Assembly (NCBI GenBank): GCA_026387935.1
Contig: JAPLKU010000021.1
Span: forward strand, 1-64,000
DNA: 64,000 nt
DNA from: Gemmatimonadota bacterium
GTDB lineage: Bacteria; Gemmatimonadota; Gemmatimonadetes; Gemmatimonadales; Gemmatimonadaceae
Reading direction: 5' to 3'
Shown here: positions 1 through 64,000 of the stretch, piece by piece
Layout: every line of letters begins with the position of its first letter
Position numbering within the stretch: position 1 is the first letter of the stretch
Translations under genes and position numbers: made by a program
The notes under the pieces: generated by a model
The model's database searches: none
Told to the model about the DNA's origin: nothing
Seen by the model: the letters and a program-made list of their open reading frames with translations, nothing else

Positions 1-278
1 CGATTGAAATTGGCGACCGGGCCGGCCATCGCCGAGTCGGGTGTGGCACCAGCGGTCGGGATCACGCAGAACGGACCGGAGCCGACCCGCGCCTCGAGGA
101 TCGTGCGGTACACGGCCTCGTTGTTCGCGTTGCGCGCACCACCGACGATCACCAAGCGACCCGGCTTGGAGTTCGCCTGCCGTGCGGCGAGTGATGCTGG
201 CGCACAGAGGGCGGCGACCGCAGCGGCGGCGGCGATCTGTCGCACGGTCGGGAAAGCGTACGTCGGCACGAACGGCAT
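1..278 (-). CDS. Cyanophycinase-like peptidase (S51), N-terminal part
   Basis: The reading frame is open from an ATG at 278 to the window edge (92 codons), so only the N-terminus is seen. Residues 1-32 look like a signal peptide with an Ala-rich core ending near LAARQ. The mature start GRLVIVGGARNANNEAVYR followed by FCVIPTAGATPDSA matches the N-terminal beta-strand and glycine turn of cyanophycinase/S51 serine peptidases, which cut the aspartyl-arginine polymer cyanophycin or related beta-aspartyl substrates. The catalytic Ser lies beyond the window edge, so activity cannot be judged. The signal peptide suggests an extracellular or periplasmic scavenging enzyme rather than a cytosolic one. 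The family assignment rests on these two motifs. Confidence 0.8.
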   Translation of the reverse strand, partial: MPFVPTYAFPTVRQIAAAAAVAALCAPASLAARQANSKPGRLVIVGGARNANNEAVYRTILEARVGSGPFCVIPTAGATPDSAMAGPVANFN

Positions 279-364
279 GAGGGCCTTTGGATGGAGAAGC
301 TGACGAAAGGTGGTGCCGCGGCCGGCTTCGCGCGCATCCGCTGCGAAGGCCGGACACGAGACGA

Positions 365-1885
365 TCAGAGATGTTTGGGCATCGACGAGCCGGCGGCGGC
401 CGCCGGCTCGCGCACGGCGGCGCTCGCGATTGCCTGGAGCATTCCACCGAAGACGAGCTGGTGCAGCGGATATAAGGCGTACCAGTAGGCTCTCCCTATC
501 AGTCCAACTGGATCGAAGGTCGCCGTTTGCCTGATCGTCGCCGACGAGCCGCTGCCGGTGACCTCGAACTCCAGCCATGCCCGGCCAGGCAACTTCATTT
601 CGGCGACCAGCCGCAGCAGGTTTGGCTCGACCCGCTCCACACGCCAGAAGTCCACCGTATCTCCAACGCTCAGGTGTGTGCTCGAACGCCGTCCACGCCG
701 CATGCCCGGGCCCCCGGCGAGCAAGTCGAGCGCGCCGCGCAACTGCCAGAGCCAGTTCCACGCATACCAGCCAGTCTGGCCGCCAATGCGCAGCACCGGC
801 GCGAAGGCCGCCTTCGGTGAGGCGGCGACGTGCAGCGTTCGCGAGTCCACCAACCGCGTGCCGAACTGTACCCCTCCCCAGGTGGGCAACGCGCCGGACG
901 ACGACAGGGCGTCCGACCATCGCGTCTCGGCGAACTCCCGTTCGTCACTCATCATGGCGCGGCGAATGGCGGCTTCGATGCCCATTGGGCGGACCGCAAA
1001 CGTCTCGAGCGCCGTGGCGTCGCGGACAACGGTACTGTGGATGATGCTCTCGATGAGCTTGCGGCCAATACGCGCGTACAGTGGGGTGACGAGACCGAGC
1101 CAGAGGCTGGAGAGGCGCGGAGTGAGGACCGGCACGGTGAGCATGCGCCGGCGAATCCCGCGTTGCGCGGCGTACGCCCGCATGATGCCGGCGTACGACA
1201 CCTGGTCTGCGCCGCCAATCTCGTAAATCGTGTTCTGGTCCACTGGATGCTCCAGCGCCAGCACCAGGTACTCCAGGACATCATCAATCGCGATGGGCTG
1301 CGCCGGAACGTTCACCCACCTCGGCGTGACCATGATGGGCAGCCGCTCCACCAGCGAACGAATCATTTCGAATGACAGGCTGCCGGAACCGATGATAATC
1401 GATGCGCGGAACTCGAGCACCTGCACGCCCGACTCGCGCAGCACATCGCCGACTTCGTGCCGGCTACGTAGATGGCGCGAGAGCTCCTCGTCAGTGTCAC
1501 CCAAGCCGCCGAGATAGATGATGCGACTTACGCCCGCCGCCTTCGCCGCATCACCGAAGTTTCGGGCAGCCTCTCGGTCGGCCTCCTCGAACGAGCCCGT
1601 CGATCCCATCGAGTGAACCAGATAGTACGCCACGTCCACGCCCCGCAACGCCGGTTCGAGGGTCGCCCGATCGAGGACGTCGCCGGCGACGACCTCGGTA
1701 GCTGGACCCACCTTTGCCTTGAGCCCGGCGGGGCGTCGCGCGAGGCAGCGAAGGCGGAACCCGCCGAGGCCTTCGAGCACCTTGAGGAGCCGTCCGCCCA
1801 CATACCCGCTTGCACCCGTGAGCAAGACCCGCGGTGGCGGGGCCACCGGGTCGTGCGCTGCCGTCACTTCATGTGCTGCTGTCAA
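365..1885 (-). CDS. NAD(P)-binding SDR/DUF2867 fusion protein
   Basis: This 506-residue protein has an N-terminal Rossmann domain (VLLTGASGYVGGRLL, about residues 20-33, with the dinucleotide glycine motif) of the atypical extended SDR/NmrA-like type. The C-terminal half (about 350-495) carries the Trp-rich GWYAWNWLWQLRG segment typical of DUF2867. The same architecture is common in actinobacterial and Gemmatimonadota proteins annotated only as NAD(P)H-binding; the substrate is unknown. No Tyr-x-x-x-Lys catalytic pair is obvious, so it may be a sensor or reductase. The 1885 start is TTG with GAGG about 7 nt upstream; an in-frame GTG at 1867 is an alternative. The gene is divergent from the amidohydrolase, with a palindrome in between. 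Confidence 0.85.
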   Translation of the reverse strand: MTAAHEVTAAHDPVAPPPRVLLTGASGYVGGRLLKVLEGLGGFRLRCLARRPAGLKAKVGPATEVVAGDVLDRATLEPALRGVDVAYYLVHSMGSTGSFEEADREAARNFGDAAKAAGVSRIIYLGGLGDTDEELSRHLRSRHEVGDVLRESGVQVLEFRASIIIGSGSLSFEMIRSLVERLPIMVTPRWVNVPAQPIAIDDVLEYLVLALEHPVDQNTIYEIGGADQVSYAGIMRAYAAQRGIRRRMLTVPVLTPRLSSLWLGLVTPLYARIGRKLIESIIHSTVVRDATALETFAVRPMGIEAAIRRAMMSDEREFAETRWSDALSSSGALPTWGGVQFGTRLVDSRTLHVAASPKAAFAPVLRIGGQTGWYAWNWLWQLRGALDLLAGGPGMRRGRRSSTHLSVGDTVDFWRVERVEPNLLRLVAEMKLPGRAWLEFEVTGSGSSATIRQTATFDPVGLIGRAYWYALYPLHQLVFGGMLQAIASAAVREPAAAAGSSMPKHL

Positions 1886-1904
1886 CGAGTGCCTCGGGGT
1901 TGTT

Positions 1905-1919
1905 TGATTGAAACAATCA
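1905..1919. promoter_or_regulatory. Perfect 6-bp palindrome, candidate operator
   Basis: TGATTG-AAA-CAATCA is a perfect inverted repeat in the 1886-2049 divergent intergenic region, 20-35 nt upstream of the SDR/DUF2867 start codon. The size and position fit a dimeric repressor site (TetR-like operators have this form). No regulator gene is nearby, so the role is an inference. Confidence 0.4.
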
Positions 1920-2049
1920 GTCTGTGCGGGGCCCCGTCAAGGGTCGGCGCGCCGGACATCAGCGCGGCGGACGCGCCCGGGACGGCGATTGAATTTCCTC
2001 TCCCGTTGAAGCGCTGGCGATGTTCCCGCTCCATGGGTACCGTTGTGCC

Positions 2050-3399
2050 ATGCGACTCCTACTCCGAAGCACTCTCTTGGTGGCACTCGTCGCCGCCACC
2101 GCCACTGTGTCCGCGCAGCAGCCCCGACCCGTCACGGCGCTCGTCGGCGGCACGCTCATTGATGGGCACGGCGGAGCACCGCTGACCAATAGCGTGATCC
2201 TGATGGAAGGAGAACGCATCACCGCTATCGGGCAGGTCGGAACGCTTGCGGTGCCACGCAGTGCGACGGTCGTCAGCACCGAAGGAATGTTCGTGCTTCC
2301 CGGGCTTTGGGACATGCATGTGCACCTGATGCTCGCCGGGCACGGCAACTATGCCCACTGGGATGCCAAGTATCCTCCGTTGCTCGAGCACATGATCATT
2401 CCGGCGGTCGCGCGCCAGAATCTGATGGCGGGCGTGACAAGCGTTCGTGACCTCGGCGGTCCACTCGATCCACTCATCCACACGCGTGACCGGATCAACC
2501 GCGGCGAGCTACCCGGTCCGACCGTGTACACGAGCGGGCCGTTCATCCAACACGCACCCTACGCCGGTACCGAGGCGTTCCGGTGGGGGGTGAACGGACC
2601 CGATGACGCACGGGCCAAGGTCCGCCGCCTCGCCGAAGCAAAGGTGGACGTCATCAAGTTGATCGATCAAGACGAGATGACGATGGACGAAGTTCGCGCT
2701 GTCGTGGATGAAGCGCACAAGTACAAGTTGCCCGTCGTGGCGCACGCCCACCGTCCGGAAGAAATCCGTCGCGGACTCGCGGCCGGCGTTGATGACTTTG
2801 AGCATACCGGCCTCGCGACGGCTTCGGAGTATCCCGCCGACATCATCGAAGGTCTTCGTGCACGCGCCGCGCAGGGCAACAAGCCACCGCTCTTCTGGAC
2901 ACCGACGATCGACGTGCTGACGAACTTCGATGTGAGGCGTGACGACCTCGAGTTCCTCGATGACCCTATCTGGCATCTGGGGCTGGCCGACTCGGTGGTC
3001 AAGGACATCCGGAGCTCGCTCGACCGGCTCGACACGCTGACTTACTACCGGTTCGTTCCCAATCGGAAGCCAACCCTCGGCAACAAATTTCGCCAACTCC
3101 GCGAATCAGGCGTGCGGTTGCTGATCGGGACGGACGCCGGAGTGCCGGCAAACTTCCATGGTGCCGCCGCGATCAGCGAGATGATCACCTGGGTTCGTAG
3201 CTACGGCATGGACCCGATGGAGACGATTCGCGCGGCGACCTTCTGGCCCGCCGTCGCCATGAACGTCGAGAAGGACAACGGGACGGTGTCGGTCGGCAAG
3301 TTTGCTGATATCATCGCGGTGCGGGGCAATCCGCTCCGCGATATCGGCGTGCTACGCAACGTGGATGTCGTGGTGAAGCACGGCAAACGGGTGAAATAG
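2050..3399 (+). CDS. Exported amidohydrolase (imidazolonepropionase-like)
   Basis: This binuclear-metal TIM-barrel hydrolase acts on cyclic amides, dipeptides or similar C-N bonds; the exact substrate is not evident. All expected ligands are visible: HVH in LWDMHVHLM, the carboxylated Lys in VDVIKLID, His in VVAHAH and in DFEHTG, and the catalytic Asp in LLIGTDAG. The C-terminal urease-like small domain (FADIIAVRGNPLRDI) is intact. The ATG at 2050 is chosen over 2020 because it directly begins a good signal peptide (MRLLLRSTLLVALVA, cleavage after VSA). It is a periplasmic or secreted enzyme, divergent from the SDR gene and convergent with the next gene. Confidence 0.9.
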   Translation: MRLLLRSTLLVALVAATATVSAQQPRPVTALVGGTLIDGHGGAPLTNSVILMEGERITAIGQVGTLAVPRSATVVSTEGMFVLPGLWDMHVHLMLAGHGNYAHWDAKYPPLLEHMIIPAVARQNLMAGVTSVRDLGGPLDPLIHTRDRINRGELPGPTVYTSGPFIQHAPYAGTEAFRWGVNGPDDARAKVRRLAEAKVDVIKLIDQDEMTMDEVRAVVDEAHKYKLPVVAHAHRPEEIRRGLAAGVDDFEHTGLATASEYPADIIEGLRARAAQGNKPPLFWTPTIDVLTNFDVRRDDLEFLDDPIWHLGLADSVVKDIRSSLDRLDTLTYYRFVPNRKPTLGNKFRQLRESGVRLLIGTDAGVPANFHGAAAISEMITWVRSYGMDPMETIRAATFWPAVAMNVEKDNGTVSVGKFADIIAVRGNPLRDIGVLRNVDVVVKHGKRVK

Positions 3400-3427
3400 G
3401 CGGGGAGCGCTGCGCACTCGCCCTCGT

Positions 3428-3949
3428 TCACATCTTCCGCGAGTCGTAGGCCCAGTGCAGGATCGCCTGGCGCTGACGGGGCCGACAGGCGAAATCGCCG
3501 CGCACGCAGTTCTTCGTGAGCGCCGCGATGTGGCGCGTCACCGCGCGCCATCGCTTGACCTGCCGTTCGTCGTCCCATGAGCGGCGCCCCATGTAGTAGC
3601 GACAGTACCACTGGAACCAGCCGCGCGGATCTTCGTGCCAGATCCAACGCTTGCGTCGCCATTCCTTGAGCGGCTGCGAGGCATTGACGCCAAAGCAGTT
3701 CATCTTTGGATTGCGTGCTCCGGGGCTGAGCTTCGCGCCCTTGAACCACGATGCGGGAAACTCCGCGGCGCAATCGGTCATGTACCGCCCACCGAACACA
3801 CCAAGCGCGAGCATCTCCCGCGGCGTCAGCTGCGGCCTGAACTGGGGATCGAAGTTCCGCCCAACCGGCTCCGTGCGCAGATAGACATACCCACGCTGCA
3901 TGCGGTCATTCACTACCACCCGCCGCGGCTTCATTCCCAGCGGCCGCAT
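3428..3949 (-). CDS. Conserved hypothetical protein
   Basis: This 173-residue soluble, basic and aromatic-rich protein has no signal peptide or membrane segment. It contains LTPREMLALGVFGG and RYMTDC, then WFKGAKLS, and a Trp/Tyr cluster (WFQWYCRYYMGRRSWDDE). I recall proteins of this shape as a small conserved family of unknown function, sometimes occurring in fungi and plants as well as bacteria. Several Cys residues are present but no clear metal-binding spacing. ATG 3949 is preferred over TTG 3955. It lies 16 nt downstream of the prolyl oligopeptidase stop on the same strand, so the two may be co-transcribed. No function is proposed. Confidence 0.7.
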   Translation of the reverse strand: MRPLGMKPRRVVVNDRMQRGYVYLRTEPVGRNFDPQFRPQLTPREMLALGVFGGRYMTDCAAEFPASWFKGAKLSPGARNPKMNCFGVNASQPLKEWRRKRWIWHEDPRGWFQWYCRYYMGRRSWDDERQVKRWRAVTRHIAALTKNCVRGDFACRPRQRQAILHWAYDSRKM

Positions 3950-3965
3950 GAACAAGTGCGCTGCG

Positions 3966-6068
3966 TCATGCGACGACGCGCGTCGCGGCCTGTGTCGTGT
4001 ACTTGTGCGTGAAACTCCAGATGTCCGCCGCCTCGAGAATCGCCTTGTCCGTCGGGCGGTAGCCGTGGCTTCCCTGCACCTCGATGCGAATCAGCGTGGG
4101 GTTCGTGCACCCCTGCGCCGCCTGCAGCGCCGCCGCGAATTTCATCGAGTGCCCGGGCACCACGCGATCGTCGTGATCAGCCGTCGTCACCAACGTCGCC
4201 GGATAGCAGCCACCCTGTTTGACGTTGTGCAGCGGCGAGTACTTGATGAGCCACTCGAACGCGGTCGGGTCCTGCGCTGAGCCGTACTCTGTGACCCAGG
4301 CGCGCCCCCCGGTGAACTGGTCGTAGCGCAGCATGTCCATCACGCCGACCTGCGGAATGGCGACAGCAAACAGATCCGGCCGCTGTTCCATCACCGCGCC
4401 AACGAGCAGACCGCCGTTCGATCCGCCGCGAATGGCCAGATGCGGCGGCGACGTCCACTGCTCGCGCACGAGATACTCGGCCGCGGCGATCATATCGTCG
4501 AAGCTGTTCTGCTTCTGGCCGAGCATGCCGCCTTCGTGCCAGGCCTCACCGTACTCCGCACCACCGCGAAGGCTCGGCTGCGCATAGATCCCGCCCTGCT
4601 CCATCCATGCGATCACGGATGGGCTGAACGCCGGCAACATCGACACCGAGAATCCGCCGTACGCATAGAGCATCGTCGGACTGTTGCCGTTCTTCTGCGT
4701 GCCTTTCTTCATCGACAGGAACATCGGCACCTTTGTACCGTCCTTCGATGCGTAGAACACCGGCACCGTCTCGAACGCCGACGGATCGAAGGTTGCAACG
4801 GCCTGATCCCAACGCGTGCTCTTCTCCGCGGCCGCATCCCAGTGAAACACCGCAGGCGGAGAGAGGAACGAGGTGAAGGCGTAGTAGATGTCGCGCACGT
4901 CTTGTCGCGCCGAGAGTCCACCGACGGTGCCGGCCGTCGGAAGCGTGACATCGTCACCGGCCTTTCCTTCAAGCGTCCAGAGCGTCAACCGGCTCTGCAC
5001 ATCCACGAGGGTCTGCACCACGATGCGATCCTTCGTCATCGCGGCGCCTTCAATGGCGTGTTTGCTCTCGGGCACGACGGTGCGCCACTTGGCGGCATCA
5101 GGCTGGGCGACGTCGGCGGCGACGATCATCCGGTTTGGCGCGCCACGATCGGTGCGCAAGTACACCGTCGTGCCGACGATTCCGATCGGGCCGTACTCCG
5201 CGTCGTCCGCCTCGTAGAGCGGCCGTACCGGCGCGGATACGTTCGGATTCTTGGCATCGCCTAACTCGGCGATATAGAGCCGATTCTTGTTCTCCGCCCC
5301 CTTCGCCATGTACACGAAGAGCCAGCGGCCGTCGTCCGACACGCCGCCATTGATGAACCAGCTGGGCATGTCGGGCCGCGCGTACACCTGTTCGTCGGCC
5401 GACTGCGGCGTCCCAATGCGATGATAGTAGAGCGCCTGATCCTTCAACTCGGCGTGCATGCGGTCCGCCACTTCGGGATAGCGCGAGTAGAAGAAGCCGC
5501 GAGAGTCCTTCGTCCAGCTCAACCCGGAAAAGCGCACCCACGCCACCACCTCGGCATGATCCTTGCTCGTGGCCAGATCGCGGATGTGAATGTCCTGCCA
5601 GTCGGCGCCGCCTTCTGACGTGGCATACGCGAGCAACTTCGCGTCCGGTGAAGGCACCCAGTTCGCGAGCGCAATCGAGCCCTCGGCGCCGAGCAGGTTC
5701 GGATCGAGAATCTGCTTTTCGGCGGCGCTGCCACGCTTCGCAAACACCGGTGCCTGCTTTTGCAGGCCGCTGTTCTTCGAATAGAACAGCGTCCCGGCCT
5801 CGAATGTCGGCACACCGGTCTTGGGATAGTCCCAGAGCTTCGTGATGCGATCCTTGAACCACTGCCGCATCGGCAGCTCAGCCAGCTGCTGCTCCGTGAA
5901 CGCAGCCTGCGCGATCACCCACGCCTTGGTCTCGGCGCTGTCGGCGTCTTCGAGCCAGCGATAGGGGTCCGCCACCGGCTTTGTGCCGTAGGTGTCCTCC
6001 ACCTCACCGCGCCTGGTGGGCGGATAGGTGAGCTTCTGCTGTGCGACGAGCGGAGCGGACAGTGTCAC
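3966..6068 (-). CDS. Prolyl oligopeptidase family serine peptidase (S9A), 5' end damaged
   Basis: The mature enzyme is intact: the N-terminal propeller starts at TYPPTRRGEVEDTYG and DPYRWLED, the nucleophile Ser is in RGGSNGGLLVG, the Asp in TADHDDRVVPGHS and the His in VQGSHGYRPT. It would cleave short proline-containing peptides. The 5' end is odd. Homologues begin with a signal peptide, and the residues LSAPLVAQQ just before the mature sequence look like the end of one, but its start is missing. Further upstream the frame runs into sequence that codes, in another frame, for a decayed FMN-glutamate synthase. The only near start is a GTG at 6068, 10 nt after that pseudogene's stop and without a Shine-Dalgarno sequence. 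Expression and export are doubtful. Confidence 0.85.
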   Translation of the reverse strand: MTLSAPLVAQQKLTYPPTRRGEVEDTYGTKPVADPYRWLEDADSAETKAWVIAQAAFTEQQLAELPMRQWFKDRITKLWDYPKTGVPTFEAGTLFYSKNSGLQKQAPVFAKRGSAAEKQILDPNLLGAEGSIALANWVPSPDAKLLAYATSEGGADWQDIHIRDLATSKDHAEVVAWVRFSGLSWTKDSRGFFYSRYPEVADRMHAELKDQALYYHRIGTPQSADEQVYARPDMPSWFINGGVSDDGRWLFVYMAKGAENKNRLYIAELGDAKNPNVSAPVRPLYEADDAEYGPIGIVGTTVYLRTDRGAPNRMIVAADVAQPDAAKWRTVVPESKHAIEGAAMTKDRIVVQTLVDVQSRLTLWTLEGKAGDDVTLPTAGTVGGLSARQDVRDIYYAFTSFLSPPAVFHWDAAAEKSTRWDQAVATFDPSAFETVPVFYASKDGTKVPMFLSMKKGTQKNGNSPTMLYAYGGFSVSMLPAFSPSVIAWMEQGGIYAQPSLRGGAEYGEAWHEGGMLGQKQNSFDDMIAAAEYLVREQWTSPPHLAIRGGSNGGLLVGAVMEQRPDLFAVAIPQVGVMDMLRYDQFTGGRAWVTEYGSAQDPTAFEWLIKYSPLHNVKQGGCYPATLVTTADHDDRVVPGHSMKFAAALQAAQGCTNPTLIRIEVQGSHGYRPTDKAILEAADIWSFTHKYTTQAATRVVA

Positions 6069-6078
6069 ACCGTGAAAG

Positions 6079-6675
6079 CTAAAATCGGTCCGCGCTCGCC
6101 GCTGCCCAGACGTTGGCGAGCATGCCGGTCGCCGGAGTACTGAGCAGGGCACCGGGTTCGACACTTGGGTAGATGGACGCATACGTCAGCGTCCCGAGCG
6201 CACTCACGCGTCGATTGAGATACCAGGGCTTCAGGTCACGGGGATGCTTGAGCCCCGCGGCGCCAAGCGCGACTTTCGTCGCGATCTGGAATCCGGCGTT
6301 CACGAGGATGCCGCCATGCCCAGGTTTGGCGCCCTGCGACAGCTTGAGCTCGATCATCTGCACGTTCGGCAGCAGCGCCCGCTCGGTGAACTGGTCGAGA
6401 TTGAAGGTGCCATCGTGATTGCGGCAGCTGAAATAGCCGGTGCCAATCTGCCAGACGACGTCGCCGCCGACCATGATGCGCGCACCGGTGGGATCCGGAT
6501 GCACCGGCGCGAGCGAGTGATTAATCCACTCGTAGCCAACCGTGTACACATCCTTCTGTGTGCCAAACGGTAGCGTGTCAAGCTCGCCTTTCGCGCGGGC
6601 CTAGACCACCGATCGGTCGTTCCGGCTGAATGGCTTGCCGTCCCTGTTCGACTCGACCACGAACAGGCGTCGCAT
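6079..6675 (-). pseudogene. Remnant of an FMN-binding glutamate synthase family gene
   Basis: From ATG 6675 the frame gives MRRLFVVESNRDGKPFSRND, then a TAG at 6603-6601, and continues in the same frame as RAKGELDTLPFGTQKDVY and GYEWINHSLAP. This is the conserved N-terminus of FMN-binding glutamate synthase-type proteins (GltB central/FMN domain, about 500 residues). The segment between IMVGG and DVVWQIGTGYF is missing. After LSQGAKPGHGGIL the sequence jumps to a C-terminal piece (HPRDLKPWYLNRR ... YASIYPSVEPGALL ... ADRF stop). The cysteine-rich iron-sulphur and most FMN-binding parts are therefore gone. About 200 residues remain. It abuts the prolyl oligopeptidase gene. Confidence 0.8.
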
Positions 6676-6717
6676 GCCTCTATTATCGGCGCACCGCGGG
6701 TGGAACGCGAGGCGCGG

Positions 6718-7140
6718 CTATCGCTTGACCCTCGCGAGCCGCCCCTTCACCGCAGTCGCGATCAACTCGTCGAGCACCTTCACGTCGATATCGGCGAGCG
6801 ATTTGATGTACACACAGCCGCTGCCAGCCTTGTGCTTGCCAAGCCTTTTCAAGAGCGCGGTGTATTGCGGCGATGCGCGTGTTCCGTAGATCACGACCGC
6901 CTCTTTGCGCGGCGAAAACGCCGCGACCGGCCACTGCTCGGTGTGCCCATCCGCATAGACAATGGGGTACGTGTCGTACCCGACGATTTCCGTTCCCCAC
7001 ATCACCGGCTTCTTGCCTGTGGCTTTCGCCATGATCCTGGCAATCGTCTCGCAGAGCTCGAGCCGCTTATCCTTCGCGGCTTTCTTCAGGAACGCCGTTA
7101 CGCTGGCATTCGTGGGCTTTGTTTTCACTTCAGCGGCCAT
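6718..7140 (-). CDS. DUF1801 domain protein
   Basis: This 140-residue cytosolic protein matches the DUF1801 (YdhG-like) family over its full length: GTEIVGYDTYPIVY, HTEQWPVAAFSPRK, VIYGTRA, and KLGKHK-like RLGKHKAGSGCVYIKSLADID with the usual Cys. The fold is related to SufE/frataxin-like small proteins and the role is unknown. ATG 7140 (MAAEVKTK) is used because the extension upstream is only the LPRLPRLP translation of a 9-bp tandem repeat. The gene stands between an NHL-propeller gene and the glutamate synthase remnant. Confidence 0.85.
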   Translation of the reverse strand: MAAEVKTKPTNASVTAFLKKAAKDKRLELCETIARIMAKATGKKPVMWGTEIVGYDTYPIVYADGHTEQWPVAAFSPRKEAVVIYGTRASPQYTALLKRLGKHKAGSGCVYIKSLADIDVKVLDELIATAVKGRLARVKR

Positions 7141-7152
7141 CAGCTGATCCCC

Positions 7153-7179
7153 AGGGAGACGAGGGAGACGAGGGAGACG
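7153..7179. repeat. 9-bp tandem repeat, three units
   Basis: Three perfect copies of agggagacg lie 13-39 nt upstream of the DUF1801 start codon, in its 5' leader. On the minus strand they read as CT-rich CGTCTCCCT units. Confidence 0.85.
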
Positions 7180-7259
7180 AGCAGGATTTTCCACCCTGCA
7201 TCCCACTTCGCCAGGCACGCGGGCTTCGACACCAGGCGCGCCGCAAACGCTCCCTCAGC

Positions 7260-7311
7260 GCGAGCCTTGTAGCGCCGGTATTCGCCTTCTACCGACGCTA
7301 CAAAAGCTCGC
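7260..7311 (-). terminator. Long palindrome directly after an NHL gene, terminator-like
   Basis: Arms of about 21 nt (gcgagccttgtagcgccggta at 7260 and its near-complement ending at 7311) with a 9-nt loop begin 1-2 nt after the stop codon of the 7313-8524 gene. Mismatches are few. No strong U-tract follows, so it may be a terminator, an mRNA 3' stabiliser or a single REP-like element. Confidence 0.55.
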
Positions 7312-7312
7312 G

Positions 7313-8524
7313 TTACTTCTTGGGCCAAACCACTCCTTGGTTCGCCTTGGTCACCATGCCCATGCCCTTGTACGAGAACTTCTGCACGCGCTTGCCCTCG
7401 TAGGTCTCCGTCGTAAAGATGTTGCCCTTTGAGTCGGTCGCGATCGAATGCACCGCGAACCAGGACCCGGGCTGACGTCCGCCGTCGCCGAAGCTCGTGA
7501 TGATCTCGAGCGACACGCGGTCCATCACATAGATGCGTTCGTTCTTGCCGTCGGCGAGGAACATGTACTTCTGTTCCTTGTCCTTCGACCAGGCGATGTC
7601 CCACACACTGCCGTCGCCCAAGGTGCGCGGCGCAATGATCTTCTCCTTCACGAACTTGCCGGACTTGTCGAACACCTGAATACGATCGTTTGGACGGTCG
7701 CACACGTACACCAGGCCATCGTTCGTCGGCTCGGCGCAGTGCACGGGCGTCCGGAACTGCTTGATGAGCGGCGCATCCGGATTGTACGGGCCGAAGTTCG
7801 AATCGCTCGGCACGTTGCCGTACGCGCCCCAGTAACGCTTCACTGCACCCGTGCCCATGTCCACCACCGCCACGCGGTGATTGCCATACCCGTCAGCGAC
7901 AAAGGCTTCCTGCGCTTTGATGTCGAACGAAATCTTCGCGACCTTACCGAAGTGATCGTTCGTGTTGCTGTTCGTATTCTGCCCCGGCACGCCGATCGTG
8001 CGGAGATATTTGCCGTCATGCGTGAAATTCAGGATGTGCGAGTCCGGCCCCTGTCCGATGGCCGGGTTGCCGTTTCCGTTACCGCCAATCCAGATATTGC
8101 CCTTGTCGTCCACCGCGATGCCGTGGTTCGACGTCGGCCACACGTACGACTTGTCCGCCGGTGGGCCGCCCCAGGCGTTGACCACGTTACCGGCCGGATC
8201 AAACTCGATCACCGGCGGCGCCGGCGTGCAGCACTCCGCCGTCGGCGGAGTCTGCGCGAGTCCGGTTTCCTTGCCACTGGGCTCAAACGTGTCTGCGCGA
8301 TGCACGATGAACACATGGTCGCGCGCGTCAACACCCACGCCGATCACATTGCCCATTACCCAGTGATTCGGCAGCGGCTTCGGCCAGACGGGATCCACTT
8401 CGAAGCGCGGCGCATTGACCATGTCTTCGTTCGCGCGCGCCTGCAGCACCTGCTGCCCCTGGTGCAGCACAACAAAACCGACCGTGAGTGCGGTCGCAAT
8501 GAGGACACTCTTTTTCATGTTCAT
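7313..8524 (-). CDS. Exported NHL-repeat six-bladed beta-propeller protein
   Basis: This protein of about 403 residues has an N-terminal hydrophobic signal (MKKSVLIATALTVGFVVL) followed by repeated NHL-type blades: HGIAVDDKGNIWIGG, ISFDIKAQEAFVADGYGNHRVAV, GLVYVCDRPNDRIQVFDKSG, MFLADGKNERIYVMD and HSIATDSKGNIFTTETYEGK. Such propellers bind ligands or partner proteins; some relatives are lyases or peptidylglycine-amidating-like enzymes, but no catalytic set is evident here. A conserved AECCTPAPPV segment has adjacent Cys residues that may form a disulphide. The ATG at 8524 overlaps the upstream stop by ATGA, indicating translational coupling with its paralogue. Confidence 0.85.
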   Translation of the reverse strand: MNMKKSVLIATALTVGFVVLHQGQQVLQARANEDMVNAPRFEVDPVWPKPLPNHWVMGNVIGVGVDARDHVFIVHRADTFEPSGKETGLAQTPPTAECCTPAPPVIEFDPAGNVVNAWGGPPADKSYVWPTSNHGIAVDDKGNIWIGGNGNGNPAIGQGPDSHILNFTHDGKYLRTIGVPGQNTNSNTNDHFGKVAKISFDIKAQEAFVADGYGNHRVAVVDMGTGAVKRYWGAYGNVPSDSNFGPYNPDAPLIKQFRTPVHCAEPTNDGLVYVCDRPNDRIQVFDKSGKFVKEKIIAPRTLGDGSVWDIAWSKDKEQKYMFLADGKNERIYVMDRVSLEIITSFGDGGRQPGSWFAVHSIATDSKGNIFTTETYEGKRVQKFSYKGMGMVTKANQGVVWPKK

Positions 8525-9891
8525 CGTCCTGCTCCCGGCCAGAGCGCGCCCTGGTTTGCCTTGGTCACTGAGCCGACTCCTTTGTAGTTGAACTTCTGGA
8601 CGCGCTTTCCTTCCAGCGTCTCAGCCGTATAGATGTTGCCCTTGGAATCCACGGCAATGCTGTGCACTGCGTAGAAGGTGCCCGGGACGCGGCCGCCGTC
8701 GCCGAACGCCGTGAGCTCCGTGAGCGTCGCGCGATCGAGGATGCGCACCTTGTCGCTCATGCCGTCGGCCACATAGAGGTACTTCTGCGCCGCGTCCGCC
8801 GAAAAGGCGATGTCCCATACCGATCCGTCAGCAAGCGTAGCGGGAGCAACCTTTGCTTCCTTCATGAATGAACCGTCGGTCTTGAAGACCTGGATGCGGT
8901 CGTTGTTGCGATCGCAGACGTAGACCATGCCGTCCTTCGAGACTTCGGCGCAGGTGACAGCCGAGAAGCTCTGTGACGGTGCGCCATCGGCGGTGTACGC
9001 CGGCGTTGGCGCATCACTCGGCGTCTTGCCATACGCGCCCCAGAACGACTTGATCGCACCGGTTGCCGCGTCCACTGCTACGACGCGACGATTGCGAAGG
9101 CCATCCGCGATGAAGGCCGTGGTGCCGAGCGCGTCGAACGAGATGCGCGTGGCGCCGCCGAACATGTCGCCGCTCGCACTGTTGGGCGCAAGCGAAGGCG
9201 CTGCGCCGCCGCGACCACCGCGACCGCCACGACCTGCTGGAGCCGCTCCTGCAGCGCCCCGACCACCGGCGGCCGCACCACGCCCGCCGGGCGAAACACC
9301 CTGGTAAGCGGTATCAACTGCTACTGCAACTGCCGCCGGCGCCGAGCCAGCCTTGCCAATCTGGCGAATGAACTTGCCGTCGTGCGAGAAGACGAGGACT
9401 TGGCCGTCGAGTCCGCCGCTGCCGGCGATCCAGACGTTGCCCTTGGGATCAATGCCAATGCCCGACGGAACGGCCGGCCAGTCGTACCCGGCACCGGGAC
9501 CACCCCAGGCGTTCACGAGTTTGCCGGCCGCGTCGAACTCGAGCACCGGTGGTGCGCTCAGGCAGCACTCTGCGATTGGCGGAGTGGCGTTTGCGCCCGT
9601 CTCGGTACGAGCCGTGAAGGAGTCGATTTTGTGGACCACGAACACATGGTCCTGCGCGTCTGTCGCCACGCCGACGGCCGAGCCCATGAGCTGATGCGTG
9701 GGCAGTGGCTTCGGCCAAAGCATATCAACGGTGAACTGCGGCGCTGACGGGCCCTGTGGCGCAGCGGCCGCTGGCTTCGCTGCCGAACCGGCGGGTTTGC
9801 CTGGCGCCTTCCCGGCCTGCGCCGAGGCGATGGATGCCGCAACCATAAGAGCCGGCGCGACGCGCGTGAACAACGTGGAACTCACTTCCAT
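8521..9891 (-). CDS. Exported NHL-repeat beta-propeller protein with Gly/Arg-rich insert
   Basis: This is a paralogue of the following gene, with the same order of blades and the same motifs (MLWPKPLPTHQLMG, AECCLSAPPVLEF, VYVCDRNNDRIQVF, YVADGMSDKVRILD, HSIAVDSKGNIYTAETLEGK). An N-terminal signal peptide ends near ASAQAG, followed by an Ala/Pro/Lys linker. Residues about 196-236 are a low-complexity Gly/Ala/Arg insert (PAGRGGRGGRGG) between two blades, absent from the partner protein. It is the first gene of a two-gene unit and diverges from the HupE gene over a 71-nt gap. A periplasmic binding or scaffold role is inferred; the ligand is unknown. Confidence 0.85.
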   Translation of the reverse strand: MEVSSTLFTRVAPALMVAASIASAQAGKAPGKPAGSAAKPAAAAPQGPSAPQFTVDMLWPKPLPTHQLMGSAVGVATDAQDHVFVVHKIDSFTARTETGANATPPIAECCLSAPPVLEFDAAGKLVNAWGGPGAGYDWPAVPSGIGIDPKGNVWIAGSGGLDGQVLVFSHDGKFIRQIGKAGSAPAAVAVAVDTAYQGVSPGGRGAAAGGRGAAGAAPAGRGGRGGRGGAAPSLAPNSASGDMFGGATRISFDALGTTAFIADGLRNRRVVAVDAATGAIKSFWGAYGKTPSDAPTPAYTADGAPSQSFSAVTCAEVSKDGMVYVCDRNNDRIQVFKTDGSFMKEAKVAPATLADGSVWDIAFSADAAQKYLYVADGMSDKVRILDRATLTELTAFGDGGRVPGTFYAVHSIAVDSKGNIYTAETLEGKRVQKFNYKGVGSVTKANQGALWPGAGR

Positions 9892-9962
9892 TCCCTGATC
9901 TCCGGTGGGGGCGCCCGCATGTCTAGTGAGGGCGCTGTGTGGGAGTGTAAGTTCGTGCGACT

Positions 9963-11396
9963 ATGCGGGACTTCCTGCAACACTTGAACCTACGGCCATT
10001 TACGCGCCTGCGTCCAGTCGCGCTGGCGCTGTTGCGCGCGCCCCGCCGCACGGCGACGGTACTGGCCGCAGCCGCCGCCCTACTCCTCGCCGCACCCACC
10101 GGCGGCGCCGCGCACGAAATCCCCAAGAGCGTCACGATCCTGGCATATCTCAAACCTGAGGGAAAATCGCTGCGCCTCGTGGTGCGCGTCCCCCTCGAGG
10201 CCATGCGCGACATCCAGTGGCCGCTGCGTGGGCCGGGCTATCTCGTGCTCACGCAGCTCGATTCGCTGCTGCACGATGGCACGAAAATCTGGGTCTCGGA
10301 CAACCTCAGGATTTTTGAAGAAGGCACCCAGCTCGGTGCGCCACGTATCACCAACGCCCGAATCTCGCTGCAGAGCGACCGAGTGTTTGAGTCATATGAA
10401 GCGGCGGTCGCCCACTTCAGTGCACCCACGATTCCGGCGTCCACCGACCTCGCCTGGCAGCAGGCGATGGTAGATGTCGTGCTCGAATATCCAATTACGT
10501 CAGCGAACGCGCATTTCTCGATTGATCCGACGCTCGCCCGGCTCAGCGTTCGCACCACGACGGTCCTGCACTTTCTGCCACCGGATGGCAGCGAGCGCGT
10601 GTTCACCTACCTCGGTGATCCGGGATTGGTGCATCTCGACCCGCAGTGGTTCCAGGCAGCGGGCCAGTTCGTTTCCCTGGGCTTCAACCACATCCTCGAC
10701 GGCATCGATCACCTGCTGTTCATCATCTGCCTGGTGATTCCCTTCCGCCGGCTGCGACCGCTGTTGGTGGTTGTCACAGCATTCACCGTCGCGCATTCCA
10801 TCACGATGGTGGCGTCGGCCCTTGGATTCGCGCCCACGGCGCTCTGGTTTCCACCTCTGGTTGAGGTACTGATCGCGATTTCCATCGTCTACACGGCGTT
10901 CGAGAACATCGTGGGCGCGACACTCGAACGGCGTTGGATGATTGCGTTCGGATTCGGATTGATTCACGGCTTCGGCTTCTCGTTCGCGCTACGCGAGTCG
11001 CTGCAGTTCGCCGGAACGCATCTCGCCATGTCGCTCGCGACCTTCAACATTGGCGTGGAGCTGGGGCAGATTCTCGTGCTGTTGTTCGCCGTGCCGCTCC
11101 TGAACTGGGCCTTTCGCCGCGTGGTAGCCGAGCGCATGGGAACGATCATTTTGTCGGCGCTCGTTGCCCATACGGCGTGGAACTGGATGCTCGACCGCGG
11201 GAGCCTGCTGCGCGAGTACAGTTTCGAAATGCCCGCACTGGATGCGGCGTTCGGCGCAGCCCTGCTGCGCTTCGCGACCCTCGCGTTGGTCGCCGGTGCG
11301 GCCATCTGGTACGGACGGCCCATCGTGAGGCGCCTGCTGGGGTCCATTTCCGACCCCGGGAACGACCGCTCCCGGGGCAGCGAAGGGACGCCCTGA
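9963..11396 (+). CDS. HupE/UreJ family membrane protein with long periplasmic N-domain
   Basis: Residues 1-50 form a signal/anchor ending at GGAAHEIPKS, followed by an extracytoplasmic domain of about 190 residues. About six membrane segments begin at SLGFNHILDGIDHLLFIICLVIPF. The signature HILDGIDHLLF and FGFGLIHGFGFSFAL with conserved His/Asp define the HupE/UreJ_2 group, usually linked to nickel or cobalt uptake or, more broadly, to metal handling. Length (477 residues) fits the long HupE/UreJ_2 variants. It is 14 nt upstream of the cytochrome c gene, so the three plus-strand genes probably form one operon. Metal specificity cannot be told from sequence. Confidence 0.85.
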   Translation: MRDFLQHLNLRPFTRLRPVALALLRAPRRTATVLAAAAALLLAAPTGGAAHEIPKSVTILAYLKPEGKSLRLVVRVPLEAMRDIQWPLRGPGYLVLTQLDSLLHDGTKIWVSDNLRIFEEGTQLGAPRITNARISLQSDRVFESYEAAVAHFSAPTIPASTDLAWQQAMVDVVLEYPITSANAHFSIDPTLARLSVRTTTVLHFLPPDGSERVFTYLGDPGLVHLDPQWFQAAGQFVSLGFNHILDGIDHLLFIICLVIPFRRLRPLLVVVTAFTVAHSITMVASALGFAPTALWFPPLVEVLIAISIVYTAFENIVGATLERRWMIAFGFGLIHGFGFSFALRESLQFAGTHLAMSLATFNIGVELGQILVLLFAVPLLNWAFRRVVAERMGTIILSALVAHTAWNWMLDRGSLLREYSFEMPALDAAFGAALLRFATLALVAGAAIWYGRPIVRRLLGSISDPGNDRSRGSEGTP

Positions 11397-11410
11397 TTCG
11401 TAGATTCTAG

Positions 11411-11863
11411 ATGATGCTGACTTTCTCCTCCCGATCGGTTCGTACCGCGCTTGTCGTCGCTGGAACCGCACTGCTCGTGCCGTCAGCGAAGGCCGCGGCC
11501 CAAGGAGCCGATTCGCTGACGACACTTTCCAAGATCTACACGGCCGTTCAGGCCGCGAAGGGCAAGGACGCGTTCGACACGACCTGTCTCTCCTGCCACA
11601 AGCCGGTTGAGTTGGCCGGATACAAGTTCTGGTCCGGGTTGGTCGGAAGGCCGCTCGGCGAATTCTTTGGATACATCCGCAGCAACATGCCGCAGGACAA
11701 TCCGGGAAGCATTACCGATGAGGACTACGCCGGAATTACGGCGTACATTCTGCAATTGAACACGATGCCCGCTGGAGAGCGACCGCTCCCCGGCGACTCG
11801 GTGTCACTCGCGAAAATTCGCGTCGTGGCGCCGGACACCACCAGGAAAGGATTCGGAAAATGA
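11411..11863 (+). CDS. Periplasmic monohaem cytochrome c
   Basis: This 150-residue protein has a signal peptide (to about residue 31) and one haem-binding CLSCH motif. MPQDNPGSI supplies the probable Met axial ligand (M in SNMPQDN), and a C-terminal helix DYAGITAYILQLN closes the class I fold. It overlaps the PQQ dehydrogenase start by ATGA, so it is almost certainly the dedicated electron acceptor of that quinoprotein, passing electrons to the respiratory chain. It is clearly paralogous to the cytochrome at 51322-51774: both share YTxVQAxxG, a CxxCH motif, IRxxMPQxxPGS and AYxxxLN. Confidence 0.9.
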   Translation: MMLTFSSRSVRTALVVAGTALLVPSAKAAAQGADSLTTLSKIYTAVQAAKGKDAFDTTCLSCHKPVELAGYKFWSGLVGRPLGEFFGYIRSNMPQDNPGSITDEDYAGITAYILQLNTMPAGERPLPGDSVSLAKIRVVAPDTTRKGFGK

Positions 11864-14157
11864 CGCAACGCTCTCCCCGCCAGCGCTCGTTTCTCCTCCT
11901 GATGTTCACGGCCGTCGCGATCGTGGCGACGGCACTCGTGGCTTCGACATCCAGCGCACGCCAGGGCAGCGGACTTGTCCGCGGTAACAAGCCCGGCGAA
12001 TGGCGCGTGTGGGGCGGCGACGCCTGGAGTTCGCGCTACTCGGCGCTCGACCAGATTAACGAGTCCAACTTCGGCAAGCTGCAGGTGGCCTGGCAGTGGA
12101 ATGCCGCGAAGGACGGCGATGACGAGTACTACCGGACCACGCCGCTCTACGCGAATGGCCGCATCCTCACCGTCGCCACCACGCACCGGTACGCGTACGC
12201 GATCAATCCAGAAGACGGCAAGGCGCTCTGGGAATGGAAGCTCGACGAGGGCATCCGTTGGCAGAAGGCGCCGCGCCAGTTCGCCGGCCGCGGCCTCGCC
12301 TACTGGACCGATGGCGTGAGTGAACGCGCCGTCGTCATCACGCCGGGCTATCACCTGGCATCGCTCGATGCGAAGACGGGCAAGCCGGATCCGCTCTTCG
12401 GCAAGAAGGGCGTCGTGGACCTGATGGATGGCCTCGGATATCCGCTCGTTCCGCTCGCGGTGGACGATTCGGGGCCGCTCATCATTTCAGAAGCAGCACC
12501 GGCCCGCCGCGCGCGAACGGGCGAAGGCTGGGACGCGGCCAAGAAGACGGGCGCGGATGGCACCATCGGTATCGACCCGGTCAACGGCCAGATCGCCAAC
12601 AGCTCACCGGCGATCATCGTGGGCAACGTGATCGTCGTCGGCAACTCGTCGATGCACGGCTACTACCCGCTGCGCAAGGTCAACATCCCCGGCTTCGTCC
12701 GCGGATTCGACATCAAGACCGGCAAGCAACTCTGGAAGTTCAACCTCGTTCCGCAGCCCGGCGAGTTCGGCGCGGAAACGTGGAAGAACGGATCCAAGAT
12801 CGGTACGCCTGGCGTGGGCAAGGTGGATCCGTGGGCGACGTACGCCGCGGACCCTGACCTCGGCCTCGTCTACATCCCGGTTGGCATGCCCCCCGCTGAC
12901 GAGTACGGCGGTCATCGCCCGGGCGACAATCTTTATTCGAGCAGCATCGTCGCGATTGACGTGAAGACGGGCAAGCGGAAGTGGCACTACCAGTTTGTGC
13001 ACCACGACATCTGGGACTACGACAATTCGATGACGCCGAATCTTCTCGACGTTGTCATCGACGGGAAGCCCCGGAAGATTCTCGGACAGACGACGAAAAA
13101 CGGCATCTTCTACGTGCTCGACCGCGTGACGGGCGAGCCAATCTGGCCGATCGTCGAGACGCCAGTCGGTCAGAGCGAAGTGCCCGGCGAGGTGACCGCC
13201 GCGACGCAGCCGATTCCCACCAAGCCGGCGCCCTATTCGCAGCTTGGGCTCGTCGAAAAGGACCTGATTGATTACAACCCGGCGATCAAGGACTCCGCGC
13301 TGAAAATCGCGAAGCTCTGCCGCATGGGTCCGTACTTCATCCCGGGTTCGCCGGCAGACGGCAAGGGCGCCAACGGCCCAGCCCAGTACAAGTGCTCGTG
13401 GTACGCTCCGGGCGCGAGTGGCGGCGTCAACATTGACGGCGGCAGCGCGGTGGATCCCGAAACGGGAATGATGTACGTCGGGTCGCAGACCGGCCTGACG
13501 ACGATCAGCGTGCAGCGGGACCCGTGCTCGGAAATCGAGTACACCTCGCCGCATAACAGCTGCGGCCTGCTCGGCGCGCTTCCGCCTGTGGCGGGATACG
13601 ACCCGAAGGGCAACACCGAGGGCAACGATGGTGCGTTCCGCCGCGGCGGCCCTGCGAGTGTGATCGACGGCATCTCGATCCTCAAGCCGGCCGAGAAGGG
13701 TGGTATCACGGCGTACAACATGAAGACGGGTGACAAGACGTGGTGGTCGCCGAACGGCGGCATCTGGCGCACGGCACCACAGGTTCCGCAGTCGCCGCTC
13801 TGGGCGGGCGTGACCAGCCTTCCAAAGCTTCCAAACAACAGCAGCCAGCCCGAGATCATCGTCACGAAGACGCTCCTGATCAACGGCACGGGCCGTGGCG
13901 GCGGTGGGGGTGGTGGCCGAGCCGGAGCGGGTCCAGGACGTGGCGGACGCGCTGGCGCCGGTGGTGCACCGGTCGCGGCGCCCTCTGCGCAGCTCTACGC
14001 GCTCAACAAGGCGACGGGCAAAATGGTGGACTCCGTGGCGATTCCGGCGGTGAACACGGCCGTGCCAATGACGTTCATGCACAAGGGCAAGCAGTACATC
14101 GTGTTTGCGTCGGGTGCGGGCGGCAGCACGAAGCTCAACGCACTCCGGTTGCCGTAA
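11860..14157 (+). CDS. PQQ-dependent dehydrogenase (quinoprotein), soluble
   Basis: This 765-residue exported eight-bladed propeller of the glucose/quinate-type PQQ dehydrogenase family oxidises an alcohol or sugar in the periplasm. The signal peptide is about residues 1-32. Family motifs are clear: WRVWGGDAWSSRYSALDQIN, LKVNIPGFVRGFDIKTG-like blades, HHDIWDYDNSMTPNLLDV and GVTSLPKLPN. No transmembrane N-terminus of five helices is present, so it is not the membrane glucose dehydrogenase type. Residues about 677-705 are a Gly/Arg insert near the C-terminus. The start overlaps the cytochrome c stop by ATGA. The substrate is unknown. Confidence 0.9.
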   Translation: MTQRSPRQRSFLLLMFTAVAIVATALVASTSSARQGSGLVRGNKPGEWRVWGGDAWSSRYSALDQINESNFGKLQVAWQWNAAKDGDDEYYRTTPLYANGRILTVATTHRYAYAINPEDGKALWEWKLDEGIRWQKAPRQFAGRGLAYWTDGVSERAVVITPGYHLASLDAKTGKPDPLFGKKGVVDLMDGLGYPLVPLAVDDSGPLIISEAAPARRARTGEGWDAAKKTGADGTIGIDPVNGQIANSSPAIIVGNVIVVGNSSMHGYYPLRKVNIPGFVRGFDIKTGKQLWKFNLVPQPGEFGAETWKNGSKIGTPGVGKVDPWATYAADPDLGLVYIPVGMPPADEYGGHRPGDNLYSSSIVAIDVKTGKRKWHYQFVHHDIWDYDNSMTPNLLDVVIDGKPRKILGQTTKNGIFYVLDRVTGEPIWPIVETPVGQSEVPGEVTAATQPIPTKPAPYSQLGLVEKDLIDYNPAIKDSALKIAKLCRMGPYFIPGSPADGKGANGPAQYKCSWYAPGASGGVNIDGGSAVDPETGMMYVGSQTGLTTISVQRDPCSEIEYTSPHNSCGLLGALPPVAGYDPKGNTEGNDGAFRRGGPASVIDGISILKPAEKGGITAYNMKTGDKTWWSPNGGIWRTAPQVPQSPLWAGVTSLPKLPNNSSQPEIIVTKTLLINGTGRGGGGGGGRAGAGPGRGGRAGAGGAPVAAPSAQLYALNKATGKMVDSVAIPAVNTAVPMTFMHKGKQYIVFASGAGGSTKLNALRLP

Positions 14158-14159
14158 CT

Positions 14160-14324
14160 GCGGAACCGCGGAGACCCGCGGAGAGTTGGGCTGAGAAAGC
14201 GCTGAGACGACAACTGACTGGGGGAACTACCACGACTGATGAATGTCGTTGTAGTTCCCCCAAGTCTTTTGTGGTATCTGGGAATCTCTGCTGTGCCGTT
14301 CTCCGTGGACCTCCGCGGTTCCGC
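14160..14324. repeat. Palindromic interspersed repeat, copy A
   Basis: This element of about 165 bp has nested inverted repeats. Outer arms are cggaaccgcggag (14161) and ctccgcggttccg (14311). Inner arms are gggggaactaccacgac (14220-14236) and gtcgttgtagttccccc (14245-14261), 16 of 17 paired. A second, inverted copy lies at 18221-18394. It begins right after the PQQ dehydrogenase stop. Confidence 0.85.
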
Positions 14325-14332
14325 TGTAGGAA

Positions 14333-14850
14333 CTACGGCACCAAGCCGAGCATCGCCGCGTCTGCGCCGAGGTAAGTCGCCGATCGCGTGACATAGATCG
14401 CGGCCGCTTCGACGTGCTGCCAATGTCCGAAGGTGTTGGTCACGTCGAAGATCGTCATCAGATCGTAGTACGACGGGTCCGGCCTGCTGTGCCACCCCTT
14501 GTTCGTCAAGATCCACTCGCCGGCGACGGCTCCCCTTTGCCAGTCATGAAAGAGCGACGGGTTTGTAAGCGCCGGTTCCCACGGACGGCACGTACGATCT
14601 CCCCGTCGGACCCGTGCGTTCGCCATCCGTGCGATTGTTTTCAATGAGCATGCATTCGGCGCTCGGGCCGCCGACGATCACATCGCCCTGCTTCACCTTC
14701 TGGCCCAGCGTGACCATCACGTTGTTCACATCGAGATGCTTGGCCAACGAGGCCGTTCCCGTTGTCCACTGGGACGAAATACTCGTGAACCGAGCTGCCG
14801 GATGAGATCGGGCCTGTGTCATCGATCCTGGTGACCGTGACGTCGCTCAC
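14333..14850 (-). pseudogene. Decayed, frame-broken gene remains
   Basis: Three overlapping minus-strand frames carry protein-like pieces. One has LAKHLDVNNVMVTLGQKVKQ, resembling the beta-roll of M23 peptidases or a biotinyl/lipoyl-like turn. A second, shifted frame has PWEPALTNPSLFHDW, GEWILTNKGWHSRPDPSYY and DLMTIFDVTNTFGHW, ending near 14333. No frame is open over the whole stretch and no signal peptide or clear start exists. It is best read as a frameshifted relic of one or two genes; the parent family is not recognised. The rest of 14325-14937 shows nothing else. Confidence 0.4.
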
Positions 14851-14937
14851 ACCGGGCCCGTCGCGACATGGCCGCGAGCCCTTCGGGGAGAGATATTGCG
14901 GAATGCTCGTCCCTCCCGTTTACCGTGTGAAGACCTC

Positions 14938-17900
14938 ATGACGCATCGCCCGCACACCGCCCCGCCCCGCGCTCGCGCTCGCGCTCGCGCAGTCATCGCG
15001 GTTCTTGCGTTGCTGGCGTTCTCCGCCGCAACGCCAATCAAGCCCGACCTGCTTTCGGGTCTGATGTGGCGCAACGTCGGCCCATTTCGTGGCGGGCGCG
15101 TTTCCTCCGTGACCGGTGCCATCGGCGAACCAGGCACGTTCTATGCCGGGTTCCCGTCGGCGGGCGTGTGGAAGACCACAAGTGCCGGACAGGTCTGGTA
15201 CCCGGTGTTCGACGACGTGAAAGAGGTGTCGTCGGTTGGCGCGGTGGAGGTTGCGCCGTCAAATGCGAACATCCTGTACGTGGGCACCGGCGATCAGGTC
15301 ACGGGCGGCACGGTGAATGAAGGCAATGGCGTCTACAAGTCGGTCGACGCCGGCAAAACGTGGAAGCACATCGGGCTCGTCGCGAGCAAGCAGATCCCGT
15401 CCATCATCATTGATCCGCGCAACCCGGATGTCGTGCTCGTTGCCGCGCAAGGCGATGCGCATATCAAGACGGACACCCGCGGCGTGTATCGCACGACTGA
15501 TGGTGGCGCGACATGGACCAAAACGCTGTTCGTGGCCGACAGCATCGGCATCCAGAAGCTTGCCATCGCCTACGACCGGCCCGACGTTGTTTTCGCGATG
15601 ACGATTCGGCACTACGCGGCCCTTCCGCCGATGAGTGGCGTGACACCGGCGCCGCCGGCTGGTGCCGGAGGCGGACGTGGAGGCCAGGCGGCCGCTCCGA
15701 CCGGAACATCGCTCTTCAAGTCCACTGACGGCGGCGTGACGTGGAAGGAAGTGACTGGTGGCGGCCTTCCGCGCATTTCGGCGAGCCGCACATCCCTCGC
15801 CGTGGCGCCGAATACCAATGCACAACGTGTGTTCGTGATCGACAACAACGGACTCTACCGCTCCGACGACGGCGGCGGCACGTGGCGCCGCATGGCGCAG
15901 GACGACGCGCGAATCCGGAACGGCCAGGGCGGTTACAACTGTGGCATGTTCGTCGATCCGAAAAACCCCGATGTGGTGTACACGTTCAACACGGCGGCGT
16001 ACAAGTCCACGGATGGTGGCAACACCTTCACCGGACTTCGCGGCGCGCCCGGCGGCGACGACCCGCAGGCGCACTGGATTGATCCGACCAACGGCAATCG
16101 CATTCTGCTCGGCTATGATCAGGGCGCGATCGTCACCTTCGATGGCGGCGTCACCTGGAGTTCGTGGTACAACCAGTCAACCGAGCAGGTCTATCACGTT
16201 TCGGCGGACAACTCGTTTCCGTACTGGATCTACGCCACCCAGCAGGATGCGGGGGCCATTCGTACCCGCAGCCGCGGCAATCTTGGCGCCATCACACCAT
16301 TCGACTGGAACGGTGTGAACGGCTGGGAGTGGGGCACGATAGTGGCCGATCCGCTCAACCCGAACGTGGTGTACGCGAGCGGCAACGGTATCAACAAGAT
16401 CAGCTATCCGAGTGAGCAGTGGATTAGCGTGAGCCCCGCCGCAAATCCCGAGGCTCGGCTGCGCACCACGTCGTCGCAGCCACTCGTGTGGGCGCCGTGG
16501 AACCAGCGCCAACTCATCACGGGCTTTCAGATGGTGATGTCCACGATTGACGGTGGTGCACACTGGACCCGGATGAGCCCCGACCTCGGCTACCCGAAGG
16601 GCATGACGCCGCCGCCCGACACGGCCGCCCCAGTGCCCGGCGCGTTCCCGGCCGGTGCGATTGAAACGATCGCCGCCTCGCCCGTGGGGCGCGGCACAAT
16701 TTGGGTCGGCACGAACAACGGGCTCATCAAGGTCACGAAGGACGAGGGCAAGACGTGGGACGATGTGTCCATCCCGAACCTTCCCTACGCGGCGCGGGCG
16801 CTCATCGAAGGACTCGACGTGTCGCCGACCGTTGCCGGCGAAGCGTACGCGGCCGTCAGTGCGGTTCGCGCCGGCGATTTCGCGGCGCAGATCTATCGCA
16901 CGAAGGACTATGGGAAGAGCTGGACGAAGATCATCAACGGGCTCCGCACGAATGAGGCGACCGGCAGCTCTGTGCGCGTCGTCCGCGCGGACCCCAAACG
17001 CGCCGGCCTGCTCTACGCGGGTACGGAAAGCGGGATGTACGTCTCGTTCGACGACGGCGACAACTGGCAGTCGTTCCAGCAGAACCTCCCAAACACCTCA
17101 TACCGCGCGATCGAGTTCAAGGGCAACGACATCATCGTCGGTACGTATGGCCGAGGCATCTGGGTGCTCGACGGCGGCACGGTGGTGCGGCAGATGAAGG
17201 CCGCCATCGCCGACGAGCCAGTGCACCTGTTCAAGCCCGATCCCACCGTGCGCGTGCGGCGCAACGTAGGGTACAACACGCCGTTGCCGCGCGAAGTACC
17301 GCATGCGCTCAACCCGCCTGACGGCGCCGCCATCTTCTATTCGCTCGGCAGCCGACCGTCTGGTGAGATCACGATCGACGTGCTCGACTCCGCGGGGGTG
17401 GCCATTCGCCATCTCTCGAGCATCGGAACACCACCGGCGCCCGAAGCGGCCAAGCCACCGCATCCGAATTTCTGGATTGCCCCGCCGTTCACGCTTCCCG
17501 CGGACGCTGGGTTGAACCGAACACACTGGGATCTCCGGTTTGATGCTCCACCGGCGTTCGCTCATTCATTCGAGATCAACGCCAACCCCGATCTCACGCC
17601 CACGTCACCCGAAGGCATCCTCGCGCCGCCGGGAACCTACACGGTAAAGCTCACCGTGAACGGCAAGGCATACACGGAACAGGTCACGGTCACGAACGAT
17701 CCGCGCTCACCGACGACGGCGGCCGACGCTCGCGCGCAGGGGGCGTTGCTCCGTAAGCTGAACGTCGGAGTGAAGACCGCGTGGGACGCGTACCAACAGG
17801 TAGTCACGATGCGGTCCGCGTTGACCGCGGCCATGCCCGCCGACTCGACGTCGGAAGCCGCGCAGGCGATTGGCGCATTCCGCGCAAAAATCGACACCGT

Positions 17901-18207
17901 GGGCGGCAACGGTGGCGGCGGACGAGGTGGTTCCGGCGGGCGCGGCGGCGGACGCACACCGCCACCGAACTTCTTCGCGCTGCACGGACGCCTGCTGGGC
18001 ATGATCAACGCGCAGGACAACGGCGACCTGGCTCCAACCGAGGCAATGATTCAGGGACTCGCGACATCTTGCCGTGACCTCGGCAAAGCGGTCGCGAGTT
18101 GGCAGTCGATCAACGGCAAGGATTTCGCGGCACTCAACGGCGTGCTGTCGAAGGCCGGCGCCAAGGCGGTGCCGGCAGCGGCTGGAGTTCAAGTGCCGAA
18201 ATGCTGA
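14938..18207 (+). CDS. Exported BNR/sortilin-type beta-propeller protein
   Basis: This protein of about 1089 residues starts at ATG 14938, where a signal peptide follows (MTHRPHTAPP, an Arg-Ala repeat, then VIAVLALLAFSA). Repeated Asp-box blades (SxDxGxTW: STDGGVTW, KSVDAGKTW, DDGGGTW, DEGKTW, FDDGDNW) fill residues about 50-740. These match WD40/YVTN/BNR-like and sortilin N-terminal propellers, found in glycosidases and in binding proteins. A C-terminal beta-sandwich and helical tail follow, with TYTVKLTVNGKAYTEQVTV. Two Gly/Arg inserts lie at about 239-254 and 991-1006. No glycosidase catalytic pair could be assigned. It is paralogous to the 51957-55271 gene. Confidence 0.85.
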   Translation: MTHRPHTAPPRARARARAVIAVLALLAFSAATPIKPDLLSGLMWRNVGPFRGGRVSSVTGAIGEPGTFYAGFPSAGVWKTTSAGQVWYPVFDDVKEVSSVGAVEVAPSNANILYVGTGDQVTGGTVNEGNGVYKSVDAGKTWKHIGLVASKQIPSIIIDPRNPDVVLVAAQGDAHIKTDTRGVYRTTDGGATWTKTLFVADSIGIQKLAIAYDRPDVVFAMTIRHYAALPPMSGVTPAPPAGAGGGRGGQAAAPTGTSLFKSTDGGVTWKEVTGGGLPRISASRTSLAVAPNTNAQRVFVIDNNGLYRSDDGGGTWRRMAQDDARIRNGQGGYNCGMFVDPKNPDVVYTFNTAAYKSTDGGNTFTGLRGAPGGDDPQAHWIDPTNGNRILLGYDQGAIVTFDGGVTWSSWYNQSTEQVYHVSADNSFPYWIYATQQDAGAIRTRSRGNLGAITPFDWNGVNGWEWGTIVADPLNPNVVYASGNGINKISYPSEQWISVSPAANPEARLRTTSSQPLVWAPWNQRQLITGFQMVMSTIDGGAHWTRMSPDLGYPKGMTPPPDTAAPVPGAFPAGAIETIAASPVGRGTIWVGTNNGLIKVTKDEGKTWDDVSIPNLPYAARALIEGLDVSPTVAGEAYAAVSAVRAGDFAAQIYRTKDYGKSWTKIINGLRTNEATGSSVRVVRADPKRAGLLYAGTESGMYVSFDDGDNWQSFQQNLPNTSYRAIEFKGNDIIVGTYGRGIWVLDGGTVVRQMKAAIADEPVHLFKPDPTVRVRRNVGYNTPLPREVPHALNPPDGAAIFYSLGSRPSGEITIDVLDSAGVAIRHLSSIGTPPAPEAAKPPHPNFWIAPPFTLPADAGLNRTHWDLRFDAPPAFAHSFEINANPDLTPTSPEGILAPPGTYTVKLTVNGKAYTEQVTVTNDPRSPTTAADARAQGALLRKLNVGVKTAWDAYQQVVTMRSALTAAMPADSTSEAAQAIGAFRAKIDTVGGNGGGGRGGSGGRGGGRTPPPNFFALHGRLLGMINAQDNGDLAPTEAMIQGLATSCRDLGKAVASWQSINGKDFAALNGVLSKAGAKAVPAAAGVQVPKC

Positions 18208-18220
18208 GCTGAGAATCGGG

Positions 18221-18394
18221 GCGGAACCGCGCTGAAACCGCGGAGATCCGCTGACACCTGCAGCGAAGATTCAGGGAGACTGCAAAAGACTTGGGGGCAC
18301 TACAACTTCAGCGCGCGCTGTCGTTGCAGTTCCCCCAATCAGTTCTAGTCTCCGCGTTTTCTCAGCCCTGGTCTCCGCGGTTCTCCGTGGTTCC
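18221..18394. repeat. Palindromic interspersed repeat, copy B
   Basis: This is an inverted copy of the 14160-14324 element. Shared blocks on the opposite strand include ggctgagaaa, a gggggaact...acgac arm, and cccccaagtcttttg. Its own inner arms are gggggcactacaac (18293) and gtcgttgcagttccccc (18320-18336). It fills the convergent gap between the BNR gene and the aminotransferase gene, so it may also act as a bidirectional terminator. Confidence 0.8.
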
Positions 18395-18403
18395 TGACGG
18401 GAT

Positions 18404-19612
18404 CTACGAGCCGCTCTTCCCGCCAGCCGTGCCGCCCGCCGGGAAGATCTCGCGGAACGCACTCGCGAACCGCGCCATCTCTTCGTTCGTACCAACGGAA
18501 ACGCGCAGGTGCTCGAGCATCGGCGGGAACGGCCGCCCCACAATCACGCCCTTCTTCCGGAACTCCGCGATCACCGGCTGCACCGGGCGCTTGATGTGCA
18601 CCATGAAGAAGTTGCCCTCGCTCGGAATGCTCTCGTAGCCGAGTGACTTCAGCTCTTTCACCGCCTGCTTGCGCGAGGCAATCACCTTCTGCTTCACATC
18701 TGCCTGGCTCGCCGTGTCCTTGAGCGCGGCTACCCCGCCCCACTTCACGACCGCATTCACCGTGCCCGTCTGGTGCGCGCGCATCTTGCGAATGATTTCC
18801 GGCGTGCTGATCACGTAGCCCAGCCGCATGCCCGCCAGCGCCGCGATCTTGGAGAAGGTGCGCGCGATGATCACCGGCTTGCCTTCGAGCACCATCGGCA
18901 CCGACGTCTCGTAGTCCGAGTTGTCCACAAAGTGGTGGTACGCCTCGTCAATCAGCACCGGCATGTCTTCCGGCAGCTCATTGAGGAGGTGCTTCATCTC
19001 TTTCTTCGGGATGATCTGTCCCGTGGGATTGTTCGGATTGCACACATAGACGAAGCCCACGTCGCGGTAGTGCGTCTTGGTCGCCTTGATGAGCGCCGGA
19101 ATGTCCTGCCGATAATCGGCGAGGAGCGGCACACGAATCGCCTCGGTCTTGATCGTGGTGGCCTGCTGGTAGACCGAGCCATACGACGGATCCGAGCCGA
19201 CGACTTTCTTCGTCGCGTCGAGGAAGGTGAGCCCCACCACGTCGAGCAACTCACCGGAGCCCGCGCCCAAGAGCACGTTCTCGGTTTTCACTCCATGATG
19301 GTCGGCGATTTCCTGCGTGATGTTGCCGTCAGGATAGCCGTAGCGATTGGCGTACTTGAACGCCTTGGTCATCGCCTGAATCACGGACTCCGGCGGGCCG
19401 TAACAGTTCTCGTTGTTGCCCAGCTTCGCGAACGCGTCATACTCGGCGTCGCTTCCGCGCTGCTGGCCGCCTTGGGCCTGCGCAATTGCCGGCGCGTTCG
19501 GCGTGCCCTGCGCCCAGAGCGCGAGTTCGCTTGGCGTGAGCGTGAGAACACCTGCGGTGGCAGCAGCGCCACCAATGAAGCGGCGGCGCGAAACAGGCTG
19601 CGGAAAGTCCAT
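18404..19612 (-). CDS. Tat-exported class I/II aminotransferase (histidinol-phosphate aminotransferase-like)
   Basis: This 402-residue fold-type I PLP enzyme has the HisC-like core: LGNNENCYGPPESV, YGYPDGN, LLGAGSGELLDVVG, CNPNNPTGQIIPK, DEAYHHFVD and the PLP lysine in ARTFSKIAALAGMRLGY. The unusual feature is the N-terminal twin-arginine signal VSRRRFIGGAAATAGVLTL, which would export a folded holoenzyme to the periplasm. Ordinary HisC is cytosolic, so this is probably not histidine biosynthesis; a periplasmic amino-acid transaminase is inferred. The start has a Shine-Dalgarno sequence (aggggg about 8 nt upstream). Its 3' end meets repeat copy B. Confidence 0.88.
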   Translation of the reverse strand: MDFPQPVSRRRFIGGAAATAGVLTLTPSELALWAQGTPNAPAIAQAQGGQQRGSDAEYDAFAKLGNNENCYGPPESVIQAMTKAFKYANRYGYPDGNITQEIADHHGVKTENVLLGAGSGELLDVVGLTFLDATKKVVGSDPSYGSVYQQATTIKTEAIRVPLLADYRQDIPALIKATKTHYRDVGFVYVCNPNNPTGQIIPKKEMKHLLNELPEDMPVLIDEAYHHFVDNSDYETSVPMVLEGKPVIIARTFSKIAALAGMRLGYVISTPEIIRKMRAHQTGTVNAVVKWGGVAALKDTASQADVKQKVIASRKQAVKELKSLGYESIPSEGNFFMVHIKRPVQPVIAEFRKKGVIVGRPFPPMLEHLRVSVGTNEEMARFASAFREIFPAGGTAGGKSGS

Positions 19613-19696
19613 TGGAGCCCCCTAAAGGAGGTACGGAACGGTAACGCTATCCGCCAATCCTACGGTATTTCGGCCGCAAGGGCCAGCGCGAAGGCC

Positions 19697-19912
19697 CTAC
19701 CTCAGCTGCGGAACACTCCGCAGGTACGGCTTCGGCGACTTCCAGCCTTCCGGATACGTCACCTTGGTCATTTCGTAGGTCACCGAGCCGGTGATGATCA
19801 CGTCTGCGCCATTCTTCCAGTTCACGGGCGTGGAAACCGCGTGCTTCGCCGTGCGCTGGAGTGAGTCAATCACGAGCAACACTTCGTCGAAGTTGCGGTG
19901 TGTAGGACGCAA
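19697..19912 (-). pseudogene. 3' fragment of a peroxiredoxin gene
   Basis: This minus-strand frame encodes RPTHRNFDEVLLVIDSLQ, TAKHAVSTPVNWKNGADV and YPEGWKSPKPYLRSVPQ, followed by a stop. That is the C-terminal quarter of an AhpC/Tsa-type peroxiredoxin (the PVNWKxG and FPEGWK-PYLR ending). The thioredoxin-fold part with the peroxidatic Cys is absent, and no start other than an accidental TTG exists. Homology stops at the 19909-19941 terminator hairpin, so the 5' three quarters were lost or replaced there. It is almost surely non-functional. Confidence 0.75.
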
Positions 19913-19941
19913 AACGGGGCCGGCACTGAGTGCCGACCCCG
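19909..19941 (-). terminator. Rho-independent terminator, copy 1
   Basis: On the minus strand the stem GGGGTCGGCACT / AGTGCCGGCCCC is followed by GTTTTGC. It sits 50 nt after the stop of the DUF1028 gene. The same 33 bp recur exactly at 21124-21156. Confidence 0.85.
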
Positions 19942-19991
19942 CTGAAACACCACGCTGCGAACGTATTGAATCATACGCGCCGTTCCGCCTA

Positions 19992-20882
19992 TCAAGATGC
20001 CGGCTTGTAGAGCGTCGGCCCAGGCGCCGCGGTGCGCTTGCTGCCGTCCTTCTTCCACTTTTCGTAGCGCATCCGGAGCGTCTTCACCGGATTGGCGCTC
20101 TCGCCCTTCACGATGTCGTTGTCGCTCGCGCTGATGTAGGCGAAGTACTTGCCGTCGTTGTGCGTGACGCCGCTCTGGTCGTCCTTGTTCGCGATGGCGA
20201 TGTACGACACATGCGCCGTCTTGTTGTCGCAGGGAACGAAGTCGAGGGGATTGTTGCCGCAGTTGCAGCGCTTGTCGCCACCATTCTCGTCGGCGGCTTC
20301 CATCGCGGCCAGCACCCGGTCGGCCATGGTGGGGTTTGCACCGCTGGCGCGCGTGAAGGCGAGCGCCGCTTTCTGCACCACATCGTAACCGAGCAGCGTG
20401 TTGCCCTGCACCTGATAGTAGATGTCACCCACCTGGCCGCCAAAGTAAAGCGACTCGTTCGAGTTTCCGGAGCCGTTGAAGCCCACCATGTTGTTCTGCG
20501 CCGTGATCGTCGTCCCGTTGGGAATCGCGAGAATGGCGAACTGGCGGCGCTCGATGTTGGGATCCTTCTTGAGCATTTCGAGAATGTCGCGTGGCGAGGT
20601 GCCCTTTTTCAGCTCGGTGTACACGAGCATCTGATTGGCGCGCGTGTTATCCGCGCCAGCCTGGCAGGCTGCGACGCCGATGCCGGGCACTATCACTGCC
20701 TGCACGTCCATCAGGTCGCGTGCCGGGTTGGGCTGGCGCTGCGGGAATGCCGACTGCCTCACGCAGGTGGCCGAGGCGATGATCACCTGCCCTGTCCGGA
20801 TATCGATGGCGATGACGGACCAGGTGGCCGCGGCGACGCGCGGCGCGAGGAGGATCAGGGCAGCGAGGAGGAGTTTGCGCAT
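19992..20882 (-). CDS. Exported DUF1028 family protein
   Basis: This protein of about 296 residues starts at ATG 20882, which begins a clean signal peptide (MRKLLLAALILLAPRVAAA). The mature part has the DUF1028 pattern: TWSVIAIDIRTGQVIIASATCV, a Gly-rich VIVPGIGVAACQAG, RRQFAILAIPNGTTI and GQVGDIYYQVQGNTLLG. The family is often linked to Ntn-hydrolase-like folds with a Thr near the mature N-terminus; here Thr in ATWSV is a candidate. A Cys-rich loop (KRCNCGNNPLDFVPC) may bind metal or form disulphides. Function is unknown. It lies between two identical terminators and beside gene debris. A second DUF1028 protein is at 58466-59530. Confidence 0.85.
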   Translation of the reverse strand: MRKLLLAALILLAPRVAAATWSVIAIDIRTGQVIIASATCVRQSAFPQRQPNPARDLMDVQAVIVPGIGVAACQAGADNTRANQMLVYTELKKGTSPRDILEMLKKDPNIERRQFAILAIPNGTTITAQNNMVGFNGSGNSNESLYFGGQVGDIYYQVQGNTLLGYDVVQKAALAFTRASGANPTMADRVLAAMEAADENGGDKRCNCGNNPLDFVPCDNKTAHVSYIAIANKDDQSGVTHNDGKYFAYISASDNDIVKGESANPVKTLRMRYEKWKKDGSKRTAAPGPTLYKPAS

Positions 20883-20969
20883 TGGTGTCGTGGTGGGGAG
20901 ACAGAGATATCGCCCCTGAGGCGGTCGGCGTCCAGCGGCGGCGCAAAGCCTACAGCTGTGTCGCCCCGT

Positions 20970-21084
20970 CGAGTCGCGCACGACGATGCGTACGAGAACA
21001 TTCGTCTCAACCGCGCGCATACTTGTCGCGCAAGTGTTTCCCGACTGCTTGGTCGAATGGTCTGCGTCGGACTCGCGGAGCGCG
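20970..21084 (-). pseudogene. Possible relic of a VapC-type (PIN) toxin and its antitoxin end
   Basis: From ATG 21020 the minus strand reads MRAVETNVLVRIVVRDS and then loses family resemblance. This matches the start of PIN-domain toxins (M-x-A-x-D-T-N-V-L-V-R), except that the first catalytic Asp is Glu. A second frame ending at 21007 reads FDQAVGKHLRDKYARG then TGA, overlapping the ATG as antitoxin and toxin genes often do. Only fragments remain, so no function is expected. The rest of the 20883-21185 gap holds only the second terminator. Confidence 0.4.
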
Positions 21085-21123
21085 ACATCAATTCGCTACG
21101 ACCGCCATCATTTGTTCGCACAT

Positions 21124-21156
21124 GCAAAACGGGGCCGGCACTGAGTGCCGACCCCG
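21124..21156 (-). terminator. Rho-independent terminator, copy 2
   Basis: The 33 bp are identical to 19909-19941: a GC-rich 12-bp stem, then GTTTT on the minus strand. It is 30 nt after the stop of the molybdenum hydroxylase large-subunit gene and would end that operon. Confidence 0.85.
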
Positions 21157-21185
21157 TCCAAGACACTTGCGGGCGATACCCTACC

Positions 21186-23576
21186 TCACCCCCACTTCAA
21201 ATCCGCCTTGCTCAGCGGCAACGCCCTGACCCTCTTCCCCGTCGCCGCGTACACCGCATTCACCAGCCCGGCCACAGCCGGCGGCAGCATCGGCTCACCC
21301 AACCCCGTCGGCGGGTTGTTCGTCTTCAGGAAGTTGATCTCCACCGGACAGGCCTGACGAATGCGCATCAGCGCGAACTGATTCGCGTTCGTGCCGAAGT
21401 TCGTCTGCACCACCCGGCCCTTTTCGATAGTGATCTCCTGGCCCAGCGCCTCGGCGAGCCCGTCGAGCACACCGCCCTGCGCCTGGTTCTCCGCGTGCAG
21501 CGGATTGATCACCTGACTGCCCACGTCGCCGGCCATCCACACCTTGTCCACCTTGATGGCGCCGGCTTTGCTCACAGTTGCCTGCACGACTTCGGCGAAA
21601 TAGCCGAGGTGGCTGTAGTGGAACGCCACGCCCATGCCCGTGCCATTGGGCAACGTGGTCTTCCCCCACCCGGCCTTCTCGGCGACGAGATCGAGGACGG
21701 CGCGCATGCGGCCCGCATCAAACTGCGGCTGTCCACCCGGACCGCCCGGGCCGCCCGGGCCGCCACGACCACCACCCGGTGGTCCACCTGCACCACCAGC
21801 CGGAGCCGGCGGAGGCGCATCGGCCTGCCACTGCGAAAGGAGATCGCGACGGAACTCGACGGGATCCTTCTTCGCCGCTTCGGCGAGTTCATCGATGTAG
21901 CACTGCACGGCGAAGGCGATGCCATTGGAACCGGGTGCGCGCAGCGCACCAGTCGGCACGCCCGACGGAATGATTGACGCCTCGAGCTGGAAGTTCCTGA
22001 TGAAGCGCGCGGGGAACTCGTTGTTCCCGATAGCCGCACTGTTGCCGAACGTGTTCGCGTCCGGACCCGTGCTCATGTAGTGATCGCGCCAGGCGACGAG
22101 CTTGCCGGCCGCATCCACGCCGCCCGAGAAATAGTGCCACTGCACCGGGCGATAGAAGTCGTGCTGAATGTCTTCTTCGCGCGTCCAGAGCAGCTTCACC
22201 GGCACGCCGGGAACCGCCTTCGCGATGGCGGCCGCCTCGACCATGTAGTCGTTCGTGAGACGACGGCCAAAGCCGCCACCCGAGCGCATGATGTGCAGCG
22301 TGATGTCTTCAGTCTTGATGTTGAGCGTGTTCACCACGAGCTGGCGCCCACTCGTGGGCTGCTGCGTGGCCGACCAGAGTTCGAGCTTGCCGTCCTTAAA
22401 GAGCGCCGCGGTGTTCTGCGGCTCGAGGGGCGCGTGCGAGATGAACGGAATGAAGTACATCGCGTCCACCTTCTTCGCCGCACTCGCATATGCCGCGGCG
22501 AAATCGCCGTCCTTGCGCAGGTTCCGGTTGGGCGTGCCCTTCGACAGCGTCTCGGCGGTCGCATGGAAGCCGGCGCTCGAATCGTTCACCGTCGTGCCTT
22601 CGTCCCACTGCACGTTGAGCTTTTTCTTCGCCGACTGCACCTGCCACCAGCTGTCGCCAATGATCGCGACGCCAGACAGCAAGCCCGCAAGATTGCGCGG
22701 CATCGGCGTGCCGTTCTGCCCGAGCTGCGGCGCCGGCTCTTCGAGAATGAAGGCGTGCCGGATGCCCGGCTCCTTCTTGATATCGTCGAGGTTCGCGCTC
22801 GTCGCCTTGCCGGCGAACACGGCGCACTTCACGTATGTGGCGTAGAGCATGCCCGGCATCGTGAAGTCGATGCCGTAGAGCGGCTGGCCCGTGACGATCT
22901 TGTGCGTGTCGTAGCCCGGCACCTTGGTGCCGATGATCTTGTACTCCGACGGATCCTTGAGCTTCAGCGTCGTGAGCGCGGCAAGCGCTTGTTGATTCAA
23001 CTGAGTTGCAGGAACCAGCGTCGCCGCCTTGTCGGCCAGCGCGCCGTATTTCATCGAGCGGTTGCTCGCCTTGTGGAATACCGTGCCGCTCGCGGTGGTG
23101 AGTTCGGACTCCGGCACGCTCCACGTTGCGGCGGCAGCGGCCACGAGCAACGAGCGCCCATAGGCGCCAACCTGGCGGAGATAGTTCCAGTTCTGCGGCG
23201 TCGCGGTCGAGCCGCCGGCGCCCTGGCCGCCGTATATGGCGGGGTTGTGATCGCCCTGCACGATGCGGACGTCCTTCCAGTCCACGTCGAGCTCGTCGGC
23301 AATCACCATGGAGAGGTGCGTCTTCACGCCCTGCCCGATTTCAGGATTCTTCGACGTGATCGTGATGATGTTGTCGGGCGTGATCTTGATGAATGCGTTC
23401 GGCGTGTAGTCCGCGCGGCGGGTGTTTTTCGTGTTGCCACTCAGCTTTGCGGCCATCGCCTCGAGTTCGGGCGCGTAGACGGCGATCATCATGCCGCCGC
23501 CCGCAATCGACGACACGCGCAGGAAGCCGCGGCGGTCGAGGTTCTTCTTTGTTGAGATTCGCACTGAGGTAGCCAT
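21186..23576 (-). CDS. Molybdopterin-binding large subunit, isoquinoline 1-oxidoreductase beta type
   Basis: This 796-residue xanthine dehydrogenase-family molybdenum hydroxylase large subunit belongs to the exported IorB/aldehyde dehydrogenase-like branch. The N-terminal LDRRGFLRVSSIAGGGMMI is a twin-arginine-type signal. Motifs include ITITSKNPEIGQGVKTHL, GDHNPAIYGGQGAGGS, IMRSGGGFGRRLTNDY, PTGALRAPGSN and the C-terminal PTGLGEPMLPPAVAGLVNAV, all typical of Mo-cofactor binding. It would hydroxylate an N-heterocycle or oxidise an aldehyde in the periplasm. Residues about 587-614 are a Pro/Gly/Arg insert. It is the last gene after the 2Fe-2S subunit (12-nt gap). A xdhC-like maturation gene is not seen nearby. 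Confidence 0.9.
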   Translation of the reverse strand: MATSVRISTKKNLDRRGFLRVSSIAGGGMMIAVYAPELEAMAAKLSGNTKNTRRADYTPNAFIKITPDNIITITSKNPEIGQGVKTHLSMVIADELDVDWKDVRIVQGDHNPAIYGGQGAGGSTATPQNWNYLRQVGAYGRSLLVAAAAATWSVPESELTTASGTVFHKASNRSMKYGALADKAATLVPATQLNQQALAALTTLKLKDPSEYKIIGTKVPGYDTHKIVTGQPLYGIDFTMPGMLYATYVKCAVFAGKATSANLDDIKKEPGIRHAFILEEPAPQLGQNGTPMPRNLAGLLSGVAIIGDSWWQVQSAKKKLNVQWDEGTTVNDSSAGFHATAETLSKGTPNRNLRKDGDFAAAYASAAKKVDAMYFIPFISHAPLEPQNTAALFKDGKLELWSATQQPTSGRQLVVNTLNIKTEDITLHIMRSGGGFGRRLTNDYMVEAAAIAKAVPGVPVKLLWTREEDIQHDFYRPVQWHYFSGGVDAAGKLVAWRDHYMSTGPDANTFGNSAAIGNNEFPARFIRNFQLEASIIPSGVPTGALRAPGSNGIAFAVQCYIDELAEAAKKDPVEFRRDLLSQWQADAPPPAPAGGAGGPPGGGRGGPGGPGGPGGQPQFDAGRMRAVLDLVAEKAGWGKTTLPNGTGMGVAFHYSHLGYFAEVVQATVSKAGAIKVDKVWMAGDVGSQVINPLHAENQAQGGVLDGLAEALGQEITIEKGRVVQTNFGTNANQFALMRIRQACPVEINFLKTNNPPTGLGEPMLPPAVAGLVNAVYAATGKRVRALPLSKADLKWG

Positions 23577-23588
23577 GGTTGGATTTCC

Positions 23589-24146
23589 TTAGCGTGCGGT
23601 TTCGAAGAGACTACGCGGACGGCCATCGGCCGGCGCGTCTTCCGGCCTGCCCTCGGGCTTCCCGCCGCTCGCCGGCTGCGCACCCGCACCACGCTTGATC
23701 TCCGCCGCGCGCTTGATGCCGGCGCGAATGCGGATGTACGTGGCGCAGCGGCAGATGTTGCCGTTCATCGCCGCGTCAATGTCCGCGTCGCTCGGATTCG
23801 GATTCTTGTCGAGCAGCGACGCCGCCGACATGATCTGGCCGGCCTGGCAGTAGCCGCACTGGGGAACGTCGAGTTCCTCCCACGCCTTCTGGAGCGCGTG
23901 TGTGCCGTCGGCAGAGAGCCCTTCGATGGTCTTGATATCGGCGCCCTCGAGCGTCGAAATCTTGAGCTGGCAGGAGCGCACCGCCACACCGGCGCGCTGC
24001 ACAGTGCAGGCGCCGCACTGGCCCACGCCGCAGCCGAACTTCGTGCCTTTGTAGTTGAGTGTGTCGCGAAGGACCCAGAGCAGCGGCGTATCAGCGGCGA
24101 CATCCACCGTCGTCGACTTTCCGTTGAGCTTGAACGTGACTGGCAT
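23589..24146 (-). CDS. (2Fe-2S)-binding small subunit, isoquinoline 1-oxidoreductase alpha type
   Basis: This 185-residue electron-transfer subunit partners the large subunit. It has the plant-ferredoxin-type cluster ([16 protein letters not shown] with a later RSCQL Cys) and the second helical cluster ([14 protein letters not shown] and [16 protein letters not shown]). Length is longer than the usual 150-160 residues because of a C-terminal Gly/Pro/Arg-rich tail of about 35 residues. It has no own signal peptide; by analogy it is exported by hitch-hiking on the Tat signal of the large subunit. It lies 18 nt after the NHL gene and 12 nt before the large-subunit gene. Confidence 0.92.
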
Positions 24147-24164
24147 ATTGGCTCCGATTACGGT

Positions 24165-25379
24165 TTACGGTTTCTTTTCGTGACGCTTCAGGGCCTTCTG
24201 TCCCACTTCGGCGCCGTAAATCACGCCGTTCTTGTCCACTGCCACACCTTCTGCCGAACTGGTGCTCGGCTGACAACTACCGGCAACTCCGGTCATTGAC
24301 GCCGGCGCTTCAGCCGGCAGACGGCCGGGGCACGCCAGCGATTGATCGGGAATGAAGGCCGTCACCTTGCCGTCGGAGATCTTCCCGACGCGCATGCCGC
24401 GAATCCATGCCCAGTGCGGCGGATTCACCGTGCCCGATTCAGAATCTGCGACGTAGATGTTGTCCTTCGAATCAATAAAGACTCCGCTTGGGCGACCGAA
24501 CTGGTACCAGGTGTCGAGCAGTTTGCCGCTCTGGTCGAAGAGCTTGATGCGGTTGTAACCGCGATCGCCAACGAAGAGCCGGCCCTTGGAATCGAACGCC
24601 AGCGTGTGCGGCTGGTTGAACGCGTACGGCTCGTCCTTCTTCGTGGAGTCGTACACGGTGCCCCAGGTGGCGAGCCACTTGCCGGTCTTGTCGAACTTGA
24701 TGACGCGAGCGGGCGACTGGCCCTGCACCGAGCTGTGCCCTTCGGCGACGTAGAGGTCACCGTTCGGCGCGATAGCGATGGCGTTCGGCGTCGTGAAATA
24801 CTCCGCATCGCGCCCACCGCCCGCCTTCCCGAGCGTCATGAGGAGTTTGCCGTCCTTGTCGAACTTGTAGATCTGGTGGCCCGTCGTTGCCGGCGGCGGC
24901 ACCGTGCGCAGCGGAACCGATGCGGAATCTCCGCCACGTCCACCGCCTGCACCAGCACCAGCACCTGCACCACCTCTTCCACCGCGACCGCCACCACCGC
25001 CGCCACCCGTGCACGAGCAGTCGACGACCCAGACGTTGCCGTCCTTGTCGAGCGTGATGCCGTGGGGCGAGGCAATGAGCCCCGCGCCGAAGCTCTTCAC
25101 GAGATTGCCGTCCTTGTCGAACTTGAGAACGGGGTCGAGCGTAGAGCCGACGCAGCTGTTCGTGCCGCAGCGTTCGCCGACCCAGATACTGACGCCATCC
25201 TTGTCGATATCCACGGCGCTAGTGGAGCCCCAGGTGCGACCGGCGGGCATCTTCGCGAAGCCGTCGACGGTCTTGTAGAAATTGGGGGCGTCGTTGGTCG
25301 GCGGCATCGTGGCCGACGACTGCGCGGCTGCCGCGGAGGCGGTAACCGCAAATGCGAAAGCGATGGGGATTAGGCGCAT
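24165..25379 (-). CDS. Exported NHL-repeat beta-propeller protein, Mo-enzyme linked
   Basis: This 404-residue secreted propeller has a signal peptide (to about ASAAAAQ) and NHL blades such as HGITLDKDGNVWVVDCSC, NAIAIAPNGDLYVAEGH, HTLAFDSKGRLFVGDRGYNRIKLFDQSG and SGVFIDSKDNIYVADSES. Residues about 123-148 are a Gly/Arg/Ala insert. Several Cys residues (GERCGTNSCVG and VDCSCTGG) suggest disulphides. It is the first of three closely spaced genes ending in the molybdenum hydroxylase subunits, so it may bind the same substrate or tether that enzyme. It is distantly related to the 7313-9891 pair. Confidence 0.85.
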   Translation of the reverse strand: MRLIPIAFAFAVTASAAAAQSSATMPPTNDAPNFYKTVDGFAKMPAGRTWGSTSAVDIDKDGVSIWVGERCGTNSCVGSTLDPVLKFDKDGNLVKSFGAGLIASPHGITLDKDGNVWVVDCSCTGGGGGGGRGGRGGAGAGAGAGGGRGGDSASVPLRTVPPPATTGHQIYKFDKDGKLLMTLGKAGGGRDAEYFTTPNAIAIAPNGDLYVAEGHSSVQGQSPARVIKFDKTGKWLATWGTVYDSTKKDEPYAFNQPHTLAFDSKGRLFVGDRGYNRIKLFDQSGKLLDTWYQFGRPSGVFIDSKDNIYVADSESGTVNPPHWAWIRGMRVGKISDGKVTAFIPDQSLACPGRLPAEAPASMTGVAGSCQPSTSSAEGVAVDKNGVIYGAEVGQKALKRHEKKP

Positions 25380-25441
25380 CTATAGAGAATAGCGCCAAAC
25401 AGCCCCGGGCAACAACCTGCCGGGCGGTTTTGAAGCCGCCC

Positions 25442-26644
25442 CTACTTTCCCACGACCGCCTTCGCGAGCCGTTCGCGCACCTTGCCAAGGGGAAGGCCCG
25501 GCTGGCGTGGCAGGATGTTCCACGCGTTGAACACGACGACCAGGTCGAGATCTGGAAACGCCATTGGGAACTGGCCGCCGAAGCCTGACCCGCTCCAGAC
25601 GTACTTGGTGGAGTCTACCGGGCTGCGATAGAGCCACCACTTAAGGCCGTATTGAGCGGCGTTTGGCGACGTGCCCGTCGCGATCGCAGGAGTCACGGAC
25701 TGCTTTACCCAGTCGGCGGAGACGACCCGGGTCCCGTTCCACATTCCGTCTTGCGTGAAGAGGTACCAGATGCGCGCGAGATCGCCGGCTGCGAGGTAGA
25801 GGCCGCCCTCCGTGTCCGCCGTGCCCGACGGCGTACGCTTCCAGAACCACCGAGTGATGCCGATGGGGGCAAAGAGGTGCCGCGCCGCGTATTCCTCGAT
25901 GTCGGTGCCTGTGGCCTGCCGAAATACGTGCGCGAGCAATGAACTCTCGCCGCTGCTGTAGTTGAACTTGGTGCCCGGCTCGCGCATCATCGGGCGATTG
26001 ATCGTGAACGCGATCCAGTCCGGGCTCGATTCGAGCCCAGACGCCGTGTTGTTGGGATCGATGTACGGGAGACTCTCGTTCCAGTCGATGCCGCCGGTCA
26101 TGGTCATCAGGTGGCGCACGGTCATGCGACGCTTGCGATCATCGATGTTCGCGACCTTCGTGGTGTCGAAGAACCGGAGCACCGGCGTGTCGATGCCTGG
26201 AAAGTCGCCGCGGGTCACGGCCGCGCCGATGACGGCTGATGCGACCGTCTTTGTCACCGATTGCAGCGTGTGCAGATCGCCGCGCTGGTAGTACGGGTGC
26301 CACCAGGTATTGAAATAGTTGAACGGCCCGGTGACGTCGTGCGCGTTGAGCGCGTTCTTGACCTTGGCCGAGTCGCCGTAGGCCTTCATATAGTCGTTTA
26401 CGTATGCCTTGTCGAAGGCCACCTTGCCGTGCCGAATCACGAGCATGCGGTCGATAAAGCCGTACTTGCCCGCCGCAATCTCGGCGTCGAGCGAGTCGAG
26501 CACCGCCTTGTTCAGGCCGACGCTCGCGGGCGAGGCGACCGGCCATTTGCCTTTAGGTGCGGAACCCTGGGCCAGCGCGCTTGATGGCGCGCCGGCTAGG
26601 TACGCAACGGTAGCGGCAACAAGGACAAGCGGCTGCACACGCAT
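25442..26644 (-). CDS. Serine hydrolase, class C beta-lactamase/penicillin-binding family
   Basis: This 400-residue exported protein has a signal peptide ending at SSALAQG. The nucleophile SxxK is SVTK in HTLQSVTKTVASA, the second motif is YSS in FNYSSGESSLLAH, and a Gly-rich strand (WSGSGFGGQF) stands at the place of the HxG/KTG motif. Such enzymes are esterases, D-aminopeptidases or beta-lactamases; the sequence does not decide. It lies 62 nt upstream of the NHL gene on the same strand. Another member is at 62362-63615. Confidence 0.88.
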   Translation of the reverse strand: MRVQPLVLVAATVAYLAGAPSSALAQGSAPKGKWPVASPASVGLNKAVLDSLDAEIAAGKYGFIDRMLVIRHGKVAFDKAYVNDYMKAYGDSAKVKNALNAHDVTGPFNYFNTWWHPYYQRGDLHTLQSVTKTVASAVIGAAVTRGDFPGIDTPVLRFFDTTKVANIDDRKRRMTVRHLMTMTGGIDWNESLPYIDPNNTASGLESSPDWIAFTINRPMMREPGTKFNYSSGESSLLAHVFRQATGTDIEEYAARHLFAPIGITRWFWKRTPSGTADTEGGLYLAAGDLARIWYLFTQDGMWNGTRVVSADWVKQSVTPAIATGTSPNAAQYGLKWWLYRSPVDSTKYVWSGSGFGGQFPMAFPDLDLVVVFNAWNILPRQPGLPLGKVRERLAKAVVGK

Positions 26645-26727
26645 CGGGCAAAGCTCCGTTCAGGTGCTGGAAGAGTAGTGGGCGAGAAGACTTGCGAGTG
26701 CTGCGACGGCGAACGTGGACACCGGCA

Positions 26728-26910
26728 TCACGCGGACGGTTTTCGAATGTGCATCGACGTGACCGTAGCCCCGGTGACCGCGCCGATCACGGCGCCCATG
26801 ACAGCCGTAGGCATCGGCATCACCCGATTGATCATCGCGACGATCACGCCGGTAATGATTCCGGCTGCAGTGCCGGTGAGGAGAATGCTGACGATGCGCT
26901 TCCGGTCCAT
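26728..26910 (-). CDS. Small two-helix membrane protein
   Basis: This 60-residue protein starts MDRKRIVSILLTGTAAGIIT, with a second hydrophobic stretch PTAVMGAVIGAVTGATVT. It is rich in Gly and Ala, and both segments could pack as a glycine-zipper hairpin. A basic N-terminus and basic end (HIRKPSA) suggest both termini in the cytoplasm. It starts 9 nt after the PQQ quinoprotein stop, so it is probably co-transcribed. It belongs to no family I recognise. Confidence 0.65.
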   Translation of the reverse strand: MDRKRIVSILLTGTAAGIITGVIVAMINRVMPMPTAVMGAVIGAVTGATVTSMHIRKPSA

Positions 26911-26919
26911 CTATGGAAG

Positions 26920-28941
26920 CTATGGAAGCGCAAACGCCATCAGCTTGCTGGTCGTGCCGGCGCCGGTTGCGATGATCACATACTGCTTCCCCGCGCGACT
27001 GCGAAACGACATTGGATTCGAATAGGCCACCTGCCCAAGGTCGTGCTCCCAGAGATACGCACCGGTTTTGGAGTCGATGGCGTAGAGCGTGCGCCCGCCG
27101 CCGGTGAGGAAGAGTAGTCCGCCTTTTGTGACCATTGCGCCGGGTGCACCGACGACGCCGAGTTTGTCAGGGAGCTTCACACCGGCGAGCGCGGGATTGT
27201 TGCGCACGTCGGCGTTGTCGCCGAGTGGAATCGTCCACTTCGTGTCGCCACTGTTGAGATCGATCGCCGTGAGAGTGCCATAGGGCGGCTTCACGATGGG
27301 GATTGAAGCGCCACGACCGCCGCGGCCGCCGGCTGCCGCGCCTCCTGCTGCACCGCCCTCTCCCGGCGCGGGGATGCGCACGGTCAGCGCGCGCCGCGTG
27401 TTATCGATGGCATACGGGGCGTCGTTTGTGTCCGCTTGCGTTTCGCGTTTTGCGATCGCCATCATCGCCGGGTCATTCGTCGCCTTCACGTACGCCCAAC
27501 CTGTTTCGCGATCGATGGCCACGCCGCCCCACCCTGCGCCGCCAATCACGCCGGGGCGCACGATGGAGCCTTCGAGCGACGGCGGGAGATAGAGCGGCCC
27601 CGTCTTGAATCCCGCGATTACGTCGAGCGCGGCCTTTCGGATTTCGGGAGTGAAGTCGACGAGATCGGCTTCGGTGAAGCCCTGTGGCGAAAATGGCGCC
27701 GGCTTTGTGGGAAAGGGCTGCGTAGGCGAGCTCGCTTCGCCCGGCACCGAGCTTTGCGCCACGGGGCGCTCCTCGATGGGCCACACCGGCTTTCCCGTCA
27801 CGCGATCGAACGCAAAGAGAAAGCCCTGCTTCGTGGCCTGCACAACGATGTCGCGCTTCTTTCCGTTTTGCGTGACGGTGAGCAGCACCGGCGCGGTGGG
27901 CGGATCGTAGTCCCAGAGCCCGTGGTGCGCCGTCTGAAAATGCCAGAGACGCTTTCCATTGCGGGCGTCGAGCGCGACGATGGCCTCGCCAAACAGTCCC
28001 GCGCCCTTTCGGTCGCCGCCGTAGTAGTCATTACTCGGCGTTCCCACGGGCACGTAGATGATGCCGCGCGCTTCATCGGCGGAGAGTGGCGCCCAGGCAT
28101 TCGTGTGGCCGACGTACTTCCACGAATCGTCCTTCCAGGTGTCGTTGCCGTACTCGCCGGCCTCAGGAACCGTCTTGAATCGCCAGACTCGCTTGCCGGT
28201 GCGCACGTCGAACGCCTGAATGTCGCCAGGCGGATCGCCGCGGTACTGCAGGCGATCACCCACACCGTTGCCGAGTATGACGAGGTTGCCCCAGACGAGC
28301 GGCGGCGAGGTGTTGGTGTAGTGCTCCTTGCGAATCGCGCGCGAAAGATTGGCCGTGAGGTCGATCTGGCCGTCGGTGCCGAAGCTCTTGATCGGCCTGC
28401 CGTCCTTTGCGTCGAGCGCAAAGAGGCGCCAGCGTGAGTTGATGAACACGCGGCGCTGCTTGCCGTCGGTCCAGGTGGCCACACCGCGGTGCACGAGGCC
28501 CGTGCCATTCGAAGGCTGACCGTACCCCTTCCACGACTCAGGGTCAAATGCCCAGTACTGCTTTCCCGTCATCGCTTCCATCGCGATGACGCGATTGTAC
28601 GGCGTCGAGAAAATCAGCGTGTCGTGAATCGCGAGCGCCGTGGCCTGGAACTGGCCGGCGCGTGCGGCCTTCTGGCCTTCACTCGCGGGGATCGGCTGCT
28701 CGCTCGCGTCGTAGGTCCACGCGACCTGCAGCCCCTTCACATTGTCGCGATTGATATCGGCGAGCGGCGAATACTTCTGCGCGCCGGCGTCGCCGCCCCA
28801 GGCGGTCCAATCCACGCCTTTTGATGGCGCCGGCGTGACCTGTTTCGGCGCGGGAGGGGCGTCGGGTTTGACTTGGGCGCTGGCGGTGGACGCGTGCATC
28901 GCGCTCAGAGCGAACATGATGACGACTAATGGGTTCTGCAT
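26920..28941 (-). CDS. PQQ-dependent dehydrogenase-like quinoprotein
   Basis: This protein of about 673 residues starts at ATG 28941, which opens a signal peptide (MQNPLVVIMFALSAMHA). It is an eight-bladed quinoprotein propeller with WTAWGGDAGAQKYSPLADIN, GDIQAFDVRTGKRVWRF, HHGLWDYDPPTAPVLL and the C-terminal GLLFLTGGGRTLYAIDSKTG. It belongs to the same broad family as the 11860-14157 gene but is shorter and has no adjacent cytochrome c. Residues about 524-545 are a Gly/Ala insert. It would oxidise an alcohol or sugar in the periplasm. It diverges from ctaA over an 83-nt gap. Confidence 0.88.
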   Translation of the reverse strand: MQNPLVVIMFALSAMHASTASAQVKPDAPPAPKQVTPAPSKGVDWTAWGGDAGAQKYSPLADINRDNVKGLQVAWTYDASEQPIPASEGQKAARAGQFQATALAIHDTLIFSTPYNRVIAMEAMTGKQYWAFDPESWKGYGQPSNGTGLVHRGVATWTDGKQRRVFINSRWRLFALDAKDGRPIKSFGTDGQIDLTANLSRAIRKEHYTNTSPPLVWGNLVILGNGVGDRLQYRGDPPGDIQAFDVRTGKRVWRFKTVPEAGEYGNDTWKDDSWKYVGHTNAWAPLSADEARGIIYVPVGTPSNDYYGGDRKGAGLFGEAIVALDARNGKRLWHFQTAHHGLWDYDPPTAPVLLTVTQNGKKRDIVVQATKQGFLFAFDRVTGKPVWPIEERPVAQSSVPGEASSPTQPFPTKPAPFSPQGFTEADLVDFTPEIRKAALDVIAGFKTGPLYLPPSLEGSIVRPGVIGGAGWGGVAIDRETGWAYVKATNDPAMMAIAKRETQADTNDAPYAIDNTRRALTVRIPAPGEGGAAGGAAAGGRGGRGASIPIVKPPYGTLTAIDLNSGDTKWTIPLGDNADVRNNPALAGVKLPDKLGVVGAPGAMVTKGGLLFLTGGGRTLYAIDSKTGAYLWEHDLGQVAYSNPMSFRSRAGKQYVIIATGAGTTSKLMAFALP

Positions 28942-29024
28942 GGATAAGACGTTGCGCCTGCGAAGGTTGCAAGGCAAGGGGGAGGCAGCGGTCGGCTTGC
29001 AACCGCAGTTAAGTTTCCAATCGA

Positions 29025-30065
29025 ATGTCCGACCACACTCTCGACCGCGTAGCGATCGGCCGCTGGCTCGCCATCTGGGCCGGCTCGCTCTTTTTGCTCG
29101 TGCTCATCGGCGGCGGCACCCGGCTCACTGAGAGCGGGCTCTCGATTACGGAGTGGAAGCCGATCAGCGGCGTTGTTCCGCCGTTCACGGAAGCCGCGTG
29201 GACCGCCGAGTTCGAGAAGTACAAGCAGATTCCGCAGTATGCGCGGCTGAACGTCGGTATGACGCTCGGCGACTTCAAGGGAATCTTCTGGTGGGAGTTT
29301 CTCCACCGGTTTGCAGCGCGTTTTATCGGCGGGCTGTTCGTGATTCCCTTTTTCTGGTTCGCGCTGCGCAAACGCATCCCGCGTGACCTGCTCCCGCGCC
29401 TCGCCACCCTCGGCGTGCTGATGGGGCTTCAAGGCGCGATGGGGTGGTACATGGTGGCGAGCGGGCTCACCGAGCGGGTGAATGTGAGCCAGTACCGGCT
29501 GGCTGCGCATTTATCTCTGGCGCTGGTGATCTATCTGCTGACGGTGTGGACGGCGGATTCACTGATCCACAACAGGGGATCGACGGTTGCCAGTTCACGG
29601 CAATCGGAGGAAGCCCGAGCGCGCGGATGGTTGGGCGCGCTGTTTGGGCTGGCGTTTGCGACCGTCATCAGCGGCGCGTTCGTCGCGGGCCTTCGCGCCG
29701 GAAAGATCTACAACGAGTTCCCAATGATGGGCGCCGGATTCGTGCCCGCCGAATACAGCTCAATCACGCCGTGGTGGAAAAACCTGTTCGAGAACGCGGC
29801 GGCGGCGCAATTCGACCATCGCGTGCTCGCCATTGTGACGCTGTTTGCCGTGCTCGCGGGATGGTTCCGGCTTCGCGCCAACGCGTCGCCTGCCCTCCGC
29901 ATGCGAATGCACCTCGTGCTCGGCGCCGTCGGCCTTCAGGTCGCGCTCGGCATCACGGTGCTGCTGCTCGGCGTGCCGGTGCTCGTCGGCGTGGCCCACC
30001 AGGCGGGGGCGCTCCTCGTGCTTACGGCGCTGACGTTGGCGTTACGGCAGGCGCAGACAGCGTAG
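29025..30065 (+). CDS. ctaA: Heme A synthase (COX15/CtaA)
   Basis: This 346-residue integral membrane protein with about eight helices converts heme O to heme A for cytochrome c oxidase. The COX15-type features are clear: GGGTRLTESGLSITEWKPISG, GDFKGIFWWEFLHRFAARFIG (haem-ligand His), FDHRVLAIVTLFAVL and VAHQAGALLVLTALTLA with the paired late His residues. It is the long alphaproteobacterial/mitochondrial form rather than the short Bacillus CtaA. No other cytochrome oxidase gene lies in the window. The 3' end overlaps the oppositely oriented small membrane protein by 44 nt. Confidence 0.95.
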   Translation: MSDHTLDRVAIGRWLAIWAGSLFLLVLIGGGTRLTESGLSITEWKPISGVVPPFTEAAWTAEFEKYKQIPQYARLNVGMTLGDFKGIFWWEFLHRFAARFIGGLFVIPFFWFALRKRIPRDLLPRLATLGVLMGLQGAMGWYMVASGLTERVNVSQYRLAAHLSLALVIYLLTVWTADSLIHNRGSTVASSRQSEEARARGWLGALFGLAFATVISGAFVAGLRAGKIYNEFPMMGAGFVPAEYSSITPWWKNLFENAAAAQFDHRVLAIVTLFAVLAGWFRLRANASPALRMRMHLVLGAVGLQVALGITVLLLGVPVLVGVAHQAGALLVLTALTLALRQAQTA

Positions 30066-30306
30066 CGTCGGAGGTCTTCCGGAACTGCGGATTGACGATC
30101 GCGTTGGCAGCGAGGCACATGTCCACGAACACCCACGCCTGCGCCGCGACGTACACCATCACGACAAGATTCGCGATATTCATCACACTCGCTTGCCGCG
30201 CACGGTCGCCCGCAGCGCTCGTCACCTTGAGTGCGCCTGCCACCAGTGCCACGAGCAGCAGCGCGACGAAGAGCAGGACCGCCGTGACGTCGGGACGTTT
30301 CAGCAC
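30022..30306 (-). CDS. Small two-helix membrane protein, antisense overlap with ctaA
   Basis: From GTG 30306, which has GGAG about 8 nt upstream, 94 residues follow: VLKRPDVTAVLLFVALLLVALVAG as helix 1 and NIANLVVMVYVAAQAWVFVDMC as helix 2, then a polar Ala/Pro tail. An upstream TTG at 30345 is less likely. The last 44 nt overlap the ctaA 3' end on the other strand. The hydrophobic pattern and Shine-Dalgarno sequence support a real gene, but no family is recognised. It stands 3' of msrA (gap 45 nt). Confidence 0.55.
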   Translation of the reverse strand: MLKRPDVTAVLLFVALLLVALVAGALKVTSAAGDRARQASVMNIANLVVMVYVAAQAWVFVDMCLAANAIVNPQFRKTSDATLSAPAVTPTSAP

Positions 30307-30351
30307 CGTTGGCTCCGTAAATGGTCGGAGCCAACAATGCGCCAAACGAGA

Positions 30352-30903
30352 CTACTTCGCCAGTTTCTCGAAGAAGTACTTCCGCGCCTTGGCCACTTTG
30401 GGCGCAATCACGGCCGCGCAGTACGGGTTCTGCTGGTTCCGCGCGAAGTAGTCGTCGTGGTACGACTCCGCGGGGTAAAACGCCGTCAGCGGTGCGATTT
30501 CCGTCACGATGCGATCGTCCCACGTGTGCGCGGCGTCGAGAGACGCGACCTTCGCGCGCGCCTCCGTTTCCTGCTCGGGCAATTCAAAGAACACCGCCGA
30601 GCGATACTGCGTGCCGGCGTCGCCGCCCTGACGGTTGAGCGTGGTGGGGTCGTGGATGGTGAAGAAGACGTCGAGCAGATCGTTGAACGAAATGACCGAT
30701 GGGTCGAAGCTCACCTGCACGACTTCGGCGTGACCAGTCACGCCGGTGCACACCTGCTCGTAGGTGGGATTCGGCCGCCGGCCACCGGCGTAGCCGCTCT
30801 GCGCGCGCGACACACCCTTGAGCTGAAGAAAAACCGCCTCGAGGCACCAGAAGCAGCCGCCGGCAAAGGTCGCAGTTGCGAGTGTCGTGGTGTCGTTGCT
30901 CAT
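30352..30903 (-). CDS. msrA: Peptide-methionine (S)-S-oxide reductase MsrA
   Basis: This protein of about 183 residues reduces the S-epimer of methionine sulfoxide in proteins. The catalytic motif is ATFAGGCFWCLEAVF, followed by GVSRAQSGYAGG, the TGHAEVVQVSFDP block, DVFFTIHDPTT and a C-terminal NPYCAAVIAPK that carries a recycling Cys. No signal peptide is present, so it acts in the cytosol. ATG 30903 is used; an in-frame GTG at 30915 would overlap the msrB stop as GTGA. It forms an operon with msrB, covering both sulfoxide epimers. Confidence 0.95.
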   Translation of the reverse strand: MSNDTTTLATATFAGGCFWCLEAVFLQLKGVSRAQSGYAGGRRPNPTYEQVCTGVTGHAEVVQVSFDPSVISFNDLLDVFFTIHDPTTLNRQGGDAGTQYRSAVFFELPEQETEARAKVASLDAAHTWDDRIVTEIAPLTAFYPAESYHDDYFARNQQNPYCAAVIAPKVAKARKYFFEKLAK

Positions 30904-30911
30904 CGTGCCGG

Positions 30912-31364
30912 TCACTTGGATGTCGCTCCAAAAATCGAGAGGTACTTGGCGTAGCCTTCCGCTTCCATCTTGTCGCGCGGAATGAAGCGCAGCGACGCGG
31001 AGTTGATGCAGTAGCGCAGTCCGGTCGGGCCGGGGCCGTCAGGAAAGACATGGCCGAGGTGCGAGTCACCGTCCTTGGAACGGACTTCGGTGCGCCGCAT
31101 GCCGTACTCGGAGTCGCTGTGCTCAGTGACGTGCTCCGCCTCGATGGGCCGGATGAAACTGGGCCACCCGGTGCCGGAATCGAACTTGTCGATGCTCGAG
31201 AAGAGCGCCTCACCGGAGACGATATCAACGTAGATGCCGCTCTCCTTGTGGTCCCAGAAGGCGTTCCGGAACGGCGGCTCGGTCGCGCTGCATTGCGTGA
31301 CCTGGTACTGCTCTTCGGTGAGCTTCTGCTTTAGCTCGGGGTTTACGGGTTTGATCTTGGTCAT
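30912..31364 (-). CDS. msrB: Peptide-methionine (R)-S-oxide reductase MsrB
   Basis: This 150-residue partner of MsrA reduces the R-epimer. It has [59 protein letters not shown] (catalytic Cys in RYCINS) and no signal peptide. The two zinc CxxC motifs of many MsrB proteins are replaced ([11 protein letters not shown]), so it is the zinc-free type. It is the first gene of the pair. Confidence 0.95.
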
Positions 31365-31450
31365 GTGGCTTTCCCCTCCTGCCGTACCGATCCGTGGAAT
31401 GATGCGAAAGTTCCGTGCGCTTGATGTGTACCGCGGTTACTCACTCGAAC

Positions 31451-34400
31451 TCAGGGCTTCTTCGGAGTCCTCGATAGCGACCGGTAGTACTCCTCCACCA
31501 TCGCCTTGAATGCCGGTGGCACTTCGCCCGAGCGCTCGAGCAGCATGCGGCCGCCCGCCTCGTCGCCGCTCGCACGGCGCAGCGCGAACTCGTACGCCTT
31601 GAGGCCTTCGATCACCTGTGTGCGCAGCGTTGCTTCCGCTTTCTTGTCGTCGAGCGAGGTGAAGGTGCTCGGCATGCCCTTCATCGCCTCGATCGCGCGG
31701 TCGAGCGGCGCGACTTCCTGTCCCTGGCGACGCAGATCGCGCGCGAGTGCTTCGGCCTCCTGCAACCGCTGCTGCAAGTCGCGGTTCAGCTGCTGGCTAT
31801 CCGGACCGTTGTATTGGCCGGGATTGCCGCCGTTGTAGTTGCCACCGCCGCCGCCGCCACCGCCGCCGCCACCGCCGCGTCCGCCCTGCTGATTTCCTTG
31901 CTGGTTTCCGCGACCGCCGCCGTTGCCCTGACCCATCTGCTGGCCTTGACCCTGACCTTGGCCCTGCCCTTGACCCTGCCCTTGACCCTGCCCTTGGCCC
32001 TGCCCTTGGCCCTGTCCTTGGCCCTGTCCTTGGCCCTGTCCTTGGCCCTGTCCTTGGCCCTGTCCTTGGCCCTGTCCTTGGCCCTGTCCTTGGCCCTGTC
32101 CTTGGCTCTGTCCTTGGCCCTGGCCCTGGCCCTGGCCTTGTTGCTGACCTCGGCCCTGTCCTTGGCCCTGACCCTGCTGCTGACCTTGGCCCTGGCCCTG
32201 TTGGCCCTGCTGACCACGGCCTTGCTGTTGTCCCTGCTGACCTTGTCCCTGCTGCTGACCGTTCTGTCCCTGCTGACCCTGACGACCATTCTGCTGGCCG
32301 CCTTGCTGCGCGTTGGCGCGGGCCGAATCGGCCTGCTGACCCTGAGCAAGCCTCCGCTCCTGCGCCTGGCGCATCCCTTCCTGCACCGTCTCGAGCCCGC
32401 GCACGAGATCGCGCATCCGGTCCGCCGACTGCGCACCGGCCTGCGCCTGCTGACCCTGTTCTGCCGCACCGGCCGCTTCCTGCAACCGCCGGCCGAGGTC
32501 CGCAATCTCACCGCTGATCAGTTTTTCCTGTTCGTTCAGATACGCCTGCGGCGCGGTCCCGACGGCCTGCCCGGAACCTTGCATCCGTTCCGCGAGCCGC
32601 TTGTTGCGAAGTGAGTCCGCGGCGTTCCGCAGCGCGCGCGACACATTTGGCTGCTCGCGCGCATTCTCCGTCGCGAGCCGGTCGAGCTGCGACGTGAGCG
32701 CGCGCACTTCGCCGGCCATCTGGTTCTTCTGCGCCTGAATCGAACGCTGCACCGAATCGCGGCGCAGCTTGGGATCTTCAATCTTGCTGATCTCATCCTG
32801 CACCTTCTTCTCGGCATCGGCGAGCCGGCGCTGCTGCGCCTGCGCCGCTTCGATGTCCTTGCCGGCGCTGCCGCTCCGCTCCTGCTCGAGCAAACGGCGC
32901 GCTTCATTCAATCGATCTGCGGCGCCGCGGGCATTCGCGCTCCCGCTCCGGCCGTTCGCCGCCGACTGACGCATCTGGTCGGCTGATTCCTGAAGCTTGC
33001 GCGCGGCGTCCGCGAGTGGCTGCGATTGCCGCTCACGCGCGAGACGCTCGAGCTGACGCGCCGCCTGCTCCGCATCCTGTGCCAACTGGCGCTGCCCGTC
33101 GCCACCGGTGGCACCGGCCTGGCCCATTTGCGATAGACTGTCGGCCTTTCGCTGCGCGCGCGCGTCCTGTTGCAGCTGACGCGCCGCGAGCTGCTTCAAC
33201 TTTTCGGCGGTCTCGTCCAGCGTCGAGGCCGCCGGATCCTGCTGCTGGCCGCCCTGCTGCGCTTCCTGGCCGCGCTGCACCGACTCGTACTGGTTCCGCA
33301 GCCGGTCCTGCTGCAGTTCGAAGATATCGGCGAGGTCCGACGCATTTGCGCCGCCACCACCACCACCGCCGCCACCACCACCGCCACCCTGTTGCTGCTG
33401 AATCTGGATTTCGCGGAACACCGCTTCGGCGCGACCGAGTTCCGTCAGCGCCTTCTGCTCGTTGCTCAACGCGCCACGTTGCGTCGGCGCGATCAGCTTC
33501 TTCTCGGCTGAATCCATCTGCGCCACCGCGCGCGGAAGGATCTTCGCAATCTTGTTGAATCCCGTGGTGTCGCTACCGCCCACGATGCCGCGCGTCACGA
33601 GCCGCTCGGCCAGCAACGCCGCCTGCTCCTTCACCTTCTGCTGCGCGAGCCGCACCGTGGCGACGTTCTCGGCCAACGTCTTCGCATCGAGCGTCGCCGA
33701 ATCGCGCGCCAGATTGAACGTCGCCGAAATCACCTGGCGCTGTTGTTCGGAGAGCTGATTGGGATTGTTCTGCTGCCCACCACCACCGCCTCCCCCACCA
33801 CCGCCGCCACCACCCTGGCCCTGCTTGTAGTCCATGTCGTACGGACGCACCGTGAGGAAGTACATGTCCGTGCTCGCGGTGCCGGGCCCAGTGACGACGT
33901 TGTTGTCCGTCGCCTTGGCGTAATACGAAATCTGGTCACCAGGCTGCAGCTTCATGTCTTCGAGCATGAACGTGTGACCGGCGGCGATCTCCCTCAGCGC
34001 ACGCGCCGTCGCAGAGAACAGGCCAACCGTGCGTTCGTCGCCGCCGTTGATCGAGTAGGTGATGTCCAGCTTCGAAACGCCGTAGTCATCCTGCGACTTG
34101 GTATCCGAAAACACCTCGTCAACCGAGAGCACGCGCACATCGCGGCCGGGCTTGCCGATCGCGACTGACGGCTTGCGGTCGGGGAGCGCGTCAATCGTGT
34201 AGTCGAGTGACGCACTCACCGCTCGGCCGTCGGCGCCCTCGAGCTCAACCTTGTAGAAGCCGTTCTTCGTCACGCGCATCATGGCGACGAGCTTGCCGTC
34301 GGCCGTGGGAGCAAGACGCAGCGTGTCGCCGCCGTCTATGACCAGGCGACCTGCACTGGTCGCCACTGTCGGTGAGACTCGAACACGCACCATCGTGCCC

Positions 34401-35359
34401 GTCAGCGCAGCCACGTCGCCGGTGCTGTCCACCTGTTTGTTCGCGAGCTGCGTGTACGCGGGATACCGGTACTCGAGATCCATGCGCGCCACGTAGGGAA
34501 TTGCCGCGACAGTCAGCTTGAACGTCGCCGAACGAATGCCGGACGCTTCAACGGCATACTCAGTCGGCGTCGCCACATCGAAGAGCCGGAACGCCCACTT
34601 GCCCGTCGAGTCGGCCGCCATGTCGAGACGCGTCCAGGCCACGGCGCCCTCACCGCGCACAAGAAGCTCAGCGCGCTCAGTCGAGAATCCGGTCAGTGAT
34701 GCGGCGACGAGCTGGTCGCCACCCTTGGCGATGGTCTTGTTGCCTGGTGCCACCGTGATCGTGAACGCACGATTGGCATCGGTGCCGGCCCACGGCGTTA
34801 GCAGCAGCTGTGCGCCCGTACGCAACGCCAGCGGACCACCGGCGAAGATCGCGAGCACTCCAAGCGAAACGGAAAGAAAGAGGCCGACCGATTTCTTCAG
34901 CCCTCCGGCATCAACGCGTTTGCCAGACTCGGCGCCGCGAAGGCCATCGAGCGCCGCGCGCACGAGACGGGCGGCGATTCCACCGGCTGCGACGCGATCG
35001 GCCGCGCGCTCGTTGATTTCCACGGCCGTAACGAACGCACCGCCAAGTGACCGCTCATGCTCCTCGACGTAGAGCGCCACGCGCGAGTTGTCCGGCGTGT
35101 CGCGCAGCGGACGAACCACGAAACGCCAGGCCGCGCCAACCGCTCCCGCGAGCGCAATGATGCGCGCAAGAATGATGAGCGTCGGGTTGTAATGCGAAAT
35201 GCGCATCAGGACTGAGAGGCCAATCCAGAGCACAGCGACGATCGTGATCGCGATAGCCGCGCCGCGCAGTGCGTGCTTGATGCGCCAGCGCAGGCGCACG
35301 TCGCGCACGGCAGCGCCAAGCGCATCACCGCCACTCATGATCCGGCTCGCATCCGTCAT
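31451..35359 (-). CDS. DUF4175-type membrane protein with long Gln-Gly repeat
   Basis: This is the last gene of the MoxR-type operon. ATG 35359 has a strong GGGAGG Shine-Dalgarno sequence. The N-terminus has two helices (AAIAITIVAVLWIGLSVL and the following LIILARIIALAGAVGAAW) and a later segment near LGVLAIFAGGPLALR. A beta-rich extracytoplasmic domain follows to about residue 500 and resembles DUF4175. Then come several poly-Gly tracts, a long Gln/Arg/Ala coiled-coil region (about 540-1010), and about 130 residues of near-perfect Gly-Gln repeats. The C-terminus (EALARDLRRQGQEVAPLDRAI) is conserved and helical. It is probably an envelope-spanning or tethering protein of the complex. Total length is about 1300 residues. 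Confidence 0.85.
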   Translation of the reverse strand: MTDASRIMSGGDALGAAVRDVRLRWRIKHALRGAAIAITIVAVLWIGLSVLMRISHYNPTLIILARIIALAGAVGAAWRFVVRPLRDTPDNSRVALYVEEHERSLGGAFVTAVEINERAADRVAAGGIAARLVRAALDGLRGAESGKRVDAGGLKKSVGLFLSVSLGVLAIFAGGPLALRTGAQLLLTPWAGTDANRAFTITVAPGNKTIAKGGDQLVAASLTGFSTERAELLVRGEGAVAWTRLDMAADSTGKWAFRLFDVATPTEYAVEASGIRSATFKLTVAAIPYVARMDLEYRYPAYTQLANKQVDSTGDVAALTGTMVRVRVSPTVATSAGRLVIDGGDTLRLAPTADGKLVAMMRVTKNGFYKVELEGADGRAVSASLDYTIDALPDRKPSVAIGKPGRDVRVLSVDEVFSDTKSQDDYGVSKLDITYSINGGDERTVGLFSATARALREIAAGHTFMLEDMKLQPGDQISYYAKATDNNVVTGPGTASTDMYFLTVRPYDMDYKQGQGGGGGGGGGGGGGQQNNPNQLSEQQRQVISATFNLARDSATLDAKTLAENVATVRLAQQKVKEQAALLAERLVTRGIVGGSDTTGFNKIAKILPRAVAQMDSAEKKLIAPTQRGALSNEQKALTELGRAEAVFREIQIQQQQGGGGGGGGGGGGGANASDLADIFELQQDRLRNQYESVQRGQEAQQGGQQQDPAASTLDETAEKLKQLAARQLQQDARAQRKADSLSQMGQAGATGGDGQRQLAQDAEQAARQLERLARERQSQPLADAARKLQESADQMRQSAANGRSGSANARGAADRLNEARRLLEQERSGSAGKDIEAAQAQQRRLADAEKKVQDEISKIEDPKLRRDSVQRSIQAQKNQMAGEVRALTSQLDRLATENAREQPNVSRALRNAADSLRNKRLAERMQGSGQAVGTAPQAYLNEQEKLISGEIADLGRRLQEAAGAAEQGQQAQAGAQSADRMRDLVRGLETVQEGMRQAQERRLAQGQQADSARANAQQGGQQNGRQGQQGQNGQQQGQGQQGQQQGRGQQGQQGQGQGQQQGQGQGQGRGQQQGQGQGQGQGQSQGQGQGQGQGQGQGQGQGQGQGQGQGQGQGQGQGQGQGQGQGQGQGQGQGQGQGQQMGQGNGGGRGNQQGNQQGGRGGGGGGGGGGGGNYNGGNPGQYNGPDSQQLNRDLQQRLQEAEALARDLRRQGQEVAPLDRAIEAMKGMPSTFTSLDDKKAEATLRTQVIEGLKAYEFALRRASGDEAGGRMLLERSGEVPPAFKAMVEEYYRSLSRTPKKP
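31925..32330. repeat. 12-bp tandem repeat encoding (Gln-Gly) repeats
   Basis: A run of ccttggccctgt units, roughly ten of them identical and others diverged (ccttgaccctgc, ctgctgacc), lies in frame in the DUF4175 gene. The repeated unit has no spacers and stays a multiple of 3, so copy-number change would lengthen or shorten the protein without a frameshift. Confidence 0.9.
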
Positions 35360-35376
35360 CGTCCCGCCTCCCAAGC

Positions 35377-37458
35377 CTACGTGGTGACCGTTCTGGACAG
35401 CCGGTTGGAGAGAATTGTCTCAGCCGCCAGCACCAGGAAGGCCCCTATGAGAAGATACCACCACATCCGTTGATTGCGTTCCCGCTCAGCGGCCGTGCCT
35501 GCCTCTGCTGTTGAGGCACCGTTCACCGTGCCGGCAGTTGCCGTCGCAGCTGCCACCAGCTCGCGCGGCTCCATATGCGCCATATCCGACTCGGCCATAT
35601 CAACATTCACGGCCACCGGCCGCCCGGCGCCATCGGCGGTTGCCTGCGTGCGGAGCTCGTAGAATCCGCGCTCGAGGAGCGCGGACGCGTGGGTGGAGTC
35701 GCTGAAGCGTGCGCGCTTGCCCGACGGCGACATGAGCGAAAGCACCGGCGCATCCGCGCCAGGAGCAGCCTTGGTCGCGAGCCCGACCGTGAGCTCGCCA
35801 TGCCGCGAGAGGTCGAGCACTTCACCTGCCGTAAACCAGGGGCGTGAGTTGCTGAACCGCCCCGCGTGGCGCGCCAGCTGGCGCATGAAGGGGAGGAACA
35901 CCGGCTGCGTGGGCATGTCGGTCCAGTAGTCATCAATGGACGTTGACCAGACCACGACCCGCCCCTGCCCAACCGAGCGTTCGACGAGCGCCGGCGTGCC
36001 ATCGTCGTACCAGGCCAGCACACCGCTGTCGCCGACCACCCGCAATGTGCGATGCGTAAACACATGCGCCGACGCAAAGTCGCCGCTGCCGGGCGCCGCA
36101 AATGCCTCGAACACCGGACTCGCATACGAGAGCCGCGCGAGTCGCGCACCTCCCGCATTCGCACGGTTCACGACATCGCCGTAACCGACGCGCAGCACGG
36201 TGGTCCATTCCTTTGGCACACGATCACCCGGTACATCGCCGGGCACCACGAGAATGCCGGTGCCGCCCTTGAGTTCAGCGCGAAGCGCCACGCCAAGGTC
36301 GCCGCCCGGGGGCGCAACTTCGTCGAGGACGACGAGTCCGCGCGAGGCGAAATCGCGTGGCGTGATGGAGTCCACACGCTTCACATCCACGCGGAACCGC
36401 GGCTGGTCGCCGATTTCAAGCGCGCGCTTGAGAAAGAGCGCCTGATTCGTGCGCGATGAGGTTGGTTCGATTACGAGCACGCTCACGGCCTCATCCGGCG
36501 CGAGCGTAAAGAAGAACTGGTCGTTCGCGGCGAGCGCGTCCGACGGAATCTTCACCGATCCCTTGGTGATTCCGCCCGGGACGGTGGTCGGCGCAAACCG
36601 GGCCTGCACTGAACCCGCTGGCGGGATCGTGACACGACTGGAGCCAACCGTGCGGCCGGCCAACTCGAGCGTCGCTTCAACCGTGCGCGGTGCGCTACCG
36701 GTGTTGGTGAGACGCGCCGTGACCGTCACCGGTGCTCCCGCTTCATCCGACGCGCGATCGGTTTCCACCGACGCCACCGCCACGTCGCCCACATCCTTAC
36801 CCGACACATCCATCGGAATGACTTCGACGCCCTGCGGCAGGTGGATTTCCGACTGCCCCGACCAGCCGCGGCGCTGGAAATCCGAAATCAACACCACTTC
36901 CCTGCGCGGCATGTTCGACGCGCCAAGGATGTCGCCCGCGAGCTTCAGCGCCGGGCCAAACCGCGTGCCTTCGGAACTGATTGTCGCGCGCGCGATCGCG
37001 CGTTCCATGTTCGCGTGGTCAGCACTGGGCTCCGTGAGCGCCGACGCGTCGTTGGCGAATGCCACGATCGTAGCGCGGTCTTTGGGGCCAATCGACGCGA
37101 TCGCCACCTTGGCCGAGTCCTGCGCGGCCTTCCAGCGTGTGCCGTATCCCATCGAATACGAGCGATCGAGGAGGATCACGACTTCCTTCGCGCCGACGCC
37201 CGCCGCAAGTGACGGCGGCTTCACGAAGAACGGGCGCGCGAACGCGGCGACAAACAGGAAGAGCGCGAGGCAGCGCAGAATGAACAGCAAGAGATGCCTG
37301 AGCTTCTGCTGCCGCACCGAGCGATACGGCACGCGCTGGATGAACATCAGCGACGGAAAGGGCACGACCGTCTTCCGCTCGCGATTGATCAGGTGGATGG
37401 CAATGGGCACGCCAATCGAGACGAGGCCGGCGAGAAACCAAGGCGCGAGAAATGACAT
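35377..37458 (-). CDS. BatA-like membrane protein with VWA domain
   Basis: This 693-residue protein has the N-terminal double-membrane-segment signature of the BatA/TIGR02226 type (MSFLAPWFLAGLVSIGVPIA and LLLFILRCLALFLFVAAFARPFF). A von Willebrand A domain follows with the MIDAS Asp/Ser in VVILLDRSYSMGYG and ATIVAFAND. A long extracytoplasmic beta region and a final membrane helix (WWYLLIGAFLVLAAETIL) complete it. It sits downstream of MoxR and DUF58 with gaps of 5 and 24 nt; in Bat/MoxR systems such proteins form membrane VWA assemblies whose metal site binds partners. The next gene (DUF4175) starts 17 nt after its stop. Confidence 0.88.
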   Translation of the reverse strand: MSFLAPWFLAGLVSIGVPIAIHLINRERKTVVPFPSLMFIQRVPYRSVRQQKLRHLLLFILRCLALFLFVAAFARPFFVKPPSLAAGVGAKEVVILLDRSYSMGYGTRWKAAQDSAKVAIASIGPKDRATIVAFANDASALTEPSADHANMERAIARATISSEGTRFGPALKLAGDILGASNMPRREVVLISDFQRRGWSGQSEIHLPQGVEVIPMDVSGKDVGDVAVASVETDRASDEAGAPVTVTARLTNTGSAPRTVEATLELAGRTVGSSRVTIPPAGSVQARFAPTTVPGGITKGSVKIPSDALAANDQFFFTLAPDEAVSVLVIEPTSSRTNQALFLKRALEIGDQPRFRVDVKRVDSITPRDFASRGLVVLDEVAPPGGDLGVALRAELKGGTGILVVPGDVPGDRVPKEWTTVLRVGYGDVVNRANAGGARLARLSYASPVFEAFAAPGSGDFASAHVFTHRTLRVVGDSGVLAWYDDGTPALVERSVGQGRVVVWSTSIDDYWTDMPTQPVFLPFMRQLARHAGRFSNSRPWFTAGEVLDLSRHGELTVGLATKAAPGADAPVLSLMSPSGKRARFSDSTHASALLERGFYELRTQATADGAGRPVAVNVDMAESDMAHMEPRELVAAATATAGTVNGASTAEAGTAAERERNQRMWWYLLIGAFLVLAAETILSNRLSRTVTT

Positions 37459-37463
37459 GGCCG

Positions 37464-38462
37464 CTACCGCACCCGGTTGTACCGCTCGCGCGCGCCGAGG
37501 TAGGCGTAGAGCGCGTCGGCGATGGGCTGCGATGTATCGAACAGCGTGTAATCAATCCGGCGTTCCGCCGCCATTCTCGCGAGCGTCGCCGTGTGCTCGG
37601 CCACGAGCTTCTTGTATTCCTTCCGGAGATAGTCGGGGATAAGCGGCATCTTCTCGCCCGTCTCGATGTCAATGAAGTTGCTCGAATCCGAAAACGGGAA
37701 CTCGATCTCATCCTTGTCGAGCAACTGGAAGCAGATGACATCGTTTCCGCGGCCGCGCAGGTTATCCACGGCATCGAACACCGCCTGCGGATCTTCATAG
37801 AAGTCCGAAATCACGAGCACGATACTCCGGCGTCGCGTGGACTCGGAGAGCTGCTTCATCGGCGGCATCATGGATGCGCGTCCGGTCAGCGTTTTTGCAT
37901 CAGCGGCGGCCGTGATGGCCGCGCCACCGCTTTCACCGGGCGAATGCACCGCGGCCGCACGATTGGCGCGGTCGAGTGAGTGCAATACGAGCCGAAGGTG
38001 CTTCGACGAGGGCGGCACGTAGTCCACGATGCCGTGGTCAAATGTCGCGAGCCCAACCCGGTCGCGCTGTCCTGCCGAGAAGTACGCCAGCGCCGCCGTG
38101 AGAAAGCAGGCGTACTCCAGTTTGCTCACGCCGCGGTCGCCGCTCGTGGATCCCTTGTAGCGCATGGAGGGCGAGACGTCGAGAATCGCGAGGAAGTTCG
38201 CGTTCGTGTCGGCCTCGAACTCCTTCACATAGAAACGGTCGGTGCGTGCGAACAGCTTCCAGTCAACTTTTCGAATGTCGTCGCCCGGCGTGTACTGCCG
38301 GTGCTGCGCGAAGTCCGTGGACGATCCGAGGTTCGGCGAGCGGTGCAAGCCGTTGATGAATCCTTCGACGACCGCCTTCGCGACGAACTCGAGGTTCCCA
38401 ATCCGCGACAGAATCGCGGGATCGAGAAACTCGTTTCCTGTTGGACGCGCGGCAGCGGTCAC
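37464..38462 (-). CDS. DUF58 domain protein
   Basis: This 332-residue soluble protein starts at GTG 38462. It has the DUF58 block DIRKVDWKLFARTDRFYVKEFEADTN (the conserved W-x-x-x-A-R-T-x-x-L region) and a VWA-like fold with the MIDAS-type LDVSPSMRYKG. DUF58 proteins nearly always follow moxR genes and are thought to work with the ATPase in activating or remodelling a partner. The spacing, 24 nt after moxR and 5 nt before the BatA-like gene, fits that module. Confidence 0.92.
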   Translation of the reverse strand: MTAAARPTGNEFLDPAILSRIGNLEFVAKAVVEGFINGLHRSPNLGSSTDFAQHRQYTPGDDIRKVDWKLFARTDRFYVKEFEADTNANFLAILDVSPSMRYKGSTSGDRGVSKLEYACFLTAALAYFSAGQRDRVGLATFDHGIVDYVPPSSKHLRLVLHSLDRANRAAAVHSPGESGGAAITAAADAKTLTGRASMMPPMKQLSESTRRRSIVLVISDFYEDPQAVFDAVDNLRGRGNDVICFQLLDKDEIEFPFSDSSNFIDIETGEKMPLIPDYLRKEYKKLVAEHTATLARMAAERRIDYTLFDTSQPIADALYAYLGARERYNRVR

Positions 38463-38486
38463 GTTCTGCTGGGTAGCCGCGTGAGC

Positions 38487-39518
38487 CTAGCGCATTCCTG
38501 AGCCAGGCACCGGCACGGCGTCAAGCAGCTGTTTGATGATCTGGTCGGACGTGACCTTCTCGGAATCGGCGTGGAAGTTCATGAGGACGCGATGCCGCAT
38601 CACGGGGTTCGCGAGCGCACGCACGTCGTCAAAGTTCACGTGGTAGCGACCCTGCATGAGCGCGCGCGCCTTGCCACCGAGAATCAATTGCTGCGGAGCG
38701 CGCGTGGACGCCCCGTACGACACCCATTCATTGATGAACTTCGGTGCGCCCGGGCCCGGACGGCTCGCTCGGGCCAGCTTCACGGCATAGCGCGCGACGG
38801 CGTCCGCGACCGGCACACGGCGCACGAGCGCCTGGAACGCGCGCACATCGTCGCCCGTCATCGCGTGCTTGAACTGCTGATTCATGGTCGCCGTCGTGCG
38901 CGTCACGACGAGGACTTCATCGTCCTCGCCGAGGTAATCCATGTTGATGTTGAACATGAATCGGTCGAGCTGCGCTTCGGGGAGCGGATAGGTGCCCTCG
39001 AGCTCGATGGGGTTTTGTGTCGCAAACACATGGAACGGCGGGTCGAGCGGATACGTCTTGCCCTGCACCGTCACGCGCTTTTCCTGCATCGCTTCGAGTA
39101 GCGCGGCCTGAGTCTTTGGCGGCGTGCGGTTGATTTCGTCGGCGAGGACGATGTTGGCGAAAATCGGTCCGGGCGTGAAGACGAGCTTCCGTCGCCCGCC
39201 TTCATCTTCCTGGATGATGTCGGTGCCGGTGATGTCACTCGGCATCAGGTCGGGCGTGAATTGGATGCGCGAGAACTTGAGGTCGAGCACCTGCGAGATC
39301 GTGTTGATCAGCAGGGTTTTCGCGAGGCCCGGCACGCCGATGATGAGGCTGTTGCCGCCCGCGAAAAGCGAGAGGAGCACGAGGTCGATGACCCCTTCCT
39401 GCCCAACGATGAGCTTGTGCAGTTCACCGTTAACCGCATCCACACCTGACTTGAGTCGGTCAGCCAGAGCAATGTCGTCGGAGGATTCGAGCGCGGGCGC
39501 TGAAGCAGTGGAAGTCAT
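38487..39518 (-). CDS. MoxR-type AAA+ ATPase
   Basis: This 343-residue cytosolic chaperone-like ATPase has Walker A GVPGLAKTLL, Walker B IVLADEINRTPPKTQAALLEAM, sensor 1 FHVFATQNPIE and the arginine-finger segment PLPEAQLDRF. The C-terminal lid domain carries VSYGASTRAPQQLILGGKAR, which is diagnostic of MoxR. It presumably remodels or activates the VWA/DUF58 proteins encoded next to it. There is a 6-nt gap from the DUF4159 gene upstream. No metal-chelatase or methanol dehydrogenase genes are nearby, so the classical MoxR role in methanol dehydrogenase is not implied, though PQQ enzymes are encoded elsewhere in the window. Confidence 0.94.
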   Translation of the reverse strand: MTSTASAPALESSDDIALADRLKSGVDAVNGELHKLIVGQEGVIDLVLLSLFAGGNSLIIGVPGLAKTLLINTISQVLDLKFSRIQFTPDLMPSDITGTDIIQEDEGGRRKLVFTPGPIFANIVLADEINRTPPKTQAALLEAMQEKRVTVQGKTYPLDPPFHVFATQNPIELEGTYPLPEAQLDRFMFNINMDYLGEDDEVLVVTRTTATMNQQFKHAMTGDDVRAFQALVRRVPVADAVARYAVKLARASRPGPGAPKFINEWVSYGASTRAPQQLILGGKARALMQGRYHVNFDDVRALANPVMRHRVLMNFHADSEKVTSDQIIKQLLDAVPVPGSGMR

Positions 39519-39524
39519 TCGTTC

Positions 39525-40382
39525 CTAGTGCGTGAGTGCGTAGATGACAAAGTTGACGCCGAGCTTGAACGCTTCGTTGGACACATCGACGGGCATGAAG
39601 CCCTGCCCCGACCATTGCCACGACTCGCCAATGTCCTGGCCGTAGGCGGCGAGCACGATCAATCGCTTCTTCGGGTCGTTCTTCTCGAAATAGCCGTAGA
39701 AGTCGCCGCCGTTGCGGCCGCCGCCGCCGCTGTAGCCACGGCGCACCTTGGCCATATCCACCTTGAAGAACGAGTCGAAGATCGGCTCCTTCCCCGTCAG
39801 TTGGATGGGCCTCAGGTCCGGCATCGCGCGGGCCATTGCATTCGTGAACGTTCCCCAGGCTTCAAAGGGGAAATCGTCCACAATCATGAAGCCGCCCTTC
39901 GAGAGATACTTGTGCAGCCCGGCGACTTCTTCCGCGTTCGGAAACCAGCCACCGGGCTCCGAGAGGTAGCTCACGGGATACTTGAAGAGCGCGGGATCGT
40001 CGAGCGAGACAATCGCGCCGCCAAGCACGTTCCCGAAATCGGTGAACGGGCGCATGCTCGTGATCTCGCGAAGAATCTTCATGAAATGCACGTCGGCGTC
40101 AGGGTAGTCATGCGACCAGCCCGGCCCCTCACGTCCTGACCAGTAGCCATACCCGCGGTACTTGATCCGCGCGAAGGTGAATCGGCCATCATAAACGGGA
40201 TTGCCGCGGAAATCCGGGGGGGTGTAGAAGCCGTTCGGATCGCTGAGCGCCGACATGTCGAAGCCGCGCGGTCCTCGACCGCCGCCGCGACCCCCGCCGC
40301 GTTGCGCGTGAGCGGCCTGCGCCAGGAGCATGGCGCCGACGGCAACCGCGCCAACGCGCCGCACGATCGCATACGTCCTCAT
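39525..40382 (-). CDS. Exported DUF4159 domain protein
   Basis: This 285-residue protein has a signal peptide (to HAQRGG) and then a Gly/Arg tract (residues 24-37). The DUF4159 core follows: FTFARIKYRGYGYWSGREGPGWSHDYPDADVHF, VSLDDPALFKYPVSYLSEPG, GGFMIVDDFPFEAW and LIVLAAYGQDIGESWQW. The fold resembles glutamine amidotransferase/ThuA-like domains in which the catalytic Cys is missing, and no Cys is seen here. It overlaps the TPR gene stop by ATGA and is 6 nt before moxR. It is a constant companion of MoxR clusters; function is unknown. Confidence 0.9.
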   Translation of the reverse strand: MRTYAIVRRVGAVAVGAMLLAQAAHAQRGGGRGGGRGPRGFDMSALSDPNGFYTPPDFRGNPVYDGRFTFARIKYRGYGYWSGREGPGWSHDYPDADVHFMKILREITSMRPFTDFGNVLGGAIVSLDDPALFKYPVSYLSEPGGWFPNAEEVAGLHKYLSKGGFMIVDDFPFEAWGTFTNAMARAMPDLRPIQLTGKEPIFDSFFKVDMAKVRRGYSGGGGRNGGDFYGYFEKNDPKKRLIVLAAYGQDIGESWQWSGQGFMPVDVSNEAFKLGVNFVIYALTH

Positions 40383-43069
40383 GGCTTCCTCCCGTCTACG
40401 ATGGCGAGCAGCAGATCCTGCGCTCGTTCGAAATTGGGGGCGTCCTCAAGCGCGCGTAATACCGTGCGCCTGGCCTTCATCTCATCGCCGGCACTGCGGT
40501 AGGCCACCGCGAGATCAAAGAGCGCGGCGGCCTTGTCCACCGGGTCGAGCGCGACGAGCGCCTCACGTTCGCGCACGTGCCGCGCATGGTCGCCGCGCGC
40601 AGCGGCAAGGGCGGCGAGGCTCTTGTGCACGTCGGCCGGGAATGGATTGACGAACACGGCGCGCTCGAGCGCGTCCATCGCGCCGGCAGAATCGTTCGCC
40701 GCTGCGAGCAAGGTGCCGAGCTGCACGTTCGCGTCGAACGCCGATTCGTCGGAGAGCGCCACCACCTTCAGCATCGCGATGGCCTTCGCCTTGTCACCCG
40801 ACTCGCCGTAGAGCTTGGCGAGCATCACCGCGGGCGAATCGTTGTCGCCATACAGCGGGAAGAGCGCATGCGCCCGCTCCAGCATCCTGATGGCTTCGAG
40901 GTTCTGGTTGGTCTTGATGAACGCCATGCCGGCGAGCACCTGCGCGCGATAGCTCCCCGGGAGTGAATCGGCGCGCGCCTTGAACTCGGAGACGCCCATG
41001 CCCGCGGGATATTCCGGACCCGGAATCGCGATCGCCGCGAGCGGGCCCGCGAAACGCTGTTTCATATAGGTGTCGAACCGCTTGTCGAACGCAGCCATGT
41101 CCTGCCCCGTCACCTTCTGGAACGCGTCGTCTGTGGTGCGACCGGCCTTGTACTCGTTGAGCAGCGCCATGAGCGCCTTCTCGCCGAAGTCGCGCACGAT
41201 CAGGTCGCAGACCAGCGACGCCTGGAAGTACGAAAACGGAATCTGGTCGGGATACTTCGGCCGCATGAAGCCGTCGTTCATTCGGCTCACCGGCACGAGC
41301 TTCCCGGTGCGAAACGCCTCGAGGAAACCCGGCGACACGCTCGCACCCCAGCCGGCGCGCGCCTGATGCTCTTCCCACACCGACAACCCTTCCGAAAGCC
41401 AGCGCGGAATACGGTGGTCGGTGGACCCGAGGGTGAAGGTGTGCGCGAGCTCATGCCAGACGGTCGACGCCCAGTTGAACGGGCCGGCATCCTTCGCCGC
41501 CGGCGAATCAAACGCCAGCGTCGTGCCGAAACTCACGCCGAGCGCGCCAAGGCCGGCGAGGCCAACGGTGCGCACGGAGAAATCGGCGTGACTCCGATAC
41601 ACCTCGATGCGAATCGGCGGTGGCGGAGTGAACTGATAGCGCTGCGTGAACCGCGAGTAGGCCTTTTCCGCGAGGTCATGCAGATACACCGAGATGACGG
41701 CCGACTCCGTCTTCTCGATCATGTAGTTCACGTGCGCGGTGGACGAGTTGTCGTAGTTCTTGAACGTATCGAGCAGGTCGAGGGTGTTCTTTACCCACAC
41801 GTCGAACGGATCGCCCTTGAACGCGGTATCGAGGCTCGCGCGCCCTTCGGGAATCTTTCCGAGGCGCATGAGGTTCATGCCGAGCACGGAATGGGCTTTC
41901 CAGTTCTTCGGGTCCGCCGCAATCGCCTGCCGCGCAAAATCGGCCGCCACCGAATACCGGCGAACGCGTCCCGTCATTTCTGCGAGCTCCACGAAAAAGC
42001 CCGCATCGCGCGGATTGATCGCGAGCACGCGCGCCTTCGTTTCCTCAAACCCTTTCTCGTCGCCGCTCACGAACTTGGCGCCCGCAAGCACGGCCAGCGC
42101 ATCCGCATCGGCCGGATTCACCTTCAAGGCGCGCTCGGCTTCCCTGATCGCGTCGGCAAAGCGCTCGACATCCACCATACCGTGCGCCGCTAACACGCGC
42201 GCCGGCGCAAACTCGGGGCTCACTGCGAGGGCGGCCAGGAGGAGCGAATCTGCGCCAGGCTGCCCGTCGAAAATCAGGCGCGACGCCGACGCCACCAGGG
42301 CGCGTGGATTGGACGCGTTGATCTGCAGCACCTCGTCGAGCGTCTTCTGTGCCTCAGCGCCGTTGTACTTCTCGAGGAACAGCTCACCGAGCAGGACCCG
42401 CGCTTCCATGTTCGCCGGATCGATCACGACGGCGCGGTCGAGGGCCTTCAGCGCGTCCTTGAACAGTTCCGGGTTGCCGGCGCCGAGTTCGCGACAGGCA
42501 ATGCCAACGGCCATCATCTCGCGGCTAGTGAGCGTCTGCGAAGCGGTGTTGTAAATGTCGATAAAGCGGTCGAAGCCGGCCGTCGCGCGGGGCATGTCAC
42601 CGCGGCGTTTGGCGAGGAGGGCGAGGTTCAGTGACGCCATCAGGCTGTCGGAAGCGTGTTCGGCGATTGCGCGTGCAAACATTGAATCGGCGGCAGCGTA
42701 CTTGCCCCGCGTGGCCAGCACCTCGCCGTACGCGGTCAGTGCCTGGCGACCCCCTGGTGCCGCGACGGCCGCGCGGGCGAGTCGCTCCGCGTCGTCGTAC
42801 TTGCTGATGATGACAAAGGCACGGATCAGTTCAACCTGCGCGTCCATCCATGACGAATCCGTCTTCGCCACGCGCTCGAGGAATCCCGTGCCTTCGGCGT
42901 ACTTGCCCATGGCATTCGCGATGCGCGCCTCTTCCACGCTCTGTGGGCCAGCGGCACGTTGTGCACGCGCAGCCGGCGCGACGGCGACGAGCGCGAGCAC
43001 AGCCCACGCGCAGGCCACTGCGAATGCTGGCGCGTATCGAATGCTGCGGTGGCGACCGAGGGACCTCAT
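40379..43069 (-). CDS. Exported TPR protein with a gluzincin (HELAH) peptidase-like domain
   Basis: This 896-residue protein has a signal peptide (to PAARAQR). TPR-type helical repeats occupy about residues 45-430 (DPANMEARVLLGELFLEKYN, NPADADALAVLAGA, DPKNWKAHSVLGMNLMRLGK). In the middle lies a metallopeptidase-like core with WASTVWHELAHTFTLGSTD at about 535-553 and a Glu-bearing LSEGLSVWEEHQ 20 residues later, the HEXXH + E pattern of peptidase-MA/gluzincins. More TPR repeats close the C-terminus. It is an envelope zinc-peptidase candidate that may process the other operon products. It overlaps both neighbouring genes by ATGA. Confidence 0.88.
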   Translation of the reverse strand: MRSLGRHRSIRYAPAFAVACAWAVLALVAVAPAARAQRAAGPQSVEEARIANAMGKYAEGTGFLERVAKTDSSWMDAQVELIRAFVIISKYDDAERLARAAVAAPGGRQALTAYGEVLATRGKYAAADSMFARAIAEHASDSLMASLNLALLAKRRGDMPRATAGFDRFIDIYNTASQTLTSREMMAVGIACRELGAGNPELFKDALKALDRAVVIDPANMEARVLLGELFLEKYNGAEAQKTLDEVLQINASNPRALVASASRLIFDGQPGADSLLLAALAVSPEFAPARVLAAHGMVDVERFADAIREAERALKVNPADADALAVLAGAKFVSGDEKGFEETKARVLAINPRDAGFFVELAEMTGRVRRYSVAADFARQAIAADPKNWKAHSVLGMNLMRLGKIPEGRASLDTAFKGDPFDVWVKNTLDLLDTFKNYDNSSTAHVNYMIEKTESAVISVYLHDLAEKAYSRFTQRYQFTPPPPIRIEVYRSHADFSVRTVGLAGLGALGVSFGTTLAFDSPAAKDAGPFNWASTVWHELAHTFTLGSTDHRIPRWLSEGLSVWEEHQARAGWGASVSPGFLEAFRTGKLVPVSRMNDGFMRPKYPDQIPFSYFQASLVCDLIVRDFGEKALMALLNEYKAGRTTDDAFQKVTGQDMAAFDKRFDTYMKQRFAGPLAAIAIPGPEYPAGMGVSEFKARADSLPGSYRAQVLAGMAFIKTNQNLEAIRMLERAHALFPLYGDNDSPAVMLAKLYGESGDKAKAIAMLKVVALSDESAFDANVQLGTLLAAANDSAGAMDALERAVFVNPFPADVHKSLAALAAARGDHARHVREREALVALDPVDKAAALFDLAVAYRSAGDEMKARRTVLRALEDAPNFERAQDLLLAIVDGRKP

Positions 43070-44052
43070 GGCCGGCCCTCCGCGCGGCGAATCTCGCGAG
43101 ACTTGCGGGCGAGATCGATCAGCACCTGTTCAAGGTCGCTCTCGTACTTCTCCTTCGGCGTAGAGGCCTTGCGTGAGCGCAGCGAGTCCACCTGCACTTC
43201 GAGTTCGAACTTCTGGCTGTAGAGTCCGGCAAGCGCGGCGTCGCCACCCGCCGCTGTCACTGCAGTACGCGCATCAAGGAAGAAGCGGCGGGCGAGCATT
43301 CCCTGCCCGCCGCGACCCGTCGGGTCGGCCGTGTTCTGCTTGGAGCCGTCGTCGTCGAGCTGCGAGTGCTCGGTCTGGAGCTTCGCGGCGTTGTCATAGA
43401 CGCGTTTCGTCTCGCGCGCAGCGTAACGGAACGCTTCGAGCAGCGAGACGCGTGAGTCCTTGTCTACGTCGGCCACATCCTGTGACAGTGCCTTCACGAA
43501 GAACTCCGCGAAGCGCGATTCGTTGCGTTCGAAACCCGTCTTCGTCGCCGTGATCACGACACGCCCCGGCGCCGCGATGATCGGCAGGAAGTCGCCGCTC
43601 GCACTGGTCAGGTTCACAAACGCCAGCCGCTGCTGGGGAAACCCGTCCATCCAGCGCTTCACATCCGCGACCGTGACATCTGGACCGGGAAGACTGATGC
43701 GCGACTCGGCTTCAGTCCCAGCGCCGTGACCGATGAAGATGATGACCACCTGGCTGCCCGGCGCGCAGCGCGCCTTGATCGCCTCGATCTGCTTCTCCAC
43801 CGCCGCGCGCGTGGACGGCCCACGGTATCGCGGGTCGCGCGACGTTGAGTCTTCGCCGAGCCAGGCAATACTCGCGTCAGGAATTCCAAATCGGGCGTGC
43901 AGCGCGCCGCTCAACTCAGCCCCGAGCATGCGAAACCGCTCCACAAACTTCGGCTCGCCACCCAGACCGCCAACGATGAGGACCTGCGTCTGCGCGCGCA
44001 GTGGTGCGGCGGCCAGCAGCGCAAATGCAACTGCCGCAATGGTTCGCCTCAT
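43066..44052 (-). CDS. C13/caspase-like protein with Ser in place of the nucleophile Cys
   Basis: This protein of about 328 residues starts at ATG 44052 (GAGAGGG Shine-Dalgarno, ATGA overlap with the upstream gene) with a signal peptide ending at PLRAQ. The core resembles clan CD peptidases: VLIVGGLGGEPKF, then the catalytic-His strand VVIIFIGHGAGTE. Where legumain/caspase families have xCxSG, the sequence is VNLTSASGDF, so Cys is replaced by Ser. The fold otherwise continues normally (VVITATKTGFERNESRFAEFF). Residues 205-216 counted from the upstream in-frame ATG read DVDKDSRVSLLE, an EF-hand-like calcium loop. The C-terminal tail is a charged helix. It is either inactive or uses Ser. Confidence 0.8.
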   Translation of the reverse strand: MRRTIAAVAFALLAAAPLRAQTQVLIVGGLGGEPKFVERFRMLGAELSGALHARFGIPDASIAWLGEDSTSRDPRYRGPSTRAAVEKQIEAIKARCAPGSQVVIIFIGHGAGTEAESRISLPGPDVTVADVKRWMDGFPQQRLAFVNLTSASGDFLPIIAAPGRVVITATKTGFERNESRFAEFFVKALSQDVADVDKDSRVSLLEAFRYAARETKRVYDNAAKLQTEHSQLDDDGSKQNTADPTGRGGQGMLARRFFLDARTAVTAAGGDAALAGLYSQKFELEVQVDSLRSRKASTPKEKYESDLEQVLIDLARKSREIRRAEGRP

Positions 44053-46379
44053 GCCAGCCCTCTCGCCTTTCTGTATCCCCATTCGGCGCTCACCAACCCG
44101 ACGAGCAATACAAAAATCACCGGCATATCCCAGAGATCCATCTGGTTCACCACTGTCACACCGCGCTTGGTCATCGCGATGTCGTCCGGCAGCGTGCTGA
44201 TTTTATCGGCCGTGTAGAACCGCCCGCCCGTCTCATCGGCGATGCGCTGCAGCAACGGCCGACGCATTTCCGCCATCGTGTATTCCGCATCGAGCGCTGC
44301 GGCCCGGATATACGTCGTGTCGGTGACAACCCCCGAACTCGTTGTCGCCGTGACGCGCACGCGATGTACGCCTTCTTCAGCGGGCGTGAACACGGCGCGG
44401 TACTCACCATCGCGCTCCACGGCCCAGTCGAGCGGCAGGTCGCTCCTCGCGCCGGACGGTGCCGTCACCTGCGCGATGACTTTCGCATCGTTCAAGCGCA
44501 GGAAAGCGCTGTCCACCACTATCGCGCGCAGGTTCACTGGCGACTTCGGATTCACCTGATCCGGCGTCGCGCGCGCTTCCACGCGTTCGGGCGTATCGCT
44601 CGTCACCCAGCGCAGCAACTGCCGCCAGAAGGTCTGAAATGACAGATCGTCAATCTCGATCGAGCCGGCCATGCGCCACTGCCAATCGTCCTGCACCGCC
44701 AGCGCGACGGCCAGTCCGCGGCCGAATCGCTGGTATGCGAGGATCGGTTGTTCATACCGGGTCATCGTTTCGCCGGGCATCCCCGCGCGGCCGCCGACCG
44801 GAACGTTGCCGGTGATCAGCACCACCGCGCCCGGCTTCAGTTTCTTGATGCGATTCACCGCCGTTACCGACGGCATGGACTTCCACTTTTCGGTCGCCGT
44901 CAGTTTCGCCGTGCCAATCTGCGTGACCGCATGTGCGAAGCCGGCCGGCGTGAGCGAGGGCGCGAGATCGGCAAAGAAACTCAGACTATCCGCGACGGCT
45001 GGTCCTTCAACCACAAACGGCATCGCATCGGCAAGCGGAGTGCCCGCGTACCCACCCTCTGAAAACGAGTGGCGTCCGCCGAGCTGCAGCAGCCCACCGC
45101 CGCGCACGCTCACGAAGTCGGTGAGCATGGCCAGCTGGTCGTGCGTGAAGAAACTCGCCTCGATGTCGCCGAGTACGACCGCCGTGTACTTGTAGAGTTC
45201 GGCGCGCGTCTTGGGGAAGCCCGCGACGAGTTCGTCGCCGTTGTCCACGTTGAGGCGGATGAACTTGCCGTCCGCCGTCCGCTGCAGGACCACGAGTTGA
45301 ATGTTCGAATCCAGCTCGACGGCTTCGCGAATGAAGCGCACTTCGTACCGCGGCGCGCCTTCGATGTAGAGCACCTTCTCGCGTGCGTCACGCACCTGCA
45401 CCAGCGCGCGCTGCGCATTGTTCTCCATCACCTGTTCGCGATCCTGCACCGGAATTCGGAACGTCAACGTGCGCGCACCAGACTCCGACAGCTTTGCCGT
45501 GATCCGCACCGGCGAAGCATCCGATCCGGCCGGCATCAGGATGTCGGCGCGGGCCACGATGCGGCCTCCGTCTTCCACAATGAGCGGAACCGTCTCTCCG
45601 TCGAACCCGCGCTGCCGGATGATCACATCGGCAACGAGGGTGCCGTTCTTCAGCACGCGGCGCGGCGCTTCCACCCGCTGCACCTCGATGTCGCGCGCAA
45701 ACCGCTCCGACCCGAGTCCAACCGTGAACACCGGCACGGCACGCGCCCGCAGTGCCAGCAGCGCATCGTTCACTTCCGCCGCGGCGTTGTCCGCACCGTC
45801 CGAGACGACAACGAGCCCTGAAAGCGGAACGGCCTCGAGGTCCTGGCGCGCCGCCTCTATTGCGTCCACGAGGCGTGTTTCGCGCTGGTCATAGCGCATG
45901 CCGCCCGCGCTGTCGGTGCGCGTGGACGAGCCGCCGAACCGGAACAACCTCACCTGGAACTTCTTGCGCAGTTGCCGCAACAGATCCGACTTTTCACCGA
46001 GTGTGTCGCGCACGAAGTCCGAGCGAGTGCGGGCACTGGCGCCGGTACCGCGATCGGCAATCCGCATGCTGCGCGAATCGTCGAGCAGCACGCCAATGAA
46101 GTTTCGGCGCGGTACAGCTTCCGAGAGCAGCAGCATCGGGCGGAAAAGGCACGCCATGAGGAGCAGGAGCGCCGCTCCGCGGAGCACCGTCAGCACGATT
46201 CGGTCGCGCGGCGTGCTCTTTCCGCGAACACGGAAGTACGTGAGCAGCGCGGGGATCGTCAGCGCAGCGGCGAGCAGGACGATGAGGATGACAGACATCG
46301 GCGCGCCGAGGGCGAAGTCTCCCTGTTCGAAGACTGCCGGCCGGTACTTGAACAGCAGCTGAAAGAGGGCGCCGAACAC
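44049..46379 (-). CDS. Membrane protein with VWA and glutamine-amidotransferase-like domains
   Basis: This is the first gene of the eight-gene operon, about 776 residues. The likely start is GTG 46379; TTG 46400 and ATG 46298 are alternatives, but LLFKYRPAVFEQGDF before the latter is typical of this family. Two membrane helices (SVILIVLLAAALTIPALLTY and IVLTVLRGAALLLLMACLF) precede a VWA-type domain with MIDAS LLDDSRSM and the later LVVVSDGADN. A beta-rich region leads to a class I glutamine-amidotransferase-like fold (YKYTAVVLGDIEASFF, GGGLLQLGGRHSFSEGG) without visible catalytic Cys. A C-terminal membrane helix ends it. It is probably the surface or periplasmic organiser of the complex. Confidence 0.85.
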   Translation of the reverse strand: MFGALFQLLFKYRPAVFEQGDFALGAPMSVILIVLLAAALTIPALLTYFRVRGKSTPRDRIVLTVLRGAALLLLMACLFRPMLLLSEAVPRRNFIGVLLDDSRSMRIADRGTGASARTRSDFVRDTLGEKSDLLRQLRKKFQVRLFRFGGSSTRTDSAGGMRYDQRETRLVDAIEAARQDLEAVPLSGLVVVSDGADNAAAEVNDALLALRARAVPVFTVGLGSERFARDIEVQRVEAPRRVLKNGTLVADVIIRQRGFDGETVPLIVEDGGRIVARADILMPAGSDASPVRITAKLSESGARTLTFRIPVQDREQVMENNAQRALVQVRDAREKVLYIEGAPRYEVRFIREAVELDSNIQLVVLQRTADGKFIRLNVDNGDELVAGFPKTRAELYKYTAVVLGDIEASFFTHDQLAMLTDFVSVRGGGLLQLGGRHSFSEGGYAGTPLADAMPFVVEGPAVADSLSFFADLAPSLTPAGFAHAVTQIGTAKLTATEKWKSMPSVTAVNRIKKLKPGAVVLITGNVPVGGRAGMPGETMTRYEQPILAYQRFGRGLAVALAVQDDWQWRMAGSIEIDDLSFQTFWRQLLRWVTSDTPERVEARATPDQVNPKSPVNLRAIVVDSAFLRLNDAKVIAQVTAPSGARSDLPLDWAVERDGEYRAVFTPAEEGVHRVRVTATTSSGVVTDTTYIRAAALDAEYTMAEMRRPLLQRIADETGGRFYTADKISTLPDDIAMTKRGVTVVNQMDLWDMPVIFVLLVGLVSAEWGYRKARGLA

Positions 46380-46471
46380 TGGGTGGATTCGGAAGACCAA
46401 GGACGGAGGCTTACATCTATAACAGTTACCCCTTTCCGGGGCGCTTTGTTGAGTTCCTTGTTAGGCCCGCA

Positions 46472-47896
46472 TCAGGGCTTGGAGAGTTTCATCTTTGTCC
46501 AGGCCACAATCGTGGCACAGGACCGCCCCGCCATCTGGAACTCCGCCGGTGTTTCTGACGCCGACGCATAGCTCTCGACCGCCCCGATCATGTTGATCGG
46601 GTACGCCGAATCGAGGTCGCCAGGCGACATCTGCTCGAACGCTACCCGGTCCACATACACCACGACGCAACCCGACTGTCCACCGCCCATGGATGAGCGC
46701 GTGCCTTCGATCATCTGCCCCATCCCGGAATCCGTCACGCGGAATCCGGTCATCGTGCGGAAAAGGTCGGTGAAGTTCTTCGCCATCCGCTTGTCGATGT
46801 CCGCCGGCAGCAGGAAACCCGACCGCATGCCCATGTTCCGACGGTCGTTGAAGCCGAGCTTCTTGAGCGCGGCGTCCATTGTGCCGGTGACCGTCACCGT
46901 GGGGAGCGCGCGAACGCCAGCCGCAAGTACGACGGACAGACGCTGGGGTTCATTAGCCCGCAGGTGCACAGTCCGAAGTGCGGGCGAATAGCCAATCTTT
47001 CGCACGACAGCGCTGGTGGTACCCGACGGGAGCCCGCGCAGCGTATAGGTGCCGTCGGCATTCGTGATGCCAATGGCGTTTCCGCCCTCAACCGCGACCT
47101 GCGCCTGCGCCATTGGTGCGCCGGCCACATCCGTCACGCGTCCGGAGAGCACGGCCGTTCCCTTGATAGTGCTGTCTTTGGACGGCGTGCCGACGAGGAA
47201 ACTCGCCGTCGCCAGGTACTCCGCCTTCATGTTGACAGGGATTTCCGAACTCGTGAAGGCGCCGACGGCGGCCTGCACCGTGCCCGTAATCGTTTCCGGC
47301 AAACCGCAAATCGCATAAAACCCGTCGGCGCGTGTGCGTGTGGTGCGCACGCGCTGAATGGGCGTCCGCGTCGCCGGATCGACATACACGAGCGACACCA
47401 CGGCACCGCCCATCGGCTTGTCCTCGTCGGCCCCATCCACTCGGCCAGCCAACATCGCCGTGCCCGTGGCCACGCCGCCGCGCGGACAGACCTGTTCGCG
47501 AACAGTTCTAAGCGTTGGCGTGGTGATCAGGAGTTCTTCGAGTTGCCCGGCGACCATCGTCAGCTTGGGCGACGTGATTACCACCGAGAGCGTGTCGAGC
47601 AGCGGATGCAGAATCGCGAACTGAGCTTCACCGGCTGGAATGCTGTCGAGGCGGAAAAAACCGTCCTTGTCAGCGGTCGTCCGCAAGCTTGAACCAATCA
47701 GCGCAACAGTCGCGCCACTAAGCACGCCGCCACGAATCGAATCGTCCACCACACCCGCGATCGCTGCGAATCCTTTGGCCGGCGGGGCGCGCAACTCAAT
47801 CGCGCGCTGATTCTGCGCGGCCGCGGCTCCGCCAAAGAGGAGCACACTCGCGAGAGCGTGCCGTGCGAACGCCGCCATCCGTCGGTTCACCCGCAT
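46472..47896 (-). CDS. Carboxypeptidase-regulatory/TonB-plug-like exported protein
   Basis: This 474-residue protein has a signal peptide (to AAAAQNQR). Two carboxypeptidase-regulatory-like beta-sandwiches stand at about 44-130 (AIAGVVDDS, GFFRLDSIPAGEAQFAI) and about 250-330 (AVLSGRVTDVAGAPMAQAQV, GTYTLRGLPSG). The C-terminal part (NFTDLFRTMTGFRVTDSG, CVVVYVDRVAFEQM) resembles the plug domain of TonB-dependent receptors. No beta-barrel follows, so it is an orphan plug. Its TAG-ATG junction with the M28 gene upstream shows tight coupling. The function may be carbohydrate or protein binding at the outer membrane. Confidence 0.8.
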   Translation of the reverse strand: MRVNRRMAAFARHALASVLLFGGAAAAQNQRAIELRAPPAKGFAAIAGVVDDSIRGGVLSGATVALIGSSLRTTADKDGFFRLDSIPAGEAQFAILHPLLDTLSVVITSPKLTMVAGQLEELLITTPTLRTVREQVCPRGGVATGTAMLAGRVDGADEDKPMGGAVVSLVYVDPATRTPIQRVRTTRTRADGFYAICGLPETITGTVQAAVGAFTSSEIPVNMKAEYLATASFLVGTPSKDSTIKGTAVLSGRVTDVAGAPMAQAQVAVEGGNAIGITNADGTYTLRGLPSGTTSAVVRKIGYSPALRTVHLRANEPQRLSVVLAAGVRALPTVTVTGTMDAALKKLGFNDRRNMGMRSGFLLPADIDKRMAKNFTDLFRTMTGFRVTDSGMGQMIEGTRSSMGGGQSGCVVVYVDRVAFEQMSPGDLDSAYPINMIGAVESYASASETPAEFQMAGRSCATIVAWTKMKLSKP

Positions 47897-49711
47897 CTAC
47901 GGCTTGAACAGGGCCGGACGTTTCTCTTTGTTCGCCAGATCAAGGACCAGATCATTGATGTACTGCGTGATCCGGGCGTAGTGCGGATAGTCGATGTACT
48001 GCGGCTCATCCGACAACTGGTGGTAATCTGCGTGCAGGCCCGTGAAGAAGAACGCAATCGGAATATTGAATCGCGCGTAGTTCGCGTGATCGCTGCGCCC
48101 ATAGATGTTGTTGTACCCGGGCCAGACGGTCGTAGAATCGAATCGGTAGTCCAGCCGGAAGGGCGACGGCTGCTTCAGGTTGTTCGCGACTACGGATTGG
48201 CCAAGATCGGTCGACAGGCGCTGCGACCCGACTACAGCGAGATAGTCATCGCCGCCGCCGGGAATGTCCTTGGAGCGGCCACGGCCAATCATGTCGATGT
48301 TGATCTGCGCAACGATCGAATCGCGCGGCACCGTGGGATGCATCGTGAACCAGGCCGATCCGGTGAGGCCAACTTCCTCACCATTGTTCCAGACAAAAAG
48401 CAACGAACGCTTCGGCTTCACCGTCATCCCCTGCACCTGCTCGGCGATTTCCAGCAGCGCCATCGAGCCCGAGCCATCGTCGTCGGCGCCGTTGCGAATC
48501 GAGTCGAGCCGCACGGGACGAAGCTTGCGCACACTATCGAGATTGATCTTGATGCTCGCAAGTTCGGCGGGCGTGGCCTGGTGCAGCTCGCCGCCCTTGT
48601 TCATCAGGGCCTGGCGAGCCGCGTTATACATCTGCAGCGAATCGGCGTCGATGGGGTTACGATCAAAGCCCACGTGATCCGGATGCCCGCCGAGCGCGAC
48701 AAAACTGTTCTTCAGCTTCGGGTCACTGCCGCGAATGATGCCAACCACATTGCGCGCGAACTGAGGGACCGGCGTCTCGACGAAATCGAGCTTCCCGCTC
48801 ACGGTGCCACCTTCGGCGCCCGGGCGAGCCCCTTCAATTGCAGCGCCGAGGAGGACCGATGCGGCCGCGCGGGTGATGCGGATCTGCGCCTGCGGCGGGC
48901 CGGCAGGAGCACCAGCAGAACCACCAGCGGCACCACCAGCGGCACCACCAGCGGCACCGCCGCGACCGCCACGCCCACCGGCCGTCGTGTCTGGCGGCGC
49001 AAGCGCACCTGGAGGCGCATTGATGCGGCCCTGCGGACTGTCATTGATGAACGCGCGGCTGCCCATGTTCATCGCGTCGAGATCAACCGTCGCGATTGCG
49101 ACGGCGCCAGCGAAACGATTGACGGGTGCACCACCGCGACCACCCGCGCCGCCACCACCCGGCGGGCCACCGCGTCCGCCCGTACCAGGCGCTGCGGGCA
49201 TCAGAATCACGACCTTCCCATTGGCCTGCGCAGCCGTAATCTGGGTGGTCGTGTCGCCGACGGTTCCGCCATAGATGACCTTCGCGCCATCAAACGGACG
49301 CGGCGCCGCAACACCCGGCATCGCGATCCACTCGTCCACCCACTTGAGCGCGCGGCCGCCGGTGGCGAGCGCCGACGTGCGAGCGAAGCGGCGCTGCACG
49401 ACCGGCATTTCCTGGAAGTAGGTGCCGTTGTCGCCAGCCGGTTCGACGCCCAGTCGCTTCAGTTCGTTCGCGATGTACGTCGTGCCCTTCATGTTCCCTT
49501 CGCGGCCGTAGGCGCGACCCTGCATCGAGTCGTCGGCAAAGATGTAGAGACGCGTCTTGAGATCGGCTTCGCTGATGGCAGCCGCCGTCGGCGTCGGTGC
49601 GAGCTTGGCCGGCAGGCCAAACTGGTTCATCGGCGTGACGATCGGCGCAGATGCACAGGCGCCAGCGAAAATGCTCAGGGCCGCGAGGCCGGCGGCACGA
49701 ATGTTCTTCAT
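47897..49711 (-). CDS. Lipoprotein M28 family zinc metallopeptidase
   Basis: This protein of about 604 residues starts at ATG 49711, giving a lipoprotein signal with a SIFAGAC lipobox. It is an M28 aminopeptidase-like enzyme with two zinc sites: ALGGHPDHVGFD, NGADDDGSGSMALLE, FVWNNGEEVGLTGSAW (catalytic Glu pair) and FFTGLHADYHQLSDEPQYID. A PA-like domain is inserted before the catalytic core and carries two Gly/Ala/Pro/Arg low-complexity stretches (about 170-194 and 242-269). It would trim extracellular peptides. Its 5' leader is a tandem repeat of 11-bp units overlapping the preceding stop codon. Confidence 0.9.
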   Translation of the reverse strand: MKNIRAAGLAALSIFAGACASAPIVTPMNQFGLPAKLAPTPTAAAISEADLKTRLYIFADDSMQGRAYGREGNMKGTTYIANELKRLGVEPAGDNGTYFQEMPVVQRRFARTSALATGGRALKWVDEWIAMPGVAAPRPFDGAKVIYGGTVGDTTTQITAAQANGKVVILMPAAPGTGGRGGPPGGGGAGGRGGAPVNRFAGAVAIATVDLDAMNMGSRAFINDSPQGRINAPPGALAPPDTTAGGRGGRGGAAGGAAGGAAGGSAGAPAGPPQAQIRITRAAASVLLGAAIEGARPGAEGGTVSGKLDFVETPVPQFARNVVGIIRGSDPKLKNSFVALGGHPDHVGFDRNPIDADSLQMYNAARQALMNKGGELHQATPAELASIKINLDSVRKLRPVRLDSIRNGADDDGSGSMALLEIAEQVQGMTVKPKRSLLFVWNNGEEVGLTGSAWFTMHPTVPRDSIVAQINIDMIGRGRSKDIPGGGDDYLAVVGSQRLSTDLGQSVVANNLKQPSPFRLDYRFDSTTVWPGYNNIYGRSDHANYARFNIPIAFFFTGLHADYHQLSDEPQYIDYPHYARITQYINDLVLDLANKEKRPALFKP

Positions 49712-49725
49712 AGAAATGGTCCTGG

Positions 49726-49776
49726 TTAGCACTGTGTTAGCACTGTGTTAGCACTGCGTTAGCACTGCGTTAGCAC
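49726..49776. repeat. 11-bp tandem repeat ttagcactgYg, 4.6 units
   Basis: The units are at 49726, 49737, 49748 and 49759, with a partial at 49770. The first two units have tgtg and the next two tgcg. The array spans the stop codon of the flavoprotein gene (TAA within the last unit) and lies 15-65 nt upstream of the M28 start. Confidence 0.95.
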
Positions 49777-51344
49777 GACTTTTTCCCGAACGTACCTGAG
49801 ACATCAGCCGACGAGTACGGCAGGCGCGGCGCGTTAGGATCAGCAGCAGCGCGACCGCCGCCACCCTGACCGCGTCCTCCACCCCCACCGGCTGCGCCCC
49901 CACCGGCTGCGCCTCGACCACCAGCGGCCTGACCAGCAGGCGTGTTGGCTGGATTCGCCGCACGTCCGCCACCACCCTGACCACCACCCTGACCACCACC
50001 TGGGCCGCCAAAGCCGTTCGTGTCCTGCGGCGCATACTCGAGGAGCGGAATACGGAACGAATCCGCGTACTGCGGTTCCTTGTCCTGACAAAGGATGCGA
50101 TTGGCCGCGTACTCGCCAATCGTCGGCCCCTGCTTGAAGCCTTCCGACATCCCTGAACCGACGATCCAGACGTTGCTCATCTCCGGATGCTTGTCGATGA
50201 TGAAGTTGCCGCCTGACGCGCTCTCGTAGTGGCAGGAATGCTCCTTAAGCACCGGAGCATTCTTGAGGAGCGGAAAGCGCAGGGAGGTGAAATCGATCGT
50301 GCGCTGCATGGCCGCCTTGTCGAACACGCGCTCGGTGGTATCGGGATCCGTTCCCGTCGCACCACCGCCGCCGCGCACGCGGAAGCCGAGGTTGTCATCC
50401 GGTGGCGAGGGCCAACCGGTCGCACCGGGGAAGTTGAAGGTGGGCACATTCGGATATTGCATGCGGTATTCACCCGCCGGCGCACCGAAATAGTAGACGC
50501 TGCCCATCGGCGTGCGCATGCGATTGCCGAGCAGCACGGGAAAGACTTTCCGCAGCCATGGCCCGCACGCAAACACGTACTGCCCGGCGCTCACGAGATC
50601 GCCATTGGATGTCTGCAGTGCAGGCATCTTGCCGCCCGACTGCGTGGTCGGCCACGCGCGCGTGATCTGCAGTTCGCCGCCGAACTGCTTGAAGACGCCG
50701 GCGACGGCTTCACACGAGCGTCGCGCGCGGACGAATCCGGCTTCGGGCTCGTAGAGGAAGCCTTCCATGTCTTCGAGCTGGAACTGCGGATACCGGTAGC
50801 GCACTTCATCCTTCGTGAGCTCTTCGTACTTTCCGCCAATCTTGTCCCACAACGTCTTGTTGTTGCGGAGGAAGGCATCGGTCGGAGTGGCACGCGCGAT
50901 CAAGTCGCCGCAGGTGAAGAAGAGCTGGATCTTCATCTCCTTGCCCCACGTCGCATCCCAGTCGCGCCACTTGCCCATGGAGCGCTTCGCCCAACTTCCC
51001 CACTGCACCGCCTGGTCGCCGGGACGATCGCCGTAGCTCGAGCGCACACCACGCGTCTCGTCGCCAGACGTCGACCGTGAGTTGCCCGGACCCCACGCGT
51101 CAATCAACCGCACGCGCTGGCCCTGCTGCTGGAGGTTCAGAGCCGTCCAGCCGCCAAACGACCCGGCGCCAATGACGATGATGTCGGGGAGGCGGCGACT
51201 CTGCGCGGGCGCCTGACCCGGCTTGTCCGGCGTGCCGTGAACGAGCGGACTGGCGTAGGCCGACTTCGCCCCTGTTGCAGCTGTGGTAGTGGCTGCGATG
51301 CCGGCCCCAGCACCAGCGACCTTAACGAATGTGCGGCGATCCAT
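49770..51344 (-). CDS. Tat-exported FAD-dependent oxidoreductase (DAO family)
   Basis: This protein of about 524 residues starts at ATG 51344 with a twin-arginine signal (MDRRTFVKVAGAGAGIAATT). The DAO/glycine oxidase fold is clear: DIIVIGAGSFGGWTALNLQQQG (FAD motif), RVRLIDAWGPGNSRSTSGDETRG and a C-terminal VWIVGSGMSEGFKQGPTIGEY. It oxidises an amino acid or similar amine; the substrate is unknown. Residues about 445-501 are a long Gly/Ala/Arg insert near the C-terminus. It overlaps the cytochrome c gene by 23 nt, so electrons probably go to that cytochrome rather than oxygen. Confidence 0.88.
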   Translation of the reverse strand: MDRRTFVKVAGAGAGIAATTTAATGAKSAYASPLVHGTPDKPGQAPAQSRRLPDIIVIGAGSFGGWTALNLQQQGQRVRLIDAWGPGNSRSTSGDETRGVRSSYGDRPGDQAVQWGSWAKRSMGKWRDWDATWGKEMKIQLFFTCGDLIARATPTDAFLRNNKTLWDKIGGKYEELTKDEVRYRYPQFQLEDMEGFLYEPEAGFVRARRSCEAVAGVFKQFGGELQITRAWPTTQSGGKMPALQTSNGDLVSAGQYVFACGPWLRKVFPVLLGNRMRTPMGSVYYFGAPAGEYRMQYPNVPTFNFPGATGWPSPPDDNLGFRVRGGGGATGTDPDTTERVFDKAAMQRTIDFTSLRFPLLKNAPVLKEHSCHYESASGGNFIIDKHPEMSNVWIVGSGMSEGFKQGPTIGEYAANRILCQDKEPQYADSFRIPLLEYAPQDTNGFGGPGGGQGGGQGGGGRAANPANTPAGQAAGGRGAAGGGAAGGGGGRGQGGGGRAAADPNAPRLPYSSADVSGTFGKKSC

Positions 51345-51774
51345 GGCGAATTCCGTGTTGCAGTGTCGTGTGAAGGAGCGGGGGTTTCGCTTCAACCTTG
51401 ATGGCCTTCAGCGAGTCCGATGCAAAACCAAGCTCATCTTTTCCGGTGGGCAGCCCGTTGAGCTTGAAGAAATACGCCAGAAGGTCGGCGTACTGTTGTT
51501 TGGGGAGGCTGCCTGGGTCTGACTGCGGCATCGACGTACGGATTTCCTCGAACATGTCGAAGGCGGAGCCGCCGACGAACTTCGATTTGAAGGGGTCGCC
51601 CTGATAGTCCGCCGGCACATGGCATTCGCTGCATGACTTCTGGAACACCGCTTCACCGCGAGTGGCCTGCACTTCGGTGTACACCCCGGCCACGGTGGAA
51701 GTCGGTGCAGGAGCCTGGGCTCCAGCACGGGCAGCAACGGCGACGATCAGGACAGCTGCAGCACGCAAACGCAT
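51322..51774 (-). CDS. Periplasmic monohaem cytochrome c
   Basis: This 150-residue protein has a signal peptide to about residue 19 (RAGAQAP) and one haem motif, CSECH. Probable Met ligands are in IRTSMPQSDPGS, and the C-terminal helix is YADLLAYFFKLNG. It is clearly related to the 11411-11863 cytochrome but sits with a DAO-family flavoprotein instead of a PQQ dehydrogenase. The C-terminal 20 residues (PPLLHTTLQHG) extend past the partner's start codon. Confidence 0.9.
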   Translation of the reverse strand: MRLRAAAVLIVAVAARAGAQAPAPTSTVAGVYTEVQATRGEAVFQKSCSECHVPADYQGDPFKSKFVGGSAFDMFEEIRTSMPQSDPGSLPKQQYADLLAYFFKLNGLPTGKDELGFASDSLKAIKVEAKPPLLHTTLQHGIRHGSPHIR

Positions 51775-51862
51775 GAAACCCCGGGTAGGTGATGGTTCAG
51801 TCGGACGGGCCGTGCGGTGGTCGAATACCGGCTCACAAAAGATGCGAAATGGGGAAGGATTC

Positions 51863-51908
51863 CAAAAGACGTGCGGGGCGCGGAGGGTGAACCACCCAAC
51901 CGCGCCCC
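51863..51908 (-). terminator. Rho-independent terminator
   Basis: On the minus strand the stem GGGGCGCGG / CCGCGCCCC (51875-51908), with an inner GGTG/CACC, is followed by GCACGTCTTTT. It lies 49 nt past the stop of the BNR gene at 51957 and ends that transcript. The remaining 51775-51956 gap shows nothing else. Confidence 0.8.
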
Positions 51909-51956
51909 GCCCCTTCCATCTACCCCGCCAGTGGCTAGTTAGTCGCGCCCCGAGCG

Positions 51957-54900
51957 CTACTTCGACTTGCTCTTGCTCGTCTGGCGTGAGGCGTCATCGC
52001 TTTCGCCGAACGGGCTGTTGTCGTCGCCCGACCCGCTGACACGCTCAACGTGAAGCTTCGTCTTGTACGTCTGGCCGCCGATGACCAGCGTGACGAGGTA
52101 GTCACCGGTGCTGGCCGTGAAGCCGCCGGGCAGCCCAGCGCCACCCCGGCCACCACCTCCGCCCCCACGACCGCCACCGCCGGGAACCTTCAACCCGATG
52201 ATGTCAAAAATCTTGCGGACCTTGTCGCTCTCGGGGCCAGCCGGGCCGCCGCGTCCGCCGCCGCCGAACGCATCGGCATTGGGATCGGCAGGCGCGCCGC
52301 CACGACCACCGGCGGCTTCCGCCGGCCGTGCGCAGAACGTCTCCCACTGCGTGAGCGGCATGTGACACTCGGCGCCACCGCGGCCGCCTCCACCACCCCC
52401 ACCACCCCCACCACCCCCACCCCCGGCGCGACCGCCGCGACCAGCTGCGCCAGCCGCAGCCGGTGCGATCAGCGTGCGAACACGTGCAATCGCAGCCGTG
52501 TCATACTTGGCCTTCGTCAACGAGTCGAGCACCATCGGCGCGCGCGCAACCCGCAGAATGCTGTCGCGCCGCTCTGCGGGCGAAAGCGTAGCCGGTGGAG
52601 AAGGCGGAACTGGACGACGACCGGCGTAGTTCCAAACCACCGTGTGCAGGCCCGCCGCAGCGGGACCCGTGAGGGTGGCAATCGTGTCGCCGCCCACATC
52701 CGAGATCATGATGCGAGCCGCGCCCTGCTGCGCGGCACCCACGCGGTACGAAATCGACGCGCCGTAGGCGGGACTGGGCGTCGCAAAGAAATTCTGTGCG
52801 TTGCCATTGCCGCTCGCCGAAAGCGTCGGGCCTTCGCCCCACTGGTGCGCAACCTTCGGCGTGAAGAGCTGCACGCTCTGCGCCACCGTCTTGGTCGTCA
52901 CCTGCTGGAGCGGCGTGATATCAACAATCCAGAACGAACGACCATGCGTCGCGGCAATCAGTTCGCCGTCACGCGGGTGGATCTTGAGGTCGAACACCGG
53001 CACCGACGGAAGGTTGGCCGCGAACTTGGCCCACGTCGCGCCGCGATCGATCGAGACGTACGCGCTGAGCGAGCTGCCAACAAAGAGCAGGTCGCGGTTC
53101 TTCACGTCTTCGCGAATCACGTGCAGGTAGTCGGCCGGACTTGTGTTCGGCAGGCCCGCCGCGATGGAGCGGAACGTCTTGCCACCGTCGTTCGTGGCAT
53201 AGAGATACGGCGTGAAATCGTTGCTCCGATGTCCATCGAACGCCACATAGAACGTGAGCGTGTCGAAGTGCGAAGGCTCGATGCGCGCCGAGAAGATTTC
53301 GCCTGGCAGACCCGGAAAGCGGCCCGTCAGGTTTTCCCAGCTACCGCCGTCGTTATGCGTCATCCAGGTGTTGCCGTCGTCCGTGCCGGCGAACAGCATG
53401 CCCGGCTTCACGTACGATTCGGCGAGCGTCACCACCGTGCCGTAGGTCTCGGCGCCGGTCGCGTCCACGGAGATGCCACCCGTCCACGTCGTCGACGTGT
53501 CGATCTTGGCCCACAACTTCTTCGACAGGTCAGGCGAAATCGGATGGAAGACCGTCTCCGCCTGGTCGCTGCTCTTCAGCACGCGGTTGCCGCCGAAGTA
53601 GATGACCTTCGAGTTGTGCGGCGAGAGGAAGAAGGGTGCGTTCCAGTTGAAGCGCAGCGACAGGTCAATGGAATCCTGCACCTGCTGGTTGCGCAGCTTG
53701 GCCAGCGTCGCGGCCAATTCCTTCGAGGGCGCCTTGAGCGGATCGCCACGAAGCACGGCCAGCGAGTCGTCCCACTTCTTGTAGAGGTCCTGCCAGCCGG
53801 GCTTGCCGAAGTTCTTCCGCTCACCGGTCTTCAGGTTGAGACGCGAGGCATTACCGCCCTGTGATTCGCCGTAGACGATGTTCGCATCGTTCGGGTCCTG
53901 CGCCGTGTAGAAGCCGTCGCCGCCCGAAATCGTGTACCAGTACGCGTTGCCCACCGCGCCCTTTCGTTTGCTTGGGCCGCACCAGGCGCCGTTGTCCTGC
54001 GCGCCGCCGCAGATGTTGTACGGCACCTGCATGTCGTAGCTCACTTCGTAGTACTGGCCGATCGGGATGTTCTGGGCCTGAACGAAATTGCCGCCCTTGT
54101 CCATCGTGATCGTCACACCGCCGTCGTTCACGAGCACCCACCGCTCAGGATCATTCGGATCGATCCAGATGGAGTGGTCGTCCACGTGCACATTCTGCGC
54201 GGCGTTACGCGCCGTCTTGCCGCCGTCGTCCGACACCTGGAGCTGCGTGCTCGAGAAGTAGACGCGGTCCGGATTCTTCGGATCGACCGCGATGTTCGAA
54301 TAGTAGAACGGACGCGTGTTGATATTGTTCTGCTGCGTCCACGTCTTGCCGCCATCCGCCGAGCGATAGAGACCGTTCTGGGGCGGGTTGCGCTCCGGGA
54401 TGTAGCTGCCGTCGGCCGACGGACGCGCCGCCTCGACCATCGTATACATGATGTCGGGGCTGGAGCGGGAAATGCCGATGCGGATGCGTCCCTTGGTGCT
54501 GGTCGGGAAACCGTTTCCCTTGATCTCGGTCCAGGTCGCACCGGCGTCCGTCGACTTCCAGAGCCCGGAACCCACGCCGCCCGACTTGAGCGAGTACGGC
54601 GTGCGGAGCCGCTCCCACGCCGCCGCCCAGACGACATTCGGGTCGCGCGGATCGAGCTTCACGTCCACGAAGCCGGCCTTGTCGCTGATGAACTTCACCA
54701 GCTGCCACGTGTTGCCGCCGTCCGTGGTCTTGTAGATGCCGCGTTCGGGGTTGGCCTTCCACGCCGCACCGAGCGCGGCCACGTAGACAATGTTCGGATT
54801 CGTCGGATGCACCACAATTCCGCCAATGTGCTGCGTCTTTTCGAGGCCCATGAACTTCCAGGTGATGCCCTGATCCATGGACTTGTAGATGCCGGCACCG

Positions 54901-55271
54901 GGCTCGATGGTGTTGCGCGAGTTGGGTTCGCCCGTGCCCGCCCACACCTGCATCGTGTCGCTCGGCGCAATGGCGAGCATTCCCATCGAGATGATGCGCT
55001 TGTCGTCGAACACCGGACGCCAGGTCTGGCCGTTGTTCTGGCTCTTCCAAATGCCGCCGGCCGCGGCTGCAACGAAGAGCGTCTTCGAGGGGCCCGGGAT
55101 GCCGACCACGTCGGACATGCGGCCCATGAAGTTCGCGTTGCCGACGTTGCGCCACTTGAGCCCTGAAATCGTCGTCGAGTCAAGCGCCTGCGCCTGTGCG
55201 ATCGACGCGAAAGCCGCAACCGTAGCGGCGGCTCCGATGGCGCGGAGAGCACGATGGAGTGTGTTATTCAT
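51957..55271 (-). CDS. Exported BNR/sortilin-type beta-propeller protein
   Basis: This protein of about 1104 residues starts at ATG 55271, where a signal peptide begins (MNNTLHRALRAIGAAATVAA). It is paralogous to the 14938-18207 protein: ISGLKWRNVGNANFMGRMSD, many Asp-box blades (KSQNNGQTWRPVFD, KTTDGGNTWQLV, STDAGATWTEI) and a similar C-terminal region. Residues about 944-1055 carry three poly-Gly/Arg inserts, one with more than ten Gly in a row, and a CHMP-type Cys. No glycosidase acids could be assigned. Likely extracellular binding or scaffold; a single-gene transcript bounded by a strong terminator. Confidence 0.85.
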   Translation of the reverse strand: MNNTLHRALRAIGAAATVAAFASIAQAQALDSTTISGLKWRNVGNANFMGRMSDVVGIPGPSKTLFVAAAAGGIWKSQNNGQTWRPVFDDKRIISMGMLAIAPSDTMQVWAGTGEPNSRNTIEPGAGIYKSMDQGITWKFMGLEKTQHIGGIVVHPTNPNIVYVAALGAAWKANPERGIYKTTDGGNTWQLVKFISDKAGFVDVKLDPRDPNVVWAAAWERLRTPYSLKSGGVGSGLWKSTDAGATWTEIKGNGFPTSTKGRIRIGISRSSPDIMYTMVEAARPSADGSYIPERNPPQNGLYRSADGGKTWTQQNNINTRPFYYSNIAVDPKNPDRVYFSSTQLQVSDDGGKTARNAAQNVHVDDHSIWIDPNDPERWVLVNDGGVTITMDKGGNFVQAQNIPIGQYYEVSYDMQVPYNICGGAQDNGAWCGPSKRKGAVGNAYWYTISGGDGFYTAQDPNDANIVYGESQGGNASRLNLKTGERKNFGKPGWQDLYKKWDDSLAVLRGDPLKAPSKELAATLAKLRNQQVQDSIDLSLRFNWNAPFFLSPHNSKVIYFGGNRVLKSSDQAETVFHPISPDLSKKLWAKIDTSTTWTGGISVDATGAETYGTVVTLAESYVKPGMLFAGTDDGNTWMTHNDGGSWENLTGRFPGLPGEIFSARIEPSHFDTLTFYVAFDGHRSNDFTPYLYATNDGGKTFRSIAAGLPNTSPADYLHVIREDVKNRDLLFVGSSLSAYVSIDRGATWAKFAANLPSVPVFDLKIHPRDGELIAATHGRSFWIVDITPLQQVTTKTVAQSVQLFTPKVAHQWGEGPTLSASGNGNAQNFFATPSPAYGASISYRVGAAQQGAARIMISDVGGDTIATLTGPAAAGLHTVVWNYAGRRPVPPSPPATLSPAERRDSILRVARAPMVLDSLTKAKYDTAAIARVRTLIAPAAAGAAGRGGRAGGGGGGGGGGGGGGRGGAECHMPLTQWETFCARPAEAAGGRGGAPADPNADAFGGGGRGGPAGPESDKVRKIFDIIGLKVPGGGGRGGGGGGRGGAGLPGGFTASTGDYLVTLVIGGQTYKTKLHVERVSGSGDDNSPFGESDDASRQTSKSKSK

Positions 55272-55427
55272 TGCGATGAACGGTGTGTGTGGGGAAAACT
55301 CAATTGTGAACAAATCATGAACTCTTGCAGGGCGAAAACAGCGTGTTTCGCTCTCAGAACATACGGTTTGGAGTCGGTACTCGCTGACGCGGCATTCAGC
55401 CAGAGTTTGACCATCGCAGGGGCCAGC

Positions 55428-56090
55428 TCAGCGAATCGAAGTGATCCGCGCGCGGACGATCCGGTCGAGGAGGGGGAAGTTCTTGTCGAGCCAGGCCGCC
55501 CCTTCGCGCTCGATGGGTCCCTGCGTCCCGGCGCGAAGCCCGCCCCCGGCATTCTCGCCGTACCCGTCGTACCAATTGTCCACGATGTCCATACCCCGCG
55601 TGACCTTCCCGAACGGCGCAAACCCCTGCGTGTCCTGCAGCGCGTTATCAACGAGGTTGATGTACACCTGCGTCGCACGCGTATTGGGATCCTTGAACGC
55701 GAACGCGATAGTGCCGCGCGAGTTCTTCGTGCGCGGCGGATCGTCCTGGATATACGAATTCTTCCACGCGGCAATCACGCCGGTGTCCCAGTGCAGTCCC
55801 CACTGCGCGAAGGTCTTCGGCCGAACGCGTGAGATGCGCTGGCCGTCGTAGAATCCGGAGTTCACCAGGTGATAGAACCGGTCCGCGCCGAGTGGGGCCA
55901 GTTCGCGCGTGACCTCGAGCGTCACGTCGCCCTTGGTTGTCGTGAACACCGCGACCCAATGATCGGGGCCGCGCTCACCAAACTCCGCGGCGAGCGGATC
56001 AGCGTACGGCGGAATAACGAGCGACCGGCGCCCACAGCCGGCCGCCACAATCAGCGCGGCAGCGGCGACAAGCACCGGTCGAATCGTCAT
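55428..56090 (-). CDS. Lipoprotein peptidyl-prolyl cis-trans isomerase (cyclophilin)
   Basis: This protein of about 220 residues starts at ATG 56090, with GAAGG just upstream and a lipobox AALIVAAGC giving a lipoprotein. The cyclophilin fold is visible: WVAVFTTTKGDVTLEVTRE, FYHLVNSGFYDGQRISRV, FAQWGLH, RGTIAFAF, TQVYINLVDN and FAPFGKVTRGMDIVD. The active-site Arg (ISRV) and the Gln/Phe region are present. It folds proline-containing segments of exported proteins at the membrane. Confidence 0.92.
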   Translation of the reverse strand: MTIRPVLVAAAALIVAAGCGRRSLVIPPYADPLAAEFGERGPDHWVAVFTTTKGDVTLEVTRELAPLGADRFYHLVNSGFYDGQRISRVRPKTFAQWGLHWDTGVIAAWKNSYIQDDPPRTKNSRGTIAFAFKDPNTRATQVYINLVDNALQDTQGFAPFGKVTRGMDIVDNWYDGYGENAGGGLRAGTQGPIEREGAAWLDKNFPLLDRIVRARITSIR

Positions 56091-56146
56091 CCTTCGCTTC
56101 AACTCCAATCGAAACCTCAGGCGTCTATCAGGAGCCTGCCAGGCGC

Positions 56147-56773
56147 CTACCACGGCTCGTCGGCTGACGGTCCGTAGATCGACGGCACGTTCCCGCCCGC
56201 CATCCTCAGATACACCGAGAGCTGTCCGCGGTGATGGATCTGATCTGCCAGCATCAGCCCGGCGATGGCGCCGGCCGGTACCTGTCCCATGGTGCCAGGT
56301 CCGGTAAACATCGGGAGCGTGCGAGCGTGATCTTCGGCCTTCGCGGCGCGTGCCGCGGCAACCACTGCAGCGGCACTCTTTTCAAACGCGGAGATGCACT
56401 CCGCGAGGGTGGCCGGCGGCGGCGGGAAGTTCGGCGGCATCGTCAGCGTGCCCTTCACCGCCTTGAGCGCGATCTCCTGTTCGATCCCGAACGTATGGAA
56501 CAACTGATGCGCGCTGCCGGAGCGCGGGTGCGGCTGGAATGCGGCCTGATCGGCCGGATAGGCGCGCATCACTTTCAGTGTCGTCGCCATTTCCGTTGCG
56601 AGCTGCTCGGCGTACGCCTTCCACGGATTGTGCGCCGAGGCTTTAGGCGCGGGCTTTGCACTCGCGGCGGGTTTCCTTGATGGCGCCTTCTTCGAGGCCG
56701 GCTTCTTCGTCACAATCTTTTTCCTTGCCTTTGCCGGCTTCGACGTCTTCTTGCCCTTCTTCTTCGTCGCCAT
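56147..56773 (-). CDS. DinB-type protein with a Lys/Ala/Pro-rich histone-like tail
   Basis: Residues about 49-208 form a DinB/YfiT-like four-helix protein (YAEQLATEMATTLKVMRAYP, HQLFHTFGIEQEIA, LMLADQIHHRGQLSVYLR), with His residues for the usual metal site (HTFG and QIHHRGQ). Residues 1-48 are an extra tail of Lys, Ala, Pro and Ser (KKKGKKTSKPAKARKKIVTK and similar), like bacterial H1-type tails that bind DNA. This combination is unusual. GAGGATCT precedes the ATG. Location is the cytosol or nucleoid. Confidence 0.85.
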   Translation of the reverse strand: MATKKKGKKTSKPAKARKKIVTKKPASKKAPSRKPAASAKPAPKASAHNPWKAYAEQLATEMATTLKVMRAYPADQAAFQPHPRSGSAHQLFHTFGIEQEIALKAVKGTLTMPPNFPPPPATLAECISAFEKSAAAVVAAARAAKAEDHARTLPMFTGPGTMGQVPAGAIAGLMLADQIHHRGQLSVYLRMAGGNVPSIYGPSADEPW

Positions 56774-56867
56774 AGATCCTCACGAACGTTTCAGGGAGAG
56801 AGAAGCTTACCGCGCGGCGGCTGGTGCTTCCCGCCCTGTGGCCGGTGCGGACCGCCAGCGAGTCACG

Positions 56868-58412
56868 CTACACTTTTTCGATTCCCGGCCTACCGTGGCG
56901 CACGATGAACTGCGCCGGCGTTTGCAGCGGTGCATCAGGTTTCGACACGAACGGCACCGTGCGGTAGCTCGTCTTCCATTCGTCTGCCGTGACGTCACAC
57001 ATCACATAGCCGCGCCGCGCGTTGTGCCAGAGGCAGTGCGGATTCTCAGCGCGGTGCGCGGCATCCCAATTCGGATGCGCCTCCATGCCATCGCCGTCCG
57101 ACGAAATGCTGGTGCCGATGAACTCGGCGCCGATCGTCTTCGCATCCCCGCGATCGTAGTCGGAACGAATCTCATTCACCCAGTTGGAGTGAATGTCGCC
57201 GGTGATCGCCACCGTGCGATTCGGCGCACGATTGGCAATCGTCTTGAAGAGGCGCGCACTCGCCGCGGGGTAGCCGCTCCACGCATCCTGATGTACGCGC
57301 TTTCCGGGTCCGATTTTCTCATCCCAGGGCGCAAGTCGAACCTGATTCGCGAGCACCTGCCAGCGCTGCTTTGACGTGGCCATGCCGTCGTCGAGCCACT
57401 TTTCCTGCCACGGGCCCATCATCGTGCGCGCCGGATCGGCCCAATCGCCGCAGGGCACATCCTGATTGTTGTCGCCGCAGGCCTGATCGCTTCGGTATTG
57501 GCGTGTGTCGAGCACGTGGAACTTGGCCAGCGCGCCCCACTGCATCGTGCGCACGATATTGAGGTCACCCCAGCTCTTGGCGCGTGGCACGCGCACCGGC
57601 TGGTGTTCCCACCACGCCTGGTACGCCGCCTTTCGGCGCTCGTGCATCTGCTCTTCTGATTCCATGTCGTTCTCGCCAACGACACCGGCATAGTTGTTGT
57701 CCACCTCGTGATCGTCCCAGGTGAGCAGCCAGGGTGCGGCGTGATGCGCGGCCTGCAGCATCTTGTCGCTCTTCGTCTGTCCGTAGCGGTACCGATACTG
57801 GTCGAGCGTCTGGCACTCGGGGGTCGCAAACCGACGAGGGCGCCCCGGCGTCGGGCCGTACTCATAGATGTAGTCGCCCAGATGCGTGACGAGATCGAGC
57901 TTCCCCTCGCGCGACAGATGGTCGTATGCCGTGAAGAGCCCCGACTCGTAGTGCTGGCAGCTCACGAAACCGAACTTGAGCGGAGTCTGCGCGCCGTCGG
58001 CCGGTGTCGTTCGCAGCCGCCCGACAGGGCTCGGTCCCGCCGCAAGCGTGAATCGGTAGAAATACCAATGGTCCGGCTCAAGTCCCGTCACATCTACGTG
58101 CGCGGAGTTGCCGAGTTCGGGGACGGTGGTATACCGCCCGTGCTTGACGATCTTCGCAAACTGCTCGTCCTCTGCCACTTCCCACCCCACGACAACCTTC
58201 ACGCCATCGAGTCCGCCGTCGGGCTCATAGAGTTTCGGCACGAGCCGCGTCCAAATCATCGCGCTGTTGGCCGTCGGGTCGCCTGATGCCACACCGAGCG
58301 TGAACGGATCGTCCGCGAGCCGGGGAGTGGTCGTGACGCGCCAGATATTCGGCACTCCCGCACAGAGCACGGAGTAGGCGGCGATGTCGGCGAGAAAGTC
58401 GCGTCGTTGCAT
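56868..58412 (-). CDS. Alkaline phosphatase D family protein (PhoD)
   Basis: This 514-residue exported phosphodiesterase/phosphatase has an N-terminal RRDFLADIAAYSVL Tat-like signal. PhoD motifs are FTLGVASGDPTANSAMIWTRL, FVSCQHYESGLFTAYDHL, LVTHLGDYIYEYGP, LLTWDDHEVDNNY and TVAITGDIHSNWVNEI, giving the metal ligands Asp, Asn and His. It probably supplies phosphate from organic phosphate. No pho box was recognised upstream. Confidence 0.92.
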   Translation of the reverse strand: MQRRDFLADIAAYSVLCAGVPNIWRVTTTPRLADDPFTLGVASGDPTANSAMIWTRLVPKLYEPDGGLDGVKVVVGWEVAEDEQFAKIVKHGRYTTVPELGNSAHVDVTGLEPDHWYFYRFTLAAGPSPVGRLRTTPADGAQTPLKFGFVSCQHYESGLFTAYDHLSREGKLDLVTHLGDYIYEYGPTPGRPRRFATPECQTLDQYRYRYGQTKSDKMLQAAHHAAPWLLTWDDHEVDNNYAGVVGENDMESEEQMHERRKAAYQAWWEHQPVRVPRAKSWGDLNIVRTMQWGALAKFHVLDTRQYRSDQACGDNNQDVPCGDWADPARTMMGPWQEKWLDDGMATSKQRWQVLANQVRLAPWDEKIGPGKRVHQDAWSGYPAASARLFKTIANRAPNRTVAITGDIHSNWVNEIRSDYDRGDAKTIGAEFIGTSISSDGDGMEAHPNWDAAHRAENPHCLWHNARRGYVMCDVTADEWKTSYRTVPFVSKPDAPLQTPAQFIVRHGRPGIEKV

Positions 58413-58465
58413 GAATTCGGTCCGGTAGAGTTCTCAGCGAATGTTCAAAGCCGCCGTCGCAGTTG

Positions 58466-59530
58466 CTAACGACGGATCATTGTCGCGTCGAGCAGCATTT
58501 TCCTTACATCGTTCGCCTTCCCCACCCGCTCGAGTGCCGCCCAAAGGTGTACAACCGTTTCGGCGTCCACGAGCCCCGCCGGTGAACCACCCACCTGCGG
58601 CGTTCCCATCTTCTCGCTCGCACGAAACGCATCCACCGCGGTTACGGTCTCAGGCGTGTAAAGATTCGCTCCCTGACCAGCCGCGGCGACCGCTTCACCC
58701 TTCTTATAGAAGCCCAGCACGTTGAGCATGACTTTTAGCTGCGCCACGTCGCCGCCGGAGAACTGCTGCAGGTCGCGATAGCCGAGGGTCTGTGACACGG
58801 CGTCGTAGATGCGGCGCAGCTCGCCGACGGGATCGGCATTCTCACAGACGTTGATGTTGACGGTCTGGCCGTCGGTACGACGCGACATGCCGGGGCGCGA
58901 ATCAGCCACGAGCACTGCAGCCGAGGTGCGGAGTCCATGCCGCTTGTCGCCGCCGAGGTTAAAGCCGGCGTGGATGGCATCGATCAGGCGATCAGCGAGA
59001 TGCTTCGGTTGGCCCTCACTCGATTCAAAGCTCTTGGCCACGGCATCAATCACTTCCGGCCCAACGAGAATGTTACCCTGTGTGACGTAGTTCTTCCCTG
59101 CACGGCCTCCCGCCCACTGGTTGGGACCGGTCCCGGTGTGCTGCGCCGAGCGCCCATCCATCGCGATGACACCGATCTGTCGCTGCTGGAATCCACTATC
59201 GGCGGCGAGAAGGCGCTTGAGCGCGGCGGCCGGCGCCTCGCCCTTGGCGAGCGCGTCGAGGAGCTCGTTGCCGTACTCGGTGCGCGTGCTGGCCTGCGTG
59301 GCTACCGCGCCGACGCCTTTCCGCACCCAGGGCACGCCGTTGCCAACGCATGCCACGCGCGTGGTGACGGCGACGCCGACCTCGCCAGTCCGCGGATCAA
59401 TCGCGGCAATCGAAAAGGTGTGGAAGACGAGCGAGTTGCGCCATGCGTAGGGTTCTTGCGCCGAGGCAGCGTGGGGCGCGAATGCAGTGAGGACGAGTGT
59501 GATGACAACGGTCAGCAGGCGTGGGGGCAT
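58466..59530 (-). CDS. Exported DUF1028 protein with peptidoglycan-binding-like tail
   Basis: This protein of about 354 residues starts at ATG 59530 (GGAG about 8 nt upstream), a signal peptide (MPPRLLTVVITLVLTAFAPH). It has the DUF1028 core HTFSIAAIDPRTGEVGVAVT, RVACVGNGVPWVRKGVGAVATQA, QQRQIGVIAMDG and YVTQGNILVGPEVIDA. The C-terminal LKVMLNVLGFYKKGE and TVTAVDAFRASEKM resemble the PG_binding_1 helical repeat. Candidate Ntn-type nucleophile Thr is in HTFS. Compared with the 19992-20882 paralogue, the tail is an addition, suggesting cell-wall anchoring. Confidence 0.88.
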   Translation of the reverse strand: MPPRLLTVVITLVLTAFAPHAASAQEPYAWRNSLVFHTFSIAAIDPRTGEVGVAVTTRVACVGNGVPWVRKGVGAVATQASTRTEYGNELLDALAKGEAPAAALKRLLAADSGFQQRQIGVIAMDGRSAQHTGTGPNQWAGGRAGKNYVTQGNILVGPEVIDAVAKSFESSEGQPKHLADRLIDAIHAGFNLGGDKRHGLRTSAAVLVADSRPGMSRRTDGQTVNINVCENADPVGELRRIYDAVSQTLGYRDLQQFSGGDVAQLKVMLNVLGFYKKGEAVAAAGQGANLYTPETVTAVDAFRASEKMGTPQVGGSPAGLVDAETVVHLWAALERVGKANDVRKMLLDATMIRR

Positions 59531-59601
59531 CGAGTAGCTCCAATCGGGTTGCGCCAATCATAGCTCTCGGCACGCCGACCGGCACTGTGCGCCGGTCACT
59601 C

Positions 59602-60564
59602 TCAGCGCACGATGCGCCACTCCACCGCGAGCGTTCCCCATCGCGGGGGATCAAACTGGTCTTGGTAGCGCCGCGTCTCGCGCGTGGCGCGATAGTGCGC
59701 GGCAAACGGCCCAACACGCAGCGTGATCGCGGCGTTGTCGTCATACACAAACGCGTTTCGCTTCACCGATTCACTCGCGCTGAACAACGTCCCGTCAAGC
59801 AACTCGTCGCGCGCAATCAGATGCCCTTTGACCCCGACAGACAGCGCGAGGTGAATGGGCATGTGCGTGTCCGGAACGCTGCCGATGTGCCAGTCCATGC
59901 CGGCAGTCGCGCCACCGGTGGCTTCAGTGAGAATCGTTCCCAGCGCGCCACTCACTTCCGTCGCAAGCGTGCCGCTCACACGCGTCCCTTCGCCAAACCC
60001 ATAGACCCGGTCGCTTCGCATGTACCGCGTGATGAAACCCGGCTCAAATGGCAGCTGGCGGTGCCAGTCAAGATTGCGGTTAAACTCGGGCGCAAGTGAG
60101 TGAAAGAAGCGCTGCATCTGCTCGCCGAGTGCCGGTCGCCCCACTACTCCCACCGCAATCGAGAGCTCCGTCCACACGTCGCCTGACGAGTCGCGCTGCG
60201 CCGCCTCGAGAAAGAGCCACGCGGAGTTGGGACGGTAGGTGCCCGGCCGATAGCGCGCCAGCAGCTTCGGGTCATACGCCACGGGATTGGTATAGATGTC
60301 CTGGCCGAGCGAGAAGGTGTGCGTCGACGTGCCCGACGTGTCGCGCCCGACGCGAGTCCACGGCCACCACTTGAGCGGCCCCTGATACTCCAGCGAGCCA
60401 CGTACGCCGCTGGTGTACTCCTCGTCGGGCCGCGCCCAGGGCGGCACCCAGAAGTTGAACGCATCGTTGTCGGCACTGACTCGGACGGACGTCGGGCGCT
60501 GCGCGTTGGCCACATTGTGCGTACTACGCAACGGCGCCGCTGCCAGAAGCAGCGGCGCCGTCAC
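59602..60564 (-). CDS. Lipid A deacylase LpxR family outer-membrane protein
   Basis: This protein of about 320 residues matches the LpxR (DUF2219) beta-barrel family, which removes 3'-acyloxyacyl chains of lipid A. Visible motifs: VSADNDAFNF (Asn-Asp catalytic area), YTSGVRGSLEYQGPL (Thr/Ser), HTFSLGQDIYTN (active-site His candidate), and the last strand GTLAVEWRIV. The GTG at 60564 lacks a basic signal start. The frame is open upstream to an ATA at 60582 (IRKFLWVTAPLLLAAA would be a perfect signal peptide) overlapping the M28 stop, so the true start is uncertain. Confidence 0.8.
   Translation of the reverse strand: MTAPLLLAAAPLRSTHNVANAQRPTSVRVSADNDAFNFWVPPWARPDEEYTSGVRGSLEYQGPLKWWPWTRVGRDTSGTSTHTFSLGQDIYTNPVAYDPKLLARYRPGTYRPNSAWLFLEAAQRDSSGDVWTELSIAVGVVGRPALGEQMQRFFHSLAPEFNRNLDWHRQLPFEPGFITRYMRSDRVYGFGEGTRVSGTLATEVSGALGTILTEATGGATAGMDWHIGSVPDTHMPIHLALSVGVKGHLIARDELLDGTLFSASESVKRNAFVYDDNAAITLRVGPFAAHYRATRETRRYQDQFDPPRWGTLAVEWRIVR
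60531..60561. other. Perfect 13-bp hairpin at the LpxR start
   Basis: Arms acggcgccgctgc (60531) and gcagcggcgccgt (60549-60561) with a 5-nt loop lie directly behind the GTG codon of the LpxR gene (codons 2-12) and 18 nt after the M28 stop. It would occlude the start in mRNA and could attenuate translation. No U-tract, so a terminator is less likely. Confidence 0.6.
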
Positions 60565-60578
60565 CCACAGGAACTTTC

Positions 60579-62327
60579 TTATTGCTGGCAGGCGCCCTTC
60601 GGGTCCGGCTTCGGCTTGTCAACCTTCGGCCGATGATCGAGGCTCGCCGTCTCTGTCGCCAAATCCCGCACGAAGTTCGCGACCTTTGCCATGTGCGGAT
60701 AATTGATGTACTGCGGCTCGTCAGTCAGCTGGTGATAATCCGCGTGGCCGCCCGTGGTGAAAAACACGATCGGAATGGCGTAGCGAGCGTACGACCAATG
60801 ATCGCTGCGGCAGAAGATGTTCTGCGGATGCCCGTCGGCGTCGAGCGAATAGTCGAATATCAGGTTGTGCTTCTTGTCTGTGTTCACCTTCTCGGTGAGA
60901 TCACCAAGCTCGGTGGACGTGCGGCGCGAGCCGATGAGCTGCACATAGCTCTCCCCGCCGCGAATCGATTTGCCATCTTTTGCTGAACCCGTCACGTCGG
61001 TCGCGTCGCCGCGGCCAATCATGTCAACGTTGAGCTCGGCCACGATCGATTCGCGCGGCACCGTCGGGTGATCGGTGAAGTACTCCGAGCCGAAGAGGCC
61101 CTCTTCTTCACCGACATGCCAGATGAAGAGCATCGAGCGCTTGGGCTTCACGCGCTGACCGGCGAAGTATTCAGCCAGCTCCAGCACCGACATCGAGCCG
61201 GTCCCATCGTCATCGGCGCCATTGTAGACGGAGTCAATGCGCGCGGAGGCACCGTTCGTCTTTTTTCGGATCTCAGCAAGCAGCGCGTTCACGCGATCAG
61301 CGTCCGCGCGCGTCAGTTTCGGGTCGGGCGCGTCGGCGCCCTGCTCGCGGAAGAGATGATTGATGACGTAGGTCGAATCGTGCGCCGCGGGCCGATCATG
61401 CTCGATGCCGATATGATCGTTGTGGGCACCAATCGCGACGTATTCATTCTTCAGCGTTGCGTCAGAACCGCGGATGATGCCAACCACGTTGTAGCCGGGC
61501 TGGGCGATGGGCTTGTTGAGGTAGCCGGCATGGCCGGTAAACCCACGCCCTGCGGTCCCCGGCGCGATCGTCGCGGGATCAGCGCCAAAGATCGTCTTGG
61601 CAACCGCGCTGGTGACGTAGACGTATGAAACGATCGGGTTCGGCGCGTCGGCCTGGAGGCCGGCACCCGTCGCCTGAAATGCCGCGATGTTCGAGGGAGG
61701 GAGCCGCTCGAGTCCGACAATCACGACCGCCGCTGCCTTCTCGAAGTAGGCCATGACCTGTCCTCGCATCGGCACGCCGGGCGCGCCGCCCCCGGTCTCG
61801 GTCATCGGCGACGTGATCGCCACCACTTTTCCGGCTGCGGCATCGCGCGTGATCATCTTCGACGGGTCGCCCCACATGCCGCCGTAGATCACCGGCTGGC
61901 CCTCAAACGGGCGCTGCCCAGCACCGACATCACGTACCAGGTAGTCCTTCCAGGCCTCGAGCGCCTGATCACCGATCGTGAGCCGCGAGCCGGCGTCGAA
62001 TCCGCGCTCTACCACAGGGACCAGCTGCAGATATCCGCCATTGTCACCGGCCGGCTCGAGACCGAGCCGCTTGAGTTCCGACGCGATGTACGCGGTGCCC
62101 TTCACGTTGCCGATGTCGCCCAGCTCGCGGCCGCGCATCGAATCGTCGGCGAACTGAAAGAGGCGGGTGCGCAGATCCTCTGCGGAGACCGCCGTGGACG
62201 TCGGTTTGGGTGCATTGGTTCGCGCGCGCTCGAGCACTGACCAGTCGATGGCGGATTGGGCCGCGGCAGCGTTGGCGGTGCAGACGATGGCGAGCGCGAG
62301 CAGCTTCTGGGTGGTGCGATGGTTCAC
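60579..62327 (-). CDS. Exported M28 family zinc metallopeptidase
   Basis: This 582-residue protein starts at GTG 62327 with a signal peptide to AAAAQSA. Zinc and catalytic motifs are AIGAHNDHIGIE, NGADDDGTGSMSVLELAE, FIWHVGEEEGLFGSEYF and FTTGGHADYHQLTDEPQYIN. The PA-like inserted domain is present, but the Gly/Arg inserts of the 47897 paralogue are missing, which shows they are dispensable. It is preceded by the serine hydrolase gene (gap 34 nt). Confidence 0.9.
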   Translation of the reverse strand: MNHRTTQKLLALAIVCTANAAAAQSAIDWSVLERARTNAPKPTSTAVSAEDLRTRLFQFADDSMRGRELGDIGNVKGTAYIASELKRLGLEPAGDNGGYLQLVPVVERGFDAGSRLTIGDQALEAWKDYLVRDVGAGQRPFEGQPVIYGGMWGDPSKMITRDAAAGKVVAITSPMTETGGGAPGVPMRGQVMAYFEKAAAVVIVGLERLPPSNIAAFQATGAGLQADAPNPIVSYVYVTSAVAKTIFGADPATIAPGTAGRGFTGHAGYLNKPIAQPGYNVVGIIRGSDATLKNEYVAIGAHNDHIGIEHDRPAAHDSTYVINHLFREQGADAPDPKLTRADADRVNALLAEIRKKTNGASARIDSVYNGADDDGTGSMSVLELAEYFAGQRVKPKRSMLFIWHVGEEEGLFGSEYFTDHPTVPRESIVAELNVDMIGRGDATDVTGSAKDGKSIRGGESYVQLIGSRRTSTELGDLTEKVNTDKKHNLIFDYSLDADGHPQNIFCRSDHWSYARYAIPIVFFTTGGHADYHQLTDEPQYINYPHMAKVANFVRDLATETASLDHRPKVDKPKPDPKGACQQ

Positions 62328-62361
62328 GACAGTGCTCCGAAAATTGTGCGAATCCTGAATT

Positions 62362-63615
62362 TTACTTCAACATCGCTTTTGCCGCCGCAATGAGCTTCCG
62401 GAACCCTTCACCGGAGCTGCGGCCATCCACATTGTTGCTCGTGTTCACTTCAAGTATTACGGCCGCTTTGGTGGTAGGGTTCCAATAGAAGAACGAGCGG
62501 AAACCCGCCTGGCTCCCGGTGTGCCCCACGATTTTGCCGCCAGGGTAGCTCTCGACGAAAAACGAGAGGCCCATCCACTCGCCGCTGGAGTCGCGACTCA
62601 CCGGGAACCGCGGTACCCACATGCTCTCGAGGGTTGGGCGCTTGAGGATCGTCTCGTAGAGCACGCGAGTCGCCGCGTCGCCCCGCGGCGCCGGTTCGCC
62701 GCGCATCGGCACGTCGGGGCCGGTCGCGCTCGTGAGAAACGCCACGTACCGCGCGATGTCACCCAGCGGCGCATTCCAGCCGCCGTTCGGGATCGTGATG
62801 CCTGGATCAAAGTCGCGGCCATTCGCACGCACACGAGTGCCGGACGAATCCGTCGCGTAGGAGTAGTTGTTGGACCTGAACGCGGCGAGATGCCGCGGCG
62901 TGGAATTGAAATAGCTGCGTGTGAGCCCCAGCGGTGTGAAGAAGTTCTTTTGCGTGTACGCCTCCCACGGATCGCCGGTGAGCTCGGTGACGATGCGGCC
63001 GAGGTAGACGAAACCGGGATTCGAGTAGCTGTAGTGCGCGTCGGGATTGAAGCCCGTTTCCGAGTAGGGCATCATCGCGACGAGCTGGTCCCATGTCGTC
63101 GGTTCGAACGGCTCCCACGGCTTGCCATTGCCCCAGGGCCAGGTGCCGTTCTGGAAGCCCGACGAGTGCGAGAGCAGCATCCGCACCGTGATGTCGTCAA
63201 TCGACGTGCCCGGAAAGGCGTGGACCTTTCGCAGTTCGGGAATGAACGACGTCACCTTCGCGTCGAGCGAAAGCTTCCCGGCCTCGACCATCTGCATCAC
63301 GGCGATCGCCGTAAGCGTCTTGGTCATCGAGCCCCAATGGAAGATCGTGTTCGTGTCCACACGCTGGCCGAGTGCGCGGTCGCCGAAGCCGACTTCATGG
63401 TGCGCGAGAACTCGGCCGTCTTTCATTACCAGTGCTGCCGCGCCGACGATCGAGTCCGCCGCGACATACGCGGTGAGCTGGCTCGCGAACGCGGGCCACT
63501 GCGGTGGCGCACCCTGGGCTGCTGCCGGAGCGACCGCCGTAGCGACCGCCGTAGCGACCGCCGTAGCAATCGCCGTCGCCCCCGTGAGCCGCGTGCTGAG
63601 CATGAGACGCTTCAT
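62362..63615 (-). CDS. Serine hydrolase, beta-lactamase/esterase class C family
   Basis: This protein of about 417 residues starts at ATG 63615 (ATGA overlap with the MBL gene stop; another ATG at 63624). The signal peptide contains a tandem Ala-Thr-Ala-Val repeat. Active-site motifs are HWGSMTKTLTAIAV (SxxK), YSYSNPGFVYLGRIV (YxN) and VGHTGSQAGFRSFFYW (HxG). It is an esterase or D-Ala peptidase type; the substrate is unknown. Confidence 0.92.
   Translation of the reverse strand: MKRLMLSTRLTGATAIATAVATAVATAVAPAAAQGAPPQWPAFASQLTAYVAADSIVGAAALVMKDGRVLAHHEVGFGDRALGQRVDTNTIFHWGSMTKTLTAIAVMQMVEAGKLSLDAKVTSFIPELRKVHAFPGTSIDDITVRMLLSHSSGFQNGTWPWGNGKPWEPFEPTTWDQLVAMMPYSETGFNPDAHYSYSNPGFVYLGRIVTELTGDPWEAYTQKNFFTPLGLTRSYFNSTPRHLAAFRSNNYSYATDSSGTRVRANGRDFDPGITIPNGGWNAPLGDIARYVAFLTSATGPDVPMRGEPAPRGDAATRVLYETILKRPTLESMWVPRFPVSRDSSGEWMGLSFFVESYPGGKIVGHTGSQAGFRSFFYWNPTTKAAVILEVNTSNNVDGRSSGEGFRKLIAAAKAMLK
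63529..63576. repeat. 12-bp tandem repeat in a signal peptide
   Basis: Three exact agcgaccgccgt units and one diverged unit (agcaatcgccgt). They encode repeated Ala-Thr-Ala-Val in the hydrophobic core of the serine hydrolase signal peptide. Copy-number change would keep frame. Confidence 0.9.
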
Positions 63616-64000
63616 GGATGACATCCCGGTGTTGGCGTAAACGGCTGACCGTTCTCGAAGGCCTGCACGATGGTCCGCTTTCCGTTGGTGCGAATCACGA
63701 TATGATCGCCGTCGGCATCGTTCGCCGTCGTCCGACCCTCCGCCTCGTCGTTCTGATCCGTGCGATAGATGTGCACGTTCGCGTTGTGCGCGCAGTACCG
63801 GTTGAGCGTGGCACGGTCGGGCAGAAAAGGTCCGTTGAAATTCTTGCGGCCCGAGCTGACGATGAGGATCTCCGGATCCACCGCCGCAATAAACGGCAGC
63901 GTGCTCGAAGACTCACTCCCATGATGCGCAATCTTCAGCATCGTGGACTTAAGCTTCACGGCGACGGCCGGATCATCGAGCATCGCCTTCTCCGCGTAGC
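63612..64000 (-). CDS. MBL-fold metallo-hydrolase (ComEC/Rec2-like), C-terminal part
   Basis: The frame is open at the window edge (YAEKAMLDDPAVAVKLKSTM). LKIAHHGSESSSTLPFIAAV is the conserved late His region of ComEC/Rec2-type MBL hydrolases, and PEILIVSSGRKNFNGPFLPD with the ILI(V)S strand follows. The C-terminus has a short tail with YRTDQNDEAEG and ITV-like strands. The N-terminal zinc ligands (HxHxDH) lie outside the window. Nuclease or phosphodiesterase activity cannot be judged. It ends at ATGA with the serine hydrolase. Confidence 0.8.
   Translation of the reverse strand, partial: YAEKAMLDDPAVAVKLKSTMLKIAHHGSESSSTLPFIAAVDPEILIVSSGRKNFNGPFLPDRATLNRYCAHNANVHIYRTDQNDEAEGRTTANDADGDHIVIRTNGKRTIVQAFENGQPFTPTPGCHP

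Follow-up and report, generated by a model that had tools for sequence, protein, structure and literature searches.

A predicted legumain-fold protein without the catalytic cysteine is encoded beside a Bat-type VWA protein in a MoxR operon of Gemmatimonadota

What does a caspase- or legumain-like protein do when Ser occupies its catalytic Cys position and its gene lies in a MoxR operon? The question is raised by a gene in the window, the whole stretch of 64,000 nucleotides analysed here, which comes from contig JAPLKU010000021.1 of a Gemmatimonadota bacterium (assembly GCA_026387935.1). We refer to its product as the C13-like protein. The gene is read from the minus strand (Table 1), and the opposite, plus strand of 43066-44052 contains stops. 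An upstream ATG at 44082 would give a frame of 338 residues, but the start at 44052 is the better one because its ATG shares an ATGA with the stop codon of the gene before it and begins a predicted signal peptide, MRRTIAAVAFALLAAAPLRAQ. At the other end of the gene, the stop codon and the start of the next gene likewise overlap as ATGA. The two motifs picked out in the first-pass annotation of this DNA are in place in the 328-residue frame, IGHG at residues 107-110 and LTSASGDF at residues 148-155. The loop that it likened to an EF hand, DVDKDSRVSLLE, was also read correctly, except that its numbering as residues 205-216 counts from the ATG at 44082 and becomes 195-206 here.

Table 1. Positions in the window of the C13-like gene, its main features and the neighbouring genes.
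Feature	Position	Strand	Remarks
GATVWA partner gene	44049..46400	-	783 aa; ATGA overlap with C13-like gene
C13-like gene (putative pseudopeptidase)	43066..44052	-	328 aa; signal peptide about 1-21; H109, S150
His109 codon	43726..43728	-	frame arithmetic: 44052 minus 3 x 108
Ser150 codon (AGT)	43603..43605	-	clan-CD catalytic Cys site
EF-hand-type loop DVDKDSRVSLLE	43435..43470	-	residues 195-206
Other parts of C13-like protein			TEH 227-229; C-terminal helical tail 272-324
TPR_MA (TPR + Peptidase_MA_2 protein)	40379..43069	-	signal peptide; ATGA overlap with C13-like gene
DUF4159 protein	39525..40382	-	signal peptide
MoxR AAA+ ATPase	38487..39518	-	
DUF58 protein	37464..38462	-	
BatA-type protein	35377..37458	-	aerotolerance N-terminal domain + VWA
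DUF4175-like membrane protein	31451..35374	-	E 3e-05, below Pfam cut-off; last gene of examined run

Searches of Pfam, NCBIfam and, with the single sequence, the PDB gave nothing convincing for the C13-like protein alone, and Pfam PF01650 (Peptidase_C13) had no match to it up to E 1. A profile of its orthologues reached metacaspase-4 (E 0.002) and legumain (E 0.08), a profile of the wider family reached metacaspase-4 at E 1.9e-05, and in the profile alignments Ser150 falls on the catalytic Cys of both enzymes. With a threshold of E 0.01, Peptidase_C13 was matched by 15 of 53 family members, the best at 2.3e-07. The AlphaFold2 model (pLDDT 82) superposes on legumain with Z 21.1 and an rmsd of 2.6 over 207 residues, and metacaspases, GPI transamidase and caspases rank behind. 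This match bears out the clan-CD fold proposed at first pass, and placement of the predicted structure in clan CD, nearest to family C13, is well supported. The likeness to legumain extends over the predicted fold, the His motif, the position of S150 and the S-G that follows it, and of the two catalytic residues of family C13 the His is present (H109) while the Cys is replaced by Ser. Unlike legumain, the C13-like protein has its own C-terminal helical tail, and the residue after the catalytic position is Ala, where the alignment has Glu in legumain.

The replacement is a property of the family and not of this genome. In a sample of the home phylum, Gemmatimonadota, 197 of 395 genomes gave a match, a few of these being weak matches to other clan-CD proteins. 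A first set of 60 sequences had Ser at site 150 in 59 and Asp in one; in the full set of 148 distinct sequences the counts were Ser 140, Thr 7, Asp 1 and Cys 0, with His109 in all 148, Ser152 in 147 and Gly153 in 146. The exchange of Cys for Ser at the xCxSG site with the His retained, which the first-pass annotation had seen in one protein, is thus phylum-wide. The Ser is conserved in orthologues, none of the 148 carrying Cys, and a local mutation or sequencing error at site 150, to which Cys-bearing orthologues would have pointed, is ruled out by Ser, Thr or Asp throughout the phylum. Elsewhere in the phylum, the weak matches are to normal C14 and C13 proteins of the Cys type, whose Cys falls on site 150 where the alignment covers it. 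On the home-phylum tree (length 17.8) site 150 changes once, and H109, D195, E206 and E228 do not change. One homologue of the gene (locus L129, genome G574) contains an in-frame TGA, from sequencing error or decay.

A different pattern was found in Planctomycetota, where 85 of 392 genomes had a match and about 50 matches were clear members, at only 27-35% identity to the C13-like protein. In 49 of these, site 150 is Ser in 28, Pro in 8, Ala in 7, Cys in 4 and Gly in 2, and His109 is present in all 49. Across a tree of 107 sequences, which is not securely rooted, the site-150 residue requires 16 changes; within a 33-member planctomycete subtree (length 13.6) it changes six times, with no change at H109, D195, E206 or E228. 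Ser150 is encoded by AGY in 135 of 140 home-phylum sequences and by TCN in 27 of 28 planctomycete ones, so the two Ser states do not form one unbroken single-step line. Because the His is kept in the 17 planctomycete members that have no nucleophile, its conservation suggests that it still serves in binding or in the structure, and a site that goes to Pro, Ala or Gly while the His stays points to a family of pseudopeptidases. Where the first-pass annotation had offered a pseudoprotease or a Ser variant, these members favour the former over the latter. The simplest view of the alignments is that site 150 must be small, with a hydroxyl in the home phylum, rather than be a nucleophile. A pattern scan of genome contigs for Cys-type relatives had given three loci and pointed to a Planctomycetales contig; the match of L110 was accidental, its Cys lying two residues upstream of the actual site, which is Ser.

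The gene had been placed inside a MoxR operon, and MoxR, DUF58 and BatA genes do lie in one run with it (Table 1). The upstream gene, GATVWA, offers the nearest hint of function. Its product has three predicted membrane helices, a Bat-type VWA domain with a DxSxS motif, an Ig-like part and a GATase1-like insertion at 341-603. Its VWA domain is close to BatB (4jdu, Z 19.2; 3ibs, Z 18.4), and the insertion to GATase1-like structures (3soz, Z 23.9; 3rht from Planctomyces limnophilus, Z 23.4). The GATVWA alignment contains no invariant Cys, so the GATase part is possibly dead too, and the pair may consist of two inactive enzymes. Charges flanking the first two of its helices suggest a periplasmic placement of the large domain, as for the Bat protein BB0173 (PMC5700661). 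Followed to their contig limits, 40 home-phylum loci have the order GATVWA, C13-like gene, TPR_MA, DUF4159, MoxR, DUF58 and BatA. GATVWA is directly upstream of the C13-like gene in all 38 testable loci, and TPR_MA follows it in 39 of 40; the exception, L059, is the sole locus without TPR_MA and the MoxR part within about 6.8 kb downstream. Of 35 planctomycete loci, 31 have GATVWA on the same strand ahead of the C13-like gene, in some cases separated from it by a DUF4159 gene. Inheritance is all or none: among 41 relatives, one and the same set of 18 has orthologues of GATVWA, the C13-like gene, TPR_MA and BatA (with E below 1e-80 required for BatA), the few gaps falling at contig ends (G010, G017), and all four are missing from the other 23. 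No natural fusion of GATVWA and the C13-like gene was found among the open reading frames of the loci examined. The joint inheritance with GATVWA in two phyla suggests a binding partner and not a protease.

From the computed fold, the missing nucleophile, the conservation pattern, the gene pairing and the all-or-none inheritance, we infer that the C13-like protein is probably a periplasmic, catalytically dead legumain-fold binding subunit of a Bat/MoxR-VWA complex, docking on GATVWA. We predict that it is exported to the periplasm and no longer acts as a cysteine peptidase. It would most likely dock on the periplasmic part of the membrane-anchored GATVWA, forming an envelope complex that would be served by MoxR, DUF58 and BatA. 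The former active-site cleft, His109 included, would probably bind a peptide, a ligand or the partner, and the EF-like loop would probably bind calcium as a structural brace.

The planctomycete members with Cys provide a counterpoint to a dead subunit. Four members of the gene pair (L159, L161, L165 and L167) have Cys at site 150 together with His109, in the order C-x-S-D, and could be active; they may have remained so or may have regained the Cys. A standalone relative, L168:4685-6049 on the minus strand, is the nearest intact-dyad relative observed, with an intact His, C-H-S-G, the same C-terminal region (ENPLLDDNGDG) and no GATVWA nearby. Both would fit a cysteine-peptidase lineage in transition, with an active ancestor, the four-member clade still active and the other branches dead. 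The Cys clade, however, is without the SG glycine and is not basal but groups with Ser members (support 80), in a tree that is not securely rooted, and we consider such a transition unlikely.

The home-phylum sequences raise the further question of a Ser (or Thr) hydrolase with a working His109-Ser150 dyad in a clan-CD fold, in that phylum at least and perhaps switched by calcium. Consistent with such an enzyme, the invariant His there is accompanied by a hydroxyl residue at site 150 in 147 of 148 sequences, and the AGY, ACN and TCN codons seen all keep the hydroxyl. The site is more constrained there than the planctomycete pattern predicts, so the hydroxyl may have a role. Against a hydrolase, planctomycete pair members with Ala, Pro or Gly still keep the His, and Thr stands for Ser in seven sequences. 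Thr is an unusual replacement for a catalytic Ser, and we know of no clan-CD serine peptidase; a working dyad seems to us quite unlikely, and the dead binding subunit remains the preferred reading.

The acids at EF-hand loop positions 1, 3, 5 and 12 (D195, D197, D199 and E206) are present as claimed at first pass and are conserved. Among the 148 home-phylum sequences D195 is found in 147, D197 in 137 (Asn in 10), D199 in 138 (Asn in 9) and E206 in 147. The spacing arises in 0.5% of shuffles of the protein, and the conservation of the loop is far beyond chance. Position 6 is Ser in the window protein versus Gly in 40 of 60 relatives. In the AlphaFold2 model helices 181-190 and 204-221 flank the loop. 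Pfam EF-hand models had no match in the C13-like protein; among 17 relatives they matched three, none below E 0.21. The idea that the loop is special to this protein was rejected: of 14 outgroup proteins, 13 of which are Cys-type, 12 share the Asp of loop position 1 and the Glu of position 12, and the same loop occurs in C13 and C14 proteins without the GATVWA operon. It is an old feature of this clan-CD branch and does not by itself speak for calcium gating, although the C13-like protein is probably calcium-stabilised. Some clan-CD enzymes, namely metacaspases and RgpB, are known to be activated by calcium (PMC4357240). A second motif, of calcium type by its look, follows the TEH at residues 231-240 (43333-43362); it reads LDDNGDGxG in most relatives and is degenerate, LDDDGSKQN, in the window protein.

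A calcium-gated sensor, in which the loop reports periplasmic calcium through GATVWA to MoxR, would suit the operon context, the near invariance of the loop in both phyla and the predicted export. The loop predates the pairing, being common to Cys-type relatives without the operon, and has no Pfam EF-hand match, both of which argue against a sensor, and we find it improbable. Also improbable is an exported, phylum-wide His-Ser(Thr) hydrolase of clan CD, gated by calcium via the loop, whose target or partner would be a Bat-type membrane complex. An immune or suicide system of the MoxR-vWA conflict type with caspase-like effectors (PMC7159879) would account for MoxR, VWA and caspase-fold genes standing together and for a window MoxR that scores above the bpMoxR cut-off, but is highly improbable in view of the lack of a beta-propeller among nine operon and flanking proteins (Pfam scan), the signal peptides on several products, the apparently dead active site and an operon order fixed across the home phylum.

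A dead legumain-fold subunit paired with GATVWA resembles several known systems in part. Bacterial pseudo-orthocaspases, already surveyed (PMC6426788), are likewise clan-CD proteins with the catalytic pair replaced and Ser at the Cys site; they are Tyr/Ser proteins of family C14, whereas the C13-like family keeps the His in all counted sequences and is nearest in fold to C13. Where prokaryotic caspase homologues have lost the Cys, its most frequent substitute is Ser, at 43% (PMC3501461). Metacaspase-4 of Trypanosoma brucei, which PMC6426788 cites through a paper whose title calls it a pseudopeptidase, is, going by that title, also a dead clan-CD protein with a retained function, but a eukaryotic C14 one and, unlike the C13-like protein, without an operon partner. 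The Cys-to-Ser substitution as such was already known; we found no description in the searchable literature of a C13-like pseudopeptidase as fixed partner of a Bat-type VWA/GATase-like protein. Bat/MoxR operons are widespread. Those of spirochaetes and Bacteroides share with this one MoxR, DUF58, BatA and VWA membrane proteins, but a legumain-fold gene is absent from their descriptions, and the GATase1-like insertion in the Bat-type partner is unlike them, as far as the accessible text of those reports goes (PMC5700661, PMC3557215). The VWA domain of BB0173 has been shown to be periplasmic (PMC5700661). Deletions in Leptospira lent no support to the role in oxidative stress proposed for Bat/MoxR operons, whose function is called elusive (PMC3557215). 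The tight pairing of a legumain-fold protein with a Bat-type VWA protein, seen in two phyla, offers a concrete partner for studies of Bat function, and repeated change of the nucleophile with the rest of the cleft constrained makes the family a clear case for studying how pseudopeptidases keep a function once catalysis is lost. Elsewhere in the operon, the DUF4175-like protein has very long Gln/Gly tracts with GQGQ repeats, and at one locus (L085, genome G035) TPR_MA contains an in-frame TGA, from sequencing error or decay.
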